Below are positions 1 to 64,000 of a stretch of 64,000 bases of DNA, in pieces. Position numbers and translations under genes: made by a program. The notes beneath the pieces are model-generated. The model searched no databases. It saw only the letters and a program-made list of their open reading frames with translations, and had not been told where the DNA came from. Position 1 is the first letter of the stretch. Each line of letters begins with the position of its first letter. The stretch lies in the NCBI GenBank assembly GCA_036874045.1, contig CM072342.1, forward strand, positions 270,501 through 334,500. Reading direction: 5' to 3'. This stretch comes from Cymodocea nodosa (taxonomy: Eukaryota; Streptophyta; Magnoliopsida; Alismatales; Cymodoceaceae).

Positions 1-184
1 ACTGGAAATTGTTATTGTAAAGATACAAAGAGTCCGGACGCGTACAGGAGGACACAACATGATTACACTGAATATTTTATTTGAAGTTCATGGGCTTATC
101 AGAGCTCCAACGCAAACAAATGACAAGGTTCGCCAGCGATCAAAGTTGTGATCATTCAGACAGATGGGGCGCTTTCCTTTCTCA

Positions 185-1380
185 TCACGCGTAATGGCAC
201 CTACCACAACCTGCGAAAGGCAGAAGAGAAGAAGTTCGAAAAGAAACGGTACGGAGGAAAAGGAGAAAGCAAGTGAGGAGTTCGACTCAAGATCATCTTC
301 TTCTTACTCGGGTCTGTCTCGGTGATAAGCCCGGAGCCCTTGAAGTGGCAGTTCCAGTAGTTCCTGCCTCTGGATTGGTAGTAGAGGTTCATGGCAACGG
401 AGGCGTGGCTGATGAGACTGTTTGGGAAGTAGCAAGGGCACCCCTTCCTCAGAACGCCGCAGTCCACCTTGGAGCATGCGTAGTTGATGTTCGCCAGCAG
501 AGTTGCAACATCTGATGATGGCTTTGCAACGCACCATGTTTTCTGCGGTCCAAAACAAAAAGCAGCATTTGTCTTTCCAATGATGTGATGACTCAGATAA
601 TAAATATATATGTGGTGTGGCCTGTTCTGTTCGTCAAAAGAGATGATGCATGCACAAAGGAGAGGAAATCGAACTCTTATGAGTTTGGCACTCTGGGACC
701 TACCCCTGCCTCCACCGACAGCAAGTTCCTTCCTGCAAAAGCTCACACCATGTCACTAAAAGACCACACCAGTTCTTTTTTTGGAACTCTGTTAGAAGAT
801 GAGTTGCAACAAGCAGGAAAACATGTACACTTCTACTTTCCAAAATCTTTGATTTGAAGAGGAAAAAAGAAGAAGAGTGTAGCTTTTCCCAAGAGCAGGA
901 AACTTTGGTGGATTGTATGGGAGGTGGCCTTTTATCGTTACATAATCACCAGCGGAGGGGAAAAAGCACGGATTCTTCTTAACCAATAATATTCAAATCA
1001 GAAGGAAGAAACTCCCAATTATTAATGAATGTTGCAGGCAGATCTAGGAGACCCATTTCGGATGACAGCTAATAATTCCCTGAAGGAGGAAAGTAACTGA
1101 AAATCCAGCAATCTAGTTTCCACCAGATTTGAAAGCACCGACGACAACAATCCATGTCATGATCGTGCAGGCATTCGAATGAAACATCGATATCGAAAAA
1201 AACAAATAAATAAGAAGAATGGAAGAAAGTACTCTTTTCCATTGAGAAAGCGAAGGGTAAAACAAAGTGAGTATAGCGGAAAAGAATGTAAGCACCAGAG
1301 ATACCTGAGCCCCCGGTGAGGAGGAGTACAAGCAAGAGATAAAGTGAGGCCACGGGGAGAGCAGAAGATGAAGCACCCAT
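185..1380 (-). CDS. X8 (CBM43) domain secreted protein, callose-binding-like
   Basis: I read four exons on the minus strand: 1380-1305, 732-704, 542-308 and 210-185, with GT-AG borders and matching phases, giving about 121 residues. Residues 1-26 are a signal peptide with a leucine-rich core. The X8 domain starts at TWCVAKPSS and carries the family's spaced cysteines and the NLYYQ and DPS signatures, ending DPSCGRCHYA. X8/CBM43 domains bind beta-1,3-glucan (callose) at the wall or plasmodesmata. The protein ends just after the domain, with no hydrophobic GPI-anchor tail, so it is probably soluble and apoplastic. It resembles the short single-X8 proteins of Arabidopsis (At4g05430 type) by recall, not by search. 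The 29-nt second exon is inferred from strong splice sites and from being the only piece seen that restores phase. Binding to callose is a family inference. Confidence 0.8.
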
Positions 1381-3049
1381 GTCTACCTATTCTCCTCTGC
1401 TGCACTGACGGAGAGAGCGGTTTCCGGTGGTTCTATCTATTTAATGGGAAATCGACAACGCCAAAGACAAAGTTCACCATTCAAATAAAATAGAAGATGG
1501 CATTGCCAAAACAATAAAATAAAATAGAAGGTGGCATTTTCCAATTGGTGACGTCTGTATGCTTTTGGCGACTGGAACGAGCATGACCGCCCGCCGCTCA
1601 GAATGCAGGCAGACGGAAACTGCACGCACGTGAATCCTCCTCGTTATTTAATCTGATGGTTTCCACGCGAATATTTTTTTTTAAAAAAAAGAGCAGAGGA
1701 GTTTCATGAAAGTAGATGATTGGTGTATAATTTGATCCAAACATTGCAATTGGAGGCTTACGCCACAGATTTGTACAGAGAAATTAGGTTAATTTCTTTC
1801 TTTAAACACCATGGGTACACTTACACCCTCTATAAATGCATGGGGGCATAGATTAATTGGTTATCAAATGTCTATAAAACATACGATAAAGGCTTTTCAT
1901 TTCAATCAGATAACCACAAGTCCTTTGATTTAAAAAGGTGGACCGACCTGACATTAGATTTTAAATTTGCATGCCTTAGATGGTTTCAAATCATTCATTA
2001 AAACAGACAAGCCGTCCCAACTGGAAAGAAAAGTTGAATCATGTGAACATCTCTGTACCGCAGCAGCTGCTGTTTGTTTGCTGCAGAATTTTTGACACCT
2101 ATGATTCCCCTTTCCCTTCTATCTTGCCTATCATATGCCTGGTGGAGGGGGACAAAATGATCGACTTTTTCCTTTCAAGCGGTGTTAATCATGATTTTCC
2201 ATTTCTGTTCACATTTGTTTCTGTAATCCAGCAATGATTGGCGGGCAGACAGGCGAAGGCCGTTTCTCAACTACATTACATACACCTTGGGCATGGAACA
2301 TTTTGAAGGGAACTGAGAAATGCGGACATTTCCGGCCATATTCTCTGTTCTCCTGCATGGTGGCCAATTTCGCCGATCTTTTCGAAATTCAACCACTCCA
2401 ACGTCAACCCAAGAGACGAATATATTGAAAATAGATTTCAAAGAGATCTAAGGATAAGGATCAGGCTTACACCATGAAAAACACTACCCCTTTGATATTA
2501 GCACGTACCAAAAAATATCAGCTTTCATGCATGAGAAGATCTTATACTTCACATCTTTAACACGAGCCATCTAACCTTCTCTTCTTTCAGAACTTACTTC
2601 CTTTCTAGTACCTAAATTCACTACTGTTATTAAGGCAGAAAGATGGTATAGTATCTATTCTTAACGGTGGTACTCACAGTCAGGTTAATATGGTATCTTA
2701 ATATTAAACAATCATTTTCAGAAAAAAAAGGCAAAAAGCTCAAGTAATCAGACGACAACAAATATTTGCCATTGCCATTCTCTTTATTGCTCATTCATTT
2801 CCCGAAAAGCATAAAAACATGTTGAAATATTCAATCTGATGTATGCTAACAGGATCGCCCATTCTTTTTATTACTTGAACATAAAATAAGCACGGAAACC
2901 ACTTAAAAGATAAACATAGAAACATCAATTGACATGAGTCTCTCTCATAAGCAACGACCAATGTTTTGTTTTGATCACCACTAACTGGAGTGGACAACAA
3001 GTCTATCACATGCTTACTGCAACTTAATCCTGTGGTTACACTGAGAATC
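1381..3049. other. Intergenic region between two minus-strand genes
   Basis: The part near 1381-1700 is the X8 gene's upstream region. The part near 2780-3049 is the likely 3' UTR of the glutathionyl-hydroquinone reductase gene. Short open frames between 1980 and 2430 show no recognisable motifs and no splice-linked partners. I see no repeat or RNA gene here. Confidence 0.5.
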
Positions 3050-5324
3050 TTAGGAGCTGAATCTTTCCCGATCATGTGGTATAGAAAAATCTATATTGGG
3101 CCCAGCAGGAACAACGCCAAACGGATTGATTGTTGGGTGGCTTCCATAATAATGCTTCTTAATATGCTCCATATTTACTGTGCTGCTCATTCCAGGGAGT
3201 TGGTAAATGTCTTTTGTGTAATTGAAAAGATTGGGGTACTCACGCAAGAGCTTCTTGTTGCACTTGAAATGGACGACATATACCTAGCAGCAGATCATAT
3301 TGTTAGACTAACAAGTACTAGCAAACAAATCTTCTTCCATAAGCATCAGAATGAGAAAAATGAATGCATATCTTCTCAAGTTATTATCGTGTAAAGAAGT
3401 TGAAATTATGTCTCAGTATCTGAAAAAAGTACGAACAATGTACATCCTACAGAACCAATGTGGCTTACTAACTATGAAAATTTATGCATGCCCTGATTAA
3501 AAAGTTTTCAAAGAAGATTGAAATCAGAATATTTTAGGTTCTTGTAAGGCCCTATAATTTTTGCCTCTAAAGTTACATGTCTGATTTCCTGTACCTCATC
3601 AAATCTTATAAGAGTAACAAACAGGCGAATATCAGCCTCTGTCAAAGTGTTTCCACATATATAACGTTGTTTGCTGAGAATTTCCTCACACTTATCCAAT
3701 GCTTGATACAGTTTCTCCACAGCCTGAACAGTTTAAACCATATTTGAATACCAAGATTTTAGCAACAACACAAAATAAAGTTTGCCATCTGAAAATGATG
3801 AAACAAATGCATCAAACAAATAGAGCTTAAAATAAAAATAGAAAATGTGCTGTAAAAAACAAGAATATTATGCATTTACCTCATCATAAGGTCCTTGTTT
3901 CTTAGCAAATCCACACCTGTAGACACCATTATTTATCTCTTCATATACCCAAGAATTAACTTCATCAATTCGAGATTGTAAATGAGAAGGGTAGAGGTCC
4001 AAAGCAGCATTTCCAGCAATATCGTTGAACTCAGTGTTCAACATCCGAATGATCTCTGCACTTTCATTGCTCACGATGGTTTTAAGCTTTTTGTCCCACA
4101 AAACCTGTCCATTTCAATGATAAACATGTTTTGCAACATCAGACAGAAAAATAGGAAGATTTCAAAAGAAAGAGAATTAGACACCTACTGGAACAGTGTA
4201 TTTTCCAGAATAATTTGAACTGGCAAGACTGTAAAGATCTCGAATACTTCTAGCTCCATTGAGATGGTCAGGTTCAGCTCCTGGTTCCTCAGAATTACTT
4301 CCAGGAAATACCCATCCATAATGCTCTTCGCCCTCTTTTGTCCTTTCCCATATAGGCTTCACAGACTATGTACATTCACAAACACTGCTTAGAGATTACT
4401 TAAAAGAAAGAAAAAAAAAAAAAAACACAAAATGTAAGCTGAAACATTATGTCAGTCATTTACCGTAAAACTAATAGCATCGTCAAGCCCCTTGATCTTC
4501 AAATAAGACAAGCATCTAGATGCCCAAGGGCATGCATATGACACATAGAGATGATACCTACTAGCTTCTGCTGGAAATTGCGATGTTTTTTCTTTTGAAA
4601 TAAAATTACGAAAGGTTGATGGAGTTCTGATGAAAGCACCAGATTCTGTCATCTCATCAAGAGCTGTACGAGCTGCCATCACAGGAGTATGCTGAACATT
4701 AACCAAAAAATGGAAGGGCTGTAAGAAAAATATCAAGGGTTTCCATATCCATTTAATTTCCTTTAGTCCCTCGGCTTTGTTTTGGTCTTATGTTAAAGCC
4801 CTTCTTCCCAAGAAAGCAAATTAGGAAAAAAGAGAGACCACCATTCAAGTTTATGTTTCTAAGCCTAATACTTTTCTTTGCTTAATATAATCCTGCAATC
4901 TAAGTGAATTTTGTAGAATTTCTATGAAAATTACAAAAATCAATACAAACATGAGATAAGGAATTCCAACTAAACAGAAGAACCCTCAATTTTAGAAACA
5001 ATCCCGCCATCTAAAATCTACTTACGTTTCCATGCAGAACTATTTTTTATTTGATGATTTTTTATGTACAACTCTACAACGTAATATTTCTCACCAACTA
5101 CTAGAGAAACTTCTCTATTGAAGGTAAATCTATCATTCTACTTTGAAATTCAATTGAGATGAAACGCGGAAGGTACAGAAGCTTGTGCCGTCCAAAACGC
5201 ATACCTTGAGGGAGAAGGATTTCAGGAGGGTGGGGGAGTAGACCAGCTGGCAGAAGAGATTGGACACCATTGAACCGTTCCCTTCTCGAGCGGGAAGACG
5301 AAAGAGAGACGACTCAGCGAACAA
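3050..5324 (-). CDS. Glutathionyl-hydroquinone reductase (GST Xi/ECM4-YqjG family), probably organellar
   Basis: Six minus-strand exons are supported by GT-AG borders, all in phase 0: 5324-5205, 4691-4464, 4365-4189, 4104-3880, 3723-3595 and 3283-3050 (370 residues). The family reduces glutathionyl-hydroquinones to free hydroquinones with glutathione. The thioredoxin-like N-terminal domain holds YACPWASR (about 92-99), with the catalytic cysteine at C94 in the CPWA motif. Other family landmarks are [30 protein letters not shown] and, in the all-helical C-terminal domain, [13 protein letters not shown] and NPFGVVP. Exon 1 encodes about 40 residues that may be a plastid or mitochondrial targeting peptide. 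An in-frame ATG at 5270 is an alternative start (352 residues). The gene is head-to-head with MSRB1, about 820 bp apart. It looks intact. Confidence 0.88.
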
Positions 5325-6147
5325 ATCTCCCAGAACTTGGGATGAGGACGGAGGGGAGGGGGGATGGGTGGTCGGTACTTATACAGACGCATGACTGCCG
5401 GCCGGAGACGCTGGGCCGAGTTGAGGTGGGCGGGCCAATCTTAGGAGGTGGGTGGGAGGAAATACGTAGGCAAAGCGTCACCCTTACCTCACACTATTTA
5501 CCTTTTTTTTAATATTGTGCCCGCGGTACCTAGGGTTTTTTAAATGTTAATTATTTTTAATATACGCTGTCGTATTTAAATTTAAATAATTTGGATTCAA
5601 ATATATGTTTTTTTTTTTTCTCATATAATATGCAATTTGTCAACGTCAAATAATTATATTTCAATTCGTCATTTTGTATTAACTAAAATATCTTGACTGG
5701 GCTTTGATTAGATTTAGATATATCCAAATTTACACAGATCAACCTTGCAAAAAAAAATCACATAGATCCGTTTCATATTACATATCTTAATAATAAATAA
5801 GTAGAATTCAGATTCAAACGTAAAAATCACCATTATTTACAAAATATAAATAGGCAGAATAAACTGCTAAATAAATAAATATAGACAGTTGTGAGATTGT
5901 AGTTGCCATCAAATGAAAGACGTGTTTTGAAGGTTGGACGAAGAAAATCAGATTTTGAGACATGAGCCCGACCAAATTAAATCATCTTCATGGATGAATT
6001 CTCCGAAACATTTTTTAAAATAAGTAAAATGAAATTCTCCTCCTCACCCGTCCACCGGCGAAGCATGAGGTTGATGATCGCATACGTGGCAGAATGAGCT
6101 CGTCCCACGTGGCAGATGATTGAGTTGTTCCTGCAGAATAAGATACG
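5325..6147. promoter_or_regulatory. Divergent promoter region with two ACGTGGC elements
   Basis: This AT-rich spacer separates the two divergent genes. Close to the MSRB1 start lie two copies of ACGTGGCAGA, with cores at 6084-6090 and 6107-6113. The second contains a perfect CACGTG G-box at 6106-6111. ACGTGGC is the core of ABA- and stress-responsive (ABRE) sites bound by bZIP factors, which would suit an oxidative-repair gene. The role is inferred from motifs only. They may lie within the 5' UTR. Confidence 0.4.
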
Positions 6148-9100
6148 ATGACCGTCGCGGTTTCTCCACGCACAACCCCAACAATGGCGGCCATCACCAA
6201 TGCTTCCATCTCCCTTCGATCCGATGGCTTCTCGTTCCTGCTCGCGCCCTCTCGTCTGAGGAGGAATCCGATACCCAAGTGGAGTTCTCCTCCTCGGAAA
6301 ACCTTCCGAGCCATGGGCTCCTCTGCCTCCTCCCAGAACACCAACAACGTCCAAGGTTCGTCGACGATTTCCCCTACGAAAACGGGAGAATCGGGTATGC
6401 TGTGTGTTTTTACGTTTCTTCCTCGGAAGAATTCATTGCTTGGGTCGACTTGGATTAGCGTGACTAAAAAAGAGTTCTTGTAAACTTATGCTGGTGTTAT
6501 TTTTGTTGTTGTTGCACTTATTTTTCTGCTGAGAGACTGCTCCTTTGATTTTTTTCCGAATCCAAATTTTCCCGAAAAATTGGTTTTCCGTAAACTCTGT
6601 TCGGAAGTCCAATTTGACATATGTTGAGATTGCCTTGTGTTTTGGTTTTACATGTACTTACAGCAACTCTCTGCCTTTCGTTTGTGTTGCTATTGCTTGT
6701 TTTTTTTTTTTATTAACCATGAAATCTTTGTTTGACATTTGAAATTGCTGTAAATTTTCGTCCTTTTACTATGTTTATATATGATTTAACAAAAATCATC
6801 CTATTTTCGAGAGTTGCAAGTTCTTCCATGTGATAATACTTTCTGCTTGGCTTGTAAAATGGTTGGCAAGGAAATGGAGATCACTTGGATGTTGTTTTAT
6901 TTAATAGCTCTGAGTTTGTCATTGTTTCCTTCCAATTACCGAAGCTTATAGAATCGGAAAATAAAAGCTTTATTATGGCTAGATAATATTTAGATTTATA
7001 TATTGCCACCATCCACACGTCAATAATCTGTTATTTCTGTCGGCTTAGCTGTACGAGAACTACAAAGACACACGAATACGTCATTATTTAAAGAAATAAA
7101 TAAAGACATCATCGACATCATCAGAACATCCCGAAGTACCTATTTAGGAATCAAGAAACTGAGAAATTCTTGTAGCAAACTTGAGGGACATCTTGAAGCT
7201 GGTAGGCAGGATTAAAGCGATGCCAATAGCTCTGGGTTTAAAGCGATCCATGATTAAAGGGACATCTTAAAGTGATTTAGTTGAAAGTTTTTTCCAATTG
7301 CCATTAACTCATCACAAAATCCCTTAAAACGATGAATGTAATCATTTAAAGAAGAACAAGAACTTTGTTTTTGGGTTTGTACCTGATGAAGAAAAAACTC
7401 CTTTCCAGAGAAGAATGGGTAAACACACCTTGTAAGGCACCCAAACTCTCTTGGACTTGCCAAGACAAACAACAATACTCAAGTCTTCTTCAGACAGTTC
7501 CAGTTATCCACCCTTTTAACTCCAAACTTAAAAAAAGAAAAATCCAGATTTGGTGCTTCTTTAACAATCCCTTCTTTATCTTTAACAAGAACAATAGATT
7601 TTGGAGTCTGCCTGCCTCCATCAGTGAAGGATTTGAATGCTTGCAAGTTAATGAAACCCAAGATTTGGGTCTCTAAAAGTACAAAAGTTCAACATTGATA
7701 GATGACCAAACAAAATTTAAGACATTTAGACTAACAAGATAGGGAAAATTTTCAATCTTTCTTGCCGATGTCTCAATTTGTTAGGATTGAGTGCTACCAC
7801 TACATTAAAAGTTCGAATAGATAGTGAAGATTCAATACCTCCTTATAAATTGGTAGTACCACATGCTGTTTGAGTGTGGACTTGACCATCTAGGGATGAG
7901 GCTGCACCCTAAATTGATTGAGGGTCATCACTTGATTATGAAGCACCTCTTCGGGCCTCCACCTACGACTAAGGATTTTTTTGTTGGCCACATGCGAAAT
8001 ACTTCCCTTTAGCATGTAGTTGGCACCCCAACAATCCCCCTCCTCTCAACGATGTGCATCCACATGCATAGGTGGGAATTCGAACTTGGCTTTGATATTA
8101 CTTGTCAGGATTGAGTGTTACTACTACACTAAAAGCTCAAATTGATAGTGAGGGTTCAACACCTCCTTATAAGTTGATAGCACTATGTATTGTTCGAATG
8201 TGGATTTGACCATTTGAGATTGAGGTCACACCTTAGATTGATCGAGGACCATCATTTGATCACGAAGCACCTCTCCGAGCCTTTGCCCACAGCTAAGGAT
8301 TTTTCTGTTGGCCACACGCAAGACCCTCCCCTCTAGTGCATGGTTGGCACCCCAACATGGTCCTTTCCGATGTTCTAGTAAACTATGAGGATCCTTCCAC
8401 ACTCATGATTGCCATTGTAACACATCGTGAACTCCTTACCAATTGCCTCGATACCATTAAGATGTTGTGGACTTGCTATTGGGGAATAGGATGAGCTGTG
8501 ATGTTCTTCACAAGTGCAAAATCATTGTGGTGAAAATTGAACAAGAAGTGTGGAGAGAAATGAGATGCATTGCGCTAGATTGGAGCAATGTCTCCTTTTA
8601 TATTAATCAATTATCAAGATGTTATTACAAGATATTTAACAAATAATTTAACAAACTTAACAACTATTGTATCAGTCCATTTTCAAATATCAGCTTGTAA
8701 AATTTATTGATGTTGCCATTTTGCTCATATTAAATCATATAAAATTATTTTCTATCATAAATTACTCTAATCATTTTTTGATGCTGTTAAAATTAAGGAA
8801 AATTAAGCAATTGTCTATCATTTTGCTTGCTTTTAGGGTTTTTCAAGTATGAGACACTATATAGAGTATAGTCACGTATGTAAAACAATGAATTCAAAAT
8901 ATTTTTTATAATGTAAAGTTTATGTAATCATTGTAAAAACATGTACCATACACCACAAACAAATTATCAAGCACTTCATTATGGATTAGAATTGAGGAAC
9001 CTATGTGATGAACGTCACTATGTAGTCAATGGCAGTTATTGTTAGGATGGCAAAGACTGACAGATTGAGTCAACATGATGCAGTGATCAGGGACTCTGTT

Positions 9101-10465
9101 GCCTATCCACAAAGAATGGGGAGGACTGGAGGTGCCAAGAGCCCAAGGGTTAGTTAGAAAATGTGTGGGTGAATGATAAAGTCCTGGCAGATGGAAATAA
9201 ATGCATTGGTGGTGGGGTTTTGGTTTAAATTTCTCTTTTTTCAAGAAAGGGAATAGGAGTTTGGAAGGTATTGGATCTGTCTAAATGGTTTAGTGTAGGT
9301 GAGACAATCAATGAAAAAAATAGGGAAGGACACTAATATAGGTATGAATGAATTTTTGGCCATGCAACACAAGACACTTCCCCTGAGGCATCTAAATGTG
9401 CCTCTGTCCCTGGACTGCAACCAGAACAACTCCCATCTTATTGACACAAAGCCTTCATTTGTGACCTTCTGAAGTGCTTTAACCGTTCCTTTTAAGAAAT
9501 TTACTTGTTGAAGTTTGTCAAATAGGAATTCTGTATAGTAACGTAATGTTCACTCTCAGATTGTTCCAGCTAGATAAATAATTCTTTTTCATTCTCTGTT
9601 GGTCCTCAATTTTCTGATTTTCATGGTTGTATACTTGAAGAATGAATGCCTTCTAGTGATTGGGCATGGCCCATTGTACACGCTTTGCAGGGTCAAGTAA
9701 TACTGACCATTCTTCTGTTAACGATGATGAATGGAAACAACGTCTTACAAATGAGCAATACTACATAGCTCGGCAAAAGGGTACTGAAAGGGCTTTCACT
9801 GGGTATGATGTCTTCAGTCGTCCATAACCCTTGTGTTGTTTTCTTGTGGCATCTGCGATTCAGGAGGCTTGGTTTCTCTACCATCCTTGACAAGTTAACA
9901 CTTACTCTTCACTACATTATCAACTACAGGGAGTATTGGAACACCAAAAGTCCCGGAACATACCACTGTATCTGCTGTGATACACCCCTGTTTGAGTAAG
10001 TACTGTTTTACACGGATGATCTCCCGAGTGTTGTAAAAACCTTTCAACCATTCTTTCTGATTTTACTTGATGATTTCCGATGTGAAAAATGTTCGATGTT
10101 TATTTTGGTTGTTCAGATCAACCACAAAATTTGACAGTGGAACTGGGTGGCCATCTTACTATCAACCGATGGGAGACAATGTAAAGTCGAAGACTGACTT
10201 GTCAATCGTTTTTATGCCACGGCAAGAAGTTCTTTGTGCTGTTTGTGATTGCCATCTCGGCCATGTTTTTGATGATGGGCCGCCACCTACAGGAAAGCGA
10301 TACTGCATAAACAGGTGATGGTTTTCACTTCTCTATCTGCATTCTGTAATTCTTCCAGTTCTGTTAGTGTTAGTCTTGACCATGTTCCAAATTTGATGTT
10401 ATTAGTCATAACAATGGTTTTTTATTCCATCCAGTGCATCCTTGAAGCTGAAGCCACGGCAATGA
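6148..10465 (+). CDS. MSRB1: Plastid peptide methionine-(R)-S-oxide reductase, MSRB1 type
   Basis: Five exons, 6148-6394, 9691-9802, 9930-9995, 10117-10314 and 10435-10465, join with GT-AG borders and consistent phases into 217 residues. The enzyme reduces methionine-R-sulfoxide in oxidised proteins. Residues 1 to about 65 form a serine- and arginine-rich plastid transit peptide. The SelR domain follows, from about 94. Zinc-binding CxxC pairs are C133/C136 and C182/C185. The catalytic cysteine is C205 in RYCINS. The position that is cysteine in two-cysteine MSRBs (FDSGCGWP) is threonine here (T151 in FDSGTGWPS), which is the hallmark of plant MSRB1. The domain order and wording match Arabidopsis MSRB1 from memory. 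A second in-frame ATG at 6184 is an alternative start. Intron 1 is 3.3 kb and carries old transposon sequence (separate entries). The coding exons look intact. Confidence 0.9.
7250..8660 (-). mobile_element. Decayed copia-type LTR element fragment in MSRB1 intron 1
   Basis: On the minus strand, 7254-7475 reads as a copia gag fragment ([20 protein letters not shown]), and 7479-7661 as a further gag-like piece. A primer-binding-like stretch GGTATCGAGGC lies near 8450, so the LTR would be to its right. The element is a broken, old fossil. It sits in the intron antisense to MSRB1 and is interrupted by a TRIM at 7779-8357. Confidence 0.5.
7779..8357 (-). mobile_element. TRIM-like miniature LTR retroelement nested in the copia fragment
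   Basis: Two direct repeats of about 250-270 bp flank only about 60-70 bp. On the minus strand each repeat starts TGTTGGGGTGCC and ends CAATCCTRACA. The short middle holds a primer-binding-like site (TAATATCAAAGCC, near 8085-8105) and a purine tract (GAGAGGAGGGGGA, near 8040) directly before the second repeat. This is the arrangement of a terminal-repeat retrotransposon in miniature, with no coding capacity. I see no matching target duplication. Confidence 0.6.
8661..9690. other. Remainder of MSRB1 intron 1
   Basis: AT-rich intron sequence. I recognise no gene, repeat family or RNA here. The intron ends in a good acceptor (TTTGCAG) at 9684-9690. Confidence 0.4.
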
Positions 10466-11394
10466 GCATATCGTCCTAATTCACGAAGGCCTCAAGAAAT
10501 GCAAGGAGATGTCTGATACGTAGGAAGAAAATACCCATGTATAATAAGTACTGTGTTATATCTGTAATGCTGACCTTGAACATATGCGAGTACCTTAGAC
10601 CTTCCTTATCTTCCAATTTAGCATAACTACCATAGCAATCGCAAGGATTGCAAGAATAGGATTTTATGGTGGCACCGATCTATCAGTTCTGGTTTCTTTC
10701 TCGGCCAATATTCTGAGCGGGCGATCCAAAGGTGGATTCATGGATATTTGCAGAAACTGTTCCAATCATTCTTTGAAATTTAATATAGAAAAGTGGAAGG
10801 AAATATTACAAAGTTCCATAATATTTCAAAAGATTAAATCAACTAAAATATTTTTGATCTTTTGTAATTTGAAATTGAACAGAATTGATGATTGTTTCTT
10901 TAGGTACGATAACCAGGCCTTCCATACGTACTCGACATTACATCGAGGTGGGTTTCTAACTTTTTTTTTTCCGATTAAATAGAGATGAGGTGCAGACATC
11001 TTTCATATATGTAAAAATAAAATAAGTGGATATTTCTCGCATAAAGTTACTTGTGGAGATGCCTTGCAAGATACGTGTGCTGAGTCAAAAATATTTACGC
11101 ATATTGCAAAGAATTGCAAAAAATTAGATCAACATTAAGATATGTGCCAATCATATAAATAATAATAACCAATTATTTTTTGTAATTTATAGACTACCTT
11201 ACCTTAAGCAATATCCAACGTACGACATTGCCATCATCAAATAATTTAGCTGAAAAAATTCTTCGAAGTAGAAAAGGAAAGAAAAATCTGATGTACAATG
11301 CAATCAGCCACCTATGACGACATTTCTTGATGACTCCGAATTCCTATACCATCTACGTGTGTCCACCTCAATAAAATAAAAAACAAAGCAATCA
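10466..11394. other. MSRB1 3' end and spacer to the LHCB1 array
   Basis: The left end is the MSRB1 3' UTR. The rest is AT-rich and without recognisable coding sequence. An AAAAATCT at 11282-11289 matches the CCA1-binding consensus but lies 430 bp from the first LHCB1 gene, so its role is doubtful. Sequence shared with the other LHCB1 promoters begins near 11395. Confidence 0.4.
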
Positions 11395-11718
11395 GCACAA
11401 AAAAAAAGGGCCATCGGCAAGGAGTGAAGTGATGTGATTGGCGGATGAGAAGAGAAATCCTGGACAAGTCATCTACACCACAAGTCCACCGCAGGCAGCA
11501 AAAAATCGAAGCGTTCGTGTGGCTGCGAGTGAGCGGCACCGGAGACCATGAATCTGGTGGGCGAATGAGAGAAGCCATAAAGATTTTCTCAGGGTAAGGA
11601 ACGATCCATCTTCTCCGACTTGCTTGCCTATATCATCTACCGCCCACGCACCACAACCCAACCAAGCACGTCCATCGCAAGCACGTCTATCCATCGCCAC
11701 CTAGCAAACACCATCACC
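11395..11718 (+). promoter_or_regulatory. LHCB1 copy 1 promoter, both GATA motifs altered
   Basis: The promoter has an inverted CCAAT (ATTGG, 11437-11441) and a TATA box CTATATCA (11628-11635), 91 bp before the ATG. The two GATA/I-box motifs kept by the other five copies (GATAAAG and GGATAAGG) read CATAAAG (11576-11582) and GGGTAAGG here. The distal promoter homology seen upstream of copies 2, 3, 5 and 6 is absent. The GATA pair between CCAAT and TATA is a conserved light-response feature of LHCB promoters, so copy 1 may be regulated differently. Confidence 0.6.
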
Positions 11719-12519
11719 ATGGCCGCCGCCGCCGCCACCACCATGGGCCTCTCCTCCCCCTCCCTCAGCGGGAAGGCGGTCAGGCTTGGTCCCTCGGCCT
11801 CCAATGTCCTGGGCGGCGGAAGGGTCACCATGAGGAGGGGTACCGCCAAGCCCTCCGACAGCCCGTGGTACGGCCCCGACCGCGTCAAGTACCTGGGCCC
11901 CTTCTCCGGCGAGTCCCCCTCCTACCTCACCGGTGAATTCCCCGGCGACTACGGGTGGGACACGGCAGGCCTCTCCGCCGACCCCGAGACCTTCGCCAAG
12001 AACCGGGAGTTGGAGGTGATCCACGCCAGGTGGGCCATGCTCGGCACTCTGGGCTGCGTCTTCCCGGAGTTGCTCTCCCGCAACGGCGTCAAGTTCGGCG
12101 AGGCCGTGTGGTTCAAGGCGGGGTCCCAGATCTTCAGCGACGGTGGTCTGGACTACCTGGGCAACCCAAGCCTGGTCCACGCCCAGAGCATCCTCGCCAT
12201 CTGGGCCACCCAAGTCATCCTCATGGGGGCGGTGGAGGCCTACCGCGTCGCCGGCGGACCCCTGGGAGAAGTCGTGGACCCCCTCTACCCGGGCGGCAGC
12301 TTCGACCCCCTGGGACTGGCTGACGACCCCGAGGCGTTCGCGGAGCTCAAGGTGAAGGAGATCAAGAACGGCAGACTGGCCATGTTCTCCATGTTCGGCT
12401 TCTACGTCCAGGCCATCGTCACCGGCAAGGGACCCCTGGAGAACCTTGCCGACCACCTTGCGGACCCCGTCAACAACAACGCTTGGGCGTACGCCACCAA
12501 CTTCGTACCCGGCAAGTGA
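11719..12519 (+). CDS. LHCB1: LHCB1 copy 1, light-harvesting chlorophyll a/b protein of PSII
   Basis: This is an intronless 266-codon gene. LHCB1 binds chlorophylls a and b, lutein, neoxanthin and xanthophyll-cycle pigment and forms the major trimeric LHCII antenna in the thylakoid. Residues 1 to about 38 are the plastid transit peptide. Mature landmarks are the trimerisation motif WYGPDR (50-55), helix B with [10 protein letters not shown] (99-108), and helix C with [10 protein letters not shown] (214-223). These include the conserved E, H, N and R chlorophyll ligands. The C-terminus is [21 protein letters not shown] and FPELLSRNG favour LHCB1 over LHCB2 or LHCB3. The first ATG is the start. 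Residues 43-45 are AKP, and the protein is identical to copies 5 and 6. Third-position GC is far above the surroundings, which accounts for long shadow frames on the other strand. Confidence 0.97.
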
Positions 12520-12935
12520 GCTGTCAGCATGCGTACTGCCAGAAGGTCCTTGTCGCGCCATGAACATGGGAAGCAAGCAAGCTCCCATGTATTGAGCCAA
12601 CAGGTTAAATATCGAATGCCGTCGTTATGGCAGGTGGAATACGTGGGACAGCTGGCAATATGTATGTGGCTAGTGGATGGCGGCTAGTTGTAAATTTCTG
12701 AATGATAAATGACATTGATGTCTCCACTCTACGTCTCAGCCTTCATCTTCCTTCTCTTTTTCTTCCTGAAACCGTCATCGTAACGTTCGCCTAATTTTCG
12801 TTCCATGGAATCCTTGGATCTAACGTCTAAAATGATAAACCTACTGCAACTTTCCCTTCTCTTCCACTATCATTTAGCTCACGCCTTTCCTCAACAAATA
12901 ACCAGAATGACATATATATCTTGCCTGGTCTGTCC
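12520..12935 (+). other. Conserved 3' flank of LHCB1 copy 1
   Basis: About 400 bp after the stop is shared with all six copies, including a TTGTAAATTTCTGAATGA stretch near 12690 that suits plant 3'-end signals. The shared tract then continues as spacer sequence with ACTGCAACTTTCCCTTCTC. Confidence 0.6.
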
Positions 12936-13445
12936 ACCTTCCACGGAGGATGATCTTTTTTGTCCTTTATTTATTTTACAAGAACCTTGATTTAGTTTTC
13001 CCACTTAATCTCATTAGGATTTGTGGAGGAAAAGAGAAAAAGAAAACATTGATCTCCACTGTGTGCAATTTAGGGATGTTCTTTCCATCCCGGATCTCCA
13101 CTATTTCTCTGATTCGTGCTGTCTACCTTCACCAATCGGTAGTATTGGATACATCACTAGGAAAAAAGTTGATAAACTTGTCCTTAGATGGATATGAGCT
13201 ATTAATGAATGGTCTTAAAGACCATGAGAAGAAGAAACAGGTGGAGGGGAGGAGGCATAGTCAACAAATTTCTCTTTTCCCCTGTATTGAAGGCCGTCAG
13301 ATTTAATGTCCGATAGTTATAAATGGTGGTGAAGGAGTCGTTAGGGTAGAGGGAGGGGTCCTTGACTCTTATAAATAGAGGTGGACAAATGAAGAAATTC
13401 ATCCCAACACAAAAGGAAAAAACCCACAACTTACCTCATACGAGC
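12936..13445 (+). repeat. Repeat shared with the spacer behind LHCB1 copy 4, LTR-like
   Basis: This stretch matches 27640-28160 closely. It ends in a promoter-like segment with TATAAATAG (13370-13378), like the U3/R part of an LTR. The part near 13065-13165 also resembles the flanks of copies 2, 3, 5 and 6 (GATGTTCTTTCCATCC). It has no intact gene. Confidence 0.45.
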
Positions 13446-14410
13446 TATTTGACTTTCAAGGACTACTCTATTTTACGAAACAAGCGAGGCGACGGGTGCT
13501 CGATGATGCCCAGCAGTTCTACACGTAGACGGTGACAAGCTTCAGTTTGGAAGCTATGGGGAGGTTTTCTGATCACAGAGTAGTCGTGCCCGATGCTGGA
13601 GGAATCATTTGTGGGGGTCCTCGGACACAGGCCACGACGAACGGCGCTGAGAGAGACGAACAATGTGTGATGACGAATGGCTGTGCAAACGACGCGTATG
13701 GCAACGAGCGGCGGTTGTAGGGCATGACGAGTCACTTCGGTGAGGTTTCCGAGTTCTTCCCAAAATCTCCTGAGTGTGCTGGAGAGGTCGAAAGTGCATG
13801 CTCTACCCCCCCAAACGTGTGTTCGGGGTGCTGCTATTCGAATTCTCCAAAATCTCCATCACTTCTTCCTTCTTTTGAGGAGGGAGGTGATCAACCGGCT
13901 CTGATTTGGAAGTCAATCACGGGTACAGACTCTACGCCAGTCAGCTGATACCCAAATCTTCCCTCTTTCATGCAAGATATGCGAGCGGAGTTGCTACCAC
14001 CTTCATGTGTGTGAGACTGTCGGTCATTTTTGTTGGCTGACCGACAGGAGGTGAAGCTCTGTCTTCCCCATTTCCTCCGACAATCGAGAGGTGCTGTTTC
14101 TACGTGAGGTGCAACACATTGACATTCGTCGATCTGGTGCAACACGTCAGATGCAAAGGTGGCCAATAATGTATCGCCACATGAGTGATGACATGGCTAG
14201 GACTTAGTGTGTAATTTTCAATCTAATCAGTTACATGTGTTCAGATAATGTGATAATTATGTTGACGATATGATGCACGTATGACACCAATTTGGATGAC
14301 ATAACCTATACAAATGTTGTTGACGAGAGGTTCATGAGTGGAGTGTCTGTAACATACATAAATAGATGTGCATGTATGTGAATACCTATAAGAGTATATG
14401 TGACATAAAG
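13446..14410. other. Spacer between LHCB1 copies 1 and 2, unassigned
   Basis: The part from 13470 to 14100 is fairly GC-rich, with short frames on both strands that match nothing I recognise. From 14170 on the sequence is AT-rich. A short piece at 13446-13480 resembles 16930-16965 in the gag-like repeat behind copy 2, so part of this may be old retroelement sequence. Confidence 0.3.
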
Positions 14411-15114
14411 GTGGAGGGGCAAAAGAGGGAAATGCACCTATTATTAAAGCTGGGATGATTAACTATTCATTTGTGAATGACACATTTCTCGTAGGTTTTG
14501 CTTATACTATTACATAACTCTCACTAACCGTATGATTTCCTATTTGGGAGATACAATATTACACAATTTTTGCTATTATTAAAAAATCTTTGCTCTCACT
14601 CAGGCAAACCAACGGTTCTGATGCACATGCACCGTATAAAAGCTCTCCATATAACCTTTGCTTCCGCTTCCGTCACGTATATAAAGTCATTAAGTCGTGG
14701 AATGATAGATACAAAGTTAATCTAAGATAAATGTCTACAATCATTAGTTGTGAACGCTAACTATAATGCACATATAACTATGCCAAGAAAAAAAAGAAGC
14801 ACAATGGCTTCGGCTGGAACTGAAGTGATGTGATTGGCGGATGAGAAGAGAAATCCTGGACAAGTCATCTGCATCACAAGTCCACAGCTGCCAGCAAAAA
14901 AATCGAGGGGTTCGTGTGGCTGCGAGCGATCGACACCGGTGACCATGAATCTGGTGGGCGAACGAGAGAAGCGATAAAGATTTTCCCAGGATAAGGATCG
15001 ATCCATCTTCTCGACTTGCTTGCCTATATCATCTACCGCCCACGCACCACAACCCAACCAAGCACATCCATCGCAAGCACGTCTATCCATCGCCACCTAG
15101 AACACACCATCACC
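14411..15114 (+). promoter_or_regulatory. LHCB1 copy 2 promoter and duplicated upstream block
   Basis: Homology to the upstream blocks of copies 3, 5 and 6 begins near 14411. Proximal motifs are intact: ATTGG (14833-14837), GATAAAG (14973-14979), GGATAAGG (14989-14996) and the TATA box CTATATCA (15024-15031), 91 bp before the ATG. The distal G-box position reads CACATG instead of CACGTG. Confidence 0.65.
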
Positions 15115-15915
15115 ATGGCCGCCGCCGCCGCCACCACCATGGGCCTCTCCTCCCCCTCCCTCAGTGGGAAGGCGGTCAGGCTTGGTCCCTCGGCCTCCAA
15201 TGTCCTGGGCGGCGGAAGGGTCACCATGAGGAGGGGTACCACCAATACCTCCGACAGCCCGTGGTACGGCCCCGACCGCGTCAAGTACCTGGGCCCCTTC
15301 TCCGGCGAGTCCCCCTCCTACCTCACCGGTGAATTCCCCGGCGACTACGGGTGGGACACGGCAGGCCTCTCCGCCGACCCCGAGACCTTCGCCAAGAACC
15401 GGGAGTTGGAGGTGATCCACGCCAGGTGGGCCATGCTCGGCACTCTGGGCTGCGTCTTCCCAGAGTTGCTCTCCCGCAACGGCGTCAAGTTCGGCGAGGC
15501 CGTGTGGTTCAAGGCGGGGTCCCAGATCTTCAGCGACGGTGGTCTGGACTACCTGGGCAACCCAAGCCTGGTCCACGCCCAGAGCATCCTCGCCATCTGG
15601 GCCACCCAAGTCATCCTCATGGGGGCGGTGGAGGCCTACCGCGTCGCCGGCGGACCCCTGGGAGAAGTCGTGGACCCCCTCTACCCGGGCGGCAGCTTCG
15701 ACCCCCTGGGACTGGCGGACGACCCCGAGGCATTCGCGGAGCTCAAGGTGAAGGAGATCAAGAACGGCAGACTGGCCATGTTCTCCATGTTCGGCTTCTA
15801 CGTCCAGGCCATCGTCACCGGCAAGGGACCGTTGGAGAACCTCGCCGACCACCTTGTGGACCCCGTCAACAACAACGCTTGGGCGTACGCCACCAACTTC
15901 GTACCCGGCAAGTGA
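15115..15915 (+). CDS. LHCB1: LHCB1 copy 2, light-harvesting chlorophyll a/b protein of PSII
   Basis: An intact, intronless 266-codon LHCB1 with the same domain layout as copy 1. Residues 43-45 are TNT instead of AKP, which removes the only lysine near the mature N-terminus. Residue 248 is valine where the other five copies have alanine, in the lumen-to-C-terminal stretch HLVDP. The 3' part carries the silent CCGTTG form at codons 239-240, as in copies 5 and 6, although its N-terminal type is shared with copies 3 and 4. Copy 2 is therefore a mosaic. Start choice: first ATG, 91 bp from the TATA box. Confidence 0.97.
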
Positions 15916-16330
15916 GCTGCCAGCGTGCGTACTGCCAGAAGGTCCTTGTCGCGCCATGAACATGGGAAGCAAGCAAGCTCCCATGTATTGAGCCAACAGG
16001 TTAAATATCGAATGCCGTCGTTATGGCAGGTGGAATACGTGGGACAGCTGGCAATATGTATGTGGCTAGTGGATGGCGGTCGGTTGTAAATTTCTGAATG
16101 ATGAATGAAAATGATGTCTCCATTCTACGTCTCAGCCTTCATATTTTTTCTCCTTTTCTTCCTGAAACCCGTCATAGTATCATTCGCCTAATATTCGATC
16201 CATGGAGTCCTTTGGATCTAACGTCTAATATGATATACCCACTGCAACTTTCCCTTCTCTTCCACTATCATTTAGCTCACTTATTTCCTCAACAAATAAC
16301 CAGAATGACATATACGTCTCGCCTGGTCTG
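15916..16330 (+). other. Conserved 3' flank of LHCB1 copy 2
   Basis: This block is the same 3' UTR and flank seen behind the other copies, with small substitutions. It ends at the GCCTGGTCTGTCC stretch near 16320, where copies start to differ. Confidence 0.6.
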
Positions 16331-17460
16331 TCCAATTTCAGGATGTTCTTTCCATCCATGATCTCAACTATGTCCTTGGGAAAGTATGGCCAGGTTATGA
16401 CTGAGCCTTTAGCTATGTAAAACAGAGGCAAAAGTGGTATTGGTAGCAGCTAGGGTTGGAAGAGGCCAAAGCAAGTAGCATTCAACATCCTTGGGAATTT
16501 CGTGAGTGTCAGATTAGTCAACCCCAACCAGGGCAATGAGGGACTGACGATCCCTGAAACATTTGTAGAGGCTACTAGTTGAGATGCCCTTTGTTATGGA
16601 AGAGAGGACCAAGCCTGGTGCGCCTCTTGTTGCTGAGGAGAGGGTGGAGAAGAGAGCAGAGAATGCGACACCCGCTGTTGCCTCTAGCCAGGAGGGTCAT
16701 CCTGTCTCATTGATTGATGGAGAAGTCGATTTTAATGGCGATGTAGTTGAAAAGTTTCCTATGGCTTCGAGAACTAGGGAGAGTGAGGGAGGCCTTGGAG
16801 AACCCAATTCCTTTCGTCGTGGCCCTAGCTTTAGGAATGCTATAGCTAAGGAAAAATTTCAAAGTAAATATAAGAAGATGAAAGAACTGTATAATAGGCT
16901 TGTGAATTACGAAGACCTTGATGCTATAAAAAAGTTGTTGACTTTCAAGGGCTACTGAATTTTACGATGAACGCTAGTAGCCCAAAGGTACTTATTGATT
17001 TATCCGTCGAGTTCTATTCAAATTTGGTTGCACAAGGCGATTGTTTCACTAGCTTCATGCAACACTGCTATGTACCCCTTCATGATGGTACATTATACAA
17101 AATCCTTGACTTGAGGAACTACGGTGTCGATATTTTGACTCCTTCATAAGAGTTGGGATGGACAAGTGTAGAAATCAAAAAGGTTGTGGCCTTAGACCCT
17201 CATTACTCAAGAGGAGTGTGGTGGATGAATCAATTGAGACCTCAAGCCAGGATGAATGCCTTGATCCCAACTTGATGAAGTGCGACGCCAATGGTGACAG
17301 TACGATTCTAGCGAACGACGCCAACTACAGTGTTTGGAAGAGGCTTCGATTGAAGTTGAGTAGAGAGGTATCCCTTTTTTTGGTTTTTGGAATGAATGAA
17401 TTCTCCTTTGCCAATGACTTCTCACCAGCCCTCTTCCCCTCCTTCTCACGGTCGTAAGGG
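16331..17460 (+). mobile_element. Gag-like retroelement fragment behind LHCB1 copy 2
   Basis: Open frames at 16584-16958, 16967-17149 and 17158-17457 contain VLIDLSVEFYSNLVAQGDC. This resembles the N-terminal 'putative plant transposon protein' domain found in plant retroelement ORFs. Shorter parts of the same block lie behind copy 3 (22190-22545) and copy 5 (41720-42205), so it has been carried along with LHCB1 duplication. It is broken. The family call is by resemblance only. Confidence 0.4.
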
Positions 17461-17709
17461 TGAGACAAACTAGTCAAGTAATAGACATGTCTTGCTCATT
17501 TTTCCACATATGGTCCTCAATGACCTTTATTTCAATATCTTCCACTTGGTTACGAAGATCATTCATTACATTCCATGCATCAAGATGTATTGTTTCAATT
17601 TTTACTTTCACTATTCATGAAGTGTATAATTTCAATATTTCACTTCCACTATTTATGATAATATTCTTCATTTTCATCATTTATGAAAATATTTCTTAAT
17701 CTCGTTAAG

Positions 17710-19560
17710 TTTAGAAACTTAATGAATTTATCAACTAGAATTTCTTTTGTTAAAGGTTCAACAATTATATTTGAAGTAGAGATATAGCTCAATGTTATTT
17801 CTTTCTATCCTATAATGTCAGAAATATAGTGATAACGTATATTACTATGTTGTCCTTTTATTATATTTATACCACTAGCTATAAGATTTATTGTTACTTA
17901 ATTAACATAATACATTTCTATTAGACTACTTATAAAATTAAGATTTAAGTTATTTATAAATCTCCTAATCCAAACATGTGATGTAACTACATTATAATAT
18001 ATTTAGCTTTTTATGTATATTTCACTACATATCTTTTCTTTTTACTACTCAAGATATAATTGCAACTCTAAAGATGAATATATGTTTCAAAGTTAATTTC
18101 TCATCATCTTTGTCATCACCTAAATCTAGATCTATATAATTAAATACCTTAAGTTTATCTACTTGATAAGTGAATTTATGGTGTAAAATTCTTTTTACAT
18201 ATTTTCTTATTCTCTTGATAGCTATCCAATGTTTTATTTTGAAATTACTTTGATACCTACTAACAATAATTATATCATACACCAAGTTTGGTTTAGTATA
18301 CAACATAATATATACTACACTTCTAACTAGTTAAGTATAAGGTACTCTTAAAAGTTTCATTCTCTTTCTAAGGCATTGGTTCTTATTTAACATTTTCCCA
18401 AAAACATATGGTATAAGGGTTGAGAAAAAAAATTTCATTCTAAACTTTTTTAACATCATACATAGGTATCTTCCTTGATTTATATTCAATATTTTAGATT
18501 TTAGATTTCTAAAGATTTGAATTCTAAGAATATAAGATACTTCCCTCATGTCCATCTCAAATTTCCTACTAAGTACTTCTTTTATTTTGTTTAATATGTT
18601 AGTATCATTTTCAACAAGCAAAATATCATTAACATACAATGATAATATATTAAACTTGTTCAGAATTTTTCTAATAGATACAATAATTTAACCTATTTGA
18701 AACAAATCTCATTTTGAAAATTACATCATAAAACTTGTGATATCATTGTCTAGATGCTTGTTTCAAACCATATATTAATTTATTCATTTTGCACACTTTG
18801 TCTTCATATTCTTTTACTTGAAATCCCTTAAGTTGTGATATGTAAATTTCTTCTTGTAAATCTTCATTTAGAAATATAATTTTTACATCCATTTTACGTA
18901 ATTCTAAATTTAAATATATAACTATAGTCAATATAATTCTTATAGATGTAAACTTAACTATTAGAAAATAAGTTACTTGATAATCAATTCCTAGTTTTTG
19001 TTTATAACATTTAGCAACTAATCAAACAATATCTATTTATCAATAGATTCATGAACCTTTAATTTTTTCCAAAATATCTATTTACATCTTATAGCTTTCT
19101 TCTACTTAGATAAATCATATAATTCTTATAGGTGTTTCCTTTTCATAGAATGAATTTTATCATTTATGGTTTTCAACCACAAATCTTTTGTATGAGATTT
19201 AATGACATCTCTATATGTCATATGTTCTATGTGATTTTTCCTCATATCTATTAATAAATATGAATGCTCACAAAAATACAAATAGTAATCATTCATCCAT
19301 ATAGGTTGATATTTTATTCTTTTATTACTAATAGGTCTAATTGGTTCTCCTTATTCTCCATTTCTATCATTAGTTTTATCATTTTCATTTATAGGCTTAT
19401 TTTGATTTTCTCCAACAATTTCCAGAAAGACATTTATATTTTCATTTACAACTTCCATAAGTTCAATTACATTTTCTATATTCTATTTTACTTCAACAAT
19501 AAGATTATCTTTTGAGATATTATTGAAATAATCATCATCACAACTAGTTATTAATATTTT
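17710..19560 (-). mobile_element. Decayed copia pol remnant
   Basis: Minus-strand fragments resemble copia reverse transcriptase and RNase H. 18743-18931 has MDVKIIFLNEDLQEEIYI and KLIYGLKQASRQ, 18331-18639 begins MYVNDILLVENDT, and 18049-18306 carries a motif like the end of RNase H. The sequence is strongly AT-shifted, as expected from an old methylated element. Integrase-side and LTR ends are not recognised. It is broken in many places. Confidence 0.65.
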
Positions 19561-19563
19561 AAA

Positions 19564-20974
19564 TATAATGGTTAGAACATTTCTTGCATTTTTTCCACTT
19601 ATATAACTTAGATGAACTCAAATAGAAATTCCACATCGAGATAAAAAGGTTTTGTTTTAACTTTTTCACCTATTGCCAATACTTTTAAGCTTTATTACCG
19701 ACAAAGCCATACTTCTGAACGCAGTTATAATATTATTCAGTTGTTATCATTATAAGAATATATAATTGTTATATTATCATTATATAATAATATTATTGTT
19801 ACGTACAGTTAGTATATGACAGTTATCGTTATATAATAATTATTATTATATAATGTGCTGAAAACTATTATTTCAGCTGACTATTATCTGAAATATACTC
19901 TAAAAGAGAATATATATAAACCGAAAACTATCTATTATATGAGATCTCCACTTATGCTTTTTCCTAAATTCCTTGTTAGCGCAAAAAATGTATTTAGCCG
20001 AAGATCATGTCAATGCTTAAGTTTTAATTAAATAAAAGTAAATACACTTACCAAAGTGTTAATTAATTAAGTAGTCACGATGTTCTACGCAATAATTTAT
20101 ACAAAAAAATTAAGAATATTATCGTCAATATTTTCGTTTTATAAAAGTGAAGTCGACAAGAATACAAAAGTCATGCATTAAAAAGAGAAAAATGCTATTG
20201 TTGACATTTACAATATTTTATTATAAAAGTTATCGATTTAAACGTAATTATCGTCGAACATCGTTTAATAGATCCAAATGAGACGCGGAGTTGCAAAAAA
20301 GAGAAATGCACCTATTGTTAAAGGTAAGATGATCAACTATACTTTTGTGAATTGCACGTTTTTCGTAATTTTTACTTGTACAATTACATAACTCTTATAA
20401 ATCGCATAATTTCCTATTTATGCAGTTACAATCTTACAAAATTTTTGCTATTATTCGTAAACTTTTGCTCTCACTCATGTAAACGTACGGTTCTCATGTA
20501 CGTGCACGGTGCTGAGACTGTCCATGTAACCGTTGCTTCCACTTCCCGCACTTACCCTCATGAAGTCGTGGTATGGTAAATACGCACAGTTAATCTAAGA
20601 GAAATGTCTACAATCATTAGTTGTGAACGTTAACGATGCAAAAAAAAAAACACACACACACAATGGCTTCGGCTAGGATTGAAGTGATGTGATTGGCGGA
20701 CGAGAAGAGAAATCCTGGACAAGTCATCTGCATCACAAGTCCACCGCCGACAGCAAAATCATCCAAGGGTTCGTGTGGCTCCGAGCGAGCGACACCGGTG
20801 ACCATGAATCTGGTGGCCGAACGAGAGAAGCGATAAAGATTTTCCCAGGATAAGGATGGGTCCATCTTCTCCGACTTCTTTGCCTATATCATCTACCGCC
20901 CACTCACCACAACCCAACCAAGCACGTCCTTCGCAAGAACGTCTATCCATCGCCACCTAGCACACACCATCACC
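19564..20974 (+). promoter_or_regulatory. LHCB1 copy 3 promoter and duplicated upstream block
   Basis: The whole 1.4-kb block aligns with 39290-40564 upstream of copy 5, and its right part with 42200-43278 upstream of copy 6. Proximal motifs are ATTGG (20692-20696), GATAAAG (20832-20838), GGATAAGG (20848-20855) and the TATA box CTATATCA (20884-20891). A poly(A)-(CA)n tract lies at about 20639-20662. The G-box position reads TACGTG, which keeps the ACGT core. Confidence 0.65.
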
Positions 20975-21775
20975 ATGGCCGCCGCCGCCGCCACCACCAT
21001 GGGCCTCTCCTCCCCCTCCCTCAGCGGGAAGGCGGTCAGGCTTGGTCCCTCGGCCTCCAATGTCCTGGGCGGCGGAAGGGTCACCATGAGGAGGGGTACC
21101 ACCAATACCTCCGACAGCCCGTGGTACGGCCCCGACCGCGTCAAGTACCTGGGCCCCTTCTCCGGCGAGTCCCCCTCCTACCTCACCGGTGAATTCCCGG
21201 GAGACTACGGGTGGGACACGGCAGGCCTCTCCGCCGACCCCGAGACCTTCGCCAAGAACCGGGAGTTGGAGGTGATCCACGCCAGGTGGGCCATGCTCGG
21301 CACTCTGGGCTGCGTCTTCCCGGAGTTGCTCTCCCGCAACGGCGTCAAGTTCGGCGAGGCCGTGTGGTTCAAGGCGGGGTCCCAGATCTTCAGCGACGGT
21401 GGTCTGGACTACCTGGGCAACCCAAGCCTGGTCCACGCCCAGAGCATCCTCGCCATCTGGGCCACCCAAGTCATCCTCATGGGGGCGGTGGAGGCCTACC
21501 GCGTCGCCGGCGGACCCCTGGGAGAAGTCGTGGACCCCCTCTACCCGGGCGGCAGCTTCGACCCCCTGGGACTGGCTGACGACCCCGAGGCGTTCGCGGA
21601 GCTCAAGGTGAAGGAGATCAAGAACGGCAGACTGGCCATGTTCTCCATGTTCGGCTTCTACGTCCAGGCCATCGTCACCGGCAAGGGACCCCTGGAGAAC
21701 CTCGCCGACCACCTTGCGGACCCCGTCAACAACAACGCTTGGGCGTACGCCACCAACTTCGTACCCGGCAAGTGA
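20975..21775 (+). CDS. LHCB1: LHCB1 copy 3, light-harvesting chlorophyll a/b protein of PSII
   Basis: An intact, intronless 266-codon LHCB1 with TNT at residues 43-45 and alanine at 248. The trimerisation motif WYGPDR and the helix B and C pigment-ligand motifs are as in copy 1. It is identical in nucleotide sequence to copy 4, including flanks, over 20614-22172 (fixed offset 5,439). It shares a private silent variant (GAATTCCCGGGAGAC) with copy 4 only. The C-terminal silent form is CCCCTG at codons 239-240, as in copy 1. Confidence 0.97.
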
Positions 21776-22545
21776 GCTGCCAGCATGCGTACTGCCAGAA
21801 GGTCCTTGTCGCGCCATGAACATGGGAAGCAAGCAAGCTCCCATGCATTGAGCAAACAGGTTGAATATCGAATGTCGTCGTTATAGCTGGTGGAATACGT
21901 GGGACAGCTGGCAATATGTATGTGGCTAGTGGATGGCGGTCGGTTGTAAATTTCTGAATGATGAATGAAAATGATGTCTCCATTCTACGTCTCAGCCTTC
22001 TCTTTTTCTTCCTGAAACCCGTCATCGTATCATTCGCCTAATATTCGATCCATGGGGTCCTCCTTTGGATCTAACGTCCAAAATGATATACCTACTGCAA
22101 CTTTCCCTTCTCTTCCATTATCATTTAGCTCACTCCTTTCCTCAACAAATAACCAGAATGACATATATATCTCGCCTGGTCTGCCCAATTTCGGGATGTT
22201 CTTTCCTTCCATGATCTCAACTGTCCTTGGGAAAGTCTGGCCAGGTTATGACTGAGCCTTTAGCTGTGTATCACAGAGGCGAAATTGGTATTGGTAGCAA
22301 CTAGGGTTGGAAGAGGCCAATGCAAGTAGCATTTAACATCATTAGGAATTTCGTGAGTGTCAGATTAGTCAAACCCAACCAGGGCAATGAGGGACCGACG
22401 ATCCCTGAAACATTTGTAGAGGCTACTAGTTGAGATGCCCTTTGTTGTTGAAGAGATGACCAAGCCTGGTACACCTCCTGTTGCTGAGGAGAGGGTGGAG
22501 AAGAGAGCAGAGAATGCAACACCCTCTGTTGCCTCTAGCGAGGAG
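21776..22545 (+). other. 3' flank of LHCB1 copy 3 and truncated gag-like block
   Basis: The conserved 3' flank runs to about 22190. It is followed by a partial copy of the gag-like block seen behind copy 2. Homology stops abruptly at about 22545, where unrelated sequence begins. Confidence 0.55.
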
Positions 22546-24119
22546 TAAATATGGGTTTGTGCACTTGAAGACCTTGGCAAAAGAAACGGGAGGAAATATT
22601 TTCCTAAGGTCTCCTCATTTGTGCACATAGGTAATCTTGGGAAATCATTTCTTAAGATTACCCACGTATAAAAATCACTTCTGGACATCATTTCTTGACC
22701 TCCCTCTTTTGTAACGTCGGGTAAGCTTGAGAAAATCGATCTTTGATACTATCGCTCAAAGTCAATCTTGCAAAGTCCGATTTTGTCGACACCCCAACCT
22801 CGACAGAGAAGCCTTCCAACGCCTCACACCTGAGTCGACAAAGAAGCCTTTCCTAATTCTTCCATCGCATTACCTAAAGGTCGCCATTGTCGCTTGAACC
22901 TGCCACTGTCGCTCGAAGCCACCATTGTCACCTGAACCTGCCTTTGTCGCTCGAAGCCGCCACTATCGCCATTGTTGCCCAAAGATGTTGCAATCGCAAC
23001 CTTGAGATCGCCATTGTCACTCGAAGCCACCACTATCGCTCGATGCCACTGTTGTCGTCCGAAGGTCTATGCTAGTAAATCCCCTCCCCTGATTGTTTAA
23101 TCACAGTATATACAGTTTTTTGAGAAATGTCATTGTTCTTCTGTTCTATTATTTCATTGATTCATTGATTTATATTACTGTGTTACCTGAAGGTTGCTAA
23201 TTTGTATTATTGTATCGCCCGAAATCTAAATATATTTGTATTACTGTATTCTTAATTTACACGCTAAATGCATTATAAGTTGTGTTATAAGATCATTTGT
23301 TGTATTGTTATGTTATTCTTATACTCCTACACTTTCTCATTTTCAAATTGCACACCAAATAGATGTATCTATGCTACTTCTACCAGTTTTATGTTATATG
23401 GTGATTGATTTGTTAAATAATGACATGCTTCACTACAATGGTGACTACTTTATTGAATGCATATAATCTTAATTTGTTGAATTTGTTCAATGCTTCAATA
23501 ATTTTAAGATTCTCATCATTTGTTGAATGTGCATAATCTTGATTATGCATAATTTGAGAGATATGTAATTTGAACTGAACATAGAATTTAACTTGTACGA
23601 TGTTGGTTCGTTTTTGTTGATTGTAAACCTATAAGTTGATTGTACAATAAGCATTTCCATTTATTGATCTCCATAGTTGTTAGCTTGCTCTCCATCAACA
23701 CTAGATACTTGAATTAGAAAGTAGTGCTAAAGAAGTTAGTCGATCAAATTCCTTTTAAATATAGTTTTTCCTTTTAAATTTTCTTTTCTTTCTTGGTTCC
23801 TATAGTCCATTCTACTTTCCCTTACTCATTTGTAGTTTCTTAGGTTTATGAAAATGGATTACTCATTTTGAGTTAGTTACTCATTTTTATGTTGTTGCAT
23901 GTATTAGGTTTTGTTTTAGATGTTTCTATTATGAAACTCAAATTTTGAATTAGCATGGCTGTACCATTTGATTTCAATTATTATGATTTCAGCTATTTTA
24001 TGGTAATGGGTCATTGTTTATTTATCTTTTAACATTACACCATCACTAAAATTAAACATAGTATAGGAAATATGACCTTTGAAAAAAAGAATTACATGAA
24101 CTAGAGCATAAAATAAAAT
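22546..24119. other. Spacer behind LHCB1 copy 3, unassigned
   Basis: This stretch starts with possible LTR-like sequence, including a hairpin GGTAATCTT...AAGATTACC near 22631-22663. A cytosine-rich minisatellite follows (separate entry), then AT-rich sequence from 23100 on with no recognisable gene. Confidence 0.35.
22865..23060 (+). repeat. Minisatellite of about 18-21 bp units
   Basis: Imperfect units around CCATTGTCGCTYGAAGCC recur about nine times. Codon-length spacing gives incidental open frames on both strands. Confidence 0.6.
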
Positions 24120-25035
24120 AAATTTTTTTTAGGTATATTAGCATTAGAAATAATAGAAGGAAATGCAAAACAACAAGATGGTAAGCTTAGAGTGGAGACA
24201 TGGGTAAAGGTGATTGTCAAATATAATGCTCAAACAAATGCCAATGTTGAAAAAAAAAACATGTGAAAAGTAGAATGAAAACCTAGAGGACAATGTATAA
24301 AAATTATACAAAGATTTCAAAGCAAAATAGAAGGGGGTGAGATTATATTCATAGCCATACTAATATATTGAAGGAAATATGGGATGAATTGTTCAATATT
24401 TTATTTCATTACATGTAACACATTTTTAATATAACTTGTTAATAATAGTAGACTATTTATATGTTTTCTTTGTAGCAACATCCAAAACGTAAATCATGTA
24501 CAAGAAGGTTATGTCCTATCTATGATGACTTATATATAATGTTCGATGACAATATGACTACTAGAGTGAATAGTCAAATTCTCCAAGATGTACAATAAAT
24601 GTAAGAGAATGGAACTCAAAAACTTGAAGACACCATTCCCACTTTCAATACTTAGCTTCCTCCATCAATTCTTGAATTCGAAGAGGGCCAAGGAAGCCCT
24701 AGCATTTGTAACGTGGAGCAAATAGTTAGTAGAAAGGAAAAGAAAAGAACTTGACCTTATATAGAATTTTCTCAATCTATTGTAAAGTTAATAAATGAAA
24801 AAAGTGAGTTTGTGAAAAAGTTTGTGCAATAGGATGAACTAGCTTATCAGAAGTTTAAATTAAGAAGAGAAACAGAACAATGTATTCCATACTTGATGAA
24901 AATAGGACTTACTAAGGGGAAAAAATTCACTAGGGTTCAATTGCAAGAAAATGAGATGAAAAGAACTATTTTCCTATCATTAGAGATTGATGAATATCAA
25001 ATTGAATGGTTGCACTACAATTTGAAGGAAAAGTG
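24120..25035 (+). mobile_element. Probable PIF/Harbinger MYB/SANT-like ORF remnant
   Basis: Broken plus-strand frames give, in order, a segment like the trihelix/MYB domain of Harbinger-linked proteins (VETWVKVIVKYN near 24190), then CPIYDDLYIMFDD (near 24510), then a lysine- and glutamate-rich C-terminal part (near 24760-25030). The CP-x-Y-D/E-L-x-x-x-F pattern is typical of L10-interacting MYB-domain proteins and Harbinger ORF2. Several stops interrupt it, so it is a pseudogene or dead DNA transposon. No transposase or terminal repeats are seen. Confidence 0.4.
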
Positions 25036-25985
25036 AATTGTTTTGTTGTATTTGGAATAATATGTGAACTCTTCAATTGTATTATGTCCTTATGTTGGTA
25101 GTCTTTAGAAGTAGTGAATGTGTTATCTTTTGTTTTTTCGTAATATGTTTTCTTTCCCAAATTCTTATTTCATTATGAAAGTTTCTATTGTTGAACGTGA
25201 TTTACACACATAAAAGAATGTTGAAATTTGCAAGTACGTAGTGGTTGAAATGTTTAATAGGTTATTACATTATATGTTGATATTTAAGTGTTGAAATGTC
25301 CTCTACTTGTACAAGTGATTCTACATATGGTAAATAACTAAGGATATGTTGAAAAGAGATGATGAAGACAATGTAGGTCTTTAATATTGATTGTATAAAC
25401 GTGTAAATTAGCAACACAATATATTACAGATGTTACTCTAAACATAATAAAATAGATCTATAATAGAGAATGACAACGATATAACATGAGATTATGAGAT
25501 GCATCACTACCTCACCAACCATATCATTATCGAAATATATATTAAATGAGTCAACATGTTTTTTAGGAACTTTGTAACTTACTTAGAAGACAAAGGATAG
25601 TAAAAGATAATTAATGTGTTATTGTTGAGGATAAACTAGTAATATTTCTTGTTACAATTGAACAAAATCAAAGATATGAAGTTACTATTGAACATTTTCA
25701 TCGATTTACTTAAACAATTAGTTTATATTTTATTGAGATTGTAAATGTAATCTAAAGAATATAAGATTTAATTATAGTAAATTTTTCATCATCAATATAG
25801 TAAAATTCAAAATCATGTAAATGTCTTTCCATATTTTAAGATTAGAAGTGAATTTTATTTTATTTAAATTTTTTAAATTTGACATTGTATTATTGATATT
25901 CTATTTGATTTGATGTTATTAATAGTACACATGTAAATGTAATAATTTATAAGAAAAAAAATAAAAGATAAAAGAAAATGCAAGA
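25036..25985. other. AT-rich spacer before LHCB1 copy 4
   Basis: I see no gene or clear repeat. Homology to other LHCB1 upstream blocks resumes near 25990. Confidence 0.4.
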
Positions 25986-26413
25986 TCCACGTAACCGTTG
26001 ATTCCACTTCCGTCACTTACCGTCATGAAGTCGTGGAACGGTAAACACACACTCATTAGTTGTGAACGTTAACGATGCAAAAAAAAAAACACACACACAC
26101 AATGGCTTCGGCTAGGATTGAAGTGATGTGATTGGCGGACGAGAAGAGAAATCCTGGACAAGTCATCTGCATCACAAGTCCACCGCCGACAGCAAAATCA
26201 TCCAAGGGTTCGTGTGGCTCCGAGCGAGCGACACCGGTGACCATGAATCTGGTGGCCGAACGAGAGAAGCGATAAAGATTTTCCCAGGATAAGGATGGGT
26301 CCATCTTCTCCGACTTCTTTGCCTATATCATCTACCGCCCACTCACCACAACCCAACCAAGCACGTCCTTCGCAAGAACGTCTATCCATCGCCACCTAGC
26401 ACACACCATCACC
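25986..26413 (+). promoter_or_regulatory. LHCB1 copy 4 promoter
   Basis: ATTGG (26131-26135), GATAAAG (26271-26277), GGATAAGG (26287-26294) and the TATA box CTATATCA (26323-26330) are intact and identical to copy 3 from 26053 on. The distal block with the G-box region is missing, so the shared upstream sequence is only about 430 bp. Confidence 0.65.
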
Positions 26414-27214
26414 ATGGCCGCCGCCGCCGCCACCACCATGGGCCTCTCCTCCCCCTCCCTCAGCGGGAAGGCGGTCAGGCTTGGTCCCTCGGCCTCCAAT
26501 GTCCTGGGCGGCGGAAGGGTCACCATGAGGAGGGGTACCACCAATACCTCCGACAGCCCGTGGTACGGCCCCGACCGCGTCAAGTACCTGGGCCCCTTCT
26601 CCGGCGAGTCCCCCTCCTACCTCACCGGTGAATTCCCGGGAGACTACGGGTGGGACACGGCAGGCCTCTCCGCCGACCCCGAGACCTTCGCCAAGAACCG
26701 GGAGTTGGAGGTGATCCACGCCAGGTGGGCCATGCTCGGCACTCTGGGCTGCGTCTTCCCGGAGTTGCTCTCCCGCAACGGCGTCAAGTTCGGCGAGGCC
26801 GTGTGGTTCAAGGCGGGGTCCCAGATCTTCAGCGACGGTGGTCTGGACTACCTGGGCAACCCAAGCCTGGTCCACGCCCAGAGCATCCTCGCCATCTGGG
26901 CCACCCAAGTCATCCTCATGGGGGCGGTGGAGGCCTACCGCGTCGCCGGCGGACCCCTGGGAGAAGTCGTGGACCCCCTCTACCCGGGCGGCAGCTTCGA
27001 CCCCCTGGGACTGGCTGACGACCCCGAGGCGTTCGCGGAGCTCAAGGTGAAGGAGATCAAGAACGGCAGACTGGCCATGTTCTCCATGTTCGGCTTCTAC
27101 GTCCAGGCCATCGTCACCGGCAAGGGACCCCTGGAGAACCTCGCCGACCACCTTGCGGACCCCGTCAACAACAACGCTTGGGCGTACGCCACCAACTTCG
27201 TACCCGGCAAGTGA
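26414..27214 (+). CDS. LHCB1: LHCB1 copy 4, light-harvesting chlorophyll a/b protein of PSII
   Basis: An intact, intronless 266-codon LHCB1, identical to copy 3 in DNA and protein (TNT at 43-45). The identical tract runs 26053-27611. Left of it the flank differs from copy 3. Right of it the flank switches to the type found behind copy 1. This looks like a conversion tract or unequal exchange, with assembly duplication as the technical alternative. Confidence 0.97.
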
Positions 27215-27611
27215 GCTGCCAGCATGCGTACTGCCAGAAGGTCCTTGTCGCGCCATGAACATGGGAAGCAAGCAAGCTCCCATGCATTGAGCAAACAGGT
27301 TGAATATCGAATGTCGTCGTTATAGCTGGTGGAATACGTGGGACAGCTGGCAATATGTATGTGGCTAGTGGATGGCGGTCGGTTGTAAATTTCTGAATGA
27401 TGAATGAAAATGATGTCTCCATTCTACGTCTCAGCCTTCTCTTTTTCTTCCTGAAACCCGTCATCGTATCATTCGCCTAATATTCGATCCATGGGGTCCT
27501 CCTTTGGATCTAACGTCCAAAATGATATACCTACTGCAACTTTCCCTTCTCTTCCATTATCATTTAGCTCACTCCTTTCCTCAACAAATAACCAGAATGA
27601 CATATATATCT
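27215..27611 (+). other. 3' flank of LHCB1 copy 4, identical to copy 3
   Basis: The 3' UTR and flank are identical to 21776-22172. The sequence changes at 27612 to the copy 1 type. Confidence 0.65.
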
Positions 27612-28216
27612 TGCCTGGTCTGTCCAATTTATGTTGGATTTCCTTCCGCGGAGGATGATCTTTTTTGTCCTTTATTTATTTTACAAGAACCTTGATTTAG
27701 TTTTCCCACTTAATCTCATTAGGATTTGTGGAGGAAAAGAGAAAAAGAAAACATTGATCTCCACTGTGTGCAATTTAGGGATGTTCTTTCCATCCCGGAT
27801 CTCCACTATTTCTTTGATTCGTGCTGTCTACCTTCACCAGTCGGTAGTATTGGATACATCACTAGGAAAAAAGTTGATAAACTTGTCCTTAGATGGATAC
27901 AAGCTATTAGTGAATGCTCTTAAAGACCATGATAAGATGAAATAGGTGGAGGGGAGGATGCAACAATTAACAGTTTTCTCTTTTCCCCTACATTGAAGGT
28001 CGTCAGATTTAATGTCCGTTGGTTATAAATGATGGTGAAGGTGTCGTTAGGGCTGAGGGAGGGGAGGAGGGGTCCTTGGCTCTTATAAATAGAGGTGGAT
28101 GAATGAAGAAATTCATCCCAACACAAAAGGAAAAAACCCACAACTTACCTCATCGGAGCCCCAAAGTTCTTCAAAATCTTCTTCTTTGGCACCGACAATC
28201 TGTAGTGGTATCAAAG
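27612..28216 (+). repeat. LTR-like repeat with primer-binding-like site
   Basis: This repeat matches 12936-13445 behind copy 1. It has a TATAAATAG (28084-28092) like an LTR promoter and ends with TGGTATCAAAG (28206-28216), close to the initiator-tRNA primer-binding site of copia elements. A plus-strand 5' LTR followed by leader is the simplest reading. Its left border is uncertain because part of the sequence also belongs to the LHCB1 flank. Confidence 0.4.
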
Positions 28217-29190
28217 TCACTACCGTCCCCACCATCATCCTTGTCCTCGTTCTCTATTGATCGCTATACCGCCACACTCCATTGCCTCACCTCTGCACGT
28301 TGACGCACACTACTCCAACAAGCCGCTGCCATCGCCCACACACCTCTAGCCACTACTTATAAGCCACCATTGCCTCCCCTCACTGTGTCACTGACTACCT
28401 GCATGCACGAACCAGTCAACACCCTTCGCTCTATCGACATCTACCGCCTCTACCTACAGTGCTCCATCCCCTGTTGAAATTACATGACATTGTCATAACT
28501 CACGCATTCATATTCATTTAAACAAATTGACAATTCAACCAAACATTTCAATTATCTAATACAGTTCAAGATATATATCAACAAATAAATGCATTTTGAC
28601 ATTCATATCCATATTGAAATGCATTTCAATTTGTATATCAACGTAAAAATGCATTTCAACATATATATCAACAAATAAATGTACACAAACGCACATTAAC
28701 CAAAAATAACAATGCATCAAAATATGCATTTAAGAAAAACTAAAAATATACTTACTTAAATGATCCTGATGTAAGAAAACCCCAATAATCTCCCTTTTCT
28801 TCTACCAACGACTGAAATCTCCCACAACAGAATTGCCACTAAAGAACAAAAATCATATGCCAACTCACTTAATTAAACTGAGGGCTCACCGAAGCACCTC
28901 ACTCTCCCATCGAAGTTTGCCTTCTGATGCTGATGCCTACACACAAGATGACATCAAGCCACACTCAATGCAATCGAGCATGCATGCCAACTAGAAAAAC
29001 TCACCTCGCGTGTGTAGAAGGTAGGGTGTGCAATAGCCTTACACGACGACATCCAAGGCACCGATGTAGTGGCTCGAGAAGAAGAATGGGTTCGATCAAG
29101 GGCTGCAATTGTAATTAGGAAAGAAAAGTGATTTGGGGATGTCTTAACTAAAAGAAAAATAAAAAGATAAATTACCAATTTATGCCCAAG
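28217..29190. other. Spacer with short tandem repeats
   Basis: A cytosine-rich part (28217-28470) could be retroelement leader. At about 28490-28720 there are imperfect repeats of roughly 45-60 bp around AAATGCATTTCAAYAT and ATCAACAAATAAATG. The rest holds no gene I can recognise. Confidence 0.35.
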
Positions 29191-29520
29191 TCTTACATCC
29201 TATCCTACTTAAAATAAGTTTTGTCATCAAAACTTAAAATTACATACATCCTCAAATAGAAAGGGATACCTCCTCTTTACATACTCTTCAAGTTCCCTTG
29301 TGGCTTTACACTTTGAAGAGTTATGCCGCTGCACCTTGATGTACAGAAATGATTTATCTTAAAACCTATTGTTTGATGTCAACAATGCAAACTAGGGTCT
29401 CCTCATAGGTCAAGTCCCATTGAATGGGTATAGATACTGTCTCTAACACATGTGAGGGATCCAATATGTACTTCCTCAACATTGAAGTATGGAAAACATC
29501 ATGTACCCCTTATAGTACTC
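29190..29520 (-). mobile_element. Ty3/gypsy chromovirus pol C-terminal remnant
   Basis: The minus strand reads VFHTSMLRKYILDPSHVLE, the well-known segment after the integrase of Tekay/Del-type chromoviruses, and then a decayed stretch ending near RYPFLFED. It is broken and old. No LTR is identified. Confidence 0.6.
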
Positions 29521-31140
29521 CCACTCTCGAGGTTGAGAGTCAAGGGTACAGAAAGAATGACACAGGTCCTTTAAGAGGAAAAAAAGAAAAATAGAGTTGT
29601 CACTTAGTCTAATATGAGGAAAGACTAAGAAAAATCTATATGTAATGCATGAATGCATGCATAGTGAGTGAGTCTATATATGGTCTGCTAATCAAAGAGT
29701 TCAAATAAGAATTCCAAGTTGGCATAGGGAAGATGTTAGGCAGTTATGCACACCTAATTTCTTGGCCTCTCAAATGTCTTTAGGTATGTGAGGGTGTATG
29801 TGATGCATGCAAGTAGCTAGTTATGCAAAAGAGAAGAGATAAGAGCTTAGAACTAGCAACCTAAAAGAGGGCCGTGTAAACATCCCCTCACTCACGTAGT
29901 GAGTGGGGAATGAGCCCTACATAGTCCTAGTTTACATAGCTGTTGAATAAGCAAAACAAGTAAACAAGCAAGATGCAAATGACTTTAGGACATATAGAAT
30001 GGGTATGCTCATTCATGCTCTCCTAAAGGAATTATTTTGTTTGATTTTTGAATGATTAAAGAAGTTATCACTTGTTTAAATGCAAAGCCTAAGTGATATC
30101 TTAAAAAAGGGAAATCATGAGATTCCTTGAAGATGAGAAGGGAAACTAAGGTGTATGCATGACCTTAGCCTACATGATATGTCAAATGTTTTCCTATGGT
30201 TTGGTTGAACAAGGGGGAAATAGCCCTATATTGACTACATTCTCGAAGTTGAGAAATTTCTCTAATTTGAAAGATGATAAGTAGTTTAAAAGTGTTACCT
30301 AACCTTTTATGATTTTTCTATAAGTATGCTTTAACTTCTATAAGGGGTATTTTAAAACTATTGGTGTAGTGACATGAAATGTCATTCAAAAGCACATGCG
30401 ACTTCACTCTCGAGTCTAATCACATGTGTAAAAGCTAATAAAAATTGTGAATCCTATGAAAACACATGTATATATGGTAAAAAAGGCAATGCACATGACT
30501 TCACCCTCAAGTTTGACCATACATATGAAAATAAAACAAGTGTATTTCCAAGTTTTTAAGTCATACTAGTCTATTTGAAAATTAAAATTGTAGATTAAAA
30601 TTAGTTGCATGTTAATTAATGTGAAACTAATGTGAATGTCTAATGCAAATTTTCAAGGCAATGATGATACACACAGTTACCCATACTTACCTACACTTAA
30701 TTTAGATCAAGGAATGCAAAGCATAAAATGTGTTTATGCATAAGCATGATAATGATGGTTAACATAAGAAAGCAAACAAATCACCCAAGTGTTTGCACAA
30801 GGAAGCAAACAAGTCCCATGACGACTACGCAATCATTAGAATTCAAATAAGTCCCATGTATTTGCACATGGAATCAAGCAAGCATGAGCATGAAAAGATA
30901 AGTAACTTTCTGAAATGTTTGCATTTAGGAAAATAAGCAAGTATTCCCCACAACAACTATGCAATCATAGGAAGGTACATATAAAATCCATGTATTTTCA
31001 CATAGAAGCCAAACACAACATAAGCATTCATAATATGCAAACTTAGTCAAATAATCAAAGGGGGGCATAAGCAGCAAGCAAGCATGCATGCATGTCAAGC
31101 ACAAAAATTGATGCAAATATCATGTCTAATGTTGTTGGAA
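29521..31140. other. Unassigned repetitive-looking spacer
   Basis: The sequence is AT-rich, with several related short phrases such as CACATGYGACTTCA(C) and CCCATGTATTTGCACA(T)GGAA. It may be an LTR or leader of an unrecognised retroelement. I see no coding region. Confidence 0.3.
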
Positions 31141-31579
31141 GGACTATAGGAAAATTCTAATTTTGGAAAATCCTAGAGAAATGTGTAATAATCAAAAAAA
31201 TATGAAATAGCTTCTTTGTCAAAAATGTAACCTAGGTGAACCTCATGAAGTCATCAACAATTACTAAGGTATACTTTCTTCCACCTAAGCTTGTTGTTTG
31301 TGTGACACCAAATAAGTCTAAATGTAATACTTCCAATGACTGACTTGTGACAATATCATCTATGCTTTTATGTGCTGATTTCTTCTATTTTTCAACTATG
31401 TAGTCACTACATACTCTATCTATTTTAAATTTAAGTTTAAGCACACCTCTAACAAGAACATATTTGGTCAGTTTCTTGAGGGTGCTCATATTGACATGTC
31501 TTAGTCTTTTAAGCCACAATTACTCATCTTCACTAGAGTCTATTAAATATGCATCACTTGTAGAATTTTCAATTGGAAA

Positions 31580-33050
31580 GTCTAATTGAAAGTGATTAAT
31601 TTGTACTTATTTACATGTTATTATTCATGCATTTTAGGGATTAATATGTCAAATAATATTGTTCTTAAAGGGAATTACATGGTAGTCATGAATTTATATG
31701 CATGTATGGAATTAATGTTAAAACCTTAACAAATGCACAAATTAGTCCATTAATTATGAACTTTGATGTTGGAAGTAGTTGACAATTTACTTAATGCTTC
31801 ATTTTTGTTTATATTTCTTCATATTGTTCTTGTAATCACATTATATTAAATATATTTTGTAAAGGTGTAATTGTAGGATTCCCCAAGGAATGCATATAAC
31901 AATAACATGAAATGCCAAAATGCAAATTTACCCAAGTATATAAGGTAGCCCTTAACCCCATTTTGGAGATCTTCTCATTTTCATTCTCCACTACAAGGCT
32001 AGGGCACCCGACAACCATTCCACAAACACGCTGCTAGCTGAACCGCAGACTTCAACCAGCACGTGGAAGAGGCTTGCTTAGCTCGCTCTTTTGGTGGTGG
32101 TTGGTGAGCACGTGGGGAGCTCAGCGGTGTGGGCCACAGTGGTGATCTGGTAGCTCGCGCGTGGAAGTTCCTCGGATGTTTGCAGTGACCTCCCTTCCTT
32201 CCGATGCTCCCAAGTGTTGGGTTCACGCGTGGAAGGAACCCGAGTACACAACTTGCATCAAGACGTTCATGGCATAGTCGTCCATCCTCTCCAACAGGGT
32301 GTGCTTGACAACCTCCTCCCTTCGATGGAGGCCACGATGGTGACAGCCCAAGGTCCATGTGTGGAAGAAGCTTTGGACTCATTTCTAGCTCATTTTTATT
32401 GAATACATTGGAAAATCAAGGTAAATGTGGAGAGAGGTCAAATACAGTTGTTGATATTGTGTGCAATATATTTTGTGTACAATGCATGTGTGTTTTCATT
32501 TTGTTCAGTGTTGTTTGTGTTATTGCATATGTATTTGCATATTTAGGTTGATTTGTAGCTGTAGAACTTTACTTTTCTTGTTAGTAGATTAGTTAGTTAA
32601 ACATAAATTTGATTTCCTTGGTTGGTCTATGAATGTATGTTTGCACATTTGTGGATATTGGTTTCCATTTGTGAATGCTTGTTTTACTTTCTGAATATTT
32701 TATGAATGTGTAAATACAATTTTTTTAGGTATTTTTGGAAGGTTGAGACCTCCACCTATGATTTTGGGTGATAGAGATATACACATCTAAAAATTTCAGA
32801 TGTGTAGCTAGTTTCCAAATGATCCCATTTGAGGGAAATAAGTCTTATGTTGATTTTGTATTTATGTGCATCTGTTTATAGGTGATCTTTATGAACAAGA
32901 AGATAACTCTAAGATACTTGTGTTAAAGACTTATAAATGTGAATCTTTTGAGATAAATTCTGATTTATCGTTTACCCAAGCTTCTTGTGGATTGACCTAT
33001 ATTTACATACTAACTACAATAGTCATTGTGCGCTTGTAGAGTTATAAATT
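31580..33050 (+). mobile_element. Gypsy-type LTR-like insertion
   Basis: This block interrupts the SIRE-type element. It has a GC-rich centre (32000-32380) and ends with ATTGACCTATATTTACAT...GCGCTTGTAGAG, the phrase seen near the 3' end of plant Ty3/gypsy LTRs (compare 54315-54365). No coding region is present. Borders are approximate and no target duplication was recognised. Confidence 0.4.
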
Positions 33051-35689
33051 TTAAAACAAATTGGCATTTAAAATGACAACAACGAAAGTCTCATACACTA
33101 ATGCATAAATTGAGTTTTCTCTAAAACCAATAAACTTAATTTCAAGGGTATCTTGATTTATTATAAAGTAATTTTCAGTAGTAAAGAATAAATTATACCT
33201 TTTATCACAAAGTTGACCTACATTTAACAAGTTTTATTTTAATCCATTTACATGCAAAATATTTTCAATTTTACCATTTTCAGATGCAATATTATTTATA
33301 GCAATAATTTTACACTTTTCACTATTACCAAATTTAACTAAACTAGTATTTATCAACTTAATCAAATTAAAAAAAACTTTTCTTACCGGTCATATGCTTA
33401 GAGCACCTACTATCAATAATCCATCTTGATGTTTATATTTATTTGTCCTTGTAGTCTTACAAATCATTTTGAAATTAAGTTCTTTGGTACCTAAATATAT
33501 TTGGGTCCAGTAATGTTAGTCCTTAAAACATTAAATTTATTGTCTCTTGGCATCCACAAATGTCTAGATATTCTTTTAATGGCAAAAATTATAGTGACAT
33601 CTCTATAAGATCGAATCATACCACTATAGTAGGGAATTTCTTGTGGAGCAGTATACCCTAGGCTAAATTTGTTTATTCTCATTCTTTAGGATCCTATGAT
33701 CTTATTTAAACTACTTTCTCCTTTAGTAAATTTACATATAGTGTTTTTTAAATTAGTAATTTCAGCTTTTAAATTTTTGTTTTCTTCTTTTAAATCGAAG
33801 TTACTAAAACTATAATTATCTACTTTTGTCTTTAAATTTCTATTGTTAACTAAAGCTTTTTCTAACTCAACAAATGCATCTTCTAAACAAGAATTTAAAC
33901 TTATAATTTCTTTATTATAATTTTTACACTTCACATATAAGTTGTCTACTGTATAAAAAAGATTATCTACATCTAGATTATCATTTTCATTATCTGAATA
34001 ATAAAGAGATGTAAAGCATATCTCTTAAGCTACAAAATACACATTTGCAAGCACATCCTCATCAGAATCTAAAGAGTTACTACATAAACTGTTGTCATCC
34101 CATGTAGCTTTTAGATTCAATTTCTTCTTGTTCCTCTTCTTCCATTTTTGTTGATACTCCCTCTATCGTAATAGGCAATAAATTTGAATGTCTTTGTTTC
34201 TTACATTTGTAGCATATAGGGATTTTAGATCTGGAGGTGTTAGTTTTGCTTTCCATGTTTCATCATCTTTCTAAAGTTCTTAGCCAATAGCAAAACTTCA
34301 TCTTCTTTTGAACTTAGTTGTTCTTTTGTTGAAGGAAAAGTCAGTTCTTTCTTTTTTTCAACTTTTCTTTCAATGGCTTCATCCTCCTTCCATTCCTTCA
34401 TTTGAACTTCGTAAGCAAGAAGATTTCGTAACAAATCTTCAACTGAATAATTATTTAGATCCTTTGAGTCTTCTATGGATGTTGAATTTTATTTCCATTA
34501 AACTATTAAGCTCCTTAAGATATCTTGTATACGTTTACAATTAGAGAATTATTTTCCCAGGCCTCTTAGACCATTTGTAATTTTTGTAAACCTTAAGAAC
34601 ATGTTACTGATGTTCTCATTATCAAGCATTTTAAACAGTTCATATTTTCTCAATAAGATGCTAATTTTAGTGTCTTTCACTTGATTTCTTTATAAGTAAT
34701 TTAAAGGATTTTTCAGGTCTCATGAGCAGACTTATATGTAGAAATTTTATTATATTATTCAACAATAAGTGCATAGTAAATTACATTGATTCCACGAGCA
34801 TCTATCTAGATGATTTTTTCATCCTTCTTACTCCAATCATCTTCATGACTTGTTGGAAGTGGTACACCACATACAACTAATTTCCAAAGCTTCACATCGG
34901 AGCTCCTGAGAAAATACTCCATCCTATTTTTCTAGTAGCTATAATTGCTACCATCAAATAGAAGAAATCAATGGATGTTCTATCTTTTTGCAGAATGTGA
35001 AGTCATGATCTTAGATAGTTAGATCTATATAACAAGATGAACTTGCTTTAATACCAATTGTTAGAATTGAATGACTCACTAGAATGGGGTGAATGGTAAT
35101 ATGTGCTTGATTAAACTTAATTCTAACTTATATAATTAGAGTATATGCATAATCAACACAAACAATTAAATGAAATATGAACAATGGAAATAAGAAATAG
35201 GAACACAAGGACTTTACTAAGTGATCTAACACTTACATACACTTGCTTTTAGATAAAAGCAAGAATCAACCACTTGTGCTTTCAAGTAGAAACTCCAACT
35301 AATCAATCACTTGAACTTTTAGGTAGAAGCTCCAACCAACAACACTTGAAGTTTTCTAGTAGAAACTCCAACAAACCAACCAACTTATCTTTTATCAGAA
35401 TTTGCATGTGGAGAGCTTGAAATGCTTCAGATTTGTCTTTTGCTGAATTCTACATAGTGCTCGAAAAGTGTAATTATGAATGGTTATTCTCTCTTTTTGC
35501 TCTTGTAGATTTATCTCTCTTTGTATGTATATGTCTCTATCTATTATAGAATGATCTAGTTATATTTATATATGTAACTCCAATGAACATATTTCCTTTC
35601 AATGATATCAATTTGTTGTGCTTTGATTCTTAACAACCTGTAAATAGTAAGTTACCATTTGATATCTTGTCAATAGCATTTTACCAATC

Positions 35690-36260
35690 TTCTTCTAGGT
35701 CGTTAAGTAATTACTAACTTAATGAGTTGTTCTTCTTTGTCTTTTGTAAGTACACATTGAGTTTTGCTAACTCAACGAGTTCTATCACATGAGATTTCTT
35801 TGTTGTTCACGTGATATTTGTCTTTAATTTTACATTTCTCCAAATCATTAAGTTATTGCTAACTTAATGAGTTATTCTATCTTTTACTCATTAACTCAAC
35901 AAGTTATGCTCGTGAGATTTTACTAATTTAATGAGTTGTGCACGTGAGTTCTGTTTGTCCTTTTAAGTATTCATTGAGTTATCTAACTCAATGAGTTGCA
36001 CTGCCTTTAAGCTTATAAGTCAACGAGTTTTTTCTTCTATTTTACACGTTGAGTTATCTAACTTAATGAGTTCTTTCACATAATCTCTTAAGTTAGCTGC
36101 ACGTGCTATCTACTAATGTAACGAGTTCCACTATCTTTAAGCCTGTAACTCAATGGCTTCTTCCTTCTATTTTACATATTAAGTTACCTAACTCAATGAG
36201 TTGTTTCTTTTGTTTTTACATATTAAGTTATCTAACTTAAAGAGTTCTTCAAGTTCTTCT
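35690..36260. repeat. Array of inverted-repeat units TTGAGTTA/TAACTCAA
   Basis: About a dozen imperfect units of roughly 45-75 bp each carry a dyad such as TTGAGTTATCTAACTCAA or a half of it (AACTTAATGAGTT, AACTCAACGAGTT). The array lies inside the SIRE-type LTR. Single-stranded or RNA forms could fold into small hairpins. Confidence 0.6.
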
Positions 36261-36353
36261 AGAATTCTTTTAACTACCTTCCATAGCATCTGTCCAACTG
36301 ATTTAACTTCTAATTGACTTTAACACTTCATCTGTAAAATACATCTTAATTCT

Positions 36354-38161
36354 TGTTTAGAATGAAAAAGTGCATAATACTAATGGTTAATTGCATAATA
36401 TTTAGCTTATCATACGAGAATCAAGTCATTATGTTGTAATTGCACTATTATATACTTTAAAGAAAGAGTCTGCATAATTTCAGAGAATTAATGTTAATTA
36501 AGTATATTTTTGCACTGTCAGTGAGTTACAGGCTTTTTAATTCCTAAGTATCTGAATTGTCTGTTATTTCAAAGAGTTACATTTCATGTACTGGACAGTT
36601 ATGTTTTAAATGTTTAAAGAATATTTTATTATTTCCTAGAGTACACGTATTGTAACATTAATACATGACTTAAGTGAATTTTCGGTAAGTTAGATGTTAA
36701 CTATCCAAAATGCATATAAGTTTCAAATACTTATAGTTGTAACTATCTGAAACATCTGAACTTATTAAGTTATTTCTTTATTACACGTGTTTTATAGTTA
36801 AGTCAACGAAGTAAATCTGTTGAGTTACACTAACTCTACGGACCAATTATTTTCTAACATGCCACTGTAGTAGTTGTAGAAATAGGAAATTCGAAAGAAA
36901 ACCATGATTATACGTATCACATAGGAATTAACTTGTGGAATGAAGAAGAAATCACCATCGTTGATATGAATGAAGGAAATTCAACTAATTATTTAGGCAA
37001 AAATAGTTACTACTAAAAGAAATATAAAAGAAGAGGAGAAATACGAAGAAGGATGTGAAGTGGAGGATCGCACTAACTGTAGAAAGTGTCATAAGTTCCT
37101 TGAAGCTCCACAATACCACCAAAATCACCAACCATCGAAGGTTTGTGATGATACTTTCCAGATGTCGGGTCGATTCTGAGCTAAACATGGTAACTAACAA
37201 CCATTGTGAGAAGTGATCATGTCATAGGAAGGAAAGTCATTTTCACCAAGCACCGACTCATATCTCAGGAAATCATAAAGCTTCTAACCTTGGTTTCAGG
37301 TTGATGCTAGTATACTGAAGAGGAGATCAACTTACAAGTCTTGGTTTGTGATTCTATAAGGAGAGGAGACAAGATTGTAAGTAATTAAGTTTTCAATGGT
37401 GTAATTGTGTCGCATGTAGTGACATAAGTTTTTAATATCGATAGAAATTTTTACATTTCACCTTTCGCTCATCTTTAGGAACATATCAAAAACAACTAAT
37501 TTTTTGTGTTTACATTTAGTATTAAAGTGTTGTATTGTTTGTTTTGTATTGTGATTAATGTTATCATTGTTAGTAGTGTGAATGTTTTATGTTTGTTTGA
37601 TTCAGAAAATAGAAAATAATTTTATTATTTACTGAAATTGATTTGTACAGAATACTAAAAATCTTAATGGTTATCATTTGAAATATCTAAATGTTAGTAT
37701 TGCTTAATGACAAATCTCAGATTAACTAACATTAAAAAACTTAATTGATGTTATTTACATTCTGTGGAATTGCCCAATGGATGACCAAATTTCTCTATAA
37801 ATAGTAATATTTAACTAGAAAGATAGGTTTGTGGAGTTAACTTAAGTATACGAGGTTAGTCTGTTGAGTTAGCTGTAACTCCATGAACTATGTTCGTAGA
37901 GTTAACAGTAACTCAATGAAGTGCTTAATTGAACACATACAAACTCTACCATAAAAATTAAAAATGGTACACAATTCTTACTCAATTTTTGTAGGATCAA
38001 CTTACACTTGCACACAAATACAATATACGCTATACACTTGCAGTTAAAAATATAAATTGAACTTAATATCTAATTTGTGTGAAAAGTTATTTGTTTACTT
38101 CTAAAAGAATTTATCAATATAAGTATAAAAACAAATCAAACAAGTTTTCCTAACATAAACA
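36354..38161 (+). mobile_element. Solo LTR of the Athila-like gypsy family
   Basis: The element starts TGTTTAGAATGAAAAAG and ends CATAAACA, flanked by a 5-bp target duplication ATTCT (36349-36353 and 38162-38166). It is homologous to the LTRs at 52201-54510 and 59692-61940. It is about 500 bp shorter because the G-box-rich repeat section is largely absent. It has no internal region, so it arose by LTR-LTR recombination. Confidence 0.8.
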
Positions 38162-38190
38162 ATTCTTCACACAGATTTTAACATTATCAA

Positions 38191-39289
38191 AATATAAAGG
38201 TCCTTTTACATTCCTTTATAGATTTTTACCGATGCATCCCTCCACACTAAAGACATATCAATTCACAAAAATTCATGTAATTTATATTAATCGATTACGA
38301 CATATCCATATATCTTTTGTAATGTTAATTTTTAGTATAATTATTTCCACAATAATTATCTTTTATATTTAATCTATGAAAATATTACCATCAACATATT
38401 CTCCTAAAAATCCAAGTACAAGAGAACTTTTCTAGACTTAAAAAACAAAGTTATATTAATAATATTACAATGACTTATAAAAAGAAGTGTAAACTCGGAG
38501 TCCCTTCTTTTTCACTCAATCCTTGTCAATCATTATTCATTGATCAATCTCCCTTAATTTGCTTCAACTAGATTCTCATTAGTTATAAACATACTTAACT
38601 TTGTCTCAACTTTTCCATCTTGATTATAAGATTCATGCCTATAATAAACATAATAGATGCAAACAAATTTATATGTATCATTAAATTTTATATCAATAAA
38701 ATCAATTATGAAAAATTTTCAAAAGATTTCTAAAGAGTGAATCTAATTAGGCTGATATCAGCACCCGATAACCCAAAATTCATTGACTCTAGAGCTGACT
38801 TTAGAATTCAGAGATGAAATCAATTATCCGATCGATGGGATTTACAAGGACCAACACACTCTTGTAAGCCACCAAATAATTCTAGAATTATTGAATGAGA
38901 ATTGAACGGATTACAATAGTATTATAGCAGTAGTGTAATATTATAACAGTACTAAAGTAGTGTAATCTAATAAGTACTATAACAGTAGTAATACAGGTAT
39001 TATTAAAGTATTATATGCAACAGTAACAGCGGCAATAGTATATGAGTGTTATTACATACCTGTGAAATCTGAACGTCTGCAATGTTGCAAACATATACAG
39101 AGAGAGAGAGAGAAAGAGAGATAACATAATAATATAACCGTTATATAATTGTTAAAATGATAATAATAATATAATCTCTGGTATATACCCTTCATATTCT
39201 TTTAATTTAGAATAAATGTGTTTGTGCACAAAGCACTTATGATATTATATATATAGCAGGCCTCCTATCCCTAATACTAATATCTTATA
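38191..39289. other. AT-rich spacer before the copy 5 upstream block
   Basis: No gene is recognised. A run of AGTA/ATAATA-rich sequence lies at 38920-39060 and a (GA)n microsatellite at about 39099-39121. Confidence 0.4.
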
Positions 39290-40564
39290 TATAATGGTCA
39301 GAACTTTTCTTGCATTTATTCACTTATAAAACTTGGATGAGCTCAAATGGAAATTGTACATCGAGATGAAAAGGTTTTGTTTTACACTTTTCTCCTCTCG
39401 CCAATACTTTTAAGCTTAATTACCGACAAGACCTTATGAACGTAGTTATAATATTATTCAATTGTTATTATTATAAGAATATATAATTGTTATATTATCA
39501 TTACATAATAATACTATTGTTACGTACAGTTATCGTTATATAATAATTATTATTATATAATGTGCAGAAAACTATTATTTCAGCTGACTATTATCTGAAA
39601 TATACTCCAAAAGAGAATATATATAAACCGAAAACTATCTATTACATGAGATCTCCACTTATGCTTTTCCCTAAATTCCTTGTTAGCACTAAAAAAGTAT
39701 TTAGCCGAAAAAAGTATTTAGCCGAAGATCATGTCAACGCTTAAGTTTTAATTAAATAAAAGTAAATACACTTTCTAAAGTGTTAATTAATTTAGTCACG
39801 ATGTTCTACGCAATAATTTATACAAAACGAATAAGAATATTATCGCCAATATTTTCGTTTTATAAAAGTGAAGTCGACAAGATTACAAAAGTCAAGCAAT
39901 AAAAAGAGAAAAATGCTATTGTTAACATTTACAATATTTTATTATAAAAGTTATCGATTTAAACGTAATTAGCGTCGAACATCGTTTAATAGATTGAAAT
40001 GAGACGCGGAGTGGCAAAAAAGAGAAATGCACCTATTGTTAAAGGTAAGATGATCAACTATACTTTTGTGAATCACACATTTTTCGTAGTTTTTACTTGT
40101 ACAATTACATAACTCTTATAAATCGCATAATTTCCTATTTATGCAGTTACAATCTTACACAATTTCTGCTATTATTCATAAACTTTTGCACCCACTCATT
40201 AAACGTACGGTTCTCATGCACGTGCACGGTGCAGAGACTCTACACGTAACCGTAGCTTCCGTCACTTACCGTCATGAAGTCGTGGTATGGAAGATACGCA
40301 CCGTTAATCCAAGAGAAATCCTGGACAAGTCATCTGCACCACAAGTCCACCGCAGGCGGCAAAAAATCGAAGGGTTCGTGTGGCTGCGAGTGAGCGGCAC
40401 CGGAGACCATGAATCTGGTGGGCGAATGAGAGAAGCGATAAAGATTTTCTCAGGATAAGGAACGATCCATCTTCTCCGATTTGCTTGCCTATATCATCTA
40501 CCGCCCACGCACCACAACCCAACCAAGCTCGTCTATTCATCGCAACCAAGCACACACCATCACC
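39290..40564 (+). promoter_or_regulatory. LHCB1 copy 5 promoter and duplicated upstream block, CCAAT region deleted
   Basis: The block is homologous to 19564-20974. It has a perfect G-box CACGTG (40219-40224), GATAAAG (40437-40443), GGATAAGG (40453-40460) and the TATA box CTATATCA (40489-40496), 76 bp before the ATG. At about 40311-40319 the sequence jumps from one AGAGAAAT to the next, so about 120 bp present in copies 3 and 6, including the inverted CCAAT (GATTGG), is missing. Confidence 0.65.
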
Positions 40565-41365
40565 ATGGCCGCCGCCGCCGCCACCACCATGGGCCTCTCC
40601 TCCCCCTCCCTCAGCGGGAAGGCGGTCAGGCTTGGTCCCTCGGCCTCCAATGTCCTGGGCGGCGGAAGGGTCACCATGAGGAGGGGTACCGCCAAGCCCT
40701 CCGACAGCCCGTGGTACGGCCCCGACCGCGTCAAGTACCTGGGCCCCTTCTCCGGCGAGTCTCCCTCCTACCTCACCGGTGAATTCCCCGGCGACTACGG
40801 GTGGGACACGGCAGGCCTCTCCGCCGACCCCGAGACCTTCGCCAAGAACCGGGAGTTGGAGGTGATCCACGCCAGGTGGGCCATGCTCGGCACTCTGGGC
40901 TGCGTCTTCCCGGAGTTGCTCTCCCGCAATGGCGTCAAGTTCGGCGAGGCCGTGTGGTTCAAGGCGGGGTCCCAGATCTTCAGCGACGGTGGTCTGGACT
41001 ACCTGGGCAACCCAAGCCTGGTCCACGCCCAGAGCATCCTCGCCATCTGGGCCACCCAAGTCATCCTCATGGGGGCGGTGGAGGCCTACCGCGTCGCCGG
41101 CGGACCCCTGGGAGAAGTCGTGGACCCCCTCTACCCCGGCGGCAGCTTCGACCCCCTGGGACTGGCGGACGACCCCGAGGCATTCGCGGAGCTCAAGGTG
41201 AAGGAGATCAAGAACGGCAGACTGGCCATGTTCTCCATGTTCGGTTTCTACGTCCAGGCCATCGTCACCGGCAAGGGACCGTTGGAGAACCTCGCCGACC
41301 ACCTTGCGGACCCCGTCAACAACAACGCTTGGGCGTACGCCACCAACTTCGTACCCGGCAAGTGA
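40565..41365 (+). CDS. LHCB1: LHCB1 copy 5, light-harvesting chlorophyll a/b protein of PSII
   Basis: An intact, intronless 266-codon LHCB1. The protein is identical to copies 1 and 6 (AKP at 43-45). It shares the silent GAGTCTCCC with copy 6 and the CCGTTG form at codons 239-240 with copies 2 and 6. The 5' UTR is 15 bp shorter than in the other copies, because one of the repeated GCACGTCYATC-type segments is absent. The first ATG is the start. All pigment-ligand and trimerisation motifs described for copy 1 are present. Confidence 0.97.
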
Positions 41366-42199
41366 GCTGTCAGCATGCGTACTGCCAGAAGGTCCTTGTC
41401 GCGCCATGAACATGAGAAGCAGGCAAGCTCCCATGTATTGAGCCAACAGGTTAAATATCGAATGTGGCTAGTGGATGGCGGCCAGTTGTAAATTTCAGAA
41501 TGATGAATGAAAATGATGTCTCCATTCTACGTCTCAGCCTCCTCTTTTTCTTCCTGAAACCCGTCATCGTATCATTCGCCTAATATTCGACCCATGGAGT
41601 CCTTGGATCTAACGTCTAAAATGATATACCCACTGCAACTTTCCCTTCTCTTCCACTATCATTTAGCTCACTTATTTCCTCAACAAATAACCAGAATGGC
41701 ATATATGTCTCGCCTGGTCTGTCAAATTTCAGGAAGTTCTTTCCATCCATGATCTCAACTATGTCCTTGGGAAAGTATGGCTGTGTATCACAGAGGCAAA
41801 ATTGGTATCGGTAGCAACTAGGGTTGGAAGAGGCCAAAGCAAGTAGCATTTAAGATCCTTGGGAATTTCGTGAGTGTCAGATTAGTCAAGCCCAACCAGG
41901 GCAATAAGGGACCGACGATCCCTGAAACATTTGTAGAGGCTACTAGTTGAGATGCCCTTTGTTGTTGAAGAGAGGACCAAGCCTGGTACACCTCCTGTTG
42001 CTGAGGAGAGGGTGGAGAAGAGAGCAGAGAATGCAACACTCTCTGTTTCCTCTTGCCAGGAGGGTCATCCTGTCTCCTTGATTGATAGAGAAGTCGATTT
42101 TAATGGCGATGTAGTTGGAAAGGTTCCTGTGGCTTCGAGAGCTAGGGAGAGTGAGGGAGGCCTTGGAGAACCCAATTCCTTTCGTCGTGGCCCTAGCTT
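41366..42199 (+). other. 3' flank of LHCB1 copy 5 and partial gag-like block
   Basis: The conserved 3' flank lacks about 60 bp near 41460 present in other copies. The gag-like block follows to about 42200, where it joins the upstream block of copy 6 directly. Confidence 0.55.
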
Positions 42200-43278
42200 T
42201 AAACTTAACTACTATCTATTATGTGAGATCTCTACTTATACTTTTTCCTAAATTCCTTGTAAGCACTAAAAATGTATTTAGCCGAAGATCATGTCAATGC
42301 TTAAGTTTTAATTAAATAAAAGTAAATACACTTACCAAAGTGTTAATTAATTAAGTAGTCACGATGTTCAACGTAATAATTTATACAAAACGAAGAAGAA
42401 TATTATCGCCAATAATTTCGTTTTATAAAAGTGAAGTGGACAAGATTACAAAAGTTATGCAATAAAAAGACAAAAATGCTATTGTTGACATTTACAATAT
42501 TTTTATTATAAAAGTTATCGTCGTAGTAGGTAAATAGTAAATTATCGTCGAATATCGTCATTTAATAAATCGAAATGAGACGTGGAGTGACAAAAGAGAG
42601 AAATACACCGATTGTTAAAGGTGAGATGATCAACTATTCTTTTGTGAATTACACATTTCTCCTAGTTTTTACTTGTACAATGACATAACTCTTATAAATC
42701 GCATAATTTCCTATTTATGCAGTTACGATCTTACACAATTTCTGCTATTATTCATAAACTTTTGCACTCACTCATGTAAACGTACGGTTCTCAAGCACGT
42801 GCACGGTGCTGAGACTGTCCATGTAACCGTTGCTTCCACTTCCCGCACTTACCGACATGAAGTCGTGGTATGGTAAATACGCACCGTCAATCCAAGAGAA
42901 ATGTCTACAATCATTAGTTGTGAACGTTAACGATGCAAAAAAAAAAAAAACACACACACACACACAATGGCTTCGGCTAGAATTGAAGTGATGTGATTGG
43001 CGGACGAGAAGAGAAATCCTGGACAAGTCATCTGCATCACAAGTCCACAGCTGCCAGCAAAAAAATCGAGGGGTTCGTGTGGCTGCGAGCGAGCGACACC
43101 GGGGACCATGAATCTGGTGGGCGAACGAGAGAAGCGATAAAGATTTTCCCAGGATAAGGATGGGTCCATCTTCTCCGACTTCTTTGCCTATATCATCTAC
43201 CGCCCACTCACCACAACCCAACCAAGCACGTCCATCGCAAGCACGTCTATCCATCGCCACCTAGAACACACCATCACC
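42200..43278 (+). promoter_or_regulatory. LHCB1 copy 6 promoter and duplicated upstream block
   Basis: This is the most complete promoter: G-box CACGTG (42796-42801), a poly(A)-(CA)n tract (about 42937-42966), ATTGG (42996-43000), GATAAAG (43136-43142), GGATAAGG (43152-43159) and the TATA box CTATATCA (43188-43195), 91 bp before the ATG. The upstream block is homologous to 19935-20974 and begins at a duplication junction near 42200. Confidence 0.65.
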
Positions 43279-44079
43279 ATGGCCGCCGCCGCCGCCACCA
43301 CCATGGGCCTCTCCTCCCCCTCCCTCAGCGGGAAGGCGGTCAGGCTTGGTCCCTCGGCCTCCAATGTCCTGGGCGGCGGAAGGGTCACCATGAGGAGGGG
43401 TACCGCCAAGCCCTCCGACAGCCCGTGGTACGGCCCCGACCGCGTCAAGTACCTGGGCCCCTTCTCCGGCGAGTCTCCCTCCTACCTCACCGGTGAATTC
43501 CCCGGCGACTACGGGTGGGACACGGCAGGCCTCTCCGCCGACCCCGAGACCTTCGCCAAGAACCGGGAGTTGGAGGTGATCCACGCCAGGTGGGCCATGC
43601 TCGGCACTCTGGGCTGCGTCTTCCCGGAGTTGCTCTCCCGCAACGGCGTCAAGTTCGGCGAGGCCGTGTGGTTCAAGGCGGGGTCCCAGATCTTCAGCGA
43701 CGGTGGTCTGGACTACCTGGGCAACCCAAGCCTGGTCCACGCCCAGAGCATCCTCGCCATCTGGGCCACCCAAGTCATCCTCATGGGGGCGGTGGAGGCC
43801 TACCGCGTCGCCGGCGGACCCCTGGGAGAAGTCGTGGACCCCCTCTACCCCGGCGGCAGCTTCGACCCCCTGGGACTAGCGGACGACCCCGAGGCGTTCG
43901 CGGAGCTCAAGGTGAAGGAGATCAAGAACGGCAGACTGGCCATGTTCTCCATGTTCGGCTTCTACGTCCAGGCCATCGTCACCGGCAAGGGACCGTTGGA
44001 GAACCTCGCCGACCACCTTGCGGACCCCGTCAACAACAACGCTTGGGCGTACGCCACCAACTTCGTACCCGGCAAGTGA
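43279..44079 (+). CDS. LHCB1: LHCB1 copy 6, light-harvesting chlorophyll a/b protein of PSII
   Basis: An intact, intronless 266-codon LHCB1 whose protein is identical to copies 1 and 5 (AKP at 43-45). A private silent change (CTAGCG for CTGGCG, near 43876) separates it from copy 5. It lies 2.7 kb from copy 5, the closest spacing in the array, and shares the upstream block type of copy 5. It has the full set of promoter motifs and so is a good candidate for the main expressed AKP-type gene, which is inference. Confidence 0.97.
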
Positions 44080-44797
44080 GCTGTCAGCATGCGTACTGCC
44101 AGAAGGTCCTTGTCGCGCCATGAACATGAGAAGCAAGCAAGCTCCCATGTATTGAGCCAACAGGTTAAATATCGAATGCCGTCGTTATGGCAGGAGGAAT
44201 ACGTGGGACAGCTGGCAATATGTATGTGGCTAGTGGATGGCGGCCAGTTTTAAATTTCTGAATGATGAATGAAAATGACGTCTCCATTCTACGTCTCAGT
44301 CTTCATCTTCTTTCTCTTTTTCTTCCTGAAACCCGTCATCGTATCATTCGCCTAATATTCGATCCATGGAGTCCTTTGGATCTTATGTCCAAAATGATAT
44401 ACCTACTGCAACTTTCCCTTCTCAACTATATCTCGCCTGGTCTGTCCTTTGGCTCACTCCTTTACTCAACAAATAACGAGAATGACATATATATCTCGCC
44501 TGGTCTGTCCTTTGGCTCACTCCTTTCCTCAACAAATAACGAGAATGACATATATATCTCGCCTGGTCTGTCCAATTTCAGGATGTTCTTTCCATCCATG
44601 ATCTCAACTATATCCTTGATCCGTCCTATCTACCTTCACCAATCGGCAGTATTGAATACATCGCCAGGAAAACGAGCCGCTGTAGATCTGAGTATTCAAT
44701 CCATGATATATAGTTCGCTGTTCGATCGTCTGCTCAGCAATGTCAGAGGTAGTGGGAAGAGGAGACAGTAGAGTGCACCATTAGAGAGGACTGGTTG
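44080..44797 (+). other. 3' flank of LHCB1 copy 6
   Basis: The conserved 3' flank is followed by a tandem repeat (separate entry). A segment at 44577-44670 is shared with the repeats behind copies 1 and 4. After 44680 the sequence runs into retroelement leader. Confidence 0.5.
44425..44583 (+). repeat. 63-bp tandem repeat behind LHCB1 copy 6
   Basis: The phrase TATCTCGCCTGGTCTGTCC occurs three times at an exact 63-bp spacing (starting near 44429, 44492 and 44555). The units are nearly identical. Other copies have this phrase only once, so this is a local expansion. Confidence 0.75.
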
Positions 44798-45020
44798 GTC
44801 TGATACCATGTAAGGAATATGAGAAAGGAGGGGGCACAACAAAATGAGTCTCCCCCTGCCAATGTCCAGTCAGTAGAAAGAGCCCCTTATATAACAATGT
44901 GTGGTACAACAATAGCCAAGAAGGTAAAGAAAATGACAAATGTGAACATCTGTAGTAAAAGTAAAATATTACTAGCGGGGTGTCTAATAGAAACTCCATC
45001 CCAATTTTAATTTGTTTTCT
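44798..45020 (-). mobile_element. Copia-type LTR with primer-binding site, fragment
   Basis: On the minus strand an LTR-like segment with a TTATATAAGGGG promoter motif ends CTTACA at 44808. It is followed at once by TGGTATCAGA (44798-44807), the initiator-tRNA primer-binding phrase. The outer border is uncertain. No coding part is seen, so this is a fragment or a TRIM. Confidence 0.45.
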
Positions 45021-48000
45021 GCAATCAAACCTAGAAGTAAATTGTTACGCGAAACTAATTCCTATGAATATGTTTGTTTCCCGCTTTATGTATGAAGGAG
45101 ACCCATGTTGTGTGATATCAAATTGCCACGTACAACCATAAGCAACATATTATATATAAGTGTTATGCAAAGATAAATGCGTAAAAGGTAGAGCTTGGAC
45201 TCATGGAGAATAAGAAATAAAAATAAGAGTAAAATCACACAATCAACACACGAATTTACATGGTTCTCTAATTAGGTATGTCTAGAGATGAAGGCTTAGC
45301 TGATTGGTTCTTCACTAGTTGATCAATAAATGAGATACAAGATTCATATGTCTATGCACACATTAAGAGCCTATTTATAACTTTGAGCATCCCATATGGT
45401 CAAAAGACCAAAATACCCTTACGTATATAACTAATTAATTCAAGACACATATTAACAATCTCCACTTTATCTTGAATTTACAAACTCCACCTAGAACCAA
45501 AAAATACTCCATCACAAAGACCCGAAGGGTCAGCTATATGCAAATACATTTAGTAAGTCTAAGCAATGTTTGAACTTGCTTTCAAGAACGCATTTTGTGA
45601 ATATATCAACTAGGTTGTCATGAGTATTGATCTTCAATATCTTCACACGTTTTTCAGTTCTAAGAAAGTGATAACGAATATCAATATGTTTTGTCCTGTC
45701 ATGAAATACATTATCCTTCGTCAAGCTGATGGCATTAAGAATGTCACAAAATATTTCTACCTTATCATATCACAGACCAAAGTCTCTAAGTAATCCCTTC
45801 AGCCAAATACCTTCTTTTGCAGCTTATGCTATTGCTATATACTCAACCTTTATGGTGGATAAAGAAACTGTAGGTTGTAGAGTAGATTTCCAATTGATAA
45901 TGGAATTTGCCATTGTAAAAACATATCTTGTCAAAAACCTACATTGATCAACATCACCTGCAAAATCTAAATCAGAATATCCAACCATATTATAGTTATG
46001 TTTAACTCCATAAATCAATCCTACATCAAACATGCCCTTCAAGTGTCTAAAAATTCTCTTCACAGCCTACCAATGACTCTTCCCTGGATTTGACATAAAC
46101 CTGCTTACAACACTAATGGGGTAAGCAAGATCTAGACGAGTACAAACCATGGCATACATTAGACTACCAACTGCCTGTGAATATAGAACTTTCTTCATGT
46201 ACTCCTGTTCCGATTGTGTCTAAGGTGCCATAGCAACTGATAATCGTAGGTTCCTATCATAAGGCGTTCCAATGACTTTGCTCGAAGCCATGCCAAACCT
46301 GCTTAAAATTTTCTGAACATAACTATGCTGATGGAGAAATAACCTTCCAATGTTCTTGTCACAATAAATCTCCATCCCAAGGATTTTACCTACTGGTCCT
46401 AAATCCTTCAATGCAAATTCAGACTTCAATGTGTCTTTCAAAAACTATATTTCATTGACATCTTTGGCTGCAATCAAGATGTCATCCACATACAAGAGCA
46501 AATAAACAAATTCATCATCTTTAATTTGTTTAATGTAGACACATAAATCAAAATTACTACGAACAAAACCAACATCTGTAATAAAAGAATCAAATCTTTT
46601 ATACCATGCCTAGGAGACTGTTTTAGGCCATACAAAGATTTCTACAATTTACAAATAAGGTTTGATTTACCCATTTCTGCAAAACCTGTTAGCTATTCCA
46701 AATATCTTCTTCTAAATTACCATGCAAAAAAACTATTTTCACATCTAGTTGCTCAAGTTCTAAGTCCTTTACTACAACAATTGCTAAAAGGACTCTAATG
46801 GAAGTGTGTCTCACTACTGGTGCAAAGACTTCATTGAAGTTCACACCTTCCTTCTATGAAAAATCTTTTGCTACCAATCTTGCCTTGTATTGAATTCCAT
46901 GATTGCCTTGTGTTTCTAATTTCTTTTTGAATACTCATTTGCAACCAACAACATTCTTGTCTTTAGGATGTTTTACCAATTCTCAAGTTCTATTCTTATG
47001 CAAAGATTGAAGTTCTTCTCGCATAGCTCCCATCCAATGTATGGCTTCTGATCCGCTAATAGTAGTATCAAAACTAGGTGGATCAGCATCTTCCACCTCA
47101 CTGGCTACTTGTAAGGAAAATGCAACCATATTATTGTAGCCATATTTTTGTAGAGGGTGAACATCCCTCCTAGGACGATCCTTAACAATATACCTTGGAC
47201 ATGTGTCCTCCACAAATTTGTCTCCATAGTCATCTTCCAAAATCAAACGTTGATTTGTATTACCTAGAACAAATTGATCAGAAATCAAAAGTTGATTTAA
47301 ATCAAGCTTCACCTACTTAGGAGTACTAGGTGGATCAGAAACTGTTGGCTTCTCTTTCACATGCATCAAAGAAACCTCATCAAAGGTAGCATCCTTGCTA
47401 TGAATGACCTTCGTTTCTTTACCATAAATTCTGTATCTTTTTACTCCCATACCATATCCCACAAAAATGCCTTCCTTAGCACACGGCTCCAATTTACCAT
47501 GATTCACATGGTAATAAGCAGGACATCCAAATACTTTCAACTTGGAGTAATTTGCAACTTTATCCATCCATACCTCATAAGGAATCTTGTCGCCAATAGC
47601 ATTAGATGGCGATCTATTCACTAAATAGGAGGCTGTGTTAATAGCTTTAGCCCAAAAATATTTTTCCAACCCAACATGTGAGAGCATACATCTAGCTCTC
47701 TCCAATAACATCCTATTAAGACGTTCTACAACTCCATTTTGTTGTGGAGTTTCCCTAACAGTATAATGTCTAGTTATGCCTGTATCTCTACAAAAAATGT
47801 CAAATTCATTTGAGTAGAATTCTAATCCATTATCTGTTCTCAAGTATTTTACTTTTCTCCCCACCTAGTTTTCAACTATAGTTTTCCACTATTTAAAGTT
47901 CGTAAAGGCCTCACTTTTATGCTTCATAATGAAAACCCAAGTCATATGATTGAAATCATCAACTATGGAGAGAAAATATCTGGAACCTACTAATGAGGGT

Positions 48001-51000
48001 TGTTGAGATGGTCCCCAATAATCTACATAGATGTAGTCCCACTTCCCCTTTATGGTATGTTCTGCTCTACCAAAAGAAACATGTTTCTGCTTCCCATAGA
48101 TGCAATGCTTGCACAAATCAATATCAGTAAAAATGTGCCCATCTAACTTACCAAGTGTGCTGAGCTTTTGCATTCCCTTCATACTCAAATATCTTAACCT
48201 GGAATGTCAAATAGCTAACGTAGACTACTGATCACTCACTATTGTAGCTGTTGATCCAGTGACAGGCTTGTCTTGAAGAATGTACAAAGGTCTATCCTTG
48301 ATTCCCTTCATCACAACTAGGGAACCCTTCAAAACATGGAGTTCACCTCCTCCACCTGAAAAACTGAAACCCTTCTAATCAAGGGCCATTAACAAGATAA
48401 AGCTTTTGCCCAACCTAGGCACATGCCAAACACCCTCTAAGACTTTGATTGTTTCATCATGCATCCTGAATCTAGCAAATCCAATACCTATTCTGTCACA
48501 AACATCATTATCTATCAAAGTGACTTGTCCGCCATCTAACTCCTTATATGTATGGAAATACTCTTTATTAGGAGTCATATGATGTGATGCACCAGAATCT
48601 AATATCCAACTCTGATCGGAGTAGGCACTACAACAAACAATAAGGGAAAAATCACAATCAGAACCTAAATCTCCATTTTCAACAACTGTTGCATTTCCCT
48701 TAATTTTCAACTTTAGGCAGTTTACTTTCCAATACCCCTTTTCCTTGTAATAATTGTGTTGTGTGTGTCTTCCATAAAGTATACGTATGTGTCATTGAAT
48801 ATGATTGTATTTCCTTGATAATTTATATAAAGGTAAACTTGTCTTTCAGGTATCACCAACTGTTGCCCCTATATATGTAAGGGGTCATCCACGTCCAAGG
48901 GATGTCATGCCAAACCATCTATTGATTTTGTTCTCCCCTTTATTTGTATCAGCAACTATACAACAAAGAATCACAATAGATTGATCACCCGTGGACGTAC
49001 CCGTGTTGGGGAACCACGTAAATTTGTTGTTCTTCGAATTCTCCACTTGCAATCCTCTCTTCCACGCAGATCTCTTCTCCACACCACCCCTAGATGCTCC
49101 ACGTTTGTTTGATCTTTCCGCACAACAATTGGTATCAGAGCGAGGTTGGACATCTCCAGGTTTGCATCTGAAGTTTCGAAGAGATTGATCAAGGTTCAAG
49201 CCATTTTCGTAAGGGATCTCTCTATTATTGTAACTACCGTCGTTGCCAGCGCCAGTCTGCACACTCCAACGCCAAGTCATGCGCCTTCCTCGTCTGTGCT
49301 TCGTTGCATCTCAAATTTTGAGGACGTGTAGTAAGCTTCCTGAAATTCCTTCCTTTAAAATTTCGTGGTCAGAAGTTTCGTATTCAGAGAGATACAGCAG
49401 GAGGCGTCTAGCTAGGCATAGTAGTTTTCTAAACAAGTGACTCTTTGATTGTCGGATTTTGGTTATTTTGTGATTGTGGTTTTGTGCAAGTATTTGCTAC
49501 TATTTTATGATAAGTAGTGTACTTGGCTTGTGGCTGATTGCATTTCGTTGAAATCAGTAGTTTCAGTAGCATATTGTTGTTGAGATATTGCTTGCTATTG
49601 TGTACCTTGCCGTAGAATTGTGTTTGTTGAAATCACATTGTATCTCGTGTGTATTGCTGGTTATTTGTTGTTTTGAAAACATGAATACTTCGGGGTTGAA
49701 GATAGAAAAGTTTGATGGTAAGAATAGCTTCAGCTTATGGCAAATTAAGATGAAAGCACTTCTAAAGCAACAAGGTATTTGGGCTCCTTTAAATAAGGAA
49801 ACTACTCTGAATAGAAATTCGCCAAAGTTTGAATTGCAGGAGGAGAAAGCTCACTCCACCATCTTGTTGTGTTTGTCTAATGAAGTTATAATAGAAGTTG
49901 TTGATGAATCTACCTCGTTAGGTCTTTGGAAGAAACCTGAGTCATTGTATATGACTAAGTCTTTAACAAACAAATTGTTGTTAAAGCAGAGATTGTTCTC
50001 TTTAAAGATGATAGAAGGTGTACCTCTTAAGCAGCATTTAGATCAACTAAATGCTATTCTGATGGAACTCAAGAATATTGGAGTAATCATAGAAGATGAA
50101 GATGCAGCTCTTATCTTACTTTGTTCACTCCCATTGAGTTATGAAAACTTTGTTCAGTCTTGTGTAGTTGGAAGAGATTCAATTACACTAGAAGAAGTGA
50201 GATCCAGCCTTCATTCCAGAGAGCTCAAGCACATGGTGCATGGTAGAAACGAGGCAAGTGGTATTGGCCTCTCAGCTCAGCAGCAAGAGAATAGGGGAAG
50301 AAGCCAGAGACAAGGTGGAGGGAAGAATAGAAGCAGAAGCAAGTCGAAGGGCAAGTACTCTAGGGATACTTGTCATTACTGTAAGGAGAAAGGACATTGG
50401 AAATCACATTATCCCAAGCTTATGAACAAAGGAAAGGTTGCTGTGGCAGAAACCAGTTCTACGTCAAGTGATGACTTTTCTCTTACAGTTTGTTGCAGTG
50501 CCTATTCTAATGATCAGTGGATTATGGACTCAGGAGCTTCACATCATATGACTCCTATTAGAGAGTATTTTGACACCTACGAGCAGGTGGAGGGTGGTCA
50601 AGTGACTTTGGCCAAAGATGATGTGTGTTCTAGAGTTGGTGTGGGCACTATAAAATTTAAACTGCATGATGGCACAATTAGAATTTTGGAGGACGTTTGA
50701 CACGTCCCAAAGCTTGGAAAAAGTCTGATCTCACTAATGGCCCTTGATACTAAGGGTTATAGATATACAGGTGGTGAGGGGAAGATCAACATACTAAAAG
50801 GCTCGTTAGTTGTTATGAAGGGAATCAAATATGGTCCTTTATACATTTTGCAGGGCACTCCAATTGTTGGCGTAGCTACATCTGCTATATCTGGTCAGCA
50901 TGATTTTTCTGTCATATGGCACTCAAGGATGGGTCATTTGGGGCAGAAAGGAATGCAGAAACTGAGTACTTTAGGCAAGTTTGATGGGCACAAGGTTGCT

Positions 51001-52200
51001 TGTATTGACATGTGCAAACATTGTGTCTTTGGCAAACAGAAAAGAGTGTCATTTGCATGCAGTCAGCATAGCTCCAAGGGAGTTCTTGATTATATTCATG
51101 CTGATTGTTGGGGGCCTTCATGTCAGCCTTCTATTGCAGGTTCCAGATATTTTCTTTCTATCATTGACTGTCATTTAAGGATGAACTGTGTTTTCTTTTT
51201 GACACACAAAAGTGAAGTTTTTTCTTGCTTCAAGCATTGAAAGAAGCAGGTAGAAAATCAAACAGACAGAAAGGTAAAATATCTTAGAACTGATAATGGT
51301 CTTGAGTTTTGTTCTCAAGAATTTGATAACTTTTGTAAAGATGAAGGCATTACACGGCATAACATTGTTAGGTATACCCCTCAGCAAAATGGAGTGGTTG
51401 AAAGATTGAACAGAACACTCCTAGAAAAGGCACGTTGTATGCTGTCTCATGTAGGTTTGAGCAAGAAGTTTTGGGCAGAGGCTATTAACACAGTTTCCTA
51501 TCTGGTGAACAGGTCCCCTTCTAGTGCCTTAAATGGGAAGATACCTCTTGAGGTATGGTCGAAAAGATCTGCTAGTTATTCAAAGCTCAGAATTTTCAAA
51601 TGTCTAGCTTACTATCATATGAACAATGGCAAGCTGGAACCACATGCCAAGAAAGGCATATTTGTAGGCTATGGTGTTGGTGTAAAGGGATACAGGATAT
51701 ATGATATTGAATCTCACAAAGTAATATATAGCCGTGATGTTACTTTTAATGAGAATTCTCTTTTGCAGGCAACAGATAAACTAGCAGGTGAAACACTAGA
51801 AATTGAGCACACCCTTCCTGAACAGATGGAGATAGATGACGCACAGTAGCCACCTATCACTGATCAAGTTGAAATTAGAGAAATCTCATCTGAAACTTAG
51901 GAAAATGAAGTTGAGGAGGAAGAGGTGGAGCAACCACCACCAAGAACCATTGGCAAAGATCGTCCTAGAAGAGACGTTAGACCTCCGATTAGATATGGCT
52001 ACGATAGTTTGGTTGCTTTTGCCTTACAAGTAATAGTTGAAGTGGAGGATTTTGTTGATCCACCTACATATGAAGCTGCAATGAAAGATTCAGAAGTTGG
52101 TCTTTGGATGTCTGCTATGGAGGAGGAACTCCAATCTCTCCATAAGAACAATACTTAGGAACTAGTGAAACGTCCAAAGAACACAAATATTGTTGGTTGC

Positions 52201-54510
52201 TGTTTAGAATGAAAAAATGCATATTATTAACGGTTAAATGATGGTTAATTGCATAATATTTAGCTTATCATATGAGAATTAAGTCATTATGTTATAATTG
52301 CACTGTTATATGATTTAATTGAAGAATCTACTTAATTTTGGGGAATTAATGTCAATTTAGTACATTTCTGAACTGTCGGTAAGTTGCAGGCTGTGAAATT
52401 CTTAAGTATCCGAATTTTCTGATATTTCGGATAGTTATGTTTAACATACCGAACATATTTCAGACAGTTATGTTTAATAGACCGAACATGTCGGATAATT
52501 ATGTTTATATTGCTGAACAGTTATGTTTTGAAAGAATATTTTATTATTTCCTAAAGTACACGTGTCAAAATCATAATGCATGACTTAAGTGAACTTTCGG
52601 TGAGTTATCTCTAACTATCTGAAATTGCAGCTGGACATCGGATAGTTATATGTGTAACCCTCCGAAATCTCTTTTTATTTATAAAATAGCTGTGGACACG
52701 TGTCATGTTTTGGTAAAGTGACTTAAGTGGATTTTCGGTGAGTTAGCTGTAACTATCCGAAATGCATCTGAGCATCGGATAGTTAAACATGTAACTCTCC
52801 GAAATGAGTATTTTATTATTAAACTGCTACTGACACGTGTCAAGATTTGGTAGATTTATTTAAGTTATATATCGGTGAGTTAGTTGTAACTATCCAAAAT
52901 GCATCTGAGCATCGGATAGTTAAATTTATACACGTGTTGAATTTAAGTGCTTTAGTATATCACGTGAGATGCACATGTTTAACTCGTTAAGTTAGCATAA
53001 CTGTACGTGTTGAGTTACATGAATACATACTAAAGTAACGTGTTATGTTAGCGGCTTATTTCTTTAATGCACGTGTTTTATAGTTAAATCAACGAAGAAA
53101 GTTCGTTGAGTTATCTGTAATTCCACAGACTATTTATTTTCTAATATGCCACTATAGCGGTTGCAAAAACAAGACAGTTGGAAGAAAAACCACGATTGCA
53201 CGTATCACACAGGAATTCACTCGTCAAAGGGAGAAGAAATCATCGCCGTTGATATGAATGAAGGAAATCCAACTAATCATTCAAGCAGAAGCAGTTACTA
53301 CTGAAGAAATATAAAAGAAAAGAAGAAAAAGAAGTAAAGTGTGTGTGGGTGATTGATGGACGACCAATGTGTACAGAGGAGGAACACCGAGCTTTCTACA
53401 GGCAGTATCGGTAATTCTCCAAAGTACCACACCAACCATCGTTACCACCACCATATCCACCATAATCACCAACCATCGGAGGTCTGTGAGAATACTTTCT
53501 TGAAGTCGGGTCGATTCCGAGCCAAACACAGTGTCTAACAACCATTGTGAGGAGTGATTGCGTCGAGAGAAGGGAAGCCATTTTCACTAAGCGCCGACTC
53601 ATATTTCAGGAGATCGTAAAGCTTTTAGCCTTGGCTTCGGGTTGATGCCTGTATGCTGAAGAGAAGATTATCTTGTAATTCTGGAGGGAGACAGAATTGT
53701 AAGTGGTTTAATTTTCAGTAGTGTAATCGCGTTGCAAGTAGTGTCGTAAGTATTTACTGTCGAGTGAGATTACTTTACATTTCACCTTTCACCCATTTCC
53801 ATGTTCATATTAAAACAAAAATACCAAAAACAATTTATCTATGTTTGTATGTTGTATTTGAGTGTTGTATTGTTTGTGTTGTATCGTGATTAATGTTATC
53901 TTTGTCAGTGTTGTGATTATTTTATGTTTGTTTTAGTTTTACAGTTTACTGAAATTGGTTCGTTCAAAAGACTTAAAGATTTTAATGATTACTGTTTGAA
54001 TTATCTAAATGTTAATATTGCTTAATGATAAATCCAATGTTTACTAACATTAAAGAGCTTAATTGATGTTATTTACAATCTGTGGAATCGTCCAATGGTT
54101 GACCAAATTCCTCTGTAAATAGTAGTATTAAAAAGAAAAGATAGGTTTGTGGAGTTAACTTAAGTCCATGAGGTTAGTCCGTTAAGTTATCCATAACTCA
54201 ACGGACTAAGTCCTTTGAGTTAGCTGTAATTCAACAGAGAGCTTATTGAATATATAAATTTAATTTTTAACAAGCAAACAATTCTCAAGTTCGTCAGCAA
54301 TTCCTTGTGAGATCGACCTGTACTTGCACACTGATACAATAGACACTGTGCACTTGTAGTTAAAGTACAAATTGAAATTAATATCTAAATTATATTAAAG
54401 GTTGTTTGTTTACTTCTAAAAAAAGAATAGGCATAAAGATAAATTAACTAAGTAAAAACAGAAGTAACAAATCCAAGTTTTTCTAGTGTAGTGCTGGGAA
54501 AACGCAAACA
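52201..54510 (+). mobile_element. Solo LTR (2,310 bp) of the Athila-like gypsy family
   Basis: The element starts TGTTTAGAATG and ends CGCAAACA, flanked by a perfect 5-bp duplication GTTGC (52196-52200 and 54511-54515). It separates the integrase part of the inner copia from its reverse transcriptase. It is homologous, in opposite orientation, to 59692-61940. It has no internal region, so this is an LTR-LTR recombination product. Confidence 0.88.
52559..53075 (+). repeat. G-box-rich repeat section of the gypsy LTR
   Basis: Imperfect units of about 115-140 bp carry GGTGAGTTAGCTGTAACTAT and ACACGTGTCA. Perfect CACGTG sites lie at 52559-52564, 52697-52702, 52834-52839, 52931-52936, 52961-52966 and 53070-53075. 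The inverted LTR copy at 59692-61940 keeps at least four. G-boxes bind plant bZIP and bHLH factors, so this may be the element's promoter or enhancer region. Confidence 0.6.
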
Positions 54511-55504
54511 GTTGCAAATGGGTCTATAAGAAGATTGGGACTCAAGGCAACGCAAGTGTGCAGCACAAGGCAAGATTAGTCGCCAAAGGTTATTCACAGC
54601 GAGAAGGAGTTGACTTCAATGAGGTATTTGCTCCTGTTGTACGTCATACATCTATGAGAATTTTGTTATCCATTGTTGCAACACAAAATTTAGAATTGGA
54701 ACAACTAGATGTAAAGACGGTCTTCTTGCATGGTGAGTTGGAAGAAAATATTTGGATGGAACAACCAACAGGGTTTGTGGTGAAAGGTAAATCTAATTGG
54801 GTGTGCAAATTAAATAAGTTCTTATATGGACTTAAACAGTCACCACGCCAATGGTACAAAAGGTTTAATGCCTTTATAGTTAAAGTTGGTTTTAAACGCA
54901 GCAACTATGATTCATGTGTATATGTTACAACTCTTGATAAGAGTACACATGTTTATTTGTTATTATATGTTGATGATATTCTTATAGCTACGAAGAATAT
55001 CGAAGTGATACAGGAGCTAAAGGACACATTAAAATCAGAATTTGATATGAAGGATCTTGGTCCAGCTGGCAGAATTCTTGGAATGGAGATTAGGCGTGAA
55101 CGAAATTCTGATAAGCTGTTTTTGAATCAACAGAAGTATATTGAGAAGATCCTTAGCAGATTTGGTATGGCTTCATGCAAAGCCATTAGCACACCTTATG
55201 ACAAAAATGTCAAATTGTCATCTGCGATGTCTCCACAAACTGATTCTGAAAAGCTTGATATGCAGCGAGTTCCCTATGCACATGCAGTTGGAAGTCTTAT
55301 GTATACTATGGTATGCACTAGGCCTGATTTGGCATATCCTTTGAGTGTTGTTAGTAGGTTCATGTCCAATCCGGGCAGGGAACATTAGAAAGTAGTTAAA
55401 AGGATATTCAGATATTTGAAAGGAACTCTAGGTGTTGGCTTGATGTATGCAGCAGATCAGGGTTGTACTATGGCTAGTTATATAGACTCAAACTATGTAG
55501 GTGA

Positions 55505-58500
55505 TTTACTACTTTTTCTAAGATTAACTTAATTTGTTTATTAGCACTTTCTACTTGTCCACTTGTTTGCGGATGATATGATGTTGCAATTTTGTGGTTT
55601 ATTCCATATTTATTCATTAAGGCTTCAAAACTTCTATTACAGAAATGAGTTCCTCTATCACTGATAATAGCTTTAGGTATTTCAAATCTGGCAAATATAT
55701 TTGTTCTTATAAATTGTATTACCACTTTGTTATCATTAGTTTTTGTAGGAATAGCTTCTATCCATTTAGATACATAATCCACCCCCAACAATATGTAATT
55801 AAATTGATTAGACATAGGAAATAGACCCATAAAATCTATTCCCCACACATCAAAGATTTCAACCTCAACAATAAGATTAAGAGGCATCATATTCCTCTTT
55901 AATATTCTTCCTATTTGTTGACATCTTAAACAACTTAAGCAATATTTATGAGCATCTTTGAATAGTGTTGGCCAATAAAACCTACATTACAGAATTTTTG
56001 CAGCAGTTTTCCCTGAACCAAAATGCCCTCCACAAGCTTGGTCATGACAGAAATACAATATGCTCGGATATTCAGTTTCTGGAACACACCTTCTTAAAAT
56101 CAGATCAAGACATTTCTTAAATAAGTATGGGTCTTCCCAATAGTAATATTTTACTCTCGAGAAAAATAATTTTTTATCCTGTCTATTCCAATCCTTAGGT
56201 GTTAAATCAGTTACTAAGTAATTAACTATGTCTGCATACCAAGGCATTGTGTTGATGGTCATTAATTATTCATCAGGAAAATTATCCTTAATTTCAATAT
56301 TTGATTTTTCTATTTGTAATCTTGATAAATGATCTGCTACTACATTCTCACAACCTTTTTTATCTTTAATTTCTAGATCAAATTCTTGTAATAATAATAT
56401 CCATCGGATCAATCTAGGTTTAGTCTCTTTTTTCTTTATTAGATGTTTTAAAGCTAAATGATCCGTGTATACTATCACTTTAGCTCCAATCAGATATGAT
56501 CTAAACTTTTCTAAGGCAAACACAACAACTAATAGTTCTTTTTCAGTAGTTGTGTAATTAACTTGAGCATCATTTAAGGTTTTGCTTGCATAATGAATCA
56601 CTCTAGGAGATTTTTCTATCTTCTGTCTCAACATTGCTCCTACAGCAAAATCAGATGTATCGCACATTAATTCAAATGGATGGTTCCAATCAGGTGCTTG
56701 AATTATAGGAGTTGAAATTAAGCTAATCTTAAGTCTGAAAAATGATTCCTTGCAATTTTTATCAAAGTTAAATGAAACATCTTTTAATAGATTAGTTAAA
56801 GGTCTAGCTATCTTGCTAAAGTCTTTAATAAATCTTCTATAAAAACCAGCATGTCCTAGAAATGATCTAATATCTTTTACTGATTTAGGTTGTGGTAGAT
56901 TAGAAATTAATTCTATTTTAGCTTTATCTACTTCCAACCCTTTCTTAGAAATAACATGCCCTAAGACTATTCCTTGTTTAACCATGAAGTGACATTTTTC
57001 CCAATTTAAAATCAAATTTTTTTCCACACAACATTTTAATATTTGGTCTAAATTGCTTAAACAAACTTTATATGAGTTGTCATATACAGTAAAATCATCT
57101 ATAAATATTTCTAAAAAATCTTCAGTCATTCCAGTAAATATGCCTTGCATACACATTTGAAAGGTAGTTGGTGCATTACATAATCTGAATGGCATTCTCT
57201 TAAAAGCATAAGTTCCATTAGGACAGGTGAAAGTTGTTTTCTCTTGATCCTCTAATGCTACTAGAATTTGATTATAACCTGAATACCCGTCTAAGAAACA
57301 AAAATATTCTTGCCCTACTAATCTTTCCAGCATTTGATCTATAAAAGATAAGGGAAAATGATCTTTCCTAGTCACAACATTCAGCTTTCTATAGTCTATA
57401 CATACTCTCCAGCCTGATTGAATTCTAGTAGGTATCAAGTCTTAACTTTCATTCCTAATAACTGTTAATCCTGATTTCTTGGGAACTACATGGATTGGGC
57501 TAACCCACGGCTATCAGAAATCGGATAAATTATGTCATTATCTAACCATTTCACTATTTCCTTCTTGACTACTTCTTTAAGGTTTGGATTTAATCTCCTC
57601 TCAGGAATTCTAACAAGTTTAGCATTCTCTTCTAAATATATGTGGTGACAGCATAAAGCTGAACTTAACCCTTTTATATCAGTCATAGTCCATCATATTG
57701 CTTCTTTATAAGTTTTTACTACATCTTTTAATTTAGCTATTTGATCCTCTTTTAAATCTGAAGCAATAATGATTGGACAGGTTCGTTTCTCTTCCAGAAA
57801 TATATAGGTTAATTCAGGAGGTAAAGGTTTTAATTCTAAATGTTACCCATCAGAAGCTAAAGCTCCTAATTGAACATCATCATTTTCTAAATTAATTTCT
57901 TCCTAATCTCCTTCTATATCTATACTTTCACTTTCCGCTAAAGTTTCAGAATTGATTTGACTATTTAATTCTTCTTGAATCACATCTTCTAACATATCTC
58001 CTTCATCCTCTAAAAAGTCTATGGTATGTAAGGACATTTTTAACTCCTTAAACCTTTCTGGTTTGAAAATATTTAATTGAGTATCCTCATTACCATATGC
58101 TAACTTCATTACTCTAGTTTTACAATTTATAACAGCCCTTGATGTTGCTAAAAATGGCCTTCCCAAAATTAAAGATGTATCACTATTTTTATGCTTAATT
58201 TGTTGGGAATCCAAAATTACAATATCAATAGAATATATAAAATTTTTGATTTTAATTAAGACATCCTCTATTTTTCCTCTAGGGTATCTTATACTTCTAT
58301 CAGCTAATTGAATAACTGTACTACTAGGAGTTAAACCTTCTAATCTTAAGGATGCAAATATATCACTTGACATAACATTTATACCTGCACCTAAGTCTAT
58401 TAAGGTTCTTTCTAGAATGGTATTTCCTATTGTGCATGATATAACAGGGATTCCAGGATCAGATAACTTTTTAGGAATTTGTGGTAGAAATAGGGAACTA

Positions 58501-61500
58501 CTTTGCTCAGCTAAAAAGACCTTTCTAAGAACTTTTCGCTCTCTTTTTCTAGTACACCAATCCTTCAGAAATTTAGCACAAGGTGGTATTTTCTGCAATA
58601 GATCTAACAAAGGAATATTAACTTTTACTTTTTCAAAAATTTCTCTAATTTTTTCTTATTTTTCAGGTATTGTTTGTTGTAATCTTTTAGGATAAGGTGC
58701 TAAAGATTGTGATTTAAAAGATTCTTTTTCTTTCGTTTGATTTGTTTGATCATTTTTAGCTTCATTAGCAGATTCAGATTGTTCTTTAGTGATTTCTAGA
58801 TTTTCAGCTATTACATTTTCCTTATCATTTTGATTTTTACTCTTATCCACCTTCATATCAATTTCATTTTGAGTTCTTGGTGGTATATCAGTTCCAGATC
58901 TTAATGTTACACAAACATCTTCCAGATTTTCATTACTCTTATGATGTTTTTGTATATCATTTTCGTAATTATGATCTTCAATTGTTTTTAGTTTTAAAGT
59001 GCATTCTTTAAATTCTCTTGCATTAATATTTTCTGTTTGCTATATATTTTGCAAATTATGCAGGTTTATAACATTATAATTTTCAATGTCCTGTTGCATA
59101 ACTTGTATTTTCATTGTATATTCGTCCAATGCTTTTAGTTTTCTTTCCAGATCATCTAATCTCATTGCATTCAATTTTTGATCAATTTTCATTATGATTT
59201 TTTCAATTTCGTAAATTATATCCATTTTAGGTTCTGAATATGCTTACTTATAGTTTAATTGGTTGACTTCTTGTTGTTGACACATAAAGTATTCTAGTTT
59301 GTCCAAGTTTTTCTCTATACTACGCTCTAGTCTGTGATACATATCCCAAACTTCTGTGTCTCTCAACATATTACACATTCTATACTGACCATCAGTTGGG
59401 TAAACTATAGGATTCTCATACTCGGTTCTATTATATTGAGGATAATTCATTTGTTGTTCATGGGATCTATCCATCTGCAAACGTCTCAGTTTCAAACAGT
59501 CAAAAATGTCATGTCCTTCAGAATTGCAGAATTCACATATGCTAATTACAGGTTTCAGAAATCTTTGAGCATAAGCATATGTCATATTCTCAATTACAGA
59601 AGAAAACACACAACACTCTGGCTATTAAAACAAAACAGCTCTAACAGTTGCTTATATTAATTCAATTCCCAAGCAACGGCACCATAAAACTTGTTTGGTT
59701 TTTCCCAGTACGACACTAGAATATCTGATTAGATCTCCAATAACGTACTAGAAAAACTTGGATTTATTACTTCTATTTTTACTTAGTTAATTTATCTTTA
59801 TGCCTATTCTTTTTCTTTAAGAAGTAAACAAACAACCTTTAATACAATTTAGATATTAATTCCAATTTGTACTTTAACTGCAAGTGCATAGTGTCTATTG
59901 TATCAGTGTACAAGTACAGGTCGATCCCACAGGGAATTGCTTAAAAGTTTAGAACTGTTCGTTTGTTAACAATCAAATTTATATATTCAATAAGCTTTCC
60001 ATTGAATTACAATTAACTCAACGGATAAAGTTCGTTGAGTTATAGCTAACTCAATGGACTAACCTCGTGGACTTAAGTTAACTCCACGAGCCTGTCTTTT
60101 CTTTTTAATACTGCTATTTACAGAGGAATTCGGCCAACCGTTGGGCGATTCCACAGATTATAAATAACATCAATTAAGCTCTTTAATGTTAGTAAACACT
60201 GGATTTATCATTAAGCAATACTAACATTCAGATAATTCAAACAGTAACCATTAAAATCTTTAAGTCTTTTGAACGAACCAATTTCAGTAAACTGTAAAAC
60301 TAAAACAAACATAAAACAATCACAACACTAACAAAGATAACATTAATCACGATACAACACAAACAATACAACACTCAAATACAACATACAATAACAGATA
60401 AGTTGTTTTTGGTATTTTTGGTTTAATATGAACATGGAAATGGGCGAAAGGTGAAATGTAAAGTAATCTCAATCAATAGTAAATACTTCCATCACTACAT
60501 ACGACGCGATTACACCACTGAAAATTAAACCACTTACAATCCTATCTCCTCTCCCTATAGAATTGCGAGTCCAGAATTGCAAGATAATCTCCTCTTCAGC
60601 ATAGAAGCATTAACCCGAAGTCAAGGCTAGAAGCTTTACGATCTCCTGAAATATGAGTCGGCACTTAGTGAAAATGACTTCCCTTCCCGCAACGCGATCA
60701 CTCCTCACAATGGTTGTCAGGCACCGTGTTTTGCTCGGAATCGACCTGACATCAAGAAAGTATTCTCACAGACCTCCGATGGTTGGCGATTAAGGTGGAT
60801 ATGGTGGTGGTAACGATGGTTGGTGTGGTACTTTGGAGAATTACCGATACTGCCTGTAGAAAGCTCGGTGTTCCTCCTCTGTACACATTGGTCGTCCATC
60901 AATCACCCACACACACTTTACTTCTTTTTCTTCTTTTCTTTTATATTTCTTCAGTAGTAACTGCTTCTGCTTGAATGGTCGGTTGGATTTCCTTCATTTA
61001 TATCAACGGCGATGATTTCTTCTCCCTGTGTAATACATGCAATCGTGGTTTTTCTTCCAACTGTCATATTTCTACAACCGCTATAGTGGCATATTAGAAA
61101 ATAAATAGTCTGTGGAGTTACAGATAACTCAACGGACTTTCTTCGTTGATTTAACTATAAAACACGTGCATAAATTTAAATATCCGATGCTCAGGTGCAT
61201 TTCGGATACTTACAAACTTAACTATCTGATGCTTAGATGCATTTCGGATAGCTATAGATAACTCACCGATATATAACTTAAGTAAATCTACCAAATCTCG
61301 ACACGTGTCAGCAGCAATTTAATAATAAAATACACATTTCAGAGAGTTACAGGTCTAACTATCCGATGCTCAAATACATTTCGGATAGTTACAGCTAACT
61401 CACTAAAAGTCCACTTAAGTCACTTTACAAGAATATGACACGTGTCCTCAGCTATTTTACAAATAAAAAGAGATTTCGGAGGGTTACACATATAACTGTC

Positions 61501-61940
61501 TGATGCCCAACTGCAATTTCGAATAGTTAGAGATAACTCACCGAAAGTTCACTTAAGTCATGCATTCTGGTTTTAACACGTGTACTTCAGGAAATAATAA
61601 AATATTCTTTCAAAACATAACTGTTCAGCAATTTAAACATAACTATCCGACATGTTCAGTCTATTAAACATAACTGTCCGAAATATGTTCGGTATGTTAA
61701 ACATAACTATTTGAAATATCAGAAAATTCGAATACTTAAGAATTTCACAGCCTGCAACTTACCGATAGTTCAGAAATATACTAAATTGACATTAATTCCC
61801 CAAAATTAAGCGATAATTCTAATTAAAACATATAACAGTGCAATTATAACATAATGGCTTAATTCTTATATGATAAGCTAAATATTATGTAATTAACCAT
61901 CATTTAATTGTTAATAATATGCACTTTTTCATTCTAAACA
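55505..61940 (-). mobile_element. Athila-like Ty3/gypsy element, incomplete, minus strand
   Basis: The 5' LTR is 59692-61940 (2,249 bp). A primer-binding site TGGTGCCGTTGCTTGGG follows at 59684-59668 and resembles the site used by Athila/Tat elements. Then come gag with a zinc-knuckle-like CEFCNSEGHDIFDC (59244-59609), an aspartic protease region (57903-58610), reverse transcriptase/RNase H with VCIDYRKLN and [13 protein letters not shown] (56266-57438) and integrase (55505-56262). No 3' LTR is seen at the left end, where inner copia sequence resumes, so the element is incomplete. It is broken, with several breaks. Confidence 0.82.
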
Positions 61941-64000
61941 AATATCATTATCTGGTTATGTCTTTACATTTGCAGGTTCTATTGTGAGTTGGAAATCAAC
62001 TCTTCAACCTACGATATCTCTGTCCACAACTGAGGCTGAATATGTGGCTATGACAGAAGCTGCAAAGGAAGGGATTTGGTTGAAAGGCTTACTTGGAGAC
62101 TTTGGTTGGCGCATTGATAAAGCTGATATCTTCTGTGATAGTCTTAGCGCTATTTGTCTCTCCAAAGATAATGTCTTTCATGATAGAACTAAACATATTG
62201 ATGTTAAGTATCACTTCCTCAGGAATGAAGACAGGATAACGATTATGAAGGTCAACACAAAGGACAATCTAGCTGATATGTTTACAAAGGGCGTTGTTGA
62301 AAGTAAGTTCAAGCATTGCTTGGACTTACTCAACGTCTATTGCTACTACTTACCCAAGTTGGGTCTTGGTGATCCATCACCTGTTCGTGGTGAAGATTAA
62401 TGAAAGACAAGGTGGAGATTTGTGATGCGTGTGTCTTTCATCAAGTATATGTATGTGTCATTGAATATGGTTGTATTTCTTTGATAATTTGTACAGGGGT
62501 AAACTTGTCTTTTGGGTATCACCAACCGTTACCCCTATATATGTAAAGGGTCATCCAAGTCCAAGAGATGCCATGTCAAACCATCCCTTGATTTTGTTCT
62601 CCCCCTTCTTTGTACCAGCAACTATACAGCAAAGAATCACAATAGATTGATCACCCATGGACGTACCCGTGTTGGAGAACCACGTAAATTTGTTGTTCTT
62701 CGAATTCTCCACTCGCAATACTCTCTTCCACGCAGATCTCTTCTCCACGCCACCCCTAGATGTTCCACGTTTGTTTGATTTTTCCGCACAACAATAATTG
62801 CAAGTGTCCTTAGAATATTTACCTCTAGATTTACTTCTACCTCTTCGCCTATTGTCTTTTCTACTATGTTGTCCTCTAGACTCTAAATGATGCACTAACA
62901 AGCTTGATCCCCCAACATCATTGTCACCATGAGTAGTCAAATGTCTCAACTCTCTAGAATGAAGACTCGATCTTACCTCCTCCAAGGTGATAGTATCTTT
63001 GCCAACCATAAAAGATTGCATAAAGTTCTCAAACGAGAGAGGAAGAGATACCAATAAGATGATAGCAGCATCATCATCTTCCATAGTAACACCAATGTTC
63101 CTCAGCTCCATGAGAATGGTATTGAGCTGATCCAAGTGCTGCTTCAATGGTGTACCTTCCTTCATTTTAAGAGAGAATAGTCTTTGCTTCAACAATAGTT
63201 TATTCATGTGAGACTTAGTCATATACAATGTTTCCAACTTATTCCAAAGACCCAAAGTTGTATTCTCATCTGCTACCTCAATAATTTTTTCATCTGATAA
63301 GCATAACAGAATTGTTGAATGTGCATTCTCTTCTAGGTGTTCAAACTCGACAGACATCTTGTCTAAGGTTGACTCCGCATTTAAGGGAGCCCAAATACCT
63401 TGTTGTTTTAGAAGTGCTTTCATCTTAATCTACCACAAACTGAAGTTGTTCTTGCCATTGAACTTTTCAACCTTCAAGGTTGAAGATGCTATGATAGTAG
63501 AACAACACAAATAAAAGCAAGCAAATAACTAAAAAAAAATTCAGACAACAAACAAGCACCAATTTGCTATCCCAAAGCTGCACAAGAATTTTGCATTCAA
63601 GGTATCCCAGCAAACAAGTGTAGCTACTAACTTCAAAGATCACTTGGACAAAGAACCCAAGAACAAAAAAATAAAGAAGAGCCAAGATCACACATGATGC
63701 CTCAAGAAATAAAAAAAAAGACTTTCAAAGAATTCCAAAGATCCAGCCACCCTTGGTCTATGATCAAAAGATTAAAAAGAATTCCACAGAATCACAGTAA
63801 CAAATGCACGAATGCAACTCTAAAAGTGATGATAGGAATTCTTACTATCTATGCCACCAATGTGGAAATGACTGATGACCAGGTGCACGCAGAAAGAAGA
63901 ACAAGATCGTGGGCATTGATTGCAAGTGCTGGTCGCGGGCGATGGTCACAAGCAAAGGTCGCAGGTGATGGTCGCGAGAGCTAATCACAGTCGCTAGTCA

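Follow-up and report, generated by a model that had tools for sequence, protein, structure and literature searches.

A 1,559-nt identity between two tandem Lhcb1-type genes of Cymodocea nodosa, probably the product of recent gene conversion

Copies 3 and 4 of a tandem array of light-harvesting genes in Cymodocea nodosa are identical over 1,559 nt, through promoter, coding sequence (CDS) and 3' UTR, but they sit in different flanks. What kind of event makes two neighboring genes identical and leaves their surroundings unlike? The stretch analyzed here, called the window, is 64,000 nt long and corresponds to C14:270501-334500 in a genome of 374.6 Mb assembled into 28 contigs. Positions without a contig name are window positions. 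An earlier note on this DNA had proposed a very recent gene conversion tract or a double exchange.

The Lhcb1-type array and its surroundings

We searched the genome with the identical tract. On C14 it matches nine relatives at near full length, spread over 281.9 to 354.2 kb; C18 has one, and there are also weaker or partial matches. BLAST of the copy 3 CDS against 114 kb of C14, a region with no Ns, returned nine complete copies at 98.3 to 100% identity; the C18 copy is 98.5% identical. The C14 array thus holds nine complete Lhcb1-type copies in tandem, all in one orientation. The earlier note had counted six units, which is correct for the window, but the whole set is nine on C14 plus one on C18. 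The CDSs within the window are all on the + strand, at 11719 to 12519 (copy 1), 15115 to 15915 (copy 2), 20975 to 21775 (copy 3), 26414 to 27214 (copy 4), 40565 to 41365 (copy 5) and 43279 to 44079 (copy 6). The CDSs of copies 7, 8 and 9 start past the window end, at C14:337596, 348618 and 353025.

Copy 3 encodes an intronless chlorophyll a/b-binding protein of 266 aa, and copy 4 encodes the same protein from identical DNA. The array protein matches the chlorophyll a/b-binding domain PF00504 over the pigment-binding core with 172.9 bits against a cut-off of 22.3 (E = 1e-50 for copy 3). Among solved structures, the best full-length plant chain is 3jcu_G (537.9 bits). The top score overall belongs to 9vfj_2, a chain of 620 residues labeled LHCI-2, whose 562.7 bits are summed over two stretches. 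Against the chains labeled Lhcb1 and Lhcb2 within entry 9s1m, the protein scores 492.7 versus 452.3 bits. By these bit scores the array units are predicted intronless Lhcb1-type antenna genes, closer to Lhcb1 than to Lhcb2. We also looked for signs of GC-biased conversion. The third-position GC content (GC3) of the ten CDS copies is 0.895 to 0.910, in a window with a GC of 38%; two further Lhcb-like genes, on C12 and C1, have 0.813 and 0.803. Of 26 polarized changes inside the array, 7 are to GC, 13 to AT and 6 of other kinds; these are raw counts, and GC sites are far more numerous.

The array has also received mobile DNA. A long terminal repeat (LTR) retrotransposon insertion of about 19.3 kb lies between copies 6 and 7, from window position 45161 to C14:334980, past the window end. 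Its end repeats are about 300 bp long, are 89% alike, start with TG and end with CA, and a 5-bp duplication, ATAAG, stands on both sides. The C18 locus represents the uninserted site. The insertion carries copia-type gag and RVT_2 domains on the + strand, and RVT_1 with RNase H and a second copia-type gag on the - strand. The presence of domains on both strands suggests nested elements. Outside the array, an X8 domain reading frame (PF07983, E = 2e-18) occupies 201 to 746 on the - strand. Rfam at gathering thresholds and a tRNA scan found nothing in the window.

The identical tract and its two edges

Exact comparison confirmed the match that the earlier note had reported. On the + strand, 20614 to 22172 (copy 3) equals 26053 to 27611 (copy 4) over 1,559 nt, with a mismatch at the next base on both sides. 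The tract had been said to include the UTRs and the promoter, and indeed it spans 361 bp of promoter and 5' leader, the whole CDS, and 397 bp of 3' UTR and downstream DNA (UTR extents are approximate). We aligned the ten copies with MAFFT and compared the tract columns over all 45 pairs. Copies 3 and 4 differ at 0 of 1,558 aligned positions, MAFFT having set one base apart. The other 44 pairs lie between 14/1,400 (copies 5 and 9) and 91/1,557; taken over all 45, the median is 3.9%. Outside the copy 3-copy 4 pair, the longest exact run in any pair is 500 nt. Where the flanks of copies 3 and 4 can be aligned, over 67 bp on the left and 19 bp on the right, they differ at 11 of 86 positions, versus 0 of 1,559 in the tract (Fisher p = 4e-15). 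The tract is therefore a bounded stretch far more identical than the aligned flanks of the two paralogues. Given this test and the 14 differences in the closest other pair, we rejected chance as the source of the identity.

The left flanks had been described as different. They do differ, and further out they are unrelated. However, directly beside the tract the copy 3 flank (20521 to 20587, + strand) and the copy 4 flank (25986 to 26052, + strand) are still homologous, with 9 differences in 67 bp. Next to these lie 26 bp (20588 to 20613, + strand) that copy 3 has and copy 4 lacks, and this indel forms the left edge of the tract. In the ten-copy alignment, the 26-bp stretch is present in full or nearly so in copies 2, 6 and 8 and in the C18 copy. 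Beyond the 67 bp in copy 4 comes a dispersed repeat. A reading of the left side as plain non-homology is thus corrected to 67 diverged bp, an indel, and then the repeat.

This repeat, at about 22551 to 25980 and with an A-rich tail, makes up almost the whole spacer between copies 3 and 4. Searching the genome with 22600 to 26050 gave at least 104 matches on at least 16 of the 28 contigs, with 40 of 1,572 candidates scored. Among the matches listed, many share one end near window position 25976 and vary at the other end. With 22173 to 22700 as the query, homology to the gene family stops at 22545 and dispersed matches start near 22553. The shape of the repeat suggests a LINE-like element; its longest open stretch is 80 codons. 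Inspection by eye of its approximate ends revealed no clean target-site duplication.

On the right, the copy 3 flank (22173 to 22545, + strand) is common to copies 2, 5, 7 and 8, at 88 to 94% identity, and not to copy 4. The earlier note had copy 4 switching at 27612 to the type behind copy 1, and this holds. The copy 4 flank (27612 to 28153, + strand) differs from the copy 1 flank (12922 to 13439, + strand) at 7 of 282 positions in alignment columns 2390 to 2800, and the homology continues to 28153. Against copy 3, it differs at 138 of 246 positions, a figure from columns that are mostly non-homologous between the two copies. The copy 4 flank carries an insert of about 141 bp (27631 to 27771), with an AATTT motif on either side, at 27626 and at 27772. 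Most of this segment is present in copy 1 as well, but there it is 15 bp shorter at the segment start and the first AATTT motif is missing. Past the segment, copy 4 again matches copies 2, 6 and 8 and the C18 copy for 50 to 138 bp. The left flank of copy 1 (9800 to 11400) had no match elsewhere in a genome search and does not explain the flank types.

How one copy may have overwritten the other

We checked for high-identity flanks past the tract, which the earlier note had named as evidence against conversion. None was found: the left side has the 9/67 differences and the indel, and the right side has switched to the copy-1 type. A duplication or a single crossover should leave one near-identical flank, and none exists, so conversion or a double exchange is favored, in support of the original proposal. 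A single unequal crossover was rejected, because neither flank is shared at near-identity. The flank argument that had been raised against a whole-unit duplication is sound in that there is no near-identical flank on either side, but it is incomplete, since part of the left difference is a mobile-element insertion.

We consider it very likely that copies 3 and 4 had already diverged when a recent homology-directed repair event, probably a non-crossover conversion, overwrote one with the other, probably copy 4 with copy 3. The two copies would first have diverged as members of the nine-copy tandem Lhcb1 array. The repair event would then have copied the gene in full, promoter and 3' UTR included. 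The tract would have halted where unbroken alignability ends, at the 26-bp indel on the left and 19 bp short of the segment inserted in copy 4 on the right. This would be why the promoters, leaders, CDSs and 3' UTRs of the two copies are identical today. If breaks in homology limit conversion, both tract edges would thus be explained. The tract fills nearly all of the unbroken homology between copies 3 and 4. On the other side stands the outcome of a conversion test of the kind that the earlier note had called for, a GENECONV-like permutation on the shared core over 45 pairs. Copies 3 and 4 had a pairwise p of 0.0025 but a global p of 1.0, since almost all of the core is tract and only two differing sites among 136 are left. 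No pair was globally significant; the lowest global p over the 45 pairs was 0.08.

A double reciprocal exchange, or two successive unequal crossovers, might instead have placed the copy 3 core in a copy-1-type unit. The array is clearly rearranged: the DNA around copies 2-3 has long matches to that around copies 7-8, and from one part of the unit to the next the closest relative is a different copy. A single haplotype cannot separate a double crossover from a conversion. However, such a history would require two recent exchanges at a distance of about 1.5 kb, and we regard it as unlikely. A simple tandem duplication of copy 3 whose flanks were later replaced or lost gains something from the dispersed repeat, which now takes the place of the outer left flank of copy 4. 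Against it stand the diverged homologous DNA directly left of the tract (9/67 and the indel) and the copy-1 flank on the right of copy 4, and these make a duplication highly implausible.

The identity could also come from assembly or polishing, if one copy was corrected with reads of the other or if contigs were mis-joined. The tract is sharp-edged, there is no N nearby, and the ten very similar copies include no other identical pair (longest run, 500 nt; next pair, 14/1,400). In addition, the tract is short relative to long reads, if long reads underlie the assembly. We therefore give an artefact little credence, and return to gene conversion between copies 3 and 4.

Copy 3 is probably the donor and copy 4 the recipient, judging from their relatives within the array. 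The 3' UTR of the tract is nearest to copy 8 (6/332) and far from copy 1 (23/330), whose type of right flank copy 4 has, and copies 3 and 8 group together in the 3' UTR with a support of 96 to 99. Besides copy 4, copy 3 has its best long match in copy 8, at 95.4% over 2,146 positions, and the DNA around copies 2-3 matches that around copies 7-8 at 85 to 95%. Copy 3 therefore corresponds most naturally to copy 8, and this makes it the likelier donor. However, copies 3 and 8 hold together only at the borderline in the 5' part (approximately unbiased [AU] test, p = 0.05). Copy 3 is itself a mosaic, because the 5' part of the tract is nearest to copy 6 (16/361) and the 3' UTR to copy 8.

Substitution rates for dating are 7e-9 and 1.3e-8 per site and year. 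At these rates, 0 differences in 1,559 nt would place the 95% upper age of the event at about 0.14 and 0.07 million years, respectively. On the 758 non-coding bases alone, the limits would be 0.28 and 0.15 million years.

Older exchange in the array and its meaning

Copies other than 3 and 4 also bear marks of exchange. A PHI-type test on the nine copies without copy 4, with 50 informative sites, gave p = 0.0005, as low as 2,000 shuffles allow. Dropping the C18 copy as well gave the same p with 41 sites. The CDS tree of the copies has poor support, and the trees of parts conflict: copies 3 and 8, and copy 6 and the C18 copy, pair in the 3' UTR, whereas copies 3 and 6, and copies 2 and 7, pair in the 5' part. 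We ran AU tests of five clades against both parts. Five of these placements agreed with the best tree, and of the remaining five, three were rejected (1e-5 to 0.02) and two were not; the clades were picked after seeing the trees, which weakens the p values. In the 3' UTR, copies 3 and 6 together were rejected (p = 1e-5) and copies 2 and 7 were not (p = 0.09). In the 5' part, copies 5, 7 and 9 (p = 0.0006) and copy 6 with the C18 copy (p = 0.02) were rejected. The PHI-type test and the conflicting trees show older exchanges in the array, independent of copy 4.

Copies 5 and 9 (40565 to 41365 and C14:353025-353825) form a second, older gene-centered pair. They differ at 14 of 1,400 positions and share no outer flanks; their homology runs at 98.1% over 1,636 bp and ends beyond. 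The tenth Lhcb1 copy sits at C18:14755308-14759277, where about 4 kb align at 92 to 95% with copy 6 and the DNA ahead of copy 7. The remaining nearby matches between C14 and C18 are at about 66 to 82%, and their order is not simple. The C18 copy may thus reflect an exchange between chromosomes. A 63-bp tandem repeat in the 3' region has 2.3 units in copy 6 (44427 to 44573) and at least 4 further units beside the C18 copy (C18:14756817-14757057); the identical tract has one unit, at its right edge.

More tentatively, whole functional units of promoter, leader, CDS and 3' UTR could be the regular unit of exchange in this array, because indels repeatedly break homology outside the gene. Under such whole-unit exchange, copies 5 and 9 and the C18 copy would go back to earlier events of this type, the one on C18 having crossed between chromosomes. 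If this reading is true, cassette-wise conversion would keep expression, beyond the protein alone, uniform.

Arabidopsis has Lhcb1.1 to Lhcb1.3 on chromosome 1 and Lhcb1.4 and Lhcb1.5 on chromosome 2 (PMC8940271). The two systems share several near-identical clustered genes, mature proteins that are identical or nearly so, and a second locus on another chromosome, but the array here has nine complete copies in the same orientation, and one pair of them also matches exactly in promoter and 3' UTR. LHCB1 has likewise expanded by tandem duplication in two shade-dwelling Begonia species (PMC7612470). Gene conversion has been suggested for another set of tandem photosynthesis genes, the rbcS genes of Solanaceae (PMC1852302). 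There a stronger effect on the coding than on the 5' non-coding sequence has been suggested, whereas the promoter and 3' UTR were copied too in the Lhcb1 pair. Exchange between loci among plant paralogues, both tandem and distant, is also seen at Arabidopsis RPP8, where intergenic conversion is reported to be stronger between distant than between tandem copies, although those are resistance genes (PMC6771003). Among the papers listed in our literature searches, in a library with few subscription journals, none dealt with gene conversion in an Lhcb1 array.

This kind of event is well known from families whose members are kept alike, and the pair adds a case rather than a new principle. It is an unusually clean natural case of recent homogenization among photosynthesis genes: both edges are resolved, and one copy is a plausible donor. 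Short reads cannot separate copies 3 and 4 over the 1,559 nt. Because the copying took in the promoter and 3' UTR, the two genes are expected to behave alike.
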